From Methylohalomonas lacus (lineage in GTDB: Bacteria > Pseudomonadota > Gammaproteobacteria > Methylohalomonadales > Methylohalomonadaceae): 52,902 nucleotides of DNA. Below are positions 1 to 52,902 of the stretch, in pieces. A program made the translations under genes and the position numbers. The notes below the pieces were generated by a model, which ran no database searches, was not told the DNA's origin, and worked only from the letters and a program-made list of their open reading frames with translations. How positions within the stretch are numbered: position 1 is the first letter of the stretch; every line of letters starts with the position of its first letter. The stretch covers positions 1 to 52,902 of the forward strand of contig NZ_JANUCT010000019.1 in the NCBI RefSeq assembly GCF_024808875.1, in the 5' to 3' direction.

Positions 1-89
1 CAGTCCGCCGGTATCGACTGCTGGAAAACGCTCAGTGAATCCGGTTCAGCCAGCGAGGCCGTTAACCGCAGTTCCTCAGCCATGGACAT
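1..89 (-). CDS. Possible 5' end of an unknown gene (partial, runs off the window)
   Basis: An open frame starts at ATG 89 (second in-frame ATG at 83) and stays open to the window edge, giving 29 residues that begin MSMAEELRLT. A GGGAG Shine-Dalgarno-like stretch sits six or seven bases upstream, but it is also the 3' arm of the terminator-like hairpin at 90-124. I do not recognise the protein. The opposite strand is also open here (frame 1, to the stop at 142-144), so the coding assignment is weak. Confidence 0.3.
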   Translation of the reverse strand, partial: MSMAEELRLTASLAEPDSLSVFQQSIPAD

Positions 90-124
90 AAAAAACTCCC
101 GTATCGGTATCCCGATACGGGAGT
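90..124 (-). terminator. Rho-independent terminator for minus-strand transcription
   Basis: A perfect 13-bp stem (95-107 with 112-124, loop TATC) is followed on the minus strand by six U. It lies 110 bases beyond the stop of the retropepsin-like gene at 234-791 and would end its transcript. Confidence 0.85.
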
Positions 125-233
125 CTGATCTCATGCTCCGCTAATGTATACCGCTTAACTGATCGGTATTAACCCTTGCGGTGGCCTTTTTACTATGTCT
201 GATACCGAAATCTAACAAGCGTAGACGGTGTTA

Positions 234-791
234 TCAGATGCCGATGTCCTCGTCACTGTCCTGTTCCTCATAGGACAGCCGTTCCGAATCGCCATCGCAG
301 ACAGGCTCCTTCAGGAACGTTTTGGTGACATCGATTGTGCCGAGATGCTGTATCGTACGGCGACCGATCAACAACGGGTAGGTCAGATCATCCCGGTTCT
401 CGAGGCCGAACTGTTCCTCGTAAACCGTGTCACCGAAACAGATTTCCAACAGTACGACAGGGCGGGTGTCACGTCCTCCCGCACCTATGACCGTCAGGTC
501 GCGAAACAAGGGCCGTTCCAGACGTTTGGTTTTCATTTCACCCTTGTCATTTTTTTCTAAGGCCAGTGTAAAGCGAACCCATTCTTCGTCATCGCGTTCG
601 AAACGTTCAATATCAGTCGCGTGAATGGATGATGTCAGGGCGCCGCTGTCCAGTTTCGCCTTGGCCTCGATATCCAGGGACTCGACACGTGCATGCTCTA
701 TCCAGCCGTAGGTTTCCTTGCCCTGTACGTTGGCGGTAAACAGGCAAAACATTGCCAGTAGCACGCCGGAGCCGGTACCAAGCGATCTCAT
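234..791 (-). CDS. Retropepsin-like 'ATP-dependent zinc protease' family protein (RimB/COG4067-like)
   Basis: This 185-residue protein has an N-terminal signal peptide (hydrophobic about residues 8-20, likely cut after NVQG). An aspartic-protease-like LDSGA motif at 47-51 is followed by TSSIHA. The family was named a zinc protease but belongs to the single-domain retropepsin-like fold; here the protein would be periplasmic. The C-terminal tail is acidic (EEQDSDEDIGI). AGGAAG lies eight bases before the ATG. It is downstream of acr3 in the same direction with a 122-bp gap, so it may be co-transcribed with the arsenic genes or independent. Its substrate cannot be read from sequence. Confidence 0.8.
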   Translation of the reverse strand: MRSLGTGSGVLLAMFCLFTANVQGKETYGWIEHARVESLDIEAKAKLDSGALTSSIHATDIERFERDDEEWVRFTLALEKNDKGEMKTKRLERPLFRDLTVIGAGGRDTRPVVLLEICFGDTVYEEQFGLENRDDLTYPLLIGRRTIQHLGTIDVTKTFLKEPVCDGDSERLSYEEQDSDEDIGI

Positions 792-913
792 GCTAAAAGC
801 TTCCTCATATTGAAAATTTCCCGTTTAGAAGCCAGCACCAATTGAAGGTTCCTCGATTAATTATCCAGCCACTGCAAATTTGACGAAATGCACAGAAACG
901 CGCAGATATATGC

Positions 914-1975
914 TCAACCTGTCTGCTGCGCAGGCTTATACAGGCGGGTACGCAACCAAAACGCCGCGTTAACCAGTAGGATCAATACCGGCACCTCCAC
1001 CAGCGGGCCGACCACAGCGGCGAAGGCGACGCCGGACTCGATACCGAACACGGCGATAGCCACGGCAATGGCCAGCTCAAAGTTATTGCCCGAGGCGGTA
1101 AAGGCCAGCGTGGTGCTGCGCTCGTAGTCGGCACCGAAGTACCAGGCCAGTATGAAACTGATGAAGAACATTAGTACAAAATAGAACACCAGCGGTACCG
1201 CAATGCGCAGCACATCGAATGGAATATCGACTATGGTGCTGCCCTTGAGGCTGAACATCACGACGATGGTAAACAACAGGGCGATCAGCGTCAGCGGGCC
1301 GACGCGCGGCAGATAGATTTGCTCGTACCAGTCCCGCCCCTTGGCACTCATCAGCCAGTGACGGCCGAAATAGCCGGCGGCAAAAGGAATACCGAGATAG
1401 ACCAGCACGCTCTCGACCACCTGCCAGACGCTGACGTCCACGATCTGGCCGGCCAGACCGAACCACTGCGGCGCGACGGTAATGAACAGCCAGGCGTAAA
1501 AGCCATAGGTGACGATCTGGAACAGGCTGTTCATCGCCACCAGGCCGGCGCCGTACTCGCTGCTGCCGCGGGCCAGCTGATTCCAGACCAGCACCATGGC
1601 AATACAGCGCGCGATGCCCACCAGTATCAGGCCGGTCATGTATTCCGGGTAGTCGTGCAGGAACACGATCGCCAATACGAACATCAGCACCGGTCCGATG
1701 AGCCAGTTCTGGACCAGCGACAGGATCAGGATACGGCGATCCCGGAAGACCTCGCCCATGGCTTCATAGCGAACCTTGGCCAACGGCGGATACATCATCA
1801 GGATGAGGCCGATCGCGATCAGGATGTTGGTATTGCCGATTTCGAACTGGCCGATGATATCGGCGCTGCCGGGCACCAGCCGCCCCAGCAGCACGCCGGC
1901 CAGCATCGCCAGGAAGATCCAGAGGGTCAGGTAGCGATCGAGAAAACCCATGCGCTGACTGATGGCGGTATTCAT
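914..1975 (-). CDS. acr3: Acr3-type arsenite efflux permease
   Basis: This 353-residue protein has about ten hydrophobic membrane segments and belongs to the ACR3 family of the bile acid/arsenite/riboflavin transporter superfamily. Two family-defining residues are visible: the cysteine in ARCIAMV (C124) and the glutamate in SGNNFEL (E300), both tied to As(III) transport in characterised Acr3 proteins. It exports the arsenite made by ArsC across the inner membrane, driven by the proton gradient. Its ATG overlaps the arsC stop by four bases, so it is translationally coupled as the last core gene of arsR-arsC-acr3. The length matches the family. Confidence 0.95.
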
Positions 1976-2406
1976 GTGGGGGTCTGCTCCTTGATGATAT
2001 CCGGTAGTGCCTGAACAAAATCGCGGATCTGATCGCGTACGCGGCGATAATGCTCGAGTGCTGCGTCTTCGCTGCCGGCGCCGCGTGCCAGGCGCGGCGG
2101 ATCCTCGAAGCCCCGGTGCAGGACCGTAACCCGGCCGGGGAATACCGGGCAGGCTTCCGCGGCGCTATCGCAGACGGTCACGACCAGCTCGAAGGGAATA
2201 TCACGAAGCGTGTCGACATGCTTGGAATAGTGTTCACTAATGTCGACACCGCTTTCCTGCATGACTCTGACTGCGCGCGGATCGACACCGTGTGGCGCGA
2301 CGCCGGCGGACCAGACCCTGAATTGCTCCCCATGCAGATGCCGGGCCCAGCCCTCGGCCATCTGGCTGCGACAGGCATTGCCCGTGCAGAGAAAAAGAAT
2401 ATTCAT
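1972..2406 (-). CDS. arsC: Arsenate reductase, thioredoxin-coupled low-molecular-weight phosphatase type
   Basis: I start this gene at the ATG giving [10 protein letters not shown] (144 residues); the frame is open further upstream but the family begins here. The CX5R phosphatase loop is C7 to R13. The redox cysteines used to shuttle electrons appear in [11 protein letters not shown], the pattern of thioredoxin-dependent ArsC. It reduces arsenate to arsenite in the cytoplasm for export by Acr3. It starts five bases after the arsR stop and overlaps acr3 by four bases, which is a tight operon. Confidence 0.93.
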
Positions 2407-2411
2407 GTCTA

Positions 2412-2744
2412 TCAGGACGCCTTGTGTTGCTTGCGGCCCAGATCGCGGCAGACTTCGGGCTGGCCGCCGCAGCATTTATCGGTCAGGAAATCCACCAGGC
2501 TGCCCATGGCGCCAAAGTCCGCGCTATAGATAATCGAGCGTCCCTCGCGCCTAGAATGCACCAGGCCGGCGCGTTCCAGGTGGGCGATATGGAATGTCAG
2601 GCTGGACGGGCTGATCGCCAGCTTGTCGGCGATTCGGCCGGCCGCCATGCCTGCCGGACCGGCCTCGACCAGTCGCTGGAAAATCCCGAGGCGCACGTCG
2701 TGGGCAAGCGCGGCAAAGGCATTGATGGCGGTCTGACGTTTCAT
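2412..2744 (-). CDS. arsR: ArsR/SmtB-family arsenic-responsive repressor
   Basis: This 110-residue winged-helix protein has its recognition region around ISPSSLTFHIAHL (44-56) and the wing around SRREGRSIIYSA (64-75). Three cysteines near the C-terminus (C91, C92, C99) are placed to bind As(III), as in ArsR variants that carry the metal site near the C-terminus rather than in the DNA-binding helix. It is the first gene of arsR-arsC-acr3. A palindrome at 2746-2765 lies directly against the ATG, so it probably represses its own operon until arsenite binds. No Shine-Dalgarno is visible upstream. Confidence 0.93.
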   Translation of the reverse strand: MKRQTAINAFAALAHDVRLGIFQRLVEAGPAGMAAGRIADKLAISPSSLTFHIAHLERAGLVHSRREGRSIIYSADFGAMGSLVDFLTDKCCGGQPEVCRDLGRKQHKAS

Positions 2745-2745
2745 T

Positions 2746-2765
2746 ATTTCAAATAATATTGAAAT
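2746..2765 (-). promoter_or_regulatory. Probable ArsR operator
   Basis: This is a perfect inverted repeat, ATTTCAA-N6-TTGAAAT (2746-2752 and 2759-2765), AT-rich and ending one base before the arsR ATG. SmtB/ArsR repressors bind imperfect AT-rich palindromes of this size at the promoters of their own operons. Confidence 0.75.
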
Positions 2766-2818
2766 ATAATGAACAGCGCAACAGCAGTGTCGACTGATCG
2801 GATTTCAGCGGGGAACGT

Positions 2819-2843
2819 TAAAACGCCACCAGGGCATGGCGGC
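2819..2843 (-). terminator. Weak terminator after the efflux operon
   Basis: A short stem (CGCCA at 2824-2828 with TGGCG at 2837-2841) is followed on the minus strand by UUUU. It lies just past the stop of the TolC-like gene. The stem is only five bp, so it may be inefficient and allow read-through toward arsR. Confidence 0.4.
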
Positions 2844-2848
2844 TTGTC

Positions 2849-4576
2849 TTACGGGCCGGCGGTCGAGATATTGATTTTGTCGCTCCCCGGCAAGTCGATA
2901 CCGCGTCGCTCCAGCAACGAACCTTCCAGCCGGTAGAGTTCAATCAACGCCTTGCGATGAGCCACGCGGGCCTCCACTTCACCAATCTGGCTTTCTATCA
3001 GATCACGCTGGGCCAGTGCGACATCGAACGAAGTCGATTCGCCGACGCGGAATCGCACCTGTTCGGTTTCCAAAACCTGTTCCTGCAGCTCGCGTGTCGC
3101 AGTACTGGCGCTGATCTGCTGGCGTGTCCGCTGGACTTCGACAAAGGCCGTGCGGATGTCCAGGGAAACGAGCTGGGCCAGATTCTTGAGGCTCAGCTCG
3201 GCCTGATCGCGCGTCGCCCGGGCACTTCGGTAGCGCGCCTCGGCGGCCCGGTTGCGCACCGGGAATTCGAAATTCACCCCCACGCCGCCATCATAGGACG
3301 GACCGTCAAAGTCGTCGAACGAGCGATTGAACGAGTTGGAAAAGCTCGACTTGCCAAGCGTCAGGAAGACATCCAGTTGTGGCAGCAGTCCATTCCGGGT
3401 CTCGACCACTTGCAATCGGCCGCGCTCGATATCCAGCCGCGCCTGGTTCAATTCCGGCCGCATGCGCATCGCCAGCGCCAGACGTTCGTCCGGACTGTCC
3501 AGCGGTACCGCCGTGATCTGTGGGTCAGCAGTGGCACGAATTCGCTGTTGCCAGCCCGTGGCGGTTTTGGGATTGGTCAATTGCAACAGCTGCAGGCGCG
3601 TCTTTTCCAGTTCGCTGCGCGCGTCGATGAGATCCTGTTGCCGCAGCGCCACTTCGGCCCTGGCCGAGGACTCCTCGGTTTCGGACAGCTGGCCGACCCT
3701 GATGCGCTGTTCGGTCTCATCAAGCTGCTGTTTGGCAACCTCAAGCGCCTTGTTAAAGATCTCTATACGTCGCTGAGCCAGTACATAATCCCAGTAGGTC
3801 GACTCGATATCGGCAACCAGGGTCTCCGTAAAGCCGTGCAACTCATAGACCGACAACAACGTATCGACTTCTGCCTGGCGAACTGACGCCAGATTGGCAT
3901 CGATGCCGGCACCGCGCAGTAACGCCTGGGTCACCGTAATGCCGGCGCGTGTACCGTACTGGCGCTGGGTTCGATCGCTGTCCGTACGGTTCTGACTGAG
4001 ACTGAGTTCAATATCGGTACCCGTTGGCAGACTCTGACGCACGCCGACGGCTGCATCACTACCGAAGCCTTCCACGGCAAAGGTCTGCTGTGTGGCGCGA
4101 TCCGACTGCTGCACGGCTTCACGATCGTAGCCGAATTCAGCAAATACGACCGGATCGAATACCGCGCGCTCGATATCTTCAAAGGTCCCCGTGATCACCG
4201 GGTTGAGTTGTTCCACCAGCAGTCCCCGGTTGTTCTGCAAACCCTTCAGCACCGCCTGCTCGACCGACAGCTCGAGTACTGGCGCACCGGTTGCGTCAGC
4301 GGCAGCCATCCCGGCCGGCTCATGTTCAGGCAAGCCGGGCTTGAGACCCAGCCTGCGCAGATCCTGGCTCACGCCCAGATCCATTTCCGGGCCCAGGGCG
4401 TCCGTCTCGGGCTCGTACGCCGGCGGACTGTTGATGTCCACTGGTGTATTGCCCAGACGCTGGGTCGCGGCGGCACCCGGCCTGGCTCCGTCTTCGGCGA
4501 CGGCTGTGCCGACTTGCAGAGTGAAAACGACCAGTACGTGGCAGACCGTCATTATTACGCACTTGAGATATTTCAC
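2849..4576 (-). CDS. TolC-family outer membrane efflux channel
   Basis: This 575-residue protein has a signal peptide (hydrophobic about 5-25, cleavage near AVAED) and two OEP/TolC repeats: long alpha-helical coiled-coil segments (for example residues 255-330) alternate with beta-strand-like stretches. It forms the outer-membrane exit duct for the RND pump encoded just upstream. The start is GTG at 4576, two bases after the pump stop, with GAGG before it; an ATG at 4552 (residue 9) is an alternative. The acidic stretch at 70-105 before the first OEP repeat is longer than in E. coli TolC. The substrate is unknown. Confidence 0.9.
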   Translation of the reverse strand: MKYLKCVIMTVCHVLVVFTLQVGTAVAEDGARPGAAATQRLGNTPVDINSPPAYEPETDALGPEMDLGVSQDLRRLGLKPGLPEHEPAGMAAADATGAPVLELSVEQAVLKGLQNNRGLLVEQLNPVITGTFEDIERAVFDPVVFAEFGYDREAVQQSDRATQQTFAVEGFGSDAAVGVRQSLPTGTDIELSLSQNRTDSDRTQRQYGTRAGITVTQALLRGAGIDANLASVRQAEVDTLLSVYELHGFTETLVADIESTYWDYVLAQRRIEIFNKALEVAKQQLDETEQRIRVGQLSETEESSARAEVALRQQDLIDARSELEKTRLQLLQLTNPKTATGWQQRIRATADPQITAVPLDSPDERLALAMRMRPELNQARLDIERGRLQVVETRNGLLPQLDVFLTLGKSSFSNSFNRSFDDFDGPSYDGGVGVNFEFPVRNRAAEARYRSARATRDQAELSLKNLAQLVSLDIRTAFVEVQRTRQQISASTATRELQEQVLETEQVRFRVGESTSFDVALAQRDLIESQIGEVEARVAHRKALIELYRLEGSLLERRGIDLPGSDKINISTAGP

Positions 4577-4578
4577 CT

Positions 4579-7500
4579 TTATGCCTCAGCCTGACTGGAT
4601 GCGTGTAATGCACGCGCGTTGCTGCGATGGACCAGTGAGTACAATACCGGAATGACAATCAATGTAATGAAGGTAGCACTCAACATGCCGCCAATAACCA
4701 CCCGTGCCAGTGAAGCCTGCGTTTCGCCACCCTCACCCATGCCCAGAGCTAACGGGATCAAGGCAAGTATCGTCGTCAGTGACGTCATCAATACAGGACG
4801 CAATCTGTCACGACCGGAGATGCGCGCCACATCCATCGCATCCATGCCGCCTTCGCGATGCAAACGACCGGCATGGTCCACGATCAGAATCGCATTGTTA
4901 ACAACAATACCCACCAGCATGACACAGCCTATAAATGCTTGAACATTGAAACTTGTGCCAGTCAAAAACAGTGCCAGCAAAACTCCGATTAATGCCAGCG
5001 GAACACACATCATGACAATGAGCGGATCGATCAACGACTCGTACAGACAGGCCATAACCATGTAAACCAGGATGATCGCGAGCACAAGGTTAAGCATCAG
5101 CTCACTGAATGCTTGCTGTTGCTCCTCGTAGTCACCGCTGATTAGCACCTCCGTATCATCCGGCGTCGGAATTCCCTGTAGCACCTTGCGCACATCGGCA
5201 ACAACAGCATTCAGATCCCGGCCACCGATATTGGCATCGACATCAACGACCCGCTGCTGATCCTTGCGATCGATTTCGACGGGACGTTCACTGGACTCCG
5301 TTCGTACCACGTTACGCAAAACGACCTGTTCATCGTTATCATTCATGACGGTCAGATTGAGAACTTCCTCGATGCTTTTGTACTGGGCACCCTCGAGCTG
5401 CACACGTATGGCATATTCGTTACCCGTATCGCCGCGATAATAACCGGTTACACGACCGGCAATGGCCGTTTCCACGGCACGCGCGATCTTGTCAACGGAT
5501 ACACCCATATCCGCTGCCCGCGCCCGGTCGACGCGGAAGATGGTCTGCGGCTCCAGCTCCTCGCGGCTCAGGCGCACATCGGTAATACCCGCAACTGTCT
5601 GGATATGTTCACGGATGACGCCGCCCAGTCGATCCAGTGTGTCAAGATTATAGCCCCGAATTTCGATCTCCAGATTTTCCGCATCGCCGCCGGCAATACG
5701 TCGAAACAGGAACAGCCCCTGGCCGGCACGCGTTCGGATAACAGCACCGGGTATGCCCTTGAGCTCACGCCGCAGGTCTGCGGCGATATCCTGGCTGCTG
5801 CGTTTGCGTTCACTGGCCGGCACCAGGCTGATTTCGATTTCCGCCTCGCTGGGCCTGCCGCGGAAGGAGCTGCCGCCCACATCGACCACCGTGGCCGCTG
5901 CTTCCGGCACCTTTTCACGTATGATCGACTCGATCCACAGGGAACGCTCATTGAGGACTTCCAGGCGCGTGCCCGGCTCCATCTGCACTTCGACCCGGAC
6001 TTCACCCTCATCCGTTTCCGGCATATAGCCGCCGCCGATATATGGCAATAACAGCATACTGGCCAACAGCAAAGCGAACGTCAGCAACAATGTCGCGGCA
6101 GGCAGGCGCAGGGCATTGTCCAGCAGGCGTGCATACAGCATCTCCACCCGACTGAAGGCCGCAGCACTGGTTCGCTGCAACCAGTTCTCACTCGTGGAAT
6201 CCCCGCTGATTGGCTTATGAGCCCTGTTCAGATTAGCCACCAGCATCGGTATCAACGTCAGCGAAACAACCAGCGAACACACCAATGCAAAGCCGATGAC
6301 GTAACCGATCTGGCGAAACAGTATGCCGGCCATATCCTGGGTAAAAAGCATGGGCAGGAATATAACCAGAGTGGTCAGCGTACTGGCGACGACCGGGGCA
6401 GCGACTCGCCCGGTGCCTTCTACGGCCGCTGAAACTGATGAGTACCCTTTTTTCTGACGCAATCGGGTTATGTTTTCTATGACGACGATGGCATTGTCCA
6501 CCATCATGCCAACGCCCAGGGCAAGGCCGCCCAGCGTCATCATGTTCAATGTGAAGCCGCCAAAATAGATCAGAACGAATGTCGTTATGATCGATATGGG
6601 AATGGCTGTCGCCACCACCAGCGTGGAACGCAGGTCACGCAGGAAAAACAGCAGCACCAGTATCGCCAGCCCACCACCATAAAATATCGCCCGGCTGACA
6701 TTGTTGATCGAGCGCTGGATATAGGCGGATGTATCCATGACCGGCATTATCGTCATCTGCGGATAATCGCGACGCAGCCGCTCCATTTCACGCTTGACGG
6801 CTGCGGCCACTTCTACCGTATTACTGCCGGACTGTTTCCTGATGGCCAGTCGAATACCCGATTCGCCGTTAATGCGGATCAGCCGATCCAGCCGCGCATG
6901 TGTATCAACAACATCTGCCACTTGATGCAGGTAAACGGGTATGCCGTCCTGAGTGGCAACGACGGTATCCCGTATTTCCTCCAGCCGGGTGAATTCCCCC
7001 GGTGTGCGCAGTGACAAATCAAACCGGCCACGCTGAATCTGGCCGGCAGGAACGACCACATTGGCATCCTGAATAGCGGTGCGGATCTGCTCCAGCGAAA
7101 GGCCCAATGCCTGAATCTTGTTATCCTTCAGATCAACATGGATCTCGCGCTCCAGACCACCCCATATATCGACCGCAGCAACGCCGGGTATGCGCTCCAA
7201 CCGATAGGATATGCGCTCATCAACAATCTCACGCTGCTTTATAGGGTCCAGACGGCTGGAGATACCAAGCAACAGGATGGGAAAATCGGCCACATCAAAT
7301 TTGCGGATACGGGGCCGCTGCATGTCATCGGGCAACTCGTCAATAATACGGTCCAGACGGTCGCGGATGTCATTGGTTGCCACATCCAAATCGGTGCCCC
7401 AGACAAAAGACACACGCACGGTGCTTACGCCCTCGCCGGACTCCGAGGATATCTCTTCCACGCCCGGCACTGCGACGACCGCCTCTTCCAGTGGCCGGGT

Positions 7501-7689
7501 CACGAGCAGTTCCATCTCCTCGGGGCCGACGTTGCTATACTCGGCGGATATGGTCAGCGTCGGATAGGTCACGTCCGGCAACAGATCAATGGGCAGTCTT
7601 TTAACGGCGACAGCACCGAGGGTCAGGGCTATCAGGGTGACCATGATCGTGAAGATCGGGCGCGCAACGGTCAGGCGGGCGGGATTCAT
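4579..7689 (-). CDS. RND efflux pump, inner-membrane permease (HAE1/AcrB-like)
   Basis: This 1036-residue protein has the RND duplication: TM1 at the N-terminus, a large periplasmic loop, TM2-6, then the same again. It begins MNPARLTVARPIFTIMV (ATG 7689; a TTG codon earlier is also in frame). The TM4 proton-relay motif reads GMMVDNAIVVIEN, with one aspartate followed by Asn, where AcrB and MexB have two aspartates. That pattern occurs in a distinct HAE1 subgroup. It sits 11 bp after its adaptor and two bp before its TolC partner, forming a complete tripartite operon. Drug, lipid or solvent export is likely; the substrate cannot be told. Confidence 0.92.
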   Translation of the reverse strand: MNPARLTVARPIFTIMVTLIALTLGAVAVKRLPIDLLPDVTYPTLTISAEYSNVGPEEMELLVTRPLEEAVVAVPGVEEISSESGEGVSTVRVSFVWGTDLDVATNDIRDRLDRIIDELPDDMQRPRIRKFDVADFPILLLGISSRLDPIKQREIVDERISYRLERIPGVAAVDIWGGLEREIHVDLKDNKIQALGLSLEQIRTAIQDANVVVPAGQIQRGRFDLSLRTPGEFTRLEEIRDTVVATQDGIPVYLHQVADVVDTHARLDRLIRINGESGIRLAIRKQSGSNTVEVAAAVKREMERLRRDYPQMTIMPVMDTSAYIQRSINNVSRAIFYGGGLAILVLLFFLRDLRSTLVVATAIPISIITTFVLIYFGGFTLNMMTLGGLALGVGMMVDNAIVVIENITRLRQKKGYSSVSAAVEGTGRVAAPVVASTLTTLVIFLPMLFTQDMAGILFRQIGYVIGFALVCSLVVSLTLIPMLVANLNRAHKPISGDSTSENWLQRTSAAAFSRVEMLYARLLDNALRLPAATLLLTFALLLASMLLLPYIGGGYMPETDEGEVRVEVQMEPGTRLEVLNERSLWIESIIREKVPEAAATVVDVGGSSFRGRPSEAEIEISLVPASERKRSSQDIAADLRRELKGIPGAVIRTRAGQGLFLFRRIAGGDAENLEIEIRGYNLDTLDRLGGVIREHIQTVAGITDVRLSREELEPQTIFRVDRARAADMGVSVDKIARAVETAIAGRVTGYYRGDTGNEYAIRVQLEGAQYKSIEEVLNLTVMNDNDEQVVLRNVVRTESSERPVEIDRKDQQRVVDVDANIGGRDLNAVVADVRKVLQGIPTPDDTEVLISGDYEEQQQAFSELMLNLVLAIILVYMVMACLYESLIDPLIVMMCVPLALIGVLLALFLTGTSFNVQAFIGCVMLVGIVVNNAILIVDHAGRLHREGGMDAMDVARISGRDRLRPVLMTSLTTILALIPLALGMGEGGETQASLARVVIGGMLSATFITLIVIPVLYSLVHRSNARALHASSQAEA

Positions 7690-7700
7690 CAATAATGCCC

Positions 7701-8906
7701 TCAGGCGCCCGGAACAGCGATCGGCGTGGCGTTTTCGCTTGTATCAGAAATGACAATGGCACTGCCGTCTTCCAGCAGGTGCTGGCCGAGAACCACGACC
7801 TCGCCGCTCAATGAGTGCTTCACGATCTCCACGTGTTCGCCCTCACTGATTCCCGTTTCCACGGCGACGAACCGGGCTTGATTGTTGTCCCGGTCAATCA
7901 GGAAAACGCCCTGCCTGTCATCGCGCTTTACCAACGCATCATAGGGCACTACGGTTGCCCCGGACTTGTCTTCCAGTTCGACACCGGCACTGATAAACAT
8001 GCCGGGTTTCAATAAAAGATCAGGGTTCGGGATTGTCACCTCCACCCGGGCCTGGCGCGACGCTTCACGAAACAATGGCGCGATGCGCTTGACCGTACCC
8101 TCAAACTGCCGATCCGGATAGGCCTCGGCAACAATGGTGACCGGCTGGCCGATACTCAGCCGGGGATAATCACGCTCGGTTACGTAAATGGCACCAACCA
8201 GTTCGCTGATATCCAGCACCGATACGATCGGTGTATTGGCTGAAATCGTGGTGCCTTCGTCAACAAAGCGCTCCCCCACCACACGTTGCCGATCACCGTT
8301 TTCCCAGTTTGCGTTTATGTTGGTATACGACAGGCGCACCTGGGCGGTACGCAATGCGGCTTCGGCCTGGCCGACCTGGGCCTCGGCAAGGCTGACCCGG
8401 GCGCGCTGGGCAATGGCTTCGGCCTGGACACTATCGAGTTCCGCTTCCGAGGCGATTTTCTGTTCACGCAGTTGCCGGGTTCGTGCAAGTTCTTTCTGGC
8501 GGGCCTCCAGACTGCTGCGCGCTTCGGCAAGCGTGGCTTTTGCAACCGCCACCGCCGATTCGGCCTCCTGCACCTGCTGCTGGTGCTCAGCATCATCCAG
8601 TCGGGCTATCAGTTGCCCCTTCTCTACCCGATCGCCAATATCCACCAGCAGGCTTTCCAGCTGGCCCGCCACCCGTGGCGCAACTTCAAATTCTGCAGCG
8701 GCATGAAGCGAACCGCTATAATGACGGCGATCACTAATATCGGCCTGCTTCACCGGTGCCACTTCGACCGCGACCGCGGCCTTGGGGGTACCAGGCTTGA
8801 TCACGCCCGGCGGCCCCGACTGTTCAGTTGCCAGCCACGACCACGCATGATAGCCAAGCAGCAGGACAACCAGTACTGCCAATAATCGGGTCAACGACTT
8901 GCCCAT
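7701..8906 (-). CDS. RND efflux periplasmic adaptor (membrane fusion protein)
   Basis: I start at the ATG giving MGKSLTRLLAVLVVLLLG (401 residues), preceded by AGAGGA at good spacing; the longer frame to 9068 has no family support. An N-terminal membrane anchor is followed by the lipoyl/barrel-sandwich half (VAPRVAGQLESLLVDIGDRVEKGQ), a coiled-coil hairpin (about 110-190), the second lipoyl half, a beta-barrel domain and a membrane-proximal domain. It links the pump to the TolC channel and is the first gene of the operon. Confidence 0.92.
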   Translation of the reverse strand: MGKSLTRLLAVLVVLLLGYHAWSWLATEQSGPPGVIKPGTPKAAVAVEVAPVKQADISDRRHYSGSLHAAAEFEVAPRVAGQLESLLVDIGDRVEKGQLIARLDDAEHQQQVQEAESAVAVAKATLAEARSSLEARQKELARTRQLREQKIASEAELDSVQAEAIAQRARVSLAEAQVGQAEAALRTAQVRLSYTNINANWENGDRQRVVGERFVDEGTTISANTPIVSVLDISELVGAIYVTERDYPRLSIGQPVTIVAEAYPDRQFEGTVKRIAPLFREASRQARVEVTIPNPDLLLKPGMFISAGVELEDKSGATVVPYDALVKRDDRQGVFLIDRDNNQARFVAVETGISEGEHVEIVKHSLSGEVVVLGQHLLEDGSAIVISDTSENATPIAVPGA

Positions 8907-9203
8907 ATGTTCCTCTGAAATGTCGGACCGGTTTGCCAACCGGAAACCGGAGCGCCTGATAATCTTTTGATTTTTCCAGTCTGGATCGATTGTGCCAGCA
9001 AAATTAACGACACAATGTGTAAATAAATAGGCAGGTGGCCAATATTTTCCCGGTGATCCGGCAGCCATTTCCCGTAACGTACCCGCGAGGGCAAATCCCG
9101 GATATCAGCGATTTAGAGTCGCAAAAATGGCAATCCAGCGCCCGGTCTGCTATTACTTACCTCTCGCAATCCGGATAATCCAAACAATAACATCGGAACT
9201 GCC
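8907..9203. other. Intergenic region between divergent genes
   Basis: About 300 bases separate the efflux operon (leftward) from the ParA-like gene (rightward), so both promoters must lie here. I see no convincing sigma-70 pair, palindromic operator, small gene or terminator. Confidence 0.5.
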
Positions 9204-9926
9204 ATGGGTTTGTACTCGATACCCAATCTCACGGGGGATATTCGCCGCATCGCCGTCCTCAACTGGAAAGGGGGCTGCGGCAAGTCCATGCTGTCGACCA
9301 ATCTGGCCAGCTATTTTGCAGCCAATGGCTCGAAAACGGCCCTGATCGACCACGATCCGCAGGGCAGCGCGTTACGCTGGTTGAGCCTGAGAGGTGATGA
9401 ACGGCCCCTGATCCACGGCATAAATGCGACCGCACGCTCGGGCCAGTTGACCCGCAGCTTCAACATGCGGCTACCGCCGACTACCCAGCATGTCATTATC
9501 GACACACCGGCAGGCATGCGGGGTGTCGATCTTCAGGAACTGGTACGGGAAACGGACTATATTGTGATTCCCGTACTGCCTTCCGACGCCGATATTCACT
9601 CGGCAGCCGGCTTTATCGCCGAGCTCCTACTCGATGCGCGCGTCAAGTCCTCGGGTGCCAGGGTCGGCGTCATTGCCAACCGGGTTAAAAGAAACACATT
9701 GATCTTTCAGTCGCTGAATCGCTTTCTTCAGCAATTGCAGTTCCCCCTCATCGCGATACTGCGGGATACGCAACAGTACATTCGTGCTGCTGAACAGGGA
9801 CTCGGCATACACGAATTACACCCGCCTTCCAGAGCCCGACAAGAACGTGAGCAATGGCGCCCCATAATTGAGTGGCTGGATAATGGCGCTACCCAACAGC
9901 CGGCATTCGATCTGAACCGGGCGTAG
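9204..9926 (+). CDS. Orphan ParA/MinD-family P-loop ATPase
   Basis: This 240-residue protein has the deviant Walker A box WKGGCGKSM (21-29), with the signature lysine K22, and a switch-type DHDPQGSA motif. The usual ParA layout follows (VIIDTPAG, then VIPVLPSDADI). ParA-type ATPases dimerise on ATP and position DNA or protein cargo. No parB, parS, chemotaxis or flagellar gene is adjacent, so the cargo is unknown. It ends before a shared terminator with the convergent OmpA-like gene. The Cys in the P-loop, where most ParA have Val, is slightly unusual. Confidence 0.85.
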   Translation: MGLYSIPNLTGDIRRIAVLNWKGGCGKSMLSTNLASYFAANGSKTALIDHDPQGSALRWLSLRGDERPLIHGINATARSGQLTRSFNMRLPPTTQHVIIDTPAGMRGVDLQELVRETDYIVIPVLPSDADIHSAAGFIAELLLDARVKSSGARVGVIANRVKRNTLIFQSLNRFLQQLQFPLIAILRDTQQYIRAAEQGLGIHELHPPSRARQEREQWRPIIEWLDNGATQQPAFDLNRA

Positions 9927-9962
9927 TGAAACCGGCAGTTATTTTCTACCAGACCGGCAAAT

Positions 9963-9995
9963 AAAAAAGCCGCCGGTGTTGCCACCGGCGGCTTT
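9963..9995. terminator. Bidirectional terminator
   Basis: A perfect 10-bp stem (9969-9978 with 9983-9992, loop TTGC) is flanked by six A on the left and three T on the right. On the minus strand it gives a six-U tail after the OmpA-like gene. It also lies just past the ParA-like gene. Confidence 0.85.
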
Positions 9996-10021
9996 CAGGC
10001 TGGATATACAGCTAGTTAAGC

Positions 10022-10792
10022 TTATTCACCAACCACCAGCTCGACACGACGGTTCTGTGCCCGCCCTTCCCTGGTGTCATTGCTGGCGATCGGGTCGTTT
10101 TCACCGCGACCCTTGACCGTCAGGCGTGAAGCATCGACACCATTATTGGTCAGGTAGTCCGCCACAGCCTGTGCCCGGCGCTGAGAGAGGCCCTGGTTAT
10201 AGGAGGCGGGACCAGTGCTGTCGGTATGACCAATAACATCGACATTGGCCGAGCGATTATCGCGGAGTTTGCGAACACCCTTCTGTAACTGCTGTTCGGC
10301 TTCGGGCCGCAGCTTGGCACTGTCGAAAGCGAAGTTCACGCCTTCCAGAGTAAACAGCGTAGTGCCCACGACCGCACAGCCGTGCTCGTCAACGCGCGTG
10401 CCCTTGGCGGTATTCGGGCACTTATCCTTGTGATCAGCAACGCCATCACCGTCGGAATCCAGGGGGCAGCCACGTTCATCCACCTTCACACCAGCCGGCG
10501 TACCTGCACACCAGTCCTTGTCATCGGGCACACCGTCACCGTCGGAATCCAGCGGTTCCTTGGGTGCAGCCGGCTCCGGCTCGTCCGCCTTAGCCATATC
10601 CGGATTGCATTCTTCAAGGACCTCCTGGGAAGCGCCGTCGCCGGCATTCCAGCAAAGCCCGAATCCGCTCTTGACGACATTGCCGGATGAGCTGGTCAGA
10701 TAGCCGACATCATCGGCTATGACCGGTGCGGAAATAGCCATCGCCATAACAGCGAAAGCTGACAGAATAGTTTTCGTTAATGCGTTCTTCAT
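10022..10792 (-). CDS. OmpA-family protein with thrombospondin type-3 repeats
   Basis: This 256-residue protein has a signal peptide (about 1-26, cut near VIADD). Calcium-binding TSP3 repeats follow (two DSDGDGV units, about residues 82-130). A C-terminal OmpA peptidoglycan-binding domain (about 145-256) contains FAFDSAKL and VIGHTDSTGPASYNQGLSQRRA. There is no N-terminal eight-stranded barrel; a short Cys-containing region (CWNAGDG, ECNPD) stands in its place. It probably links the outer membrane or periplasm to the cell wall. GGGAGAAG precedes the ATG. Confidence 0.9.
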   Translation of the reverse strand: MKNALTKTILSAFAVMAMAISAPVIADDVGYLTSSSGNVVKSGFGLCWNAGDGASQEVLEECNPDMAKADEPEPAAPKEPLDSDGDGVPDDKDWCAGTPAGVKVDERGCPLDSDGDGVADHKDKCPNTAKGTRVDEHGCAVVGTTLFTLEGVNFAFDSAKLRPEAEQQLQKGVRKLRDNRSANVDVIGHTDSTGPASYNQGLSQRRAQAVADYLTNNGVDASRLTVKGRGENDPIASNDTREGRAQNRRVELVVGE

Positions 10793-11075
10793 TATGTGCT
10801 TCTCCCAAACTTGGTTGCATCACTGCCGGTAGCCGGCCCGTGACGGGTTTCCCTACGTAAAACCTGTTTAATTTTGACTGCTAAGTCAGCGCTCCCATGA
10901 CCTGTGATATCGAAATCGAACAAAACAGTCATTGAAGGTTTTTTTTCAGCTATTTATAGAAAAATAGCGCTGAATCGCGATTTTTTCTACCGGTTTTATG
11001 TGACTTGTGCTGGCAATGCTTTGTTCCCGCTCAAAGCCGGACAAACGCCGTCAAATTGTGACCCGGTTAACGCTA
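10793..11075. other. Intergenic region between ispG and the OmpA-like gene
   Basis: This AT-rich spacer must hold the OmpA-like gene promoter and the end of the ispG transcript. A hairpin around 10951-10976 (AGCTATTT pairing with AAATAGC) is visible but has no U-run on the minus strand, so it is not a clear terminator. I see no gene. Confidence 0.5.
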
Positions 11076-12314
11076 TCATGACACCTTACGGCTATAGCGC
11101 CGCTCAACGTAATCATCGACAATTTGTTGAAATTCCTCGGCAATATGCTCGCCGCGCAGGGTCATGGCCTTCTTGCCGTCGATGAAAACCGGCGCCACGG
11201 GTGCCTCGCCGGTACCCGGCAGGCTGATGCCGATATCGGCATGCTTGCTCTCGCCCGGACCATTGACAACACAGCCCATGACCGCGAGGCTCATGTCCTC
11301 GACCCCCTCATACCTGTCGCGCCAGATTGGCATCTGGCTGCGGACATAGGCCTGGATCTGGTCGGCAAGCTTCTGGAAATAGGTGCTGGTGGTACGGCCA
11401 CAGCCGGGACAGGCCGTGACCAGCGGGGTGAATGAGCGCAGTCCCATGGTCTGCAGCAATTCCTGGGCAACCACGACCTCCTTGCTGCGGTCGCCATCCG
11501 GCTCCGGGGTCAGAGAGACGCGGATGGTGTCGCCGATACCCTCCTGCAACAGCACGCCCATGGCGGCCGACGAGGCCACGATGCCCTTGGAGCCCATACC
11601 GGCTTCGGTCAGTCCCAGATGCAAGGGGTAATCGCAGCGCCCGGCAATATCACGATAGACCGCAATCAGCTGCTGGACGCCGCTAACCTTGCATGACAGC
11701 ACAATGCGGTCACGCGACAGGCCCATTTCCTCAGCCTTCTCGGCGTTGCTGATGGCAGAGACGACCAACGCCTCGCGCATCACTTCGTCAGCCTCGCGGG
11801 GCTCAGCCAGCTGGGCATTCTTGTCCATGAGTTCAGCCAGCAGATCCTGATCGAGACTGCCCCAGTTGACGCCGATGCGCACCGGTTTGCTGTATTCGAT
11901 GGCCTTTTCGATCATCGTCGCGAACTGACTGTCCTTTTTGCGCCCAAAGCCGACGTTACCGGGATTGATACGGTACTTGGCCAAAGCCTCGGCGCAATCC
12001 GGATACTTGGTAAGCAAGGTATGGCCGTTATAGTGGAAATCGCCGACGATTGGCACGCGACAACCCAGCTTCTCAAGCCGGTCCCGGATCGGCGCCACGG
12101 CGGCGGCGGCATCTTCACTGTTGACGGTGATACGTACCAGCTCCGAGCCGGCAGCGGCAAGTTGATGAATCTGGCGGGCCGTGGCCTCGATATCGGCGGT
12201 ATCCGTGTTGGTCATGGACTGGACAACGATCGGCGCACCACCGCCAACCTGCACCGACCCGACTTTGACGCCGACGCTCCCGCGACGGCTGCGGGGACCA
12301 AATTCTGCGGACAT
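11076..12314 (-). CDS. ispG: 4-hydroxy-3-methylbut-2-enyl-diphosphate synthase (flavodoxin)
   Basis: This 412-residue enzyme catalyses the [4Fe-4S] reductive ring opening of methylerythritol cyclodiphosphate to HMBPP in the MEP isoprenoid pathway. The three cluster cysteines are visible in TACPGCGRT and in [10 protein letters not shown] near the C-terminus. The N-terminal TIM-barrel half begins with [18 protein letters not shown] lies 13 bases before ATG 12314 and only one base before the in-frame TTG at 12326, so I choose the ATG. Confidence 0.97.
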
Positions 12315-12504
12315 AAGCTGTTCCAAACCTCCCGGGGATGCCCGGTTTCGCTGCGGGGAAGACCCGATTTGCTGTCACTGCGCCACATCTCGTGCGCGGA
12401 CAACAATTATCGCATACGTTGCGGTGCACTAACAGGTACGCCTGCGGGGGTTGGTGCCGCTCAGAGATTCAATATGACACCAATAAAGCCGTTACATCGT
12501 GGTC

Positions 12505-12753
12505 TCAGGGGCCGGCAGCACCTCCATTAATACTGAACAGTCGTAACGGAATTGGGCGAACCGCCGGCTGGCCCCGACCCCGACAGTAGCCGGTCTGTGT
12601 GTCTTTCGCAGACTTGCCTGATGCAACCATCATGGTACGGTTCATATTGAAAACCGTCTGCTTGGCCAGTGGCTCAGGCGGCTGCGGTCCGGTTTGGGTG
12701 ACCGGCGTAATCTCGACTGCGCATCCCTGCTGTCGGCAGACGGCGTATATCAT
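12505..12753 (-). CDS. Possible small Cys-containing protein, unrecognised
   Basis: This open frame runs from an upstream TTG at 12816; the first ATG (12753) gives 82 residues (MIYAVCRQQGC onward). It is Pro- and Gly-rich with three cysteines after that ATG and has no signal peptide or family motif I know. No good ribosome-binding site is visible, and the frame overlaps the leader of the opposite-strand gene at 12843. The 12315-12842 stretch otherwise shows nothing I can name. Confidence 0.2.
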   Translation of the reverse strand: MIYAVCRQQGCAVEITPVTQTGPQPPEPLAKQTVFNMNRTMMVASGKSAKDTQTGYCRGRGQPAVRPIPLRLFSINGGAAGP

Positions 12754-12842
12754 TGCACACGCATAGCTATTGCCCGAACCGCCGTCTTTATCCACGGGCC
12801 CTGTCAGCCCTATCAATCACTGAGCAGAAGAACACCGCAAAA

Positions 12843-13487
12843 ATGAAACAACCCTCTGGCCAGCTGTTGACCGTTTCGGGATTTTGCCCGTTCCTGATCC
12901 GCCTCATTGCCATCATCGGTCTCTACAGCCTGCTGCCTGCAACGGCTGATGACCATACCGCGCCGGAAGAGTACGCTATCCCGAAGCATGGCCAACTGCG
13001 TATGCATGTGCCTATCGACTGGCAGGTCAACTTTTATCAACCCGAGGATGACAGCTTTCCGGTCATCTCGTTTTTCCCGTTCGAGGGCCGGGAACGCTTC
13101 AAGGGTACCGAGGATTTCCAGTTATCAGTCGCCGTCTTCTGGACGGAAAATCCGCTATACGATCTGACCGATCCGGATACGCTGCGCGATTTTGTTGCGG
13201 ACGTCGGCGAACAGGTCATACAGCAGTCCGATCAGCAAGACCTGGAACTTGAACAGATAAGCGGTAACTCGGGCGTGGGTTATGTCTTTGACCTCAGCGA
13301 CGAAAGTGCCGCCGAGAATGAATACAAGTATCTGACACAGGGCGCTTTGAGCGTCGGTAATGTGATACTGGCCTTTTCACTCTTCAGTCGTGACAATCAT
13401 GACAAGCTACGCACTGAAACGCTGGAAATGCTGACGACCGCCGTGCACATGCCTGGCAGGCGCGATGTTAACTTCCAGCCCGAATAA
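12843..13487 (+). CDS. Secreted hypothetical protein
   Basis: I start at the ATG giving MKQPSGQLLT (214 residues). A hydrophobic segment around 18-30 followed by PATADD looks like a signal peptide, so the product is probably periplasmic or surface-attached. The mature part is acidic, with no motif I can assign. It ends 23 bp before the antiporter gene in the same direction, which suggests co-transcription. Confidence 0.7.
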   Translation: MKQPSGQLLTVSGFCPFLIRLIAIIGLYSLLPATADDHTAPEEYAIPKHGQLRMHVPIDWQVNFYQPEDDSFPVISFFPFEGRERFKGTEDFQLSVAVFWTENPLYDLTDPDTLRDFVADVGEQVIQQSDQQDLELEQISGNSGVGYVFDLSDESAAENEYKYLTQGALSVGNVILAFSLFSRDNHDKLRTETLEMLTTAVHMPGRRDVNFQPE

Positions 13488-13510
13488 TAATACAGCAAGG
13501 AACCACATCT

Positions 13511-15397
13511 ATGACGGGTAACACTCTACTGACCCTGGCCTCAATTGGCGCAGCCGGTATCGCCTGCCAGTGGCTGGCCTGGTTCACTCGTCTGCCGGCG
13601 ATCCTGTTTCTGCTGATTATCGGTATTGTCATGGGCCCAGTCAGTGGCTATATCGATCCGGACGCCCTGTTCGGTGATCTGTTGTTTCCATTCATATCGT
13701 TGTCGGTCGCCATCATTCTATTTGAAGGCAGCATGACACTGAAATTCAGCGAGCTACGCGGGCTGGCGCGTGTCGTGCGCAACCTGATAACGGTCGGCGC
13801 CGCCGTCACCTGGGTTATCAGCGCCCTGGCCGCCTATTACCTGCTGGATTTTTCCGTCGGGCTGGCGGCACTGTTCGGCGCTATCGTGATTGTTACCGGG
13901 CCGACCGTTATCGTGCCGATGCTGCGCAGCGTGCGGCCGAATGCCAAGATAGCCAACGTGCTGCGCTGGGAGGGCATTGCCATTGACCCGCTGGGTGCCT
14001 TGCTGGCGGTACTGGTCTATAACTACATCCTTTCCGGTCAGGGTGCCGACGCGTTCGGCAGTGTCATGCTAACCTTCCTCAAAACCGTCGGCATCGGCAC
14101 CGTGGTTGGCATGCTGTCGGCCATGGCTACGGCCTTCGTATTGCGACATCACCTGGTTCCCGAATACCTGCGCAACATGTTTGTCCTGGCGCTGGTAATC
14201 GGTGCATTTTCAGTATCCGATCTGTTGCAGCATGAATCCGGTTTGCTGGCGGTGACGGTTATGGGCATGGCGCTGGCCAACACCCGTAACCTGGATATCG
14301 AGGATATTCTCAATTTCAAGGAAACCCTCAGCCTGCTGTTGATTTCCGCCCTCTTCATCATTCTTGCCGCGCGGGTCGAGCTGCATCAATTCGCGGTCAT
14401 CGGCTGGCCGGCGCTGGGCGTACTGGCTGTTATCATGTTTATTGCCCGGCCACTGGGGGTGGCGCTCTCGGCCTGGGGTTCGGACCTCAACTGGCGCGAG
14501 CGCAGCCTGATCGCCTGGATCGGCCCACGTGGCATCGTCGCGGCCGCCGTGGCCGCGGTCTTCGCGCTGCGCCTGGAGGAAGTCGGCTATGACGGTGCTG
14601 CATTCATCATTCCGCTGACTTTCACGGTCATCATCGGCACGGTCATCATCCAGAGCGCAACCGCGGCACCCTTGGCCAAACTGCTCAAGGTAGCCGAACC
14701 TGAGCCGCGGGGCTTTCTGATCGTCGGCGCCGGCAATGTCGCACGCGTCATCGGCAAAGCACTGCAGGAGCGGGATTTCAAGATCATGCTCAGTGACAGT
14801 AACTGGGAAAATGTTCGCAGTGCGCGCATGGAGGGTCTGCCGGTCTACTATGGCAACCCGATCTCCGATCACGCCGACCGACACATGGACCTGGTCGGTA
14901 TCGGCCGGCTGCTGGCGATGTCGGGCCGCGCCAATTTCGACGCCCTGGCCATCATGCGTTTTCGCCGGGAGTTCGAACCCAATCACCTGTACCAGCTGCT
15001 GACCTCGCGCGAACAGCGAGTGGATGACAAGCACAACATTGCCGATAAGCACCGCGGTCAGCCACTCTTTGGCGAGGATGTCACCCATGCCATGCTGGCC
15101 AGCTGGATACGGGCCGGTGCCGAGTTGCGAACAACCTCGCTGACCGACTCATTTGACTTCGACGCCTACCTCGATGAATACCGGGATCGCTGTATCCCCT
15201 TGTTTGCTGTGGATGAAAAAAATGTGCTGCATGTTTTTACCAGCGCAGATACAGTAGAACCGGAGTCGGGCTGGGACATAATGGGTCTGATCGCACCGAA
15301 AGATGCTGGCCTGAGCTACAGCCCCAAGCGACCTGAAGAGGCGGCCGAGGAGGAAAAACCACTGGCCGAGACATTGCCTGCCATCGACGATCAGTAA
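13511..15397 (+). CDS. CPA1/NhaP-type cation:proton antiporter with C-terminal TrkA-N domain
   Basis: This 628-residue protein has about 12 membrane segments (1-390) of the sodium/hydrogen exchanger family, including FGAIVIVTGPTVIVPM and the arginine-bearing IGPRGIVAAAVAAVFAL. A Rossmann TrkA-N nucleotide-binding domain follows (about 395-510, FLIVGAGNVARVIG). The last 110 residues are hydrophilic and acidic. It probably exchanges Na+ or K+ for H+ at the inner membrane, gated by nucleotide binding to the tail. AAGGA precedes the ATG. A CRP-like palindrome begins five bases after its stop and belongs to the next transcription unit. Confidence 0.9.
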   Translation: MTGNTLLTLASIGAAGIACQWLAWFTRLPAILFLLIIGIVMGPVSGYIDPDALFGDLLFPFISLSVAIILFEGSMTLKFSELRGLARVVRNLITVGAAVTWVISALAAYYLLDFSVGLAALFGAIVIVTGPTVIVPMLRSVRPNAKIANVLRWEGIAIDPLGALLAVLVYNYILSGQGADAFGSVMLTFLKTVGIGTVVGMLSAMATAFVLRHHLVPEYLRNMFVLALVIGAFSVSDLLQHESGLLAVTVMGMALANTRNLDIEDILNFKETLSLLLISALFIILAARVELHQFAVIGWPALGVLAVIMFIARPLGVALSAWGSDLNWRERSLIAWIGPRGIVAAAVAAVFALRLEEVGYDGAAFIIPLTFTVIIGTVIIQSATAAPLAKLLKVAEPEPRGFLIVGAGNVARVIGKALQERDFKIMLSDSNWENVRSARMEGLPVYYGNPISDHADRHMDLVGIGRLLAMSGRANFDALAIMRFRREFEPNHLYQLLTSREQRVDDKHNIADKHRGQPLFGEDVTHAMLASWIRAGAELRTTSLTDSFDFDAYLDEYRDRCIPLFAVDEKNVLHVFTSADTVEPESGWDIMGLIAPKDAGLSYSPKRPEEAAEEEKPLAETLPAIDDQ

Positions 15398-15401
15398 ATT
15401 C

Positions 15402-15417
15402 TGTGATGTCTATCACA
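15402..15417 (+). promoter_or_regulatory. CRP-like site, distal
   Basis: TGTGATGTCTATCACA is a perfect match to the TGTGA-N6-TCACA consensus of the CRP family. Its centre lies about 80 bases upstream of the small-RNA start proposed at 15490. Confidence 0.75.
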
Positions 15418-15440
15418 GTTCGAAAAAACAACAGTCACTA

Positions 15441-15456
15441 TGTGCGCACGTTCACA
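15441..15456 (+). promoter_or_regulatory. CRP-like site, proximal (class II position)
   Basis: TGTGCGCACGTTCACA matches TGTGA-N6-TCACA at nine of ten positions. Its centre (15448.5) is exactly 41.5 bases before a start at 15490 predicted from the -10-like TAGACT at 15478-15483. That is the class II activator position. Confidence 0.65.
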
Positions 15457-15489
15457 TCGATTAACGGGTCTATCCATTAGACTCACTTA

Positions 15490-15594
15490 TGCGAGACATC
15501 AATTGGTACATCCCTGATGTTTTGTTTGTGGCTGGGCCCGGAGTCACCCTCGCCCTCCTCCCCCCCTGATAGGGTGGCTCCGGGCCTTTTTATT
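15490..15594 (+). ncRNA. Candidate CRP-controlled small RNA with a C-rich loop
   Basis: A transcript of about 105 nt is predicted from the -10-like TAGACT (15478-15483) to a strong terminator. It has a 5' hairpin (ACATCA 15496-15501 with TGATGT 15515-15520, loop containing UCCC). The 3' terminator stem is 35-43 with 78-86 of the 15500s, extended by ACCCT/AGGGT. The 20-base terminal loop (15551-15570) is almost all pyrimidine and contains CCCTCCTCCCCCCC. Such a loop is complementary to Shine-Dalgarno sequences, as in C-rich-loop regulatory RNAs. No reading frame with a ribosome-binding site lies in it. The alternative is that it is only the antiporter 3' end. Confidence 0.55.
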
Positions 15595-15595
15595 T
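15535..15595 (+). terminator. Strong rho-independent terminator
   Basis: GGCCCGGAG (15535-15543) pairs with CTCCGGGCC (15578-15586), and an inner ACCCT/AGGGT stem continues it. TTTTTATTT follows on the plus strand. The loop is unusually long and C-rich. Confidence 0.9.
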
Positions 15596-15638
15596 AAGTC
15601 ACTATTTAAGTTGCCTTCTGCCACTTGTAACCCGCCGG

Positions 15639-15815
15639 CTAGATGAATAATTCCATCTGCGGGTGATCCCGCGACTGTTGCATTCGCTTGCGCTTTTTCG
15701 CAGACGCCTTCAACGCCGAGTGAGTGTTTACTGACTTCACCAGAAGACCGCTGTCAGGCCGGTATGTGGATTTCTTCGGTGTCGTCTTGCGGGCTTGGGG
15801 TAACTTCCAGAACAT
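15639..15815 (-). CDS. Small basic protein of the lexA operon with a C-terminal beta-clamp-binding-like motif
   Basis: This is a 58-residue frame beginning MFWKLPQARK. GGAGG lies eight bases before its ATG, an excellent ribosome-binding site. The product is very basic (KTTPKK, SAKKRKRMQQSR). It ends in HPQMELFI, where QMELF (53-57) fits the Qxx(L/M)F-type pentapeptide by which polymerases and repair proteins bind the DNA sliding clamp. It starts 40 bases after the lexA stop on the same strand, so LexA probably controls it. I do not recognise a family; it is not SulA, RecX or ImuA. Function is inferred only from the tail and the position. Confidence 0.7.
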   Translation of the reverse strand: MFWKLPQARKTTPKKSTYRPDSGLLVKSVNTHSALKASAKKRKRMQQSRDHPQMELFI

Positions 15816-15855
15816 GTTTACTTCCTCCGGGTAATCTCTCAGTAGTTGCTATTGC

Positions 15856-16452
15856 TCAGTGATAGCCGCGCAGCTGGCCAACGAGCACACCCTGTATCTG
15901 GACGCGCTCGGCCGGATAGACCAGCGGTGTCAGCGCGCTGTTCTCCGGCACCAGTTCAATCTGCTGACCGTTATGCCGGAAACGCTTCAGCGTTGCCTCG
16001 CCGCCATCGATGAGCGCAACAACGATATCGCCATCATTCGCTGTATCGGCGTGACGGATGACCACGTAATCGCCATCCAGAATGCCGGCCTCAACCATCG
16101 AATCACCTTTCACTCTGAGGACGTAGCGATTCGGTCCGGCGAACAGCGCCTGGATATCGAGTTCCTCCTCTCCCGGGATCGCCTCGATCGGGCTGCCGGC
16201 AGCGATACGTCCGGCCAGAGGCAATGTTAGTGAGTGCTTGCTTTGCTCACCCGTCAGCCGTATTGAGCGCCAGCTGCGGCCTTCGCGATAGATTTGGCCC
16301 TTGTTGACAAGTGACTCGACATAACGATGCACGGTCCCGCGCGAGCGGATTGCCAACCCCTGGCCAATCTCTTCCAGCGTCGGCGCATGACCGTGCTGGG
16401 CGATGTAGCGGGTAATAAACTGCAGCAGCTTTTCTTCCAGCCGGGTCAACAT
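15856..16452 (-). CDS. lexA: LexA-family SOS repressor (autoproteolytic)
   Basis: I start at the ATG giving MLTRLEEKLL (198 residues), with AAGGAG seven bases upstream; an in-frame ATG at 16476 is less likely. An N-terminal winged helix (1-70) precedes an S24 peptidase domain. The Ala-Gly cleavage site is in GRIAAG (A85-G86), the catalytic Ser is in GDSM (S118) and the Lys is in TLKRF (K156). The recognition helix reads IRSRGTVHRYVESL, unlike E. coli LexA (RSPNAAEEHL) and closer to the SKxxxHR pattern of alphaproteobacterial LexA. Its promoter carries matching GTTC-type boxes. Confidence 0.95.
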   Translation of the reverse strand: MLTRLEEKLLQFITRYIAQHGHAPTLEEIGQGLAIRSRGTVHRYVESLVNKGQIYREGRSWRSIRLTGEQSKHSLTLPLAGRIAAGSPIEAIPGEEELDIQALFAGPNRYVLRVKGDSMVEAGILDGDYVVIRHADTANDGDIVVALIDGGEATLKRFRHNGQQIELVPENSALTPLVYPAERVQIQGVLVGQLRGYH

Positions 16453-16453
16453 T

Positions 16454-16546
16454 AAAGTTCTCCTTAAATTCTCCATTTAACTATAGAAAACAAATGGAGA
16501 ACTTACAAGCCATTGGGTGAAATATATACAACTTAAGGAGAACTTT
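16454..16546. promoter_or_regulatory. lexA promoter region with three GTTC-N7-GTTC-like boxes
   Basis: On the minus strand, GTTC-N7 direct repeats occur at 16532-16546 (GTTC-N7-GTTG) and 16488-16502 (GTTC-N7-GTTT). On the plus strand, GTTC-N7-ATTC occurs at 16457-16471. The halves are 11 bp apart, one helical turn. The 14-bp element at 16454-16467 is the exact inverse of 16533-16546. GTTC-N7-GTTC is the known LexA box of Alphaproteobacteria. The nearest box overlaps the lexA ribosome-binding site. Confidence 0.6.
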
Positions 16547-16705
16547 TTCTCACCAGCTTTTCATAATGGGGGGCGGCACTGAAAAAACGCCCCGATCACA
16601 AAACAACCTATAATCCTGATAGTCTGTAATCTAGATAGACAACTTAACCAAAGAGCTGCCACCAAGCAGCCAGGATAATTACAAAAGGCAGGAGGATAGG
16701 TCGAG

Positions 16706-17110
16706 ATGACGAACAGACGCGTCGAGAAATCCGAGACCCAGTGGCGTCAGGAACTCTCCCCCGAGCAATTCTATATTTGCCGAGAATGCGGTACCGAGCG
16801 AGCTTTCAGTGGCAAGTACTACGACTGTGACCAGGATGGTATTTACCAGTGCAGCTGCTGCGGGGTGCCGCTTTTCAGTTCCGAGGCCAAGTATGACTCC
16901 GGCAGCGGCTGGCCGAGTTTTTATGCACCGATTGATGAAAATCATGTGCGCACGCGTCACGATACCAGTCATGGCATGCGCCGCACCGAAGTGCTGTGTA
17001 ACACCTGCGACGCCCATCTTGGACACGTTTTTCCGGACGGTCCGGAACCAACAGGTCTGCGCTTTTGCATCAACTCGGTGGCCCTGAAACTGGACACCAC
17101 CAGAAACTGA
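16706..17110 (+). CDS. msrB: Peptide-methionine (R)-S-oxide reductase
   Basis: This 134-residue MsrB repairs the R-form of methionine sulfoxide in proteins. Visible motifs are the zinc CxxC pairs ([17 protein letters not shown]), SGSGWPSFY and the catalytic cysteine in RFCINS. GGAGG lies at 16691-16695, before the ATG. A TATAAT at 16609-16614 could be its -10, without a clear -35. It diverges from lexA across the box-rich region, so its promoter may feel the same regulator. Confidence 0.95.
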
Positions 17111-17130
17111 TAGTCTGCTGGCTGAGGTAA

Positions 17131-20100
17131 TCAGTTTCCGGGCCGATATTCCCGGAGTAGCGTCTCAACCGCATCAGCGGGCAGCGGCGGGTTGAACAGA
17201 TAGCCCTGGAACTGGTCGCATTTCAACTCTCGCAACAGGTTCAGTTGCTCGTTCGTTTCCACGCCCTCTGCAACCACCTTGAGATTGAGCGAGTGAGCCA
17301 GCGGAATCACCGCGGTTACAATAGCCGTATCATCCTTGTTATGCAGCAGATTGGCTGTGAAGGATCGATCGATCTTGAGTGCGGTTACCGGCAACTTGCT
17401 CATGTAACGTAAAGATGAATAGCCGGTGCCAAAATCGTCGATGCTGATGCCCATGCCACGCGCCCTGATAGCATGTAGTTTCTGAACATTTTCATCCAGC
17501 TGCTCCATGATCACGGTCTCGGTAATTTCCAGATCAAGCCATGGCGCGCGTGTTGCATTCTGGAGAATGATTTCGTCTAGCCGTTCTATAAAATCCGTTT
17601 GTGCCAGCTGCAGTGCCGAGATATTGACGGCTATCGGCGGCGGATTGAGCCCCCGGGATGACCATGATTGATAATCCTTCATGGCCTGACCTATAACCCA
17701 ATGACCAACATCCAGAATAAGTCCGGTTTCTTCAAGTACGAGTATGAACCTGTCCGGGGGCACAAGACCATCATCGCTATTCCAGCGGATCAATGCCTCA
17801 AACCCGCAGATACTGTTGTCAGACAGATCGACCTTGGGCTGATAAAACAGCACGAATTCTTCCCTGCCAAGGGCCTTGCGCAATCTGTTTTCCAGTATCA
17901 ATTTATCCGCGACACGGGTATTCATGTCGCTCGTATAAAACAGATATTTGTCACCGCTATTCTTGGCGTTTTTCAGCGCCGCTTCCGCATGATCAACCAG
18001 CTTTCCGGCTTCGGAACCATCAACCGGTGAAATAGCCACGCCTATCCGGACCGAGATATTGAGCTCATAGGTATCAATAAGTATGGGTCTGGAAACCTGT
18101 GGTAATAGTTCATGTTCTATAAAGTTGGCAATATCCGCTGCATCCCGAATATCACGCAAAAAGACAGCGAAAATATTGGCACCAAGCCTTGCAAGGTATC
18201 CCGTTTCTGCAACCACCTCACGCAGTCTCGTGGAAAGAGTTCTAAGCAAATCATCTCCTGCGCCACGACCATACACTTCGTTGACGGAAGAAAACCGCTC
18301 TATATCCATCAAAACAACACCCGCCATATGATTGCTGTCAACGGAGTGTAGATACTGGACCAGCCGATCCAGAAACAGGTCGCGGTTCGACAATCCTGTC
18401 AGGGCGTCGTAGTAGGCCAGGAATTTAACCTTGTCTTCCTTGTCCAGATACTCGAGCGCGAATGCCACGTCGGCTACCAACTCGGTCAGGAGTTCCACTT
18501 CTTCTCTATCAAAAATATCGGTTTGTTCGCCATAGAAGGAGATGGTGCCTATGGCATGGCCATCGACAAGTATGGGGAAGGCCGCCATGGATTGGTAGCC
18601 GCGCAGGACCAGTTCATCCTTGTAGATAACTTCGTCACCAATCTCGACGTTATTACAGACAATCGGCTTCAAGCTGCGTAATGCCTGGCCGGTTATAGTC
18701 TGTCCTTCACGCTTGTCCGGGTGCGCTGAAAAACCAACGCTATCCAGATAGCCCTTACTTTCGCCATGATGGGCAACGGGATGAATATCTTGACTGGCGT
18801 CATCCAGCAATCCTACCCATACCAGACCGAAGCCGGCATTTTCCACACTGATGCGACAAGCTTCCTGCAACAGTAATTCACGATCCCGCATGTGCACAAT
18901 TGCGTAATTGATTTCGCTTAGAATCTCGCGAATACGACTGAGCCGTGTGATTTTTTCTTCCTGGGCACGGCGTTCCGTAATATCCGCCAATGAACCCAGC
19001 ATGCGATAGGCTTCATTCTGTTCATTGCGGATAATGTAGCCATGATCCCGAACATAGGCATACGAGCCATCCTTGCGCAGGAAGCGATACTCATCCTGCC
19101 AATACTCCTTGTCAGCGGCGATGGCGGCTTCGATACCGTTAACAACCCTGTCCCTGTCATCCGGATGTATCAGGGTCTTCCAGAAATCTATGCTCCATTC
19201 AATTTCCTCTTGCCGGTAGCCGAACAGCATGCTGAACGATTCATTCCACCAGAGGGAATCGCTGCTCATATCCCAGTCCCATATAGCGTCACTGGTAGAG
19301 CGGGCTATAATCTCGAATCGTTCGATATTGTTCCGCAGCTCCGCTTCCATTCTTACATGCTTGGTGATATCGCTGGACACTCCCAGAACCATCTGCCGGC
19401 TACCATCTACCGAGGTAATTGGACGCATAATCACTTGCAGCCAGCGATCCTTGCCATGGTTGTCCCTGACAAAAACTTCCGGGATATGTTTTTCCCGCTT
19501 GTTTTGTATTACCTCCTGTTCATCCTGATGGAATTTATCGACCAGCGCTTTACTGGGAATAAAATCGCTATTGGTTTTGCCAACCATGTTCTCCACTGTT
19601 GTACCAAAAACGTCGGCTACAGCCTGATTGACCAGAACAAACCGTCCCTGATCGTCCTTGACAAAGATCATGTTTCTATCGATATCCATAACCTTGCGGA
19701 AGAAGGTCCACTGTTCTTCCAGTTCTTCCTGAAAACGACGGTTTTCACTTGCCTGCATGCGCTGTCGCAATATGCGGAGTAATAACAAGGCAATAAGTAA
19801 TGCAAATGCCAGAACCAGACCGTAACCGGCAAGTACCCAGGTAAGCTGCTGGTTCCTGTACGCGAACGCTATTCGGGTCGGTTGCTGGACGACAATGCCC
19901 CAGCCATGGGCAACAGGCGCATAGGCCGATAGTTGCTCCTCTCCCGTGACAAGGGCCGGCCCAATATCGATTTCACCTTCGCCCTGCATGGCTTTCCGTA
20001 CGATAGGCACGGATGAAAAATCGATGATGTCGCCCTGGTCGGGATAGGCCGGGTGATGTCCCAACCTGCCACGGCTATCAACCACATAGACGAAGCCATC

Positions 20101-20649
20101 GGTGCCAACATCCATATCCCTGACCCAGGAAAAAAAATCATCTAGTTCAATCTGTAGCACCAGTATACCCAGCACATCACCAGCATCGTGTCTTATGGGG
20201 ATGGCGACAGCAAAAAGCTTGCGTGTGGGTCTGGCGGTTCTTTCATATACATGAGAAACATAGGGCTCCCAGTCCCTGGATACACCCTGATACCAGTCTC
20301 GAAACGCAAAGTTATTGCCGACACCGCCTTTCAATGCCGGCGTATCTGCTGTTTCGGTCCCGTCAGGATCCGTCAGAACCAGTCGCTCGATAAAAGCGAA
20401 TTCACGGGGAATGGGTTTCAGGATACTGATGGCACGCTGCCATTCACCGGCCGCTGCCAATTCACGAAACCGGGACTCTGAAGCAACGGCGACACCGATG
20501 CTGGTCAGTCGCTCGAATTTCTCATTGAGGGTGGCGGCGGCGAGACGGGCCGTGGACCGATGATCGGCAAAAGCGGAGCGGGTTAACTCGCGGTCAATGG
20601 CCTGATAGGTGAACCATGTCAGGACGGAAAAGAGCAACAGGGCCAGCAC
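17131..20649 (-). CDS. Membrane sensor with Cache, PAS, PAS, GAF, degenerate GGDEF and EAL domains (c-di-GMP phosphodiesterase type)
   Basis: From GTG 20649 this is 1172 residues. A membrane helix, a periplasmic double-Cache domain (about 30-255) and a second helix (about 265-290) come first. Two PAS domains (about 310-560), GAF (575-745), GGDEF (750-910) and EAL (925-1165) follow. The cyclase motif is ruined (LGANIF in place of GGDEF), so cyclase activity is unlikely. The EAL site looks intact (GFEALIRW, VNIS, EITET, DDFGTGYSSL, LKIDRSF, AEGVE). The frame stays open without ATG to ATT 20733, which has GGGAG before it; the true start is uncertain and probably lies upstream of 20649. A CRP-like site is 130 bases upstream of that ATT. 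Confidence 0.9.
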   Translation of the reverse strand: MLALLLFSVLTWFTYQAIDRELTRSAFADHRSTARLAAATLNEKFERLTSIGVAVASESRFRELAAAGEWQRAISILKPIPREFAFIERLVLTDPDGTETADTPALKGGVGNNFAFRDWYQGVSRDWEPYVSHVYERTARPTRKLFAVAIPIRHDAGDVLGILVLQIELDDFFSWVRDMDVGTDGFVYVVDSRGRLGHHPAYPDQGDIIDFSSVPIVRKAMQGEGEIDIGPALVTGEEQLSAYAPVAHGWGIVVQQPTRIAFAYRNQQLTWVLAGYGLVLAFALLIALLLLRILRQRMQASENRRFQEELEEQWTFFRKVMDIDRNMIFVKDDQGRFVLVNQAVADVFGTTVENMVGKTNSDFIPSKALVDKFHQDEQEVIQNKREKHIPEVFVRDNHGKDRWLQVIMRPITSVDGSRQMVLGVSSDITKHVRMEAELRNNIERFEIIARSTSDAIWDWDMSSDSLWWNESFSMLFGYRQEEIEWSIDFWKTLIHPDDRDRVVNGIEAAIAADKEYWQDEYRFLRKDGSYAYVRDHGYIIRNEQNEAYRMLGSLADITERRAQEEKITRLSRIREILSEINYAIVHMRDRELLLQEACRISVENAGFGLVWVGLLDDASQDIHPVAHHGESKGYLDSVGFSAHPDKREGQTITGQALRSLKPIVCNNVEIGDEVIYKDELVLRGYQSMAAFPILVDGHAIGTISFYGEQTDIFDREEVELLTELVADVAFALEYLDKEDKVKFLAYYDALTGLSNRDLFLDRLVQYLHSVDSNHMAGVVLMDIERFSSVNEVYGRGAGDDLLRTLSTRLREVVAETGYLARLGANIFAVFLRDIRDAADIANFIEHELLPQVSRPILIDTYELNISVRIGVAISPVDGSEAGKLVDHAEAALKNAKNSGDKYLFYTSDMNTRVADKLILENRLRKALGREEFVLFYQPKVDLSDNSICGFEALIRWNSDDGLVPPDRFILVLEETGLILDVGHWVIGQAMKDYQSWSSRGLNPPPIAVNISALQLAQTDFIERLDEIILQNATRAPWLDLEITETVIMEQLDENVQKLHAIRARGMGISIDDFGTGYSSLRYMSKLPVTALKIDRSFTANLLHNKDDTAIVTAVIPLAHSLNLKVVAEGVETNEQLNLLRELKCDQFQGYLFNPPLPADAVETLLREYRPGN

Positions 20650-20862
20650 CAGCGCCGAATAGACATGCCAGCCCTTTACGGATTGCAGAAACCGGTGCAG
20701 CCCGCTACGCCGGATTGTGTCCGCCGGGTTAATAAAAGTTCTCCCTCAACCACACCATGCCGAGCCCCTCCTCCCTGAACAGGCATCAATAACACCCTAA
20801 TTCACAATCACTGGCAAGTGGTACTAAACATTCGACTTTGGCACTTAACAGTGGCCAAAAAA

Positions 20863-20878
20863 TGTGACGGAGATCACA
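20863..20878 (-). promoter_or_regulatory. CRP-like site upstream of the EAL-domain sensor
   Basis: TGTGACGGAGATCACA is a perfect TGTGA-N6-TCACA palindrome. It lies in the 209-bp gap between cysG and the sensor gene. Both point left, so it most likely acts on the sensor. A separate inverted repeat, TGACTT-N5-AAGTCA, follows at 20884-20900. Confidence 0.7.
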
Positions 20879-20942
20879 GTCTATGACTTGCGGTAAGTCA
20901 GAAGGACAGTAATCCGCAAACAGCTCAGGACTGCGGTTGCTA

Positions 20943-22340
20943 TCAATCGTCAGCTTCGACGGGCTTATACCAGGCCAGCCGTTCGTGCAGCCTGACCACT
21001 TCACCGATAATAATAAGACTGGGGGGCCGGATATCATGTTCCGCAACGAGTCCTGGCAAGGTTGCCAGTGTTCCGGGGTAAACGCGCTGTTGCGGTGTTG
21101 TGCCTTTCTGTACCAGCGCCGCCGGCATGGTTTCCGCCATGCCGCGCGCAACCAGTTCACGGCAAAATACTTCCACTGCCTGCACCCCCATATAGACCAC
21201 AATGGTCTGACGCGGCTGGATCAGGGCGTCCCAGTTGATATCCATGTCGCCGTCTTTCATATGCCCGGTGACGAAAATGCATGACTGGGCATGGTCACGG
21301 TGTGTCAGCGGAATACCGGCATAGCTCGCGCAACCGGCCGCCGCCGTGATACCCGGCACAACCTGGAACGGTACGCCGGCTTCGGTCAGATCCTCAATTT
21401 CCTCGCCACCGCGGCCAAAGATGAACGGATCACCGCCCTTGAGACGCAGCACCCGCTTGCCCGCCCGGGCAAGCTGAACCAGCAACTGATTGATGTCATC
21501 CTGTGGCAGGGTATGCTTGTCACGCGCCTTGCCGACGTAGATGCGCTCGGCGTCGCGGCGCACCAGTTCAAGAATCTGTGTTGGCACCAGCCGATCGTAC
21601 AGAACCACATCGGCCTGCTGCATCAGACGCAGTGCCCGGAAGGTAAGCAGGTCCGGATCACCCGGTCCGCCGCCGACCAGGTAGACCTCGCCCCGGGGCC
21701 CGCTCAATGTACCGTCCTGCAAGCGCTGCTCAAGTGCTTCTAGGGCCGCCTTGTCCTGGCCGGCCATCAGCATCTCGGCGATCGGACCCTGCAACACTTC
21801 TTCCCAGAAGCGTCGCCGATCATGCTGGTCGGCAAAGCGTGCCTTGACCTTTTCGCGGAAATCGCGCATCAGGTCGGCCAGGCGCCCATAGGCTGACGGG
21901 ATCAGCGTTTCCAGGCGCGCGCGCAACAGCCGCGCCAGCACCGGCGAGGCGGCACCGGTGGAGATCGCGATCTGCACCGGGTCACGTTCAATGACCGACG
22001 GCATGATGAAGCTGCACAGCTCGGGATTATCGGCCACGTTGACCGGTATATTGCGCGCCTGCGCCGCCGCGGCAACGGCCCGGTTCACAGCCGCGTCGTT
22101 GGTGGCTGCAATCACCAGCGCCTGATCGGTCAATTGTGCCGCTTGAAAATCGCTGTCGAGGTGCTGGATTCGCCCGGTCGCATTCAGTGACTGCAACGCC
22201 GGATCAATCTGCGGCGCGACTACAGTCACCTGCGCGCCGCTATGCAGCAAACGGTCAACCTTACGCCGCGCGACATCACCACCGCCGACGACCAGGCAGG
22301 GTCGGCCGGAAAGCTCAAGGAAGATCGGCAGGTATTTCAT
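20943..22340 (-). CDS. cysG: Siroheme synthase, trifunctional
   Basis: This 465-residue enzyme makes siroheme from uroporphyrinogen III. The N-terminal precorrin-2 dehydrogenase/ferrochelatase half has the NAD-binding [18 protein letters not shown]. The C-terminal SAM-dependent uroporphyrinogen methyltransferase starts at [15 protein letters not shown] and contains [10 protein letters not shown]. Siroheme serves sulfite and nitrite reductases; neither is in the window. The ATG has only AGGGA about ten bases upstream. A heptamer array (22348-22382) begins seven bases before that start. Length and layout are normal for the family. Confidence 0.96.
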
Positions 22341-22347
22341 CGAATAG

Positions 22348-22382
22348 CGTCCCTTGCTCCTCGTCGCTCGTCCCTCGTAATC
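22348..22382 (+). repeat. Heptamer array A-left
   Basis: Five units are in strict 7-bp phase, of which three match NNCTCGT with NN = TC, CG, CC (22358-22378). It begins seven bases upstream of the cysG ATG and is the left arm of an inverted pair with 22399-22430. Confidence 0.8.
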
Positions 22383-22398
22383 GCAATTTACTAACCCT

Positions 22399-22430
22399 AC
22401 GAGAAACGAGGAACGAGCGACGAGGAACGC
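22399..22430 (-). repeat. Heptamer array A-right
   Basis: Four perfect ACGAGNN units (NN = AA, GA, CG, GA) end five bases before the dcd stop codon. Bases 22406-22426 pair with 22358-22378 at 20 of 21 positions, so the dcd-cysG spacer can fold into a long hairpin. Confidence 0.85.
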
Positions 22431-22434
22431 AAAA

Positions 22435-23001
22435 TCACGTTTTCGGCAAGGTCACTCCGCGCTGGCCCTGGTATTTGCCACCACGGTCCCTGTAGGACAC
22501 ATCACAGGGTTCATCCGATTCCAGGAAAATCACCTGGGCAACACCTTCGTTGGCATAGATCTTCGCCGGCAGCGGCGTGGTATTGGAGAATTCCAGTGTC
22601 ACGTGGCCTTCCCATTCCGGTTCCAGCGGTGTGACATTGACGATGATGCCGCAGCGCGCGTAGGTCGACTTGCCCAGGCAAATGGTCAGTACATTGCGCG
22701 GAATCCGGAAGTATTCCACCGTGCTCGCAAGCGCAAAGGAGTTCGGCGGGATCACGCAGACGTCACCCTGGAAATCGACGAAAGACTTCTCATCGAATTT
22801 CTTCGGATCGACGATCGTGGTATTGATATTGGTAAATATCTTGAACTGATCGGCACAACGCAGATCGTAGCCGTAGCTCGAGGTGCCGTAGGAAATCAGC
22901 CGTTCGGAACCGTTGTATTTAACCTGGTTCGGTTCAAACGGTTCGATCAGGCCCTCGTTCTCGGCCATGCGCCGGATCCAGTGGTCGGATTTAATTGTCA
23001 C
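22435..23001 (-). CDS. dcd: dCTP deaminase
   Basis: This 188-residue enzyme deaminates dCTP to dUTP, feeding thymidylate synthesis. It matches the Pseudomonas-type Dcd throughout ([57 protein letters not shown]). The start is GTG (VTIKSD in place of MSIKSD). The codon lies inside a degenerate fifth unit of heptamer array B, and the array supplies the only Shine-Dalgarno-like GAGG, three bases upstream. The downstream end meets array A-right. Confidence 0.96.
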
Positions 23002-23038
23002 GTGCCTCGTCCCTCGTTCCTCGTCACTCGTTCTTCAT
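22997..23038 (+). repeat. Heptamer array B
   Basis: Four perfect NNCTCGT units (NN = GC, CC, TC, CA; 23004-23031) are flanked by degenerate units. It occupies the whole spacer between dcd and the S23-family gene and is the left arm of a 31-bp inverted repeat with array C. Confidence 0.88.
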
Positions 23039-23473
23039 AAAAGAGTCACGAGATGATCTTAATCAGTTTGCGCAGCATCCTGGACTCATGATCCAGCATA
23101 TCCAGAATCTTGTTCTTCTCAGCATCAGCAATGAATTCAAGTTCCGAGCCGATTTCAAGCTGGGTTTCCAGTTCCGCACAGGAACTCAGGGCCATCAGAA
23201 GAAAGCGGCGATAATCCTTGTCATGCAGTCTGTTAAATCCCTCGGCAATATTGGAAGGTATGGATACGGCCGCCCTTCTCATTTGAGAGACAAGACCATA
23301 TTTTTCTTCCAAGGGAAACAGGGCTGTTAATCGATAAATTTCTATTGTGAGATTCTTGCCTACTCGCCACACCTTCAAATCCTTGAAGTTCCTGGTTTCC
23401 ATTCCGGCCTCCTGCCGCTGGTTTGATCTCGTCCTTACCCTGCGAGCGACGAGGAACGAGGGACGAGGGACGT
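23000..23473. mobile_element. Putative S23-family element bounded by a 31-bp inverted heptamer repeat
   Basis: Bases 23000-23030 and the reverse complement of 23443-23473 agree at 29 of 31 positions, including the order of the variable dinucleotides. The repeat encloses a single gene of the four-helix-bundle/23S-intervening-sequence-protein family. The unit sits between dcd and mrp with no other sequence. Mobility is inferred from this structure; no transposase or target duplication is visible. Confidence 0.5.
23046..23402 (-). CDS. Four-helix-bundle protein, 23S rRNA intervening-sequence (S23) family
   Basis: This 118-residue protein carries the family signature: FKDLKVWRVGKNLTIEIY at the start, then RRAAVSIPSNIAEGFNR, then FLLMALSSCAELETQL. 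These small alpha-helical proteins were first seen encoded inside intervening sequences of 23S rRNA genes; a relative, Avd, is the accessory protein of diversity-generating retroelements and binds nucleic acid. No rRNA, reverse transcriptase or variable repeat is present here. GGAGG lies five bases before the ATG. The gene is enclosed by inverted heptamer arrays B and C, whose pairing would put it in the loop of a long stem. Biochemical role unknown. Confidence 0.9.
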   Translation of the reverse strand: METRNFKDLKVWRVGKNLTIEIYRLTALFPLEEKYGLVSQMRRAAVSIPSNIAEGFNRLHDKDYRRFLLMALSSCAELETQLEIGSELEFIADAEKNKILDMLDHESRMLRKLIKIIS

Positions 23474-23476
23474 CTA
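23442..23476 (-). repeat. Heptamer array C
   Basis: Three perfect ACGAGNN units (GA, GG, GG) follow one GCGAGCG unit, and a degenerate fifth unit touches the mrp stop. It is the right arm of the inverted repeat around the S23-family gene. The bases just outside it on the gene side (ACCCTGCGAG) resemble the edge of array A-right (ACCCTACGAG). Confidence 0.85.
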
Positions 23477-23477
23477 C

Positions 23478-24569
23478 TCACGTATTCTCCACCACTATAT
23501 TCGGGAACTTGCTGCTGTAGTCGCGCGCGCGCAGGGCCAGCTTGGCGGCCGAGCGGCGGGCGATGTTGCGGAATATTTCGGTGGTGCGTGACTTCGGCTG
23601 CAGCGCCACGGTCGGCTTGCCGTTGTCGACGCCCTCGCGGATGTCCATGGCCAGCGGCAGGGCACCGAGCATCTCGGTATCGTACTGTTTGGCCATGGAC
23701 TCACCACCGCCCTCACCGAAAACGTGTTCCTCATGTCCACATTCACTGCAGATATGAATGCTCATGTTCTCGACCACGCCGAGCACCGGCACTTCGACCT
23801 TCTCGAACATCTTCAGCGCCTTGCGCGCATCCAGCAGGGCGATGTCCTGCGGCGTGGTGACGATGATAGCGCCGCTGACCGGGATCTTCTGGCACAACGT
23901 CAGCTGGATGTCGCCGGTGCCCGGCGGCAGGTCGATGACCAGGTAGTCGAGATCGCGCCAGTTGGTGTCGTTCAGCAGTTGTTCCAGCGCCGAGGTGACC
24001 ATCGGGCCACGCCAGATCATCGGTGTTTCCTCATCGATGAGGTAGCCGATCGACATGGACTGGATGCCGTAGCTGACCTTGGGCTCGACGGTCTTGCCGT
24101 CGGTGGTTTCCGGCTTGCCCTGGCAACCGAGCATGCGCGGCTGGCTGGGGCCGTAGATGTCGGCATCGAGCACGCCGACGCTGGCACCTTCGGCCTGCAG
24201 CGCCAGGGCGAGATTCACCGCCACGGTGGACTTGCCGACACCGCCCTTGCCGGAGGCGACGGCGATGATGTTCTTCACGTTGGCCAGCGGCTTCAGACCT
24301 TTCTGGGTCGCGTGGGAAACCACCTTCTGCTGCAGGTCGAGCTCGATGGCGCGCTCGCCGGCAATACCGGCCAGACACTCGCGCACGCTCTGCTCGATGG
24401 CCTCGCGGGCGCCGGCGAACGGGAACCCGAAAGTCAGGCTGACGCGCACGCGCGCATCCTCGACCTGGATATCGCCTACAGCCCCGGCACTGACCGGGTC
24501 GGTCTGCAGGCTTTCGATCTGGCACGTGGCCAGTGCTTCCTGGATACGCTCTTTCGTCAGTTCGGACAT
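23478..24569 (-). CDS. apbC: Mrp/ApbC-type iron-sulfur cluster carrier ATPase
   Basis: I start at the ATG giving MSELTKERIQ (363 residues); the frame is open further upstream without family support. An N-terminal DUF59/MIP18-like domain (about 1-90) precedes a P-loop domain with the deviant Walker A GKGGVGKST. A CSECG motif (CxxC) near the end holds the bridging cluster. It delivers Fe-S clusters to apo-proteins in the cytoplasm. It diverges from metG, a common gammaproteobacterial neighbour. The stop lies two bases from heptamer array C. Confidence 0.95.
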   Translation of the reverse strand: MSELTKERIQEALATCQIESLQTDPVSAGAVGDIQVEDARVRVSLTFGFPFAGAREAIEQSVRECLAGIAGERAIELDLQQKVVSHATQKGLKPLANVKNIIAVASGKGGVGKSTVAVNLALALQAEGASVGVLDADIYGPSQPRMLGCQGKPETTDGKTVEPKVSYGIQSMSIGYLIDEETPMIWRGPMVTSALEQLLNDTNWRDLDYLVIDLPPGTGDIQLTLCQKIPVSGAIIVTTPQDIALLDARKALKMFEKVEVPVLGVVENMSIHICSECGHEEHVFGEGGGESMAKQYDTEMLGALPLAMDIREGVDNGKPTVALQPKSRTTEIFRNIARRSAAKLALRARDYSSKFPNIVVENT

Positions 24570-24715
24570 GGGATAAATCTGGGCACTTCGGGATTGACTT
24601 GAACGGCCCATATTAGCATCTTGCAGGGCTTTGTGAGTGCCCGGATGCGTTACAATGCGCAACCAGCAGCCCGAAACCGACATTCATCCGCGATAAGCAG
24701 CCAGAGACCCGAGCC

Positions 24716-26770
24716 GTGCCGAATAATTCCAAAGCCCGTGACATCCTCGTCACCAGCGCCCTGCCCTACGCCAACGGCCCGATCCACATCGGCCACATGG
24801 TCGAGTATATCCAGACCGACATCTGGGTGCGGTTTCAGAAACTGCGCGGCCACCATTGCTACTACGTCTGCGCCGACGACGCCCACGGCACGCCGATCAT
24901 GCTCAAGGCGCAGGCCGAGGGCATTTCGCCGGAGGAGTTGATCGGCCGCGTTTACGGCGAGCACCGTGCCGATTTCGAGGATTTCGGCGTCGTTTTCGAC
25001 AATTACTACACCACCCATTCGCCGGAGAACGAGGCCCTGGCCACCGAGATCTACCGCCGCCTGGAAGCTGCCGGCCACATTGCCCGGCGCACGATCAAGC
25101 AGGCCTTCGATCCGGACAAGCAGATGTTCCTGCCGGATCGCTTCATCCGCGGTGAGTGCCCGCGCTGTGGTGCCGCCGACCAGTACGGCGACTCCTGCGA
25201 GATCTGCGGTGCCACCTACACGCCAATCGAACTGAAGAACCCGGTCTCGGCACTGTCCGGCGCCACACCGGTGGAAAAGGAGTCCGAGCACTATTTCTTC
25301 AAGCTGCCGGATTTCGAAAAATTCCTGCGCGACTGGGTGCCCGGGCACATTCAGGCTGAGGCCGTGAACAAGCTCGACGAGTGGTTCGAGTCGGGCCTGC
25401 AGGAATGGGACATATCGCGCGACGCGCCCTACTTCGGTTTCCAGATCCCGGGCACCCAGGACAAGTACTTCTACGTCTGGCTGGACGCGCCGATCGGTTA
25501 CCTGGCCAGCTTCAAGAACCTGTGCAACCGCCAGGGCCTGGACTTCGAAGGTTACCTGCGCCAGGGTTCGGAGACCGAGCTCTATCATTTCATCGGCAAG
25601 GACATCATGTACTTCCATGCCCTGTTCTGGCCGGCGATGCTGGCTGGCAGCGGTTTTCGCACGCCGACGGCGGTGTACGCGCACGGCTTTCTGACCGTCA
25701 ACGGCCAGAAAATGTCGAAGTCGCGCGGCACCTTCATCATGGCGCGCACCTACCTCGACCATCTGAACCCGGAATACCTGCGCTACTACTTCGCCGCCAA
25801 GCTCGGTGGCGGTGTCGACGATATCGATCTCAACCTCGACGACTTCCGCCAGCGGGTGAACTCGGACCTAGTCGGCAAGATGGTCAACATCGCCAGCCGT
25901 TGCAGCGGCTTCATCAACAAGCGCTTCGAGGGCCGGCTGGCCGACGGCATCTACGACGATGACCTGTGGCAGAAGCTTATCGGCCAGTCGACCAGCATCG
26001 CCGAAGCCTACGAGACACGCGAATACGCCCGGGCGATGCGCGAGATCATGGCCCTGGCCGATCAGGTCAACGAGTTCATCGACGAGCTCAAACCTTGGGT
26101 GATCGCCAAGGAAGAGGGCCGCGAGGGCGAGTTGCAGGCGGTCTGCACGATGGGACTGAACGCCTTCCGGGTACTGATGATCTACCTCAAGCCGGTGCTG
26201 CCGACGATGGCGGAAAAGGTCGAGGCCTTCCTCGACGTACCGGCATTGCGCTGGTCGGACCTGGGCAAACCGCTGCTCGGCCATACCATCAACGCCTTCA
26301 CGCCACTGATGACGCGTATCGAACAGGCGCACATTGATCGCATGATCGAGGACAGCCGCCAGGACCTGGAACAGAAAAACCCGGCGGGCGCCAGCAACAC
26401 CCGTCCGGCCACGCCGGCAGCCGACGCCTCGGAACCGCTGGCCGAGACCATCAGCATCGACGATTTCGCCAAGGTTGACCTGCGCGTGGCGCGGATCGTC
26501 AAGGCCGAACACGTTGATGGCGCCGACAAACTGCTGCAGCTGACGCTCGACATGGGCGCCGGCACACGCAACGTCTTCGCCGGCATCAAGTCGGCCTATA
26601 CGCCGGAACAGTTGCAGGGCCGGCTGACTGTCATGGTCGCCAATCTGGCACCGCGCAAGATGAAGTTCGGCACTTCCGAGGGCATGGTGCTGGCGGCCGG
26701 CCCGGGCGGCGAGGATCTGTTCATCCTGTCGCCGGACAGCGGCGCCGAACCGGGCATGCGGATCAAGTAA
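24716..26770 (+). CDS. metG: Methionyl-tRNA synthetase
   Basis: This 684-residue enzyme charges tRNA-Met. It has class I signatures HIGH (in GPIHIGHM) and KMSKS (QKMSKSRG), a zinc knuckle with [18 protein letters not shown], an anticodon-binding helix bundle and a C-terminal EMAPII-type tRNA-binding domain (about 578-684, [15 protein letters not shown]). The start is GTG with only a weak GAGAC upstream. It is four bases before the rnfB-like gene, so the two are probably co-transcribed. Confidence 0.98.
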
Positions 26771-26774
26771 CGCC

Positions 26775-27374
26775 ATGGCGGACACCAGTGTCGAACAGAT
26801 CGATGCCCTGCTGCCGCAGATCCACTGCGGCCAGTGCGGCTACGATGGCTGTCGACCCTACGCCGAGGCCCTGAAAAGCGGCACTGCGGACATCAATCAG
26901 TGCCCACCGGGTGGCGAAACCACCCGCGACGCGCTTGCCGGACTGCTCGATCGACCGGCCCGGCCCATAGACCCGGAACGCGGCCACGCAATACCGCCGC
27001 AAATCGCGCGCATCGACGAGTCTGCCTGTATCGGCTGCGTGAAATGCCTGCGTGTCTGCCCGGTGGATGCGATCATCGGCGCGGCCAAGCAGATGCATAC
27101 CGTCATCGCTGAAGACTGCACCGGCTGCGAACTATGCCAGCCAGCCTGCCCGGTCGACTGCATCAGCATGGAACCGGCCGGCGCCATGACGGCCGGCGAG
27201 CGGGCCCGGGCCCGCAGCCATTTCCAGCGCCGGCAACAACGCCTGCAACGTCAGGCAGCGGCCCGGCAGCAGCGCCGGGCGGCGGCCAGTCGCGCCGACA
27301 AACAGCGCGCCATTGCCGCCGCCGTGGCGCGGAACCGTGCCCGCCGCGGCCAGTCCGGCCACCAACCCGGCTGA
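26775..27374 (+). CDS. Stand-alone soluble RnfB-like ferredoxin
   Basis: This 199-residue protein matches RnfB/RsxB from its Fe-S domain onward: [18 protein letters not shown] (4Fe-4S domain with the QCPPGG cysteine), then two ferredoxin motifs ([12 protein letters not shown] and [12 protein letters not shown]). The N-terminal membrane helix of true RnfB is missing, since the frame starts right at the Fe-S domain. The last 60 residues are an Arg/Ala/Gln-rich basic tail unlike RsxB. No rnfA, C, D, G or E gene is adjacent. It probably acts as a soluble electron carrier; its partner is unknown. Confidence 0.88.
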
Positions 27375-27466
27375 GACCGAACCGGCTGAGCTAAGTCGTC
27401 CTCCTACCACCGTCGTGGACTATCCGTTAGTATCGAGAGCCACCTCGCAGTCAATGGCCAAGCGCA

Positions 27467-28453
27467 ATGTCATCATCACCATCGTCCCCCACACCGAGCC
27501 CCGAGTCGCTGCTGCCGTTTGCCGATTTCGAGGCAGCCAGTTATGCCGTACTCGACTACTTGCGCGAACGGATCAACCTGCGGCTATGGATGGTAACGCG
27601 CGCCGAGGGCGACGACTGGCTCGTACTGGCTGCCCGCGACAAGGCCGGGCTGATCTGTCCGGGCAGCGTATTCAATTGGCAGGACAGTTTCTGCTATCAC
27701 ATGGTCGCCGGTCGCGGGCCCTCTATCGCCCCGGACGCCAGCCGGGTCGAGGTCTATAGCAACAGCCCGATCGCCCGCACGATCCGTATCGGTGCCTACA
27801 TCGGCGTACCGATCATGCGTACCGACGGCACCCTGTTTGGCACACTATGCGGTATTGATCCCGAACCCCAGCCAGAAGAGATCGCTGCTTTCCAACCGGT
27901 TATCGAACTGTTGTCACGCCAACTGGCCACGTTGTTTGAATTCGAGAACCAGTTCGAACGCGAACAGCGACTGCGCGAGCGCATCGAGGCCGAAGCCATG
28001 ATCGACGACATGACCAGTGTCTATAATCGCAACGGCTGGGAAAAACTGATCGAAAAAGAGGAACAGCGCTGCCGGCGTTACGGCCATACGGCCGGCATAC
28101 TGATCATCGACCTCGATGATCTGAAGGACATCAACGACAGCGAAGGCCATGAAGCCGGCGACGTGCTACTGCACCAAGCTGCCAAACTCTTGCAGCAATG
28201 CAACCGCGCCAGCGATGTTATCGCCCGCCTTGGCGGCGACGAATTCGGCATCCTTGGTGTGGAAATGAACAGCAGGCAAACGGAAGCGCTCGGCGAACGC
28301 GTTCAGCAGTGTCTGGCTGACGGCGACATCAATGCCTCGGTGGGCTGGGCCACGCGCCATGGCGAGGTGGACATCAACCAGGCAATCAAGCAGGCCGATC
28401 GGATGATGTACGCACACAAGCGCCGTCGCAAACATGCCAGCACCGAGCGATAA
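27467..28453 (+). CDS. GAF-GGDEF diguanylate cyclase
   Basis: This 328-residue cytoplasmic protein has a GAF sensor (about 18-165) and a GGDEF domain (170-325). The active-site motif RLGGDEFG is intact. An RxxD inhibitory site (RASD) lies five residues before GGDEF, so it should make c-di-GMP from GTP under product inhibition. DDMTSVYNRNGW is the usual domain entry. There is no membrane anchor or receiver domain; the GAF ligand is unknown. ATG 27467 has no clear Shine-Dalgarno. Confidence 0.92.
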   Translation: MSSSPSSPTPSPESLLPFADFEAASYAVLDYLRERINLRLWMVTRAEGDDWLVLAARDKAGLICPGSVFNWQDSFCYHMVAGRGPSIAPDASRVEVYSNSPIARTIRIGAYIGVPIMRTDGTLFGTLCGIDPEPQPEEIAAFQPVIELLSRQLATLFEFENQFEREQRLRERIEAEAMIDDMTSVYNRNGWEKLIEKEEQRCRRYGHTAGILIIDLDDLKDINDSEGHEAGDVLLHQAAKLLQQCNRASDVIARLGGDEFGILGVEMNSRQTEALGERVQQCLADGDINASVGWATRHGEVDINQAIKQADRMMYAHKRRRKHASTER

Positions 28454-28461
28454 CCCGGCCG

Positions 28462-29310
28462 CTAGCGCCGATTCTCGGCCCCCGCTGCCCGTTTCAACAA
28501 CGCGTCCATCCAGCTGGTCGGTAGCAAACGATTCAGCAGGGCGAACGCGTGGGTCGGTGCGGTCACCGCATAACGCGCACGTGGCCGCCGGCTTTCCAAT
28601 GCCTGCACGACCTTTTTCAGCACCGCCTCCGGCGGCAGTGTGAACGGCACCTCGTCGGTCTGGTTCTCGAGCCGGGCCAGTACGGCTTCATAAGTCGCGC
28701 GATGCACGCTGAGCGTCGGATCGACATGACGCCGAAAGGCCTGCAAGGCATTGGCGCGGAACGCGCTGACGATCGGACCGGGCTCGATCAGGCTGACATG
28801 GATGCCGCTGCCGGCCAGTTCCAGCCGCAGAGTGTCACTCAGGCCCTCCAGCGCATGCTTGCTGGCGATATAGGCGCCGCGGTACGGCATGGCGATGAAA
28901 CCAAGCACCGAACTGTTCTGGATGATGCGGCCAAGGCCCTGGCGGCGCATCGCCGGCAATACATAATGCGTCAGTTCATGCGTGCCGAACACGTTGGTCT
29001 CGAACTGCTCACGCAACGCCTGGCGACTGAGATCCTCGACTGCACCCGGCTGACCGAAGCCGGCATTGTTGAACAGGCCGTAGAGCCTGCCGTCGCAGGC
29101 ATCCAGCACCTCGGTAACGGCCGCGCGAATGGACTCGCCGTTGGCGATGTCCAGGGCCACGGTTTCCAGCCCCTTTTGCCAGAGTTCATCCCGTGCCGCG
29201 GCGCTACGGGCCGCGGCAAATACCCGGTAGCCGCGCGCCTTCAGGCCAAGTGCCGTGGCATAGCCGATGCCGCTGGAGCAGCCGCTGACCAGAACACTAC
29301 GTTGTTCCAT
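28462..29310 (-). CDS. Short-chain dehydrogenase/reductase
   Basis: This 282-residue classical SDR has a cofactor loop SGCSSGIG (9-16), NNAG (81-84), a catalytic serine in QNSSVLG and the YIASK active-site pair. The C-terminal extension (last 70 residues) is basic and rich in Leu. The substrate cannot be inferred. It converges on the GAF-GGDEF gene eight bases away and lies 15 bp upstream of the RND permease stop, in the same direction as the pump, so it may be the last gene of that operon. Confidence 0.88.
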   Translation of the reverse strand: MEQRSVLVSGCSSGIGYATALGLKARGYRVFAAARSAAARDELWQKGLETVALDIANGESIRAAVTEVLDACDGRLYGLFNNAGFGQPGAVEDLSRQALREQFETNVFGTHELTHYVLPAMRRQGLGRIIQNSSVLGFIAMPYRGAYIASKHALEGLSDTLRLELAGSGIHVSLIEPGPIVSAFRANALQAFRRHVDPTLSVHRATYEAVLARLENQTDEVPFTLPPEAVLKKVVQALESRRPRARYAVTAPTHAFALLNRLLPTSWMDALLKRAAGAENRR

Positions 29311-29325
29311 TGTTCAACCTCATGC

Positions 29326-32300
29326 CTATCGTTGCATCACTGACCGCGCCAGACGGCGCATGCCTTCGCGTGCATCATCAACGATCAGATAGAGCCCCGG
29401 CAACACCAGCAGGATCAGCAGGGTTGCGAACAACAGGCCGAAACCGAGACTGACCGCCATCGGGCTGAGAAAGGCCGTCTGGCCGGTGGCAAAGAATATC
29501 AATGGCGATACACCGAGGAAGGTCGTGATCGTGGTCAGCAGAATCGGCCGCACACGCACACGGCCTGCTTCGACCACCGCACTGATGCGATCATAACCTT
29601 CGCGGCGTTTATGCTTTATAAAGTCGACAAGGATCAGTGAATCATTGACGATGATACCGGCCAGCGCCAGCATGCCGACCGCCGACAGGAATTGCAGGTT
29701 ATAGTCGAAGATGGCATGGCCGACGACGACACCAATAATACCGAACGGAATGGCCAGCATGACCGCAAGCGGATCCAGTAATGACTTGAACAATCCTGTC
29801 AGCATGAAAAAGATCAGCACCAGTGCCAGAATCAGCGCCTGGAACATGCCGGCAAAGGATTCCTCGGCATCGCGCTTCTCACCGAGGAATAACAGACTAT
29901 AGCTGCTGTCGTCCGCCGCCGGCTGGAACTCCCGGGCCAGTTGATCGGTGATATTCAACGGTGTATTGATCTCGCTGTCGACCTCGGCGGTGATCTTGGC
30001 CATGCGCTGGCCATCACGCCGGCGAATATCGTTCAGGCCACGGGCAATTTTGACATCGGCGACATCGGAGAGGTACACCGTGCCGCCGGATGGCAATACG
30101 ATCGGTAGTTCGAGCAGGCTCTGTGAGGTTTTGCGCAGCGCTTCCGGATAGATGAGCCGTACCGGTATGCGCTTTTCGTTCCAGGTCACATAGACCACCT
30201 CATTACCAAGGTAACCGCTACGCACGGCAGTGGCGATCTGGGTCTGGGTCAGGCCCAGCCGCCGACCCTGTTCATTGAGCAGGTATTGGTATTCGAGTTT
30301 GCCCGGCTCCTGATCATTACGTACATCATGCACACCGGGTAATTGTTTCAGGTAATCCGTTATGGCAGCGGTCCTGGCATTGATGATATCGAGTTCATCG
30401 CTGACTACGCCGACTTCGATATCATTACCGGCCGGGCCAGCATCCGGCTTCAGTATACTCATGCGCTCAACGCCGGCAATACGCGCCAGTCGTTCGCGAA
30501 CCTCGTTGATGATCGTCTCCGCATTGCGTTGCCGTGGACCGAAATCCTCGTAGCCGAAGTTGACCAGCGGCGAAACCCAGCGTTCGATGAAGCCCTCCGC
30601 TTGCGGTTTCTTCAGATCGACAATCAACTGAATGAGGTTGGAGCCGGTATTGGTGCGATTGAAATCGATCATGCTGACACCGACATTGGTCAGCATCGTG
30701 CCCAGTTCACGGTCTTCGTCAAGAATATCCAGCACTTCCTGTTCCAGCTGACCGGCCAGCTGCAGGCTTTTGTCCAGGCTATAGGTGTTCGGCGTCTCGA
30801 TGTTGACGAAGAACTGGCCGATCTCGACATTACCAAACATCTCGAACGGCAAACGGGTATGAGCATAGGTCAGACTGACGACCAGAAGGCCGATGCTGGC
30901 CAATACCGCCAGGTATCGGTTCAGGCCGCTGACGGTCCAGCGCAACAGGCGTGCATAACGATCCAGCCAGGCCTGCCAGTCAACCCACGGACGCCGCTGC
31001 GGCGGCCGTGGCCGCAGGATATGGCCGGCGTGCGACGGCAGCACCATGAACGCCTCGATCAACGAACCGAGCAGCGTACAGGTCACCACGACCGGGATGA
31101 CCTGGATAAAGGTGCCGAGCGTGCTGCCGATGGCGAACATCGGTACAAACGCTGCCATCGTCGTCAGCGTTGCAACGATGACCGGCCACATGACCTCGCG
31201 CGTGCCGATCATGGCAGCCTGTTTGGGCGCCATACCCGCCTCGATATGGCGATAGACATTTTCGGCAACGATGATGGCATCGTCGACGATCATGCCGAGC
31301 ACGATCAGGAACGCGAACAACGATACCATGTTGATGCTGTAACCGAGATAGTACAGCAGTATGATGCCGACCAGGAACGATACCGGAATACCGAACGAGG
31401 TCACGGCTGCGGCGCGCAGGTTGAGTAGCACGCATAGCGACAACAGCACCAGTACCAGACCGATAAGGCCGGATGACTTGACCGTATTCAGCCGTGCCTC
31501 GACGTAGTTCGACATGTCGGTATGATGGCCGACCTGCAGACTCGGCGGCAGGGCAAGCCGCAGTTCACTTGCCAGCTGCTTGACCTGATCGGCCACCTCG
31601 ATGGTCGAGGCCGAAGCCGTCTTGGTAACCGTCAGATTGACCGACGGCTGGCCGTCGAAGCGGGCATAGGTCAGCGGCTTCTCAAAGCGCCGCTCGACAT
31701 GGCCGATATCACCGAGCCGTAACTGGCCGCCGGCGTCGTTGACCCGTATCGCAATCTGCTCGATCGCCGCCGGATCCGGCGGCACCCCCTGGCCACGCAG
31801 GCGGATATCTCCCTCCAGCGATTCAATATTGCCCCCCGGCTGGTCGCGCAGGTTATCGCGCAGGGCGACCATGATCTGTTCCAGCGTAACGTCGCGCGCG
31901 GCGAGCACGTGCGGGTCGACCACCGTCCAGATTTCCCAGTCACGATCACCGGCAACCGCGACGCTGGCAACGCCGTCGATCTGCATCATGCGCCGGCGAA
32001 TCTGTTCGGCATGCTCATACAGCGCGGCATCGGCCACGTCGCCATACAGGCTCAGACTGATCACGGGAAAGCGCGCGCGGATGCGCGTCAACTCGGGCTG
32101 TTCCGCCAGCTCCGGCAGTTCAGTAATGCGATCCAGCAAGGTACGCGCATCGCGCATGAAATCGTCGACGTTGGCGCCGGGCTTGAGCTCGATATAGATG
32201 TTCGAAAAACCCTCGCTACTGGTCGAACTCATGTAGTCGATGTCTTCGTGGTTGCTGAATTCCTCCTCGATGGTGATCGTGACCTGCTGTTCGACCTCGG

Positions 32301-32481
32301 CCGGCGAGGCGCCCTCGAACTCGGTCTGGATGTGGGCCATATCCAGCTGCACCACCGGAAAAAGCTCCTGCGGCATGGCACGCCAGGACAGCACACCGAC
32401 AATCAGCAGCAGCACCAGGGTCAGGTTGACCAGTAACGGATTGTCGATGGCAAAGCGAATCACCCAACCGGCTCCGGGCAT
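29326..32481 (-). CDS. RND efflux permease, second system
   Basis: This 1051-residue protein has the RND fold with two repeats of a large periplasmic loop and six membrane helices. The TM4 motif reads GMIVDDAIIVAENVYRH, with both proton-relay aspartates, unlike the first pump. The N-terminus is WVIRFAIDNPLLVNLTL. It starts 21 bases after its adaptor. No TolC gene follows, so it must borrow an outer-membrane channel, possibly the one at 2849-4576. Substrate unknown. Confidence 0.9.
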   Translation of the reverse strand: MPGAGWVIRFAIDNPLLVNLTLVLLLIVGVLSWRAMPQELFPVVQLDMAHIQTEFEGASPAEVEQQVTITIEEEFSNHEDIDYMSSTSSEGFSNIYIELKPGANVDDFMRDARTLLDRITELPELAEQPELTRIRARFPVISLSLYGDVADAALYEHAEQIRRRMMQIDGVASVAVAGDRDWEIWTVVDPHVLAARDVTLEQIMVALRDNLRDQPGGNIESLEGDIRLRGQGVPPDPAAIEQIAIRVNDAGGQLRLGDIGHVERRFEKPLTYARFDGQPSVNLTVTKTASASTIEVADQVKQLASELRLALPPSLQVGHHTDMSNYVEARLNTVKSSGLIGLVLVLLSLCVLLNLRAAAVTSFGIPVSFLVGIILLYYLGYSINMVSLFAFLIVLGMIVDDAIIVAENVYRHIEAGMAPKQAAMIGTREVMWPVIVATLTTMAAFVPMFAIGSTLGTFIQVIPVVVTCTLLGSLIEAFMVLPSHAGHILRPRPPQRRPWVDWQAWLDRYARLLRWTVSGLNRYLAVLASIGLLVVSLTYAHTRLPFEMFGNVEIGQFFVNIETPNTYSLDKSLQLAGQLEQEVLDILDEDRELGTMLTNVGVSMIDFNRTNTGSNLIQLIVDLKKPQAEGFIERWVSPLVNFGYEDFGPRQRNAETIINEVRERLARIAGVERMSILKPDAGPAGNDIEVGVVSDELDIINARTAAITDYLKQLPGVHDVRNDQEPGKLEYQYLLNEQGRRLGLTQTQIATAVRSGYLGNEVVYVTWNEKRIPVRLIYPEALRKTSQSLLELPIVLPSGGTVYLSDVADVKIARGLNDIRRRDGQRMAKITAEVDSEINTPLNITDQLAREFQPAADDSSYSLLFLGEKRDAEESFAGMFQALILALVLIFFMLTGLFKSLLDPLAVMLAIPFGIIGVVVGHAIFDYNLQFLSAVGMLALAGIIVNDSLILVDFIKHKRREGYDRISAVVEAGRVRVRPILLTTITTFLGVSPLIFFATGQTAFLSPMAVSLGFGLLFATLLILLVLPGLYLIVDDAREGMRRLARSVMQR

Positions 32482-32502
32482 GGCAGGTTCAATGCGATCA
32501 CG

Positions 32503-33660
32503 TCACTGCACACTGACGGTCTGGCCGTCGGCCAGCGCGGCGACATCACGGGCCACGATGGTCGTGCCCACATCGACGCCATCGACTACCTGCCAATCTT
32601 CGCGGTAGCGCTGGCGCACGGTCACCGGCAGGCGCCGCAGTTGATCGTCCGCTACCGCAAATACATAGGTCTGGCCGTCGTCACGCAGGATGGCGCTCGC
32701 CGGCACGACGTGCGCGTCGGTGTATTTCCGCCCCGGTAGCCGGGCCGCAACCAGCTGGCCGGGATACAGGTCCTGGCCCGATAACCGGATGCGCAGATCA
32801 TAGGTATGCGTCACCGGGTCCGGCGCCGCCGCGAGTGCCACAATGCGGCCCGTGCGTCGCGGCTGGTCGGGAATATCAAGTTCGATAGCCTGGCCCCGCG
32901 ACAGGGTCGTCGCCACCGGCCCGGGCACCGCCAGCGCCAGGTCCAGTTCTTCCTGTTGCACCAGCTTGACCGCCCTGTCACCCGGTGTGACGTAGTCACC
33001 GATATCAACCGCCACGCTGTCGACAGTCGCGGCAAACGGCGCCCGCAACTCGGTCCGCGCCAGGTTCCGTTGTGCCCGGTCGTAATCAGCCTCGAGCTGT
33101 TGCAGGCGGGCAGCAGCCGTGCTGGTGCTATGCCGCAAACGCTCGGCCTCGGCCTGCAGCTGCAGCAGCGACTGCATGGCCGTATCGTAGTTCGATTTCG
33201 ACGCCAGCGAGCGCTGTCCCAGCTGTTCCATGCGGCTGACCTCGGCTTCCTGCAGGCGCACCTGCGCCTCGATCAGATCCAGCAGGCGCCGATCCCGGGC
33301 CCGGGCTTCGCGCTCCTGCGTCAGCGCCGCTTCCGCCTCCGCCACGGCATCGGCATAGTCGCCGCGGTCGAGCTGCAGCAGCAGTTCACCCGCGGCCACC
33401 TTCTGCCCGGGTTCGACCCGCCGCTCGATCAACTGGCCGGAAACCTCGAAGTGGCGGTTTGTCTGGCGCATCGACTGCAGCTGACCCGTGATGCGGGTAA
33501 TCGGCTGGAAATCGACACTGCGCACTTCGGTTGTCACAACCCGTTGCGGCGGCAGCGGCTGCAACGTGGCCCGGCTCTCCGGGCCGGTGCGGACGAGCAT
33601 GATCGCCAACAATACCGTCAGAACCACGATGACGAACAGTGAAAACAGGAATCTGGGCAT
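32503..33660 (-). CDS. RND periplasmic adaptor, second system
   Basis: I start at the ATG giving MPRFLFSLFVIVVLTVLL (385 residues), an N-terminal membrane anchor; an in-frame ATG at 33702 adds 14 residues. Lipoyl halves, a coiled-coil hairpin (about 95-180, rich in Glu, Ala and Arg) and a beta-barrel domain follow. It pairs with the permease at 29326 and diverges from lptD across a short gap. Confidence 0.88.
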   Translation of the reverse strand: MPRFLFSLFVIVVLTVLLAIMLVRTGPESRATLQPLPPQRVVTTEVRSVDFQPITRITGQLQSMRQTNRHFEVSGQLIERRVEPGQKVAAGELLLQLDRGDYADAVAEAEAALTQEREARARDRRLLDLIEAQVRLQEAEVSRMEQLGQRSLASKSNYDTAMQSLLQLQAEAERLRHSTSTAAARLQQLEADYDRAQRNLARTELRAPFAATVDSVAVDIGDYVTPGDRAVKLVQQEELDLALAVPGPVATTLSRGQAIELDIPDQPRRTGRIVALAAAPDPVTHTYDLRIRLSGQDLYPGQLVAARLPGRKYTDAHVVPASAILRDDGQTYVFAVADDQLRRLPVTVRQRYREDWQVVDGVDVGTTIVARDVAALADGQTVSVQ

Positions 33661-33928
33661 GCAGCAGAACCGTCGCGGTTTGTATTGAATACGAGGCACC
33701 ATCCACCGGCGACGGCTTCAGGACAATTGAATCTCTTCAGATTCTATGCGATTTTTACTGTCTCGTGCCATTATGTTGCCGGATAATGGCACGTTCCGTG
33801 AAAGCACCTGCATCCGGTCAACGAATGCAGTAACATCACGGTTGCTGTCCACCGGGGAACGGACAGAACACACTAGATTGACAGCGGCCAGGCCACCATC
33901 TGTTCATAACAAGCCGAATATAATCACA

Positions 33929-36268
33929 GTGCAACCAACCACTCCAGCCCGTTGCTGCAGCCTCATACTGCTGAGCTTCATCCTGCTTATCCCGACCACT
34001 CGGGCTGCCGAGGAAACCGGTGGCCGTGATATGTGGAGATTCTGCGCGGTCGATTTCGGTATTCCCGAGCGGCCGGCCTATAACCCGGAGCTGGAACCCG
34101 GCCAGGTGGAGATCGAAGCCGACCGCGCCGACATGACCGAAGGCGAAGTATCCGATTTCTGGGGCAACGTCACCTTCATTGACCGGCAGCAGGCGGCACA
34201 GGCTGAGCACGCACGCTATTTCAGCGCCGATGAACGCGCCGAACTTGAGGGTAATGTGCAACTCTGGGATGACAGCCAGTATCTCAAAAGCGATACGGCC
34301 ACCATCCAGCTGGATGAAGAGCACGGCACCTTTTACAACGCCCGCTACTGGTTCCCGTTACGCCACGGCCGCGGCGAATCGGACTCACTGTACCGCGAAG
34401 GCGACCACCTGACGCGGCTGAAAAACGCCGACTACACGACCTGCCCGGTCGACGGCGAGTTCTGGAAAATCTACGCCAGCGACCTGGACCTCGACCACGA
34501 CGCCGAGCAGGGCACCGCCAAGCATGTGGTGTTGCGCATCAAGGACATCCCGGTTTTCTACACGCCCTATGCGTCGTTTCCGTTGAGCGACAAGCGCAAG
34601 AGCGGTTTCCTGCCGCCGAGCGTCGGCGTCGGCTCGCGCACCGGTTTTGACCTGAGTACACCGTATTACTGGAATATCGCGCCGCAGATGGACGCTACCT
34701 TCGGGCCGCGCGTGATGAGCGACCGCGGCATCATGGCAGTCGGCGAGTTCCGCTACCTGTTCGAAACCGGTGAGGGTGAGATTGACGCCGAATACCTGCC
34801 CTCGGACAACGGTTCGGACCTCGGCGATCGCGGCATTTTCAGCGTGCTGCACGAGCAATCCTTTTTCGACGGCCGCGGCTCCCTGGATATCGACTATGCC
34901 AACGCCAGCGACCGGTTCTACCTGGAAGACTTCGGCACCAGTCTCGATGTCACCAGCACACGTTACTTACTACAGCAAGCTCGTACCCGCTACAACGGCA
35001 GCTGGTGGTACGCCTCTGCCAACGTACAGGCCTACGATATCGTCGATAGCACGATCACTCGCGAACCCTACAAACGCCTGCCACAGCTGCGTTTCGGTAC
35101 TAGCCACTATCCCGATAACTGGCAACTTTACCCACAGTTTGAGAGTGAGGCCGTCTACTTCACGCGTGACGACATGGGTATCAACCTGGATTCCAGAGCT
35201 GATATCGAAGGAGCGCGTTACGACTTCATGCCGTCTGTCAGCTTCCCAATGCGTGGTCTGGGCGGCTATGTGGAACCGAAAGTAGGCATACGACACACAC
35301 AATATGACTTGCATGGCGGCGACTTCTTCACCGACAAGACCCCCAGCCGTACATTGCCGTTTACTTCGCTGGATGGCGGTCTGTTCTTTGAGCGCGACTT
35401 CAGCCTCGCCGACAGCAGTTTCAAGCAGACGCTGGAACCGCGGCTGTTCTATCTGTACGTGCCGTACGAGAACCAGGACGATCTGCCGATTTTCGACACC
35501 AACCTGTACGACGTCTCGTTCGCCCAGCTCTTTCGCGAGAACCGTTTCAGCGGCGCCGATCGCTTCGGTGATGCCAACCAGCTGACCCTGGCCGTGACCA
35601 GCCGTCTCATCGACAACGAGCGCGGCCGCGAGCTGGGCCGGCTTAGCCTTGGCCAGATCGTCTATTTCGAGGACCGCGAGGTCACCCTGCCAGGCCTTGT
35701 CGAGGAAGACGATACTGTTTCCCCCATCGTTGCCGAGGCCGCGACCACGCTGATCCCGAACTGGGAAGCGGTCGGCACGATATACTGGGACCCGGAAGAA
35801 AGCCGCACGGAAAAACTCGCCGCAAGGTTGAGCTACAACAACGATGGTCGCATCCTCAATCTGTCCTATCGCCAGCGCCGCGATCGGCGTCAGTTGCTAC
35901 GCACCAATTTTGACCCGACAATCACCAACAGCAATCTGCTCAGCGTCGAACAGACCGATATTTCGTTCCGCTGGCCGGTCAGCCGCCAGTGGAGTGTAGT
36001 CGGCCGTTGGAACTACGCCCTGCCGGAGTCCAAGACGCTGGAACTGTTCGGCGGCGTCGAATACGAGGACTGCTGCTGGGCGTTTCGCGCCGTCGCCAGG
36101 CACCACATCAATAGTGTCAATATCAACCGCGATAGCACCGGTGCCGATGACGAATATTCGACCGGCATCTTCCTGCAGCTCGAGCTCAAGGGCCTGACCG
36201 GCATCGGCAGCAGGGCCAACCAGTTCCTGGAACGCAGTATCCGCGGCTACGACCCGGATCAGTTCTGA
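33929..36268 (+). CDS. lptD: LPS-assembly outer-membrane protein
   Basis: LptD inserts lipopolysaccharide into the outer leaflet. I prefer GTG 33929 because it gives a clean signal peptide (PARCCSLILLSFILLIPTTRA) and 779 residues; the frame is open to ATG 33746, which would add 61 non-homologous residues. An OstA-like N-terminal domain (about 45-160) is followed by a 26-strand-type barrel. Cysteines occur where the essential disulfides form: one after the signal peptide (WRFCAVD), one in TTCPVDG and an adjacent pair in EDCCWAF. A TATAAT at 33919-33924 lies just before the GTG. It heads lptD-surA-pdxA-rsmA. Confidence 0.92.
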   Translation: MQPTTPARCCSLILLSFILLIPTTRAAEETGGRDMWRFCAVDFGIPERPAYNPELEPGQVEIEADRADMTEGEVSDFWGNVTFIDRQQAAQAEHARYFSADERAELEGNVQLWDDSQYLKSDTATIQLDEEHGTFYNARYWFPLRHGRGESDSLYREGDHLTRLKNADYTTCPVDGEFWKIYASDLDLDHDAEQGTAKHVVLRIKDIPVFYTPYASFPLSDKRKSGFLPPSVGVGSRTGFDLSTPYYWNIAPQMDATFGPRVMSDRGIMAVGEFRYLFETGEGEIDAEYLPSDNGSDLGDRGIFSVLHEQSFFDGRGSLDIDYANASDRFYLEDFGTSLDVTSTRYLLQQARTRYNGSWWYASANVQAYDIVDSTITREPYKRLPQLRFGTSHYPDNWQLYPQFESEAVYFTRDDMGINLDSRADIEGARYDFMPSVSFPMRGLGGYVEPKVGIRHTQYDLHGGDFFTDKTPSRTLPFTSLDGGLFFERDFSLADSSFKQTLEPRLFYLYVPYENQDDLPIFDTNLYDVSFAQLFRENRFSGADRFGDANQLTLAVTSRLIDNERGRELGRLSLGQIVYFEDREVTLPGLVEEDDTVSPIVAEAATTLIPNWEAVGTIYWDPEESRTEKLAARLSYNNDGRILNLSYRQRRDRRQLLRTNFDPTITNSNLLSVEQTDISFRWPVSRQWSVVGRWNYALPESKTLELFGGVEYEDCCWAFRAVARHHINSVNINRDSTGADDEYSTGIFLQLELKGLTGIGSRANQFLERSIRGYDPDQF

Positions 36269-36370
36269 TCCGCGAACCGGCGACCATTCAGCGTGTCCAT
36301 AGAGTCTACCCGGCTGTCTGCTAGAATGGCGGCAGTCGAAGCCACAATAAAGCGTTCCTGACCGATTCCA

Positions 36371-37651
36371 ATGATGAAGTTTAAACAGTTAATCTTATTC
36401 GTTTTACTGCTGAGTCCCCTGGCCGCCGCCCAGGCCGGGACGCCGCTGGATCGCATCGTCGCGGTCGTTAATGACGACGTCGTTCTGCAGAGCGAGCTGG
36501 AAGATGCGGCGCGTACCGCGGCCGGCCGCATACAGCAGCAGGGCGGCCAAATGCCGCCGCGCGACGTACTCGAGGAACAGGTGCTGGAACAGCTGGTGGT
36601 CAACAAGCTGCAGCTGCAGGCGGCGGAAAACACCGGCATCCGTATTGACGACGAGAACCTTAACCGCGCCATCAACGAGATTGCGGCCAGAAACAACCTG
36701 TCGCTGGCGGAATTTCGCCGAGTACTCGAACAGGATGGCTACGACTATGAGAATTTCCGCCAGAAGATCCGCGACGAGATGATCATCGCGCGCCTGCGCC
36801 AGCGCCAGGTGGAAAACCGCATCAACGTCACCGACGTGGAAATCGACAACTATCTCGCCAACCGCGAATTGCAGGGCAGTGGCGAGCGTCAGTATCGCCT
36901 GTCGCATATCCTCATCTCGCTGCCGCAGGACGCCTCGGCCGACGAGCGCGAGCAACGCCGGATGATTGCGGAAAAAGTGCTGGAAGACCTGGAAGCCGGG
37001 CGTGACTTCGCCGATCTCGCCCGCGAGCTGTCCGACGGCCAGCAGGCCGACGACGGCGGCGACCTCGGCTGGCGCAAGCTGAACGAACTGCCGTCGCTGT
37101 TCAGTGACAAGGCGCGGCGCATGGATGAAGGCGAGGTCAGCGACGTTATTGAAAACGAGAGCGGCTTTCACATTTTCCAGCTGACCGACACGCGCAGCGC
37201 CGACACCCACATGGTCACCCAGACCAAGGCACGGCATATCCTGATGAAGCCGGACGAGCTGAATAGCGAAGCGGATGTTCGCACCCGGCTCGAGCAGCTG
37301 CGCCAGCGCATCGTCAACGGCACCGACTTCAGCGAACTGGCGCGGGCACACTCGGCTGATACGGCCAGCGCCGCCCAGGGCGGTGAACTCGGCTGGATTG
37401 GACCGGGCGATCTGGTACCGGAGTTCGAGCAGGTCATGGACCAGCTTGAGCCCGGCGAAGTCAGCCAACCGTTCCAGACCAACTTCGGCTGGCATATCGT
37501 CGAGGTTCTCGACCGCCGCGAGAAGGACAGCACCCGCGAAAACCGCCGCTCTGAGGCGCGCGCCGCCATCCGCGAGCGCAAGAGCGAGGAGGCACTGCAG
37601 AGCTGGCTGCAGGAAATGCGCGAGGAAGCCTATGTCGATTTGCGGCTGTAG
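36371..37651 (+). CDS. surA: Periplasmic chaperone/peptidyl-prolyl isomerase SurA
   Basis: This 426-residue protein has a signal peptide (1-23, cut after AAAQA), an N-terminal chaperone domain and two parvulin domains (about 175-280 and 285-385). Both contain the family RHILM/LSHIL and GGDLGW/GGELGWI motifs. It folds outer-membrane proteins, including LptD, its operon neighbour. The length matches E. coli SurA. Confidence 0.97.
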   Translation: MMKFKQLILFVLLLSPLAAAQAGTPLDRIVAVVNDDVVLQSELEDAARTAAGRIQQQGGQMPPRDVLEEQVLEQLVVNKLQLQAAENTGIRIDDENLNRAINEIAARNNLSLAEFRRVLEQDGYDYENFRQKIRDEMIIARLRQRQVENRINVTDVEIDNYLANRELQGSGERQYRLSHILISLPQDASADEREQRRMIAEKVLEDLEAGRDFADLARELSDGQQADDGGDLGWRKLNELPSLFSDKARRMDEGEVSDVIENESGFHIFQLTDTRSADTHMVTQTKARHILMKPDELNSEADVRTRLEQLRQRIVNGTDFSELARAHSADTASAAQGGELGWIGPGDLVPEFEQVMDQLEPGEVSQPFQTNFGWHIVEVLDRREKDSTRENRRSEARAAIRERKSEEALQSWLQEMREEAYVDLRL

Positions 37652-37669
37652 CTGCTGCCTGCCGCATCA

Positions 37670-38668
37670 ATGACTGAACCGGCGCAGCAGTCACGGCTGG
37701 CGCTGACACCGGGGGAACCGGCCGGCATCGGTCCGGATCTGGTCATCGAACTGGCGGCCGACGGTCGCCTGCCGGATAACGTGGTCGTCGTGGCCGATCC
37801 GGAACTGCTGGCGCAACGTGCCCGGGCACTCGGCCGCCGGGTTTCGTTCAGCGACCACAACGCCCCGCCGCCGTCAGCCGACGGCTCGATCTGCATATCC
37901 CCGGTACCACTGCAGGCACCGGCCCACTGCGGCCAGCTCGATCCGGCCAATGCCGGCTATGTACTGGCCACACTGGACACTGCCAGCGAGGGCTGCCTCG
38001 ACGGGCGTTTCACCGGCATGGTGACCGGCCCGGTCAACAAGGCGATCATCAACGAGGCCGGCATCCGCTTCAGCGGCCATACTGAATACCTCGCCCAGCG
38101 TTGCCACGTCGAGCGCACCGTCATGCTGTTGACCGACGGCAATCTGCGCGTCGCCCTGGCCACCACACACCTGCCGCTGCGTGCCGTGGCCGATGCCATC
38201 GATACCGACTGCCTTGAGACCACGCTGCGGATCCTGCATGACGACCTGCAGCGGCACTTCGGCCTGGCGCAGCCGCGCATCCTGGTGCTCGGCCTCAACC
38301 CGCACGCCGGCGAGAGCGGCCATCTCGGCCGCGAGGAAATCGACATCATCGCCCCCGTGGTCAACCGGCTTGCGGCGCATGGCTGGTCGCTGCACGGCCC
38401 GGTGCCGGCCGACACCGCGTTCACCGCCGACATGCGCCAACGCTACGACGCGGTGCTGGCGATGTATCACGACCAAGGCCTGCCGGTACTCAAGGCCGGC
38501 GGTTTCGGCCATACCGTGAACGTCACGCTCGGCCTGCCGATCATCCGCACCTCGGTCGACCACGGCACGGCCCTGGATCTGGCCGGCAGCGGCCGTGCCG
38601 ACAGCGGCAGCCTGCTGTGCGCCATCGAAACCGCACAGGCCATGGCGGCGCGCGCGCGGCTGTCATGA
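37670..38668 (+). CDS. pdxA: 4-hydroxythreonine-4-phosphate dehydrogenase
   Basis: This 332-residue enzyme works in pyridoxal 5'-phosphate synthesis. Family motifs include TPGEPAGIGPDL, GPVNKAIINEAG, FSGHTEYLA and the metal-binding HDQGLPVLK. It starts 18 bases after surA and overlaps rsmA by four bases (ATGA). Confidence 0.97.
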   Translation: MTEPAQQSRLALTPGEPAGIGPDLVIELAADGRLPDNVVVVADPELLAQRARALGRRVSFSDHNAPPPSADGSICISPVPLQAPAHCGQLDPANAGYVLATLDTASEGCLDGRFTGMVTGPVNKAIINEAGIRFSGHTEYLAQRCHVERTVMLLTDGNLRVALATTHLPLRAVADAIDTDCLETTLRILHDDLQRHFGLAQPRILVLGLNPHAGESGHLGREEIDIIAPVVNRLAAHGWSLHGPVPADTAFTADMRQRYDAVLAMYHDQGLPVLKAGGFGHTVNVTLGLPIIRTSVDHGTALDLAGSGRADSGSLLCAIETAQAMAARARLS

Positions 38669-39468
38669 GCGCAACCGGCCGCCCGCGCGCGCGGAAACGC
38701 TTCGGCCAGCATTTCCTGCACGATCGCCGGGTCGTCGAGCGCATTATTGCGCACTTCGATCCCCGACCGGGCGAGCGCATTGTCGAGATCGGCCCGGGCC
38801 ACGGTGCCCTGACCGGCGCCCTGCTCGACGCCTGTGGCCGGCTCGATGCCATCGAACTGGACCGCGACCTGGTCAGCGCTCTGCCGGGACGCTACCTCGA
38901 TCACGGCGAACTGGTCGTCCATAGTGCCGATGCCGTGGATTTCGATTTCCGCCAGCTGGCCGTCCGCGGTACGGCGCTGCGCATCATCGGCAATCTGCCT
39001 TACAACATTTCAACGCCGCTGATTTTTCACCTGCTGGAACAGCGATCGGTCATCAACGATATGCTGTTCATGCTGCAGCGGGAAGTTGTCGAACGCATGA
39101 CCGCCGGCGCCGGCAATAAAACCTACGGCCGACTCTCGGTCATGGTGCAATTCGCCTGCGAGGTCGAGAACCTGTTCACCGTCCGGCCCGGCGCCTTTCA
39201 GCCACCGCCGAAGGTCGATTCCGCCATCGTCCACCTGCACCCGCGCCGGCAGTTACTGCATGAAGTCGACCCGGCCGATCTGGCGCAGGTGGTGAAACAG
39301 GCCTTCGCCCAGCGCCGCAAGACCCTCAGAAACACGTTGCGCGACCTGCTGCCGGCGGCGGCGATCGAAGCAGCCGGCATCGACCCCGCGCAGCGCGCCG
39401 AGCAACTCGGCCTGGACCAGTTTGCGGCGCTGGCCAATGCCTTGACCGCCCGAAAAAGTACGTTCTAG
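38665..39468 (+). CDS. rsmA: 16S rRNA dimethyladenosine methyltransferase
   Basis: This 267-residue enzyme dimethylates A1518 and A1519 of 16S rRNA. Signatures are KRFGQHFLHD, the SAM-binding VEIGPGHGALTGAL and the catalytic NLPYNIS. I choose ATG 38665 because it overlaps the pdxA stop in the usual ATGA arrangement; the longer frame to 38617 is unsupported. Next come a DnaA-box-like sequence and a convergent aroE. Confidence 0.97.
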   Translation: MSATGRPRARKRFGQHFLHDRRVVERIIAHFDPRPGERIVEIGPGHGALTGALLDACGRLDAIELDRDLVSALPGRYLDHGELVVHSADAVDFDFRQLAVRGTALRIIGNLPYNISTPLIFHLLEQRSVINDMLFMLQREVVERMTAGAGNKTYGRLSVMVQFACEVENLFTVRPGAFQPPPKVDSAIVHLHPRRQLLHEVDPADLAQVVKQAFAQRRKTLRNTLRDLLPAAAIEAAGIDPAQRAEQLGLDQFAALANALTARKSTF

Positions 39469-39688
39469 CCTGTGGATAAGTCCGTGGACAGAATTCCTCT
39501 CAAGGCGGCATACGAGCCTGGCAGGGTCTGCCAACGGCCGGGCCGGACTTCATAACTTATTTAAAAATCAATTAGATGATAGAAACAATCAAGGACTTAA
39601 CGGGTGCGGTCGTCAATTAGATAGAGTCCATTTCATTGTGCATAATTGGCGCCATCGCTCCCGAAGCCGCGCTGCCGGGCGGCACCCG
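39469..39688. other. AT-rich convergent spacer with a DnaA-box match
   Basis: TGTGGATAA at 39471-39479 (TTATCCACA on the other strand) matches the consensus DnaA box and begins three bases after the rsmA stop. A weaker GTGGACA follows. The bases 39550-39620 are far more AT-rich than the surroundings and repeat TCAATTAGAT twice. I see no gene or terminator. Confidence 0.5.
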
Positions 39689-40540
39689 TCAGCCCCGCAG
39701 CTGTGCAATCACGGGGCGGCTGTCCGGACGCACGCCGCGCCACAGCGCAAAAGCCTCGGCGGCCTGTTCCACCAGCATGCCCAAGCCATCGGCGCTGGCC
39801 GCGGCGCCATGCTGTTCGGCCCAGCGCATGAAGCAGGTCGGTTCATGCTGATACATCATGTCGTAGACAAAGCCGCCCGGCGCCAGTACCCGTTCCGGCA
39901 GAGCCGGTAGCTGGCCCTGCAGGCTCAGCGAAGTGCCGTTAATGATCAGCGGAAACGCGCGCTCGCCGAGTTCCGCATAGGCGAGCGCCTGAATGCGGCC
40001 GCGATCGGCAAAGCGCGCGGCAATCTGCCGGGCCTTGTCGAGACTGCGATTGGCAATCGTGATACTGGCGGGCCGGGCGTCAAACAGCGAATCGATGATA
40101 CCCGCGACCGCGCCGCCGGCACCGGCAATGAGGATGTCCCGATCAGCGAGTTCGACGCCCTGGTTGTCGCGCAGGTCGCGTAGCAGGCCGATGCCGTCAG
40201 TGTTGTCGCCGTCGAACAGGCCAGCATCGCTACAGCTCAAGGTATTTACGGCGCCGGCACGTTCGGCACGGGCACTGCGTCGATCACACAATGCCCACGC
40301 CTCATGCTTGAACGGCAGGGTGATATTCGCGCCGCGCAGACCCTGATCGCGTAGCGCCCGCACGCTGTCGGCGAAGGCGTCCGTCTCGACCAGCACGGCC
40401 TGGTAGTCTATGGCCTCGCCGGTCTGTTCGGCAAACGCGCGGTGGATCTGTGGTGACAGACTGTGGCTGACCGGGTTGCCGATGACGCAATAGTGATCGA
40501 CGTCAGGGTGTAATAGCAGCTGTGGTAACGCGTGTGGCAT
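39689..40540 (-). CDS. aroE: Shikimate dehydrogenase
   Basis: This 283-residue enzyme reduces 3-dehydroshikimate in aromatic amino acid synthesis. Motifs are VIGNPVSHSLSPQIH, the catalytic lysine in NITLPFKHEA, DNTDGIG, and the NADP-binding AGAGGAVAGI. It starts 12 bases after the cyclic-nucleotide/rhodanese gene in the same direction. Upstream of rsmA-type clusters it is more often elsewhere, so the position is local. Confidence 0.96.
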   Translation of the reverse strand: MPHALPQLLLHPDVDHYCVIGNPVSHSLSPQIHRAFAEQTGEAIDYQAVLVETDAFADSVRALRDQGLRGANITLPFKHEAWALCDRRSARAERAGAVNTLSCSDAGLFDGDNTDGIGLLRDLRDNQGVELADRDILIAGAGGAVAGIIDSLFDARPASITIANRSLDKARQIAARFADRGRIQALAYAELGERAFPLIINGTSLSLQGQLPALPERVLAPGGFVYDMMYQHEPTCFMRWAEQHGAAASADGLGMLVEQAAEAFALWRGVRPDSRPVIAQLRG

Positions 40541-40552
40541 GGCCCGCCGCGC

Positions 40553-41611
40553 TCAACCGGCGCTATCGGACTCGACCAGACCGCCCTGCAGGCAATAGGC
40601 CTGTAAACCGCGCTCGCTGAGCAGGAAGGCCGCGGCGGAACTGCGCCGGCCAGTGTCACAATAAGCAATGTAGGTTTTGCCGGGATCGAGATTGTCGACC
40701 TTCAGGCGCAGCATGAACAGCGGGATATTCAGACTGTTCTCGAGGCCGTTGTTCTGGTATTCGCTTTCCAGACGTACATCCATCATAACGGCCCCCTGCC
40801 GAACCATTTCCTCGGCCTGCTGACGGCTGACCCAGCTGAGCATGGGTGCTTTCAACAGCGAATTGAAATCGTCTTTCGACAAACGCATCAGGGTACCATC
40901 CGTGGTCATGACCACATTGGCGTTGCGCTTGGCCTCGGACAGCAGGGCTTCCTCGCCGAACGCGTCACCGTCACCGAGCTGCGCCAGGGTCAGCTCGCTG
41001 CCTGTCTTGGAAGTCCGGGTCACCTTGCACTTGCCGCTTTTTATAATGTAATAGCAGTCGCCTTCCTCACCCTGTCGAATGACGCTCTCGCCGGCACGCA
41101 CCGGCACTTCCTGCATGCGCATGAACATCGCCTGAATATTGGCCGGCGGCACCTGTAAAAATGCCTTGGACTGCAGGATACGGGTCATCCAGTCCGCGCT
41201 GTCGTCTTCTTCCTCGTCATCACTGTCGGAAATCTCGTCGACCTCGATGCCGGACAATTGGTCCCAGGTCAGCAGAATATCGAGCAAATCGCCGTCGAGC
41301 CGGGCGATCTGGCAGGCTGTTGCGGCCACCGCGGTCTCGTTGCGCGGCTGATGGTTGGCAAGCGGGTGGCGTGCCTCATCGCTGCCGGCGGCGACACGGC
41401 GCTTGCCACCCTGCGCATCAGTCAGTTCGACTTCGCCATCGAGCACGTAAGCATTGGTTTTATCGCGATCGCCCTGCTTGAAGATAACCTGGCCGGCAGC
41501 CACCTCTTCCTGAAAGGCCTTGGCCGCCAGTTCTTCGAAATTCTCCCCGTTGAGGGCGCTGGCCGGCACCAGCTTTTTTAACAAAGCTTTATCGACTGGC
41601 TTTTTTGACAT
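40553..41611 (-). CDS. Double cyclic-nucleotide-binding domain protein fused to rhodanese
   Basis: I start at ATG 41611 (352 residues), with AGAGA upstream; a TTG at 41617 is also in frame. A degenerate cNMP domain (about 20-115) is followed by a strongly acidic linker (EISDSDDEEEDDSADW), a better-conserved cNMP domain (about 140-250, GDAFGEEALLSEAKRNAN) and a rhodanese domain (255-345). The rhodanese active-site cysteine is in YCDTGRRSS. No DNA-binding helix is present, so it is not a CRP-type regulator. It may couple cyclic-nucleotide sensing to sulfur transfer. It probably shares a transcript with aroE. Confidence 0.85.
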   Translation of the reverse strand: MSKKPVDKALLKKLVPASALNGENFEELAAKAFQEEVAAGQVIFKQGDRDKTNAYVLDGEVELTDAQGGKRRVAAGSDEARHPLANHQPRNETAVAATACQIARLDGDLLDILLTWDQLSGIEVDEISDSDDEEEDDSADWMTRILQSKAFLQVPPANIQAMFMRMQEVPVRAGESVIRQGEEGDCYYIIKSGKCKVTRTSKTGSELTLAQLGDGDAFGEEALLSEAKRNANVVMTTDGTLMRLSKDDFNSLLKAPMLSWVSRQQAEEMVRQGAVMMDVRLESEYQNNGLENSLNIPLFMLRLKVDNLDPGKTYIAYCDTGRRSSAAAFLLSERGLQAYCLQGGLVESDSAG

Positions 41612-41828
41612 GATCAATCTCTTTCAACTGCGATACAGGAAGGTCATCCGTCGCTACCCTGCCCCTGTGGGACGACGTTTGTGGCTGGTAGTTGATTGTA
41701 TGCCGTAGCACACCGATACCACAAATCATTACAGACATTCAGTGAGAGAATCCAACTGCCAGTCTGTAAGCTGCCAGACGTGCACAGCCTGCCCGAACTA
41801 TGACTCCCGCCGGACATTCAAACCGGGC

Positions 41829-42224
<396 letters not shown>

Positions 42225-42287
42225 TTACTTTGCCCGTGGATTGTAGTCGCCTTTGTGGCCGGCTGGAACCACCCGACCCATGGACAT

Positions 42288-42318
42288 AAAAAAAGGCGCC
42301 CCCGCTGACGGGGACGCC
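42288..42318 (-). terminator. Terminator after amtB
   Basis: A hairpin (GGCG and CCCCG paired with CGGGG and CGCC, loop CTGA) is followed on the minus strand by seven U. It lies between the amtB stop and the next PII gene. Confidence 0.85.
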
Positions 42319-42342
42319 CTTGTTGTCAGACTTCTGACCGGC

Positions 42343-43602
42343 TTACTTGGAGGCCGGCTGGAAGTCCGGGTAGGCTTCCATACCACACTCGGTGATATCG
42401 AGACCTTCCATTTCTTCCTCTTCGCTGACGCGAATGCCCATGATCGCCTTGATGATGACCCAGAAAATCAGGCTCATGATAAAGACGAAGGCGAAGATGG
42501 AAACGATGCCGATAAGCTGGGCCGACAGCGTCGCCTCACCGTTCGACAGCAACACGGCGAGCACGCCCCAGATACCCGCGGTACCGTGGACCGAAATGGC
42601 ACCGACCGGATCGTCGATCTTCAGCTTGTCGAGACCGATGATGGACAACACCACGATGATACCGCCGATACCGCCGACGATGACCGCCAGTCCCGGGCTC
42701 GGCGACAGCGGATCCGCGGTGATCGCCACCAGACCGGCCAGTGCACCGTTAAGGGCCATGGTCAGGTCGGCCTTGCCATACAGCATCTTGGCAAACATCA
42801 GCGCGACCACGGAGCCACCGGCGGCAGCCAGGTTGGTGTTCACGAACACCATCGCCACGTTATTGGCCGAGGAGACATCGGAGACCACCAGCTCGGAACC
42901 ACCATTAAAGCCGAACCAGCCCATCCACAGGATGAAGGTACCCAGAGTCGCCAGCGGCAGGTTGGCACCCGGCAGGGCATTGATCTTGCCATCGGCGCCA
43001 TACTTGCCCTTGCGCGGGCCCAGCACGATAACCGCGGCCAGGGCTGCCACTGCACCGGTCATGTGGACGATACCGGAACCGGCATAGTCGGAATAACCGA
43101 GCTCGCTCAGGAAACCGCCACCCCAGCTCCAGTAGGCCTGCAGCGGGTAGATGAAGGCGGTCATGACTACCGCAAACAGCAGGAACGACCACAGCTTCAT
43201 GCGTTCGGCCACAGCACCGGAGACGATCGACATCGCCGCCGCTGCAAACACGACCTGGAACATGAAGTCGGACAGGTTGGAGTAATAAATGTCGCCATCG
43301 CTGGCCAGCACGTCCTCAACGGTGTTGTCGCCACCGAGGAAGAAGCTGACGCCGGACCAGAACGAGTTGACACCCTCGCCCGGGTACATGACGTTGTAGC
43401 CCATGAACATGTACACGATACTGGCAACCGAATACAGCGCGATATTCTTGGTCAGAATTTCGGTTGTGTTTTTCGAGCGCACCAGACCTGATTCCAGCAT
43501 GGCGAAGCCGGCGGCCATCCACATGACCAGGGCCGCGCACATCAGGAAATAGAACGTGTCCAGCGCGTACTGAACTTCGATAATTGAGTTGACTGCGTCC
43601 AC
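42343..43602 (-). CDS. amtB: Ammonium transporter
   Basis: This 419-residue Amt/Rh-family channel has about 11 membrane helices and conducts ammonium across the inner membrane. The pore histidines are visible in GIVHMTGAVAAL and ISVHGTAGIWG. The start is GTG with GGGAGG nine bases before it. There is no signal peptide, unlike E. coli AmtB. It lies in the run TorF porin-PII-amtB-PII, all leftward, with a terminator after it. PII from either flank could block the pore when nitrogen is plentiful. Confidence 0.97.
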   Translation of the reverse strand: MDAVNSIIEVQYALDTFYFLMCAALVMWMAAGFAMLESGLVRSKNTTEILTKNIALYSVASIVYMFMGYNVMYPGEGVNSFWSGVSFFLGGDNTVEDVLASDGDIYYSNLSDFMFQVVFAAAAMSIVSGAVAERMKLWSFLLFAVVMTAFIYPLQAYWSWGGGFLSELGYSDYAGSGIVHMTGAVAALAAVIVLGPRKGKYGADGKINALPGANLPLATLGTFILWMGWFGFNGGSELVVSDVSSANNVAMVFVNTNLAAAGGSVVALMFAKMLYGKADLTMALNGALAGLVAITADPLSPSPGLAVIVGGIGGIIVVLSIIGLDKLKIDDPVGAISVHGTAGIWGVLAVLLSNGEATLSAQLIGIVSIFAFVFIMSLIFWVIIKAIMGIRVSEEEEMEGLDITECGMEAYPDFQPASK

Positions 43603-43666
43603 TGTTAGTTTCCTCCCGGATTTCTAGATTGCAATCGACAGACGTTTGGAGATAAAAGCGCGACAG

Positions 43667-44062
<396 letters not shown>

Positions 44063-44087
44063 TTAACTGTTTCCTTGATGGGTTGGC

Positions 44088-44801
44088 TTAGAAGCTGCTG
44101 GAAACACCCAGAACGAGTCGGCCATCGCAGTCATCCTGGAAGCCGGCACAGAATTCTTCCTCGTCAAAGGTGTCGATCCAGTCCAGGGACACGGAGAACA
44201 TGCCGACATCCTTGGAAAGACCCACGCTATAGGTCGAGTAATTACCGCCATCATCGACGTCCTGGAAGCCGTAACTCGCGCTCAGACCGAAACCATGCGG
44301 TAACGACAGGCCCAGCGACGGGCTGATCCAGTGGGCATCGCCGGTATTACCGAAGAAGTCCGGTGAATAGGCATAATCCACAGCGAACGTCGGCTCATAC
44401 GTACCGGCAAAGGTGTAGCCCAGGCTACCGTAGGCTTCAAAGTACTCGGAGCTGCCCGCACCGCCCGGATAGTCGTAAAACAGGCCGCCGACATCCCAGC
44501 TGATGCCGTTGCCAAATTCACCAGTGGCACCGCCGTAGTAGTCCGCCTCGACGGAACCGTCAAAGGCGATATTGGAGGCCCAGATGCCAGCATACAGATC
44601 GGCAAAACTGCCGGTGTCGTAGGAATAGTCGAAACCACCCTGCACGGCCGGGTTGCCCGACGTCTGCGAGATACCGCGGAACATGTAATCGGTAAATAGA
44701 CCGACATTGGCGCTGAAAGTATGCGGCGACTCGGCCTGGGCGACCATCGGCGTGGACAGGGCCAGCGCACCGGCAACGAGACACTTGGAAGTATTTTTCA
44801 T
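44088..44801 (-). CDS. TorF-family putative porin
   Basis: I start at the ATG giving MKNTSKCLVAG (237 residues), with GAGGGG before it. A signal peptide ends at AQA/ESPHTF. The mature part is aromatic and glycine-rich beta-barrel sequence with SANVGLFTDYMFRGISQTSGNPAVQGG, the entry to the TIGR02001 family, often placed next to glnK-amtB. It probably lets small nitrogen compounds through the outer membrane. The longer open frame to 44918 reads through the promoter and is rejected. Confidence 0.88.
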   Translation of the reverse strand: MKNTSKCLVAGALALSTPMVAQAESPHTFSANVGLFTDYMFRGISQTSGNPAVQGGFDYSYDTGSFADLYAGIWASNIAFDGSVEADYYGGATGEFGNGISWDVGGLFYDYPGGAGSSEYFEAYGSLGYTFAGTYEPTFAVDYAYSPDFFGNTGDAHWISPSLGLSLPHGFGLSASYGFQDVDDGGNYSTYSVGLSKDVGMFSVSLDWIDTFDEEEFCAGFQDDCDGRLVLGVSSSF

Positions 44802-44876
44802 GCTGTTAATCCCCTCTGAAATAGATGTATTGCCATGACCTAAAACCAAGAAACCGTTTCTTGATGCGCTGATACA

Positions 44877-44893
44877 TCGCACGTTCCGTGCCA
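44877..44893 (-). promoter_or_regulatory. Sigma-54 promoter (-24/-12)
   Basis: TGGCACGGAACGTGCGA on the minus strand has GG and GC separated by exactly ten bases. It matches TGGCACG-N4-TTGC except for one base in the -12 box. It lies 76 bp upstream of the porin ATG and 86-150 bp downstream of two NtrC-like sites. Confidence 0.7.
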
Positions 44894-44978
44894 TTTCATG
44901 AAAAGCCTTTTTAATCATTAAGTTAAATTATTTATTCGGTTTTTGTGGCAACTAAACAACGTCGACGACTGGATACAA

Positions 44979-44995
44979 CGCACGTCTTTGGTGCA
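44979..44995. promoter_or_regulatory. NtrC-like enhancer site 1
   Basis: CGCAC-N7-GTGCA fits the GCAC-N7-GTGC core of NtrC sites. It lies upstream of the sigma-54 promoter. Confidence 0.7.
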
Positions 44996-45009
44996 GTAGA
45001 TTTGCGCCA

Positions 45010-45026
45010 TGCACTGTTAACGTGCT
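45010..45026. promoter_or_regulatory. NtrC-like enhancer site 2
   Basis: TGCAC-N7-GTGCT again has a perfect GCAC-N7-GTGC core. Its centre is 31 bp (three helical turns) from site 1, as expected for cooperative NtrC dimers. Confidence 0.7.
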
Positions 45027-45135
45027 CTTTCTGCACCCAATCACGGCAACACCAAAGTCATCGGGAGCGGGCTTGCGGTCTGCATCCGGCGTGTTAGTCT
45101 CACGTCTTTGTAACGGAACGGATGAAAGAGCTGCC

Positions 45136-45390
45136 ATGACAGAGACCAAGCGCCCGTCCATCGACGAACTGATCGAGGGCGTCATGTCGGCACTGCCGGC
45201 CGACATGCGCCAACTGAAAAGCGATTTTGAACAGCAACTGCGCCAGGCCATGCACGCGGCATTCAGCCGCATGGATCTGGTCACGCGGGAAGAATTCGAC
45301 GTCCAGGCGGCACTGCTGGCACGCACCCGTGAGCGGCTGGAAGAGATGATCCGGCGCCTCGACGAACTCGAGCAAAACGACCCGCAATAA
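45136..45390 (+). CDS. ubiK: UbiK-family ubiquinone biosynthesis accessory factor
   Basis: This 84-residue protein begins MTETKRPSIDELIEG; the frame is open upstream but the family starts here. It is an amphipathic helix followed by a coiled coil (LLARTRERLEEMIRRLDELE), typical of UbiK/YqiC (BMFP domain), which assists the ubiquinone-biosynthesis complex. It lies 44 bp before yifB, a common pairing in gammaproteobacteria. Confidence 0.9.
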   Translation: MTETKRPSIDELIEGVMSALPADMRQLKSDFEQQLRQAMHAAFSRMDLVTREEFDVQAALLARTRERLEEMIRRLDELEQNDPQ

Positions 45391-45434
45391 GCCAGCCCGG
45401 TCGCCTGGAAGGCGGCCACAGCGAGGACACAGGG

Positions 45435-46946
45435 ATGAGTGTCGCTACCGTCTACAGCCGCGCGCAGTGCGGCATCGAAGCACCGCTGGTAACCGTCGAG
45501 GTCCACCTGACCAGCGGTTTGCCCAATCTGTCCATCGTCGGCCTGCCGGAGACAGAGGTCCGCGAAAGCAAGGACCGCGTACGCAGCGCGTTGCTGACCA
45601 ATCGCTTCGAGTTTCCGCTCAAGCGCATTACCGTCAACCTGGCACCGGCCGATCTGCCCAAGGAAGGCGGCCGCTTCGATCTGGCGATCGCTGTCGGCAT
45701 TCTCGCCGCCTCGGAACAATTACCGCGTGCGGCACTGGAATATACCGAGCTGCTGGGTGAACTGTCGCTGCGCGGCGCATTGCGTGGCATCCGTGGCAGT
45801 CTGCCGGCGGCGCGTGCTGCCAGCACGGTTGGACGCACCCTGATCGTGCCCGCGGCCAGCGCGGCCGAGGCGGCACTGGTCAGCGACGCCAGCGTCCACG
45901 CCGCCGATCATTTGCTCGCTGTCTGTGCCCACTTGCAGGGCATGGAAACCCTGCCGGCAGTGAGCCACGCCGACATCGACAGCGACGATGCCGGCCCGAC
46001 GCCGGATCTGGCCGAGGTACGGGGCCAATCGCATGCCAAACGGGCACTGACCATTGCCGCTGCCGGCGGTCACAACCTGCTGTTCATCGGCCCGCCGGGC
46101 ACTGGCAAGACCATGCTCGCCGAACGCCTGCCGGGGCTGTTGCCGGAATTAAGTGAAACCGAGGCACTGTAGAGCGCCGCCGTCGCCTCGGTCAGTTCGC
46201 GCGGTTTTCAGCCCGGCCAGTGGCGACGCCGGCCGTTCCGTGCCCCGCATCACACCGCCTCGGCGGTAGCCCTGGTCGGCGGTGGCAGTCAGCCGCGACC
46301 CGGCGAGATATCGCTGGCCCACAACGGCGTCCTGTTTCTCGATGAATTGCCCGAATATGACCGGCGCGTGCTCGAAGTGCTGCGCGAGCCGTTGGAGTCC
46401 GGCCATATCATGATCTCGCGGGCCGCGCAGCAGATGACGTTCCCGGCACGCTTCCAGCTGGTCGCGGCAATGAATCCGTGCCCGTGCGGTTACCTGGGCG
46501 ACCCCAGCGACCGCTGCCACTGCACCGAGGAGCAGGTACGCCGCTACCGCCAGCGCTTATCCGGAACACTGCTGGACCGTATTGATCTGCACATCGAGGT
46601 TCCCAACCTGCGCAGCGAACTGCTTGACCGCGACAACCGGCCGGCCGAAGCCGACAGCCAAACGGTACGCACCGAGGTGGAACACGCCCGCGCCCGCCAG
46701 CAGCAGCGCGCCGGCAAGTGCAACAGTGCGCTTACCAACCAGGAAGTCAGCCGCGACTGTGCGCTGGATAACGCCAGTCGCGAACTGCTGGAAACCGCCC
46801 TGGTCCGCTTTGGCCTGTCGGCCCGCGCCATGCACCGGATCCTCAAGGTCAGCCGCACGATCGCCGATCTCGACGCCATCGACGCCATCAACAGCCGCCA
46901 TATCGGTGAGGCAATTGGCTATCGCCGGCTTGAGCGCCAGTCATGA
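45435..46946 (+). pseudogene. yifB: YifB/ComM-family Mg-chelatase-like AAA ATPase, interrupted by one amber codon
   Basis: The 504-codon frame is complete except for TAG at 46170-46172 (codon 246). Before it are the Lon-like N-terminal domain and Walker A GPPGTGKTM. After it the frame continues, unshifted, with RAPHHTASAVALVGGG, GEISLAHNGVLFLDELPE (Walker B), the CPCG zinc motif and the C-terminal helical domain. In relatives this position reads EALESAA; here it reads EAL-stop-SAA, so one G-to-T change (GAG to TAG) explains it. ComM proteins are branch-migration helicases for natural transformation. An assembly error remains possible. Confidence 0.88.
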
Positions 46947-46997
46947 AACAGGCACCGATCAAGATGATCGATCATTCACGCGAAAATATTGCCGCGC

Positions 46998-47026
46998 ACC
47001 TGGATGGGTCGGCGATTCATCCAGGT
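46998..47026. other. Inverted repeat after yifB
   Basis: ACCTGGATG (46998-47006) and CATCCAGGT (47018-47026) form a perfect 9-bp stem with an 11-base loop. No U-run follows on either strand. It may be a weak factor-dependent end or a stability hairpin ahead of apaG. Confidence 0.45.
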
Positions 47027-47113
47027 ACCCTGCCGGCCACAGCGAGTCGCGCATGACGGCCGGCAAAGGACTGTGCGCTTGCGCCGGGATGGTGATTCAG
47101 TTACAAAACCGGC

Positions 47114-47497
47114 ATGGAAGCCCACACCCCTAACCCCATCGAAATCCAGGTCGAAACCACCTACGTCGAGGAACAATCCCGGCCGGAACAGGATCGCTAT
47201 GTGTTTGCCTACACGATAACGATCATCAATCAGGGCAGTCTCGCAGCCAAACTCCTGTCCCGTCACTGGGTCATCACCGACGCCAACAGCAAGGTCCAGG
47301 AAGTCCGTGGCGAGGGTGTTGTCGGTGAACAGCCGCATCTGCAGCCGGGCGAATCCTACACTTACACCAGCGCCGCCATGCTGGAAACGCCGGTGGGCTG
47401 CATGCAGGGCAGCTATCAAATGGTGGCCGATGACGGCACGCACTTCGACGCACCGATCCCGGTATTCAACCTGTCCACGCCCAACATTCTTCATTAA
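47114..47497 (+). CDS. apaG: ApaG protein
   Basis: This 127-residue protein has the fibronectin-like ApaG fold, with YTITIINQGSLAAKLLSRHWVI and VVGEQPHLQPGESYTYTS. It is linked to Co2+/Mg2+ tolerance in enterics and to nucleotide binding in others. It lies directly upstream of apaH, as in E. coli, but 7.6 kb away from rsmA, which normally precedes it. Confidence 0.93.
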   Translation: MEAHTPNPIEIQVETTYVEEQSRPEQDRYVFAYTITIINQGSLAAKLLSRHWVITDANSKVQEVRGEGVVGEQPHLQPGESYTYTSAAMLETPVGCMQGSYQMVADDGTHFDAPIPVFNLSTPNILH

Positions 47498-47540
47498 TTT
47501 CGGGCCGGACGCGACGCCCGACGCAAACGATACGAAATCC

Positions 47541-48377
47541 ATGTCTACTTACGCCATTGGCGATCTGCAGGGCTGTTACCAGGAACTGCTCGATCTACTG
47601 GACCTGATCGAATTCGATGACAGCCACGACCGGCTGTGGTTTGTCGGCGATATCATTAACCGTGGTCCGGAGTCACTGGAAACCCTGCGCTTTGTGCACG
47701 CGCTTGGCGACACGGCGGTGACGGTGCTCGGCAATCATGACCTGCATCTGCTGGCTGTGGCCTGCGCCAATGCCGCGACGAAAAAAAAGGACACGCTTGC
47801 GGCTATCCTGGCGGCGCCGGACCGCGAGCTATTGCTGGACTGGCTGCGCCACCGGCCACTGCTGCACCACGACGCCGAACTCGGCTATGTCATGGCCCAC
47901 GCCGGCCTGCCACCCGCCTGGGACCTGGCCCGGGCGCAGACCTGTGCCGCCGAGGTCAGTGACGTTCTCGCCGGCAGCGGCCACGTCGACTTCCTGAAAA
48001 ACATCTACGGCAACAAGCCCGATCAGTGGGATGATGCGCTGACAGGGCTGGAACGCTGGCGTTACACGGTCAATGCGCTGACCCGCATGCGTTACTGTCA
48101 CATCGACGGCCGCCTGGCGCTGGAACAGAAAGGGCCGCCCGGCACGCAGGACCACAGCCTGAAGCCCTGGTTCGAAATCGAACAGCGACACAGTCGCGAT
48201 CTGAAGATCGTTTTCGGTCACTGGTCAACATTGCGTCTGTATCAGGACGACTACTCGACCTACAACGTTTTTCCACTGGATACCGGCTGCGTCTGGGGCG
48301 GCGCGCTGACGGCCATGCGGCTGGAGGATGAAAAGGAATTCAGCGTGCCGTCACGGCAGCCTGCCATACATGACTGA
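47541..48377 (+). CDS. apaH: Symmetrical bis(5'-nucleosyl)-tetraphosphatase
   Basis: This 278-residue phosphoesterase splits Ap4A into two ADP. Metal-site motifs are AIGDLQGCYQE, VGDIINRGPESLE and LGNHDLHL. I start at the ATG giving MSTYAIGDLQG; the frame is open upstream because it overlaps apaG in another phase. It follows apaG by 43 bp. Confidence 0.95.
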   Translation: MSTYAIGDLQGCYQELLDLLDLIEFDDSHDRLWFVGDIINRGPESLETLRFVHALGDTAVTVLGNHDLHLLAVACANAATKKKDTLAAILAAPDRELLLDWLRHRPLLHHDAELGYVMAHAGLPPAWDLARAQTCAAEVSDVLAGSGHVDFLKNIYGNKPDQWDDALTGLERWRYTVNALTRMRYCHIDGRLALEQKGPPGTQDHSLKPWFEIEQRHSRDLKIVFGHWSTLRLYQDDYSTYNVFPLDTGCVWGGALTAMRLEDEKEFSVPSRQPAIHD

Positions 48378-48445
48378 TAACGATCGGCAGCGCTATTGAA
48401 GCTGGCCGGTCGCTTTACCAGTCAGCCGCTTGCTGAGAACCACCA

Positions 48446-48763
48446 TCAATCCGTCTGCCACTGGTATTTTTTTAACGGCACGCGACCACGGTGATCGAAT
48501 ACGACACCTTCGTCTTCGAGCAGCAGACGCTGCCATTCAACAGCACCGGGACGGGCACGCTCGCTGATGACGCCCTGACTGTTGATCACGCGATGCCAGG
48601 GCACGCTATCGTCGTTCAGTGCCGCCAGGGCATAGCCGACCTGCCGGGCATGACGCGGGAACCCGGCAAGCGCGGCGATCTGGCCATAGGTCGCGACGCA
48701 ACCTTTTGGAATGGCACGGACCAGGCTGTATATTTGTTCATGATTCAATCGGTGTGCACACAT
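48446..48763 (-). CDS. Alkyltransferase-like DNA repair protein (no catalytic Cys)
   Basis: This is a 105-residue protein from the ATG giving MCAHRLNHEQ; upstream in-frame ATGs at 48772, 48781 and 48847 exist. It matches the DNA-binding domain of O6-methylguanine methyltransferases (IPKGCVATYGQIAALAG, ARQVGYALAAL). The active-site motif PCHRV reads PWHRV, the hallmark of alkyltransferase-like proteins, which flag O6-alkylguanine for nucleotide excision repair. It diverges from modA. Confidence 0.9.
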   Translation of the reverse strand: MCAHRLNHEQIYSLVRAIPKGCVATYGQIAALAGFPRHARQVGYALAALNDDSVPWHRVINSQGVISERARPGAVEWQRLLLEDEGVVFDHRGRVPLKKYQWQTD

Positions 48764-48793
48764 TAGTCCCATGCCAGTCTGACGATATCCATT

Positions 48794-49642
48794 ATGACCA
48801 TGCACTGTTATGCACGCTATCGGCAAGCCAGTATCGATAACGGGCACAGCGTTTACCGACTGTTGACCGCCGCATTGCTGCTCGCTCTGCTCGCACTGCA
48901 GCCCGGAACGGTACAGGCCGATGACGTGCCCATCGTCGCCGCGGCTTCCGATCTGCAGTTTGCGCTCGAGGAAATCGCGCAGGATTTTACCGCGACCAGT
49001 GGCCGCCGCGTACGCCTCAACTTCGGTTCAAGCGGCAATTTCCGCCGCCAGATCGCCCAGGGGGCACCGTTCGAGGTTTACCTGTCTGCCGATGAAGCCT
49101 ACGTCAGGGCACTGTACCGTGAGGGGCACACCCGTGACGCGGGCGATTTGTACGCCATCGGCCGTGTCGCCATGATCGCCACCGAAAAAAACGCCAGCGT
49201 GGTCGACCCCGATCTGGTCGGCCTCGGCCGCCAGCTGGCAAGTGGTCTGCCGCTGCGCTTTGCGATCGCCAATCCCGAACACGCCCCCTACGGCGTCGCC
49301 GCCCGGCAGGTCCTTCAATCGCGGGGACTCTGGTCGGCGATCCAGCCGCGGCTGATCCTCGGCGAAAACGTCTCCCAGGCAACACAGTTCGCGCTATCGG
49401 GCAACACGATTGGCGGGCTGGTTGCCTATTCGCTCGCACTGGCACCACCGCTGCGCGAACGTTCCGTCCACGCGCTGATACCGGCGAAATACCATGAACC
49501 GCTGCGTCAGCGTATGGTGTTGCTGAAAGACGCCGGCACCACGGCGCGCGCCTTTTATGCCTACCTGCAATCGGCGGCGGCACGCCGGATCTTCAACCGT
49601 TACGGCTTCGTGCTGCCGGACGAAGATGCAACGGCACAGTAG
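48794..49642 (+). CDS. modA: Molybdate ABC transporter, substrate-binding protein
   Basis: This 282-residue periplasmic protein has a signal peptide (hydrophobic about 21-38, cut near VQADD). The fold is ModA-like: VAAASDLQFALEEIA, NFGSSGNFRRQIAQGAPFEVYLSAD, ANPEHAPYGVAARQ. It binds molybdate or tungstate and delivers it to ModB. It is followed by modB and modC in an operon. No ModE palindrome is visible in the short upstream gap. Confidence 0.9.
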   Translation: MTMHCYARYRQASIDNGHSVYRLLTAALLLALLALQPGTVQADDVPIVAAASDLQFALEEIAQDFTATSGRRVRLNFGSSGNFRRQIAQGAPFEVYLSADEAYVRALYREGHTRDAGDLYAIGRVAMIATEKNASVVDPDLVGLGRQLASGLPLRFAIANPEHAPYGVAARQVLQSRGLWSAIQPRLILGENVSQATQFALSGNTIGGLVAYSLALAPPLRERSVHALIPAKYHEPLRQRMVLLKDAGTTARAFYAYLQSAAARRIFNRYGFVLPDEDATAQ

Positions 49643-49677
49643 CCGCGCCGCGTGAACCAAGGGCCAAGACACTAGGC

Positions 49678-50346
49678 ATGGACTGGACCGCACTCAATAT
49701 CTCGCTGCAGCTGGCCGCCTGGGCCAGCGCCCTGCTGCTGCCGATCGGTCTGCTGCTCGGCCGCTGGCTCGCTGCCACGCCCATGCGCGGCCGCGGCTTT
49801 GTCGAGGCCGCCGTCGCCCTGCCGCTGGTACTGCCGCCAACCGTGCTCGGCTTTTACTTGCTGGTATTGTTCAGCGACGACAACCCGGCCGGTTGGCTGT
49901 GGCGCACGCTCACCGGCAGTGGTCTGAATTTCAGTTTCAGTGGCATCGTCATCGCCTCGGTGATCTTCAACCTGCCGTTCGCGGTACAACCGATCCAGCG
50001 TGCGTTCGAGTCGATACCGCCGTACGTTCGCGAAGCAGCCTGGTGCTCGGGTCTGTCGCACTGGCGTACCTTCTGGCGCATCGAGCTGCCACTCATCTGG
50101 CCCGGCGTCATCTCGGCCATGATCCTGACCTTCATCCACACGCTCGGTGAGTTCGGCGTCATTCTCATGGTCGGCGGCGCCATCGACGGCGAGACCCGGA
50201 CGATCGCCATCGCCATCTATGACCGCATGCAGGCCTTCGACGAAAGCGCCGCCGCGACGATGTCACTGACACTACTGATCGCCTCGTTCGCCGCCATTGG
50301 CATCGTCTACAGTCTTACCGGCCGGAAACCGCTCCATGTCCGCTGA
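49678..50346 (+). CDS. modB: Molybdate ABC transporter, permease
   Basis: This 222-residue inner-membrane protein has five or six helices and the permease coupling motif EAAWCSGLSHWRTFWRIELPL. ALPLVLPPTVLGFYLL is typical of ModB. It overlaps modC by 11 bases. Confidence 0.93.
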   Translation: MDWTALNISLQLAAWASALLLPIGLLLGRWLAATPMRGRGFVEAAVALPLVLPPTVLGFYLLVLFSDDNPAGWLWRTLTGSGLNFSFSGIVIASVIFNLPFAVQPIQRAFESIPPYVREAAWCSGLSHWRTFWRIELPLIWPGVISAMILTFIHTLGEFGVILMVGGAIDGETRTIAIAIYDRMQAFDESAAATMSLTLLIASFAAIGIVYSLTGRKPLHVR

Positions 50347-51466
50347 CTGGCTGTTCCTGCAGCTGCACCAGAATGCGCCGATACCCCTATCGCTGCAGAT
50401 CAGCGTGCGCGCCGGCGAACTGCTGGCACTGGTCGGCCCCTCGGGCAGCGGCAAGACCACCGTCCTGCGCAGCATCGCCGGGCTGTACCGGCCGCAATAC
50501 GGCACCATCCATTGCCGCGACGATGTCTGGCTGGATACACGCGCTGCTATTGATCACCCACCGCAACAACGCCGTGCCGGCCTGGTGTTCCAGAACTACG
50601 CGCTGTTCCCGCACCTGACCGTACGCGACAACCTGACCGTTGCCATGGACCAGGGCACGGCTGCCGCACAGCGAACCGAGGCGCTGCGCCTGCTGGAGAC
50701 CGTGCATCTGAAAGGCCTGGAGGATCGTTACCCGCACGAACTGTCCGGCGGCCAGCAGCAACGCGTCGCCGTCGCCCGGGCGCTGGCACGGCAACCGCGC
50801 GTGTTACTGCTCGACGAACCATTCTCGGCGGTCGACCAGATGACGCGCAAGCGCCTGCAGAACGAACTCGCCCGGCTGCGCCGGCGCATCGAGGTACCGA
50901 TCATTCTCGTCACGCACGACCTGAACGAGGCCAGCGCACTGGCGGATCGCATCTGTGTGCTGCACAACGGTCGCGCCCTGCAGACCGACCACGCCGACAG
51001 CCTGTTCCGGCGCCCTCGCAGTCCCCAGGTCGCACGCCTGCTCGGTCACAACAACGTTTTTAACGGCCGGCTGCTGACAGTAAACGGCCAGCCACGACTG
51101 CGGTGGGGCGACCAGCAACTCGAGCTGGCAACCTCACCACCGCTGCCCACAGGCAGCGACGTCGACTGGTTCATTCCCGATTCGGACATCCTGCTACACC
51201 GCCGCGGCCGACCGTCACTGGGCGAACGCGAAAACCCGGTCACCGGCCGCGTGACCGAATGTGTGCCACTGGGCGCCCAAACCGAGATCACCATGCGCTG
51301 CCAGGGCGGTGCACAGCCGCTCAGGCTGCAGATCAGCACCCATGCCGCGCGCCGTAATGACATCCGTATCGGTGCCGATATCCGGGTTTCATTGCTGGCC
51401 GAAGGCATCCACGTCATGAACCCGGTGGATTACCGTGCCGATCAGTCATTGAATTTTTCCGCATGA
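50336..51466 (+). CDS. modC: Molybdate ABC transporter, ATPase
   Basis: I start at ATG 50336 (376 residues), inside the modB end; the open frame before it is modB in another phase. Walker A is GPSGSGKTTV, the signature is LSGGQQQRVAVARAL and Walker B is VLLLDEPFSAVD. A C-terminal TOBE/Mop domain (about 240-370) senses oxyanions. It powers molybdate uptake through ModB. Confidence 0.95.
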   Translation: MSADWLFLQLHQNAPIPLSLQISVRAGELLALVGPSGSGKTTVLRSIAGLYRPQYGTIHCRDDVWLDTRAAIDHPPQQRRAGLVFQNYALFPHLTVRDNLTVAMDQGTAAAQRTEALRLLETVHLKGLEDRYPHELSGGQQQRVAVARALARQPRVLLLDEPFSAVDQMTRKRLQNELARLRRRIEVPIILVTHDLNEASALADRICVLHNGRALQTDHADSLFRRPRSPQVARLLGHNNVFNGRLLTVNGQPRLRWGDQQLELATSPPLPTGSDVDWFIPDSDILLHRRGRPSLGERENPVTGRVTECVPLGAQTEITMRCQGGAQPLRLQISTHAARRNDIRIGADIRVSLLAEGIHVMNPVDYRADQSLNFSA

Positions 51467-51601
51467 AACAACAGGCTTTGCCGCGTTCCTGCATAGAGAC
51501 TAAGCTGACGTAAACACAGCAACGGTTCCGGCAAACGCGCCTGCAACACGTCTGTCGAATAACCCGACACTGTCAGTAACCACACGCATGCAGGAGGCCT
51601 G

Positions 51602-51955
51602 ATGCACTACGCGATTTCCACCACCTGGGGCGGCAGCGACACCACCCGCGCCGCCATTCCCTTCATCTTTGCCGCCACCGCGCTGGAAAAGGGCGACACG
51701 GTCATGATCATGCTGTTCCATGACGCCGTGACCATTGCCGTCGACGGTGCTGCCGACAAAATGATCCCGTTCGGTCCGCCACCGAAATTCAGGGAAGTCC
51801 TGGCACACCCAAATGCCACGGTCATGGTGTGCAAGCCATGCGCCGAGGTCCGCGGTATTTCTGATGACATGCTGCATACCAACTGCAGCATGGGCGGCAT
51901 GGGCGATTATCATGCCGAGGTGTCGCGCGGGGACTGCAAAGCCGTTACGTTCTAG
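51602..51955 (+). CDS. DsrE/F-like family protein
   Basis: This 117-residue protein has the DsrE fold and a CKPCAEVRGI motif (cysteines about 77 and 80) shared with small sulfurtransferase-like proteins. A further Cys lies in TNCSMGGMGDYH. GGAGG precedes the ATG. No dsr or tus genes are nearby, so a role in sulfur relay is inferred from the family only. Confidence 0.85.
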   Translation: MHYAISTTWGGSDTTRAAIPFIFAATALEKGDTVMIMLFHDAVTIAVDGAADKMIPFGPPPKFREVLAHPNATVMVCKPCAEVRGISDDMLHTNCSMGGMGDYHAEVSRGDCKAVTF

Positions 51956-51986
51956 CCAGCGCCGGCGGGAGCGGCAAACGATTAAC

Positions 51987-52280
51987 GTGACCAACAAGCG
52001 CAAGAACTGGTCGCAACAGGTTACCGGGAACAGCTCGGCGCTCGAGCTCGAGGACGGGGTCTTTACGCTAGGCAGCGCGCGTAAAATTGCCGAATCGCTG
52101 AAGCGTTCCGCTGACCAAGCCAAACCTGATGCGAACGCCGCCTACCGCTCCGCCATGTCCATGCTAACGTTTTATATCAACCGCGCCGGCAAGAAACTGC
52201 CCGATGATGAGCGGCAGAAGCTCGAGACGGCCAAGGATGAACTACGCCGCCTGTACGACAGACCGGCGCGGAAACGTTAG
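51987..52280 (+). CDS. DUF3175-family protein
   Basis: This 97-residue cytoplasmic protein starts at GTG (MTNKRKNWSQQV). Conserved family features are KNWSQQVTGNSSALELEDGVF, then IAESLKRSA, YRSAMSMLTFYINRAGKKL and a charged C-terminal helix. Function is unknown. The first ATG in the frame (51813) overlaps the DsrE-like gene and is unlikely. Confidence 0.8.
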   Translation: MTNKRKNWSQQVTGNSSALELEDGVFTLGSARKIAESLKRSADQAKPDANAAYRSAMSMLTFYINRAGKKLPDDERQKLETAKDELRRLYDRPARKR

Positions 52281-52305
52281 CCGCCAACGCTAAGCGTCCG
52301 GTGCA

Positions 52306-52803
52306 TCAGCGCCGGATCAGCTCGACAAAGCTGTAGGCGTAATCATTCTGCTCGTCGGCCGGATACGCTTCGCGGCTGACTTCCTGCCATTCAGTATCAT
52401 CAAATTCGGGGAAAAAGGTATCCGCCTCGACCTCGGCATGGATCTCGGTCAGATAGATCTTCTGCGCGCGCGGCAAGGTTGCCGCGAAAATGTCCGCACC
52501 GCCGATGATCATGATCTCGGCGCTGTCAGCCACCATCAGCGCGACATCCAGATCGTGCACCACCGTGCAGTCGTCTACCGGCTCATAACTTTCATCCCGG
52601 GTCAGAACGATGTTATGCCGCCCCGGCAATGCCCGGCCGATCGAGTCGTGCGTTTTGCGCCCCATAAGGATGGGCTTGCCCATGGTGATCGTTTTGAAAT
52701 GCTGCAGATCGGCACGCTGGTGCCAGGGCAGATCGCCGTTGTTGCCAATGGCGCGATTGCGGTCCATGGCGACGACAAGCGAGAAAAAGGGCTGTGGGTT
52801 CAT
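52306..52803 (-). CDS. folA: Dihydrofolate reductase
   Basis: This 165-residue enzyme regenerates tetrahydrofolate with NADPH. Family motifs are SLVVAMDRNRAIGNNGDLPWH, the MGRKTHDSIGRALPGR cofactor loop and IMIIGGADIF. The start is ATG with no strong Shine-Dalgarno; the bases just before it (ACGAGAAGAC) are the last heptamer unit of array D. In E. coli folA follows apaH; here it lies 4 kb away and in the opposite direction. Confidence 0.97.
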   Translation of the reverse strand: MNPQPFFSLVVAMDRNRAIGNNGDLPWHQRADLQHFKTITMGKPILMGRKTHDSIGRALPGRHNIVLTRDESYEPVDDCTVVHDLDVALMVADSAEIMIIGGADIFAATLPRAQKIYLTEIHAEVEADTFFPEFDDTEWQEVSREAYPADEQNDYAYSFVELIRR

Positions 52804-52806
52804 GTC

Positions 52807-52902
<96 letters not shown>

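Follow-up and report, generated by a model that had tools for sequence, protein, structure and literature searches.

A gene-less heptamer hairpin between dcd and cysG of Methylohalomonas lacus as a companion of S23-bearing elements

Heptamer repeats are abundant in bacteria and have been recorded as simple repeats that lack an explanation. In Methylohalomonas lacus two opposite-facing arrays of a 7-bp unit, enclosing no gene, lie between dcd and cysG, close to an S23 gene flanked by arrays of its own, and the question is what kind of element the gene-less pair is and how it is related to its neighbour. A preliminary description had suggested a companion of the S23 element, either a shortened derivative or a solo hairpin. 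The window analysed here is the whole 52,902-nucleotide contig NZ_JANUCT010000019.1.

Direct reading of the window bore out the gene-less pair. The left arm (22348-22378, minus strand, 31 bp) reads CGTCCCTTGCTCCTCGTCGCTCGTCCCTCGT, that is, CTCGT-NN heptamers on the plus strand and ACGAG-NN heptamers on the minus strand; a 20-bp loop (22379-22398, AATCGCAATTTACTAACCCT) separates it from the right arm (22399-22429, plus strand, 31 bp) of ACGAG-NN heptamers, ACGAGAAACGAGGAACGAGCGACGAGGAACG. The unit is NNACGAG. The 20-bp spacing and the match at 20 of 21 positions between the opposite-facing arms (22358-22378 with 22406-22426), both reported previously, were confirmed. A search for three consecutive ACGAG units (ACGAGNNACGAGNNACGAG, up to two mismatches) gave 23 matches in the window, against 0.07 expected. 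The hairpin occupies the whole junction: dcd stops at 22435 and cysG starts at 22340, and of the 94 bp between them 8 bp are left on the cysG side and 4 bp on the dcd side, both genes being on the minus strand. The predicted RNA fold of the gene-less copy has an energy of -51.6 kcal/mol, compared with -26.8 kcal/mol for shuffled sequences (z -7.6), and a stem of more than 20 bp. Nothing in the window matched Rfam.

All four genes of the neighbourhood are on the minus strand, in the order mrp/apbC, S23, dcd, cysG. The gene for an mrp/apbC-type ParA-family Fe-S carrier (23478-24683; Pfam ParA, 1.5e-105, and FeS_assembly_P) is upstream of the S23 element, dcd (22435-23001; dCTP deaminase, Pfam DCD, 3e-36) lies between the S23 and gene-less elements, and cysG (20943-22340; sirohaem synthase, Pfam TP_methylase, NAD_binding_7 and CysG_dimeriser) is transcriptionally downstream of the gene-less hairpin. 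The S23 element occupies the mrp-dcd junction, 570 bp from the gene-less hairpin. Its two 31-bp arms, at 23001-23031 (minus strand, 3' of the ORF in the gene sense) and 23442-23472 (plus strand, 5' of the ORF), are predicted to pair as a long perfect outer stem (z -5.0), and the GTG start of dcd overlaps an arm edge. The S23 (23S rRNA intervening-sequence protein) gene between them (23046-23402, minus strand) is intact and encodes 118 aa (PF05635, 4.3e-36) in which the conserved residues of the family are kept. An AGGAGG Shine-Dalgarno sequence (23408-23413), five bases before the ATG, is within the stem. Solved relatives are XCC0516 (2gsc) and 2rld, with five chains in each entry. The full copy encodes S23 alone, a small helical-bundle protein; no transposase, HUH or DDE, was identified in it, and no reverse transcriptase or TR/VR pair was identified beside it. 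The dcd-cysG hairpin shares the ACGAG heptamer with this element, and full and gene-less forms coexist in the genome.

The two copies also share the edge motif pointed out earlier, at 22394 in the gene-less copy (ACCCTACGAG) and at 23437 in the S23 copy (ACCCTGCGAG). The chance of finding ACCCT at one fixed offset, with four possible comparisons, is about 0.004, and this sequence likeness is suggestive of a link between the gene-less copy and its S23 neighbour as a pair. As a mark of the whole family the motif did not hold up: in 165 kb of M. lacus sequence around the other arrays, ACCCTRCGAG was found just at these two dcd-flanking places. An edge common to the neighbouring S23 copy only, together with the operon position and the stable stem, would suit a regulatory RNA without mobility, an attenuator, processing site or stabiliser of the mrp-dcd-cysG mRNA, whose likeness to the S23 copy arose by local duplication or gene conversion.

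The rest of the genome bears on this. The paired-heptamer pattern ACGAGNRACGAG gave 49 matches in the 2.76-Mb genome, against one with the reversed control, so the idea that there are no other copies is refuted. Among the matches are about ten other hairpins that lack a gene (at C3:191484, C11:7360, C11:9200, C14:12680, C16:27696 and C16:47526, for instance), mostly in small gaps between co-directional genes. The same arms at about ten unlinked loci argue against a purely local origin. The loops of these hairpins, of 0-110 nt, are unrelated to one another, and inspection by eye showed no remnant of S23 in any of them, which leaves derivation by shortening or deletion of a full copy unsupported; of the earlier suggestions, solo hairpin is the better. 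Near these other copies the only Rfam match was RNase P, a neighbour. A second S23 gene of this genome, at the leuC-leuD junction (L045, G000:C2:183521-183838), has one in-frame TAG and decayed arms with a heptamer that differs from ACGAG.

In gammaproteobacterial relatives most S23 genes lie between inverted 7-bp arrays, with a unit that differs by genome. A survey across many phyla was made with 80 named S23 loci, 77 of them scorable, arms being called at an inverted match score of at least 14 between the two 300-bp flanks, and 231 positions in the same DNA served as controls. Inverted arms were present at 61% of the 77 loci and at none of the 231 control positions (Fisher p 2e-35), and period-7 arrays on both flanks at 52% of S23 loci compared with 0.4% of controls. 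The arm period was 7 in 52 of 76 cases and 8 in 13, other periods occurring at most twice except for the harmonic 14; period-8 arms are found in L113, L153, L107, L112 and L151. An arm reached score 14 with its own partner in 60.5% of cases but with partners from other loci in only 0.8%, so the two arms change together. Across the class, S23 genes are thus linked to inverted heptamer arms whose two sides vary jointly. Where the flanking genes were co-directional, S23 was in the sense orientation 57 times and antisense four times (p 5e-13, with crude gene calling), and the elements show a bias to operon junctions and to the sense strand. The remaining loci of the survey are similar in size to the full copy in the window and lie between neighbouring genes. 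In another genome (L062) an S23 element with heptamer arms is inside the 23S (LSU) rRNA gene, which joins the class to the classical intervening sequences (IVSs). Among the elements with good arms in L095-L174, 43 have unequal G and C in the 5' arm, and in 37 of these G exceeds C; the window elements belong to the C-rich minority. No published link between S23 and heptamers was found in the open-access literature, preprints being outside the scope of the search, and an earlier report is possible.

Gene-less companions were also found in other genomes. Further arrays of the locus's own heptamer were present within 5 kb of S23 at 8 of 40 loci, compared with 2.3% for foreign heptamers, and gene-less inverted pairs of the own heptamer at 5 of 40, compared with 0.26% (p 9e-7); the companions at L117, L164, L167, L106 and L096 closely resemble the window copy. 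The GGGANTA pattern matched 28 and 12 times in two genomes with GGGANTA arms and not at all in ten others. Thirteen gene-less hairpins from M. lacus and other genomes had predicted folds with z of -3 to -9.5 and stems of 13-30 bp. Full and empty forms with a common heptamer thus occur in this and in unrelated genomes, the gene-less pair is indeed a companion of the S23 element, and the relation seen by the earlier reader is true and non-trivial. Arms with matching heptamers beside the S23 elements of unrelated genomes weigh further against a regulatory RNA of local origin; arrays in Xanthomonas, largely fixed in place (PMC4692102), count in favour of one. Taken together, such an RNA seems unlikely.

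Two orthologous junctions were compared. Most of the gammaproteobacterial genomes compared have a short carA-carB junction (20-55 bp). In Pseudoxanthomonas and Ramlibacter (L146, L103) and in G506 (L239) it carries an S23 element of about 450 bp. In one xanthomonad genus 6 of 20 species have S23 elements there, with three different heptamers. According to species (L265-L284) the junction is occupied by S23 elements, VanZ-like ORFs or other small ORFs; in this genus it is a hot spot for small inserts. At argC-argH of the same genus gene-less hairpins are found in G516, G527, G451 and G526 and a remnant in G517; elsewhere in the genus there are solo GGGAATN-type arrays, in many species, or no array, and the array-free junctions are those of G529, G515 and G523, with remnant-like bases in G515 and G523. 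In the four hairpins the units change and the pairing stays: 94% of cells are paired, six pairs having two-sided changes, compared with 52-62% when the partner is slid by one column. The main unit of the gene-less argC-argH copy was that of the carA-carB S23 element in all four species that have both (GGGACCG in G527 and G517, GGGACTC in G526, GGGACCC in G451), which is no more than suggestive of a match within species, 2 of 24 permutations matching equally well with four species. Across many genomes neither junction gave a clean occupied/empty pair; occupants vary and arrays change in place. No target-site duplication was visible at argC-argH or at the window copies, and no clean one at carA-carB.

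A second heptamer family of M. lacus, ATACGAG, is a dispersed element of about 85 bp that occupies about a dozen unlinked sites and is conserved in its interior. The heptamer array at the right end varies (G000 C1, C2, C3, C10, C11, C26 and C27; L175-L188). In the window a perfect right-hand array of this family, 13.6 copies on the minus strand, reaches the contig end (52808-52902), and the contigs C26, C27 and C29 likewise break within long perfect ATACGAG arrays, so the contigs do not give true array lengths. In a deltaproteobacterial MAG (L096, 1110-1250) CGTATCTCG/CTTCACGAG units are almost identical to those of this family. The conserved interior at unlinked sites would fit a MITE-like deletion derivative moved at the DNA level by a transposase in trans, as for IS-derived MITEs or REPINs with RAYT, and inverted termini, many copies and full and empty forms would fit it too. 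A MITE, however, should have a transposase-bearing autonomous relative, whereas the full element here encodes S23 only; no target-site duplication was found, the own-genome loops have no common internal remnant, and the strong sense-strand bias of full elements is unusual for a DNA transposon. We consider this origin improbable. The earlier comparison with REPIN and MITE relations survives at most as an analogy: all are short hairpin repeats with and without a gene-bearing partner, but here the partner encodes S23, with no transposase identified, and the window arms are tandem 7-bp arrays rather than REP hairpin cores in inverted pairs.

One ATACGAG copy, at C11:78157, has amplified the unit GACAAAC where its sister copies have GAGATAC, as if an array had grown in 7-nt steps from the element terminus. 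This growth, and the alternation of solo arrays and paired hairpins at argC-argH, might be explained by simple-sequence expansion, slippage making heptamer tracts and hairpin-templated errors adding inverted partners, with S23 as a passenger. Expansion leaves unexplained both the arms at S23 genes across phyla (61% against 0 of 231) and the near absence of other periods, and we think it very improbable.

Several known systems resemble the window copies in part. IVSs with an S23p ORF interrupt bacterial 23S rRNA in Salmonella, Leptospira and Coxiella (PMC4990558). That of Coxiella has heptameric repeats and terminal inverted repeats and is cleaved by RNase III in vitro; the same 2016 study called the function and origin of IVSs unclear more than 25 years after their identification (PMC4990558). 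Like IVSs, the S23 elements carry an S23 ORF oriented with the host transcript and have terminal inverted repeats that form a stem. The dcd-cysG copy shares the terminal inverted repeats and the long predicted stem but has no S23 ORF, which its S23 neighbour has. Unlike IVSs, the window copies are at operon junctions between mrp, dcd and cysG, not in 23S rRNA, and their arms are made entirely of heptamers. In Xanthomonas and Nostoc, (GGGANTN)n heptameric repeats have been discussed as G-quadruplex formers; each Xanthomonas genome has 70-75 inverted pairs that converge, and 83% of the Xanthomonas arrays keep their position between two species (Rehm 2015, PMC4692102); the terms S23 and "intervening" are absent from that paper. 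These repeats, too, are intergenic 7-bp arrays with inverted pairs, but the window unit, NNACGAG, lacks GGG runs, and a G-quadruplex explanation was ruled out for ACGAG arrays, which have no G-runs. TAACTGA repeats, patchily distributed in Beggiatoaceae, cyanobacteria and Bacteroidetes, are likewise intergenic and of 7 bp, but almost all are direct arrays; an unknown "repeat-binding protein" was suggested as the mobile element, with no link made to S23 (MacGregor 2015, PMC4679880). Finally, the Avd protein of diversity-generating retroelements is homologous to PF05635 (4DWL compared with 2GSC, PMC10053308); neither an RT nor a TR/VR pair was identified beside the S23 element.

The dcd-cysG hairpin is an inverted pair built of the heptamer of the S23 element and fills a co-directional junction, as S23-linked hairpins do. 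We propose a class of elements that lie where co-transcribed genes meet and consist of inverted arrays of 7-bp units (8 bp in some taxa) folding into a stem of about 20-30 bp, some with S23 in the loop and some without. That the dcd-cysG feature is a gene-less member of such an IVS-type class, its stem open to cleavage by RNase III and possibly to recognition by S23, seems to us probable. By analogy with 23S rRNA IVSs, the stem in the dcd-cysG mRNA would be cut by RNase III, either removing the insert or splitting the message and leaving the coding sequences unharmed; such elements may be tolerated in operons and rRNA genes because the cutting spares coding sequences. As the Shine-Dalgarno sequence of the window S23 is within the stem, the excised RNA could still be translated. 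Less firmly, S23, as a relative of Avd, may bind the heptamer arms, and S23 from the full copy may recognise gene-less copies and perhaps spread them or keep them in step. Arrays would lengthen in 7-nt steps, with a copying process keeping both arms alike. Some findings weigh against the proposal: the search for target-site duplications and clean occupied/empty pairs came up empty, and 83% of Xanthomonas arrays occupy matching sites in two species (PMC4692102), which implies that arrays seldom move between those genomes and commonly turn over in place. The sense-strand bias of S23 could also reflect selection for expressing a promoterless gene.

The most speculative part of the mechanism is spread through RNA. 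S23 might bind the stem in mRNA or rRNA and hand it to reverse transcription and insertion machinery acting in trans; gene-less hairpins would then be non-autonomous passengers, and the heptamer arrays of Xanthomonas, cyanobacteria, Beggiatoaceae and Bacteroidetes would largely be traces of one class. We offer this tentatively and find it rather doubtful.

The statistical link between S23 genes and their arms across phyla, together with gene-less companions of the same unit, makes the origin of IVSs and of heptamer repeats directly testable. The heptamer stem becomes a candidate ligand for the orphan protein family PF05635, and 23S rRNA inserts and seven-letter repeat arrays may, tentatively, be joined into one class of elements.
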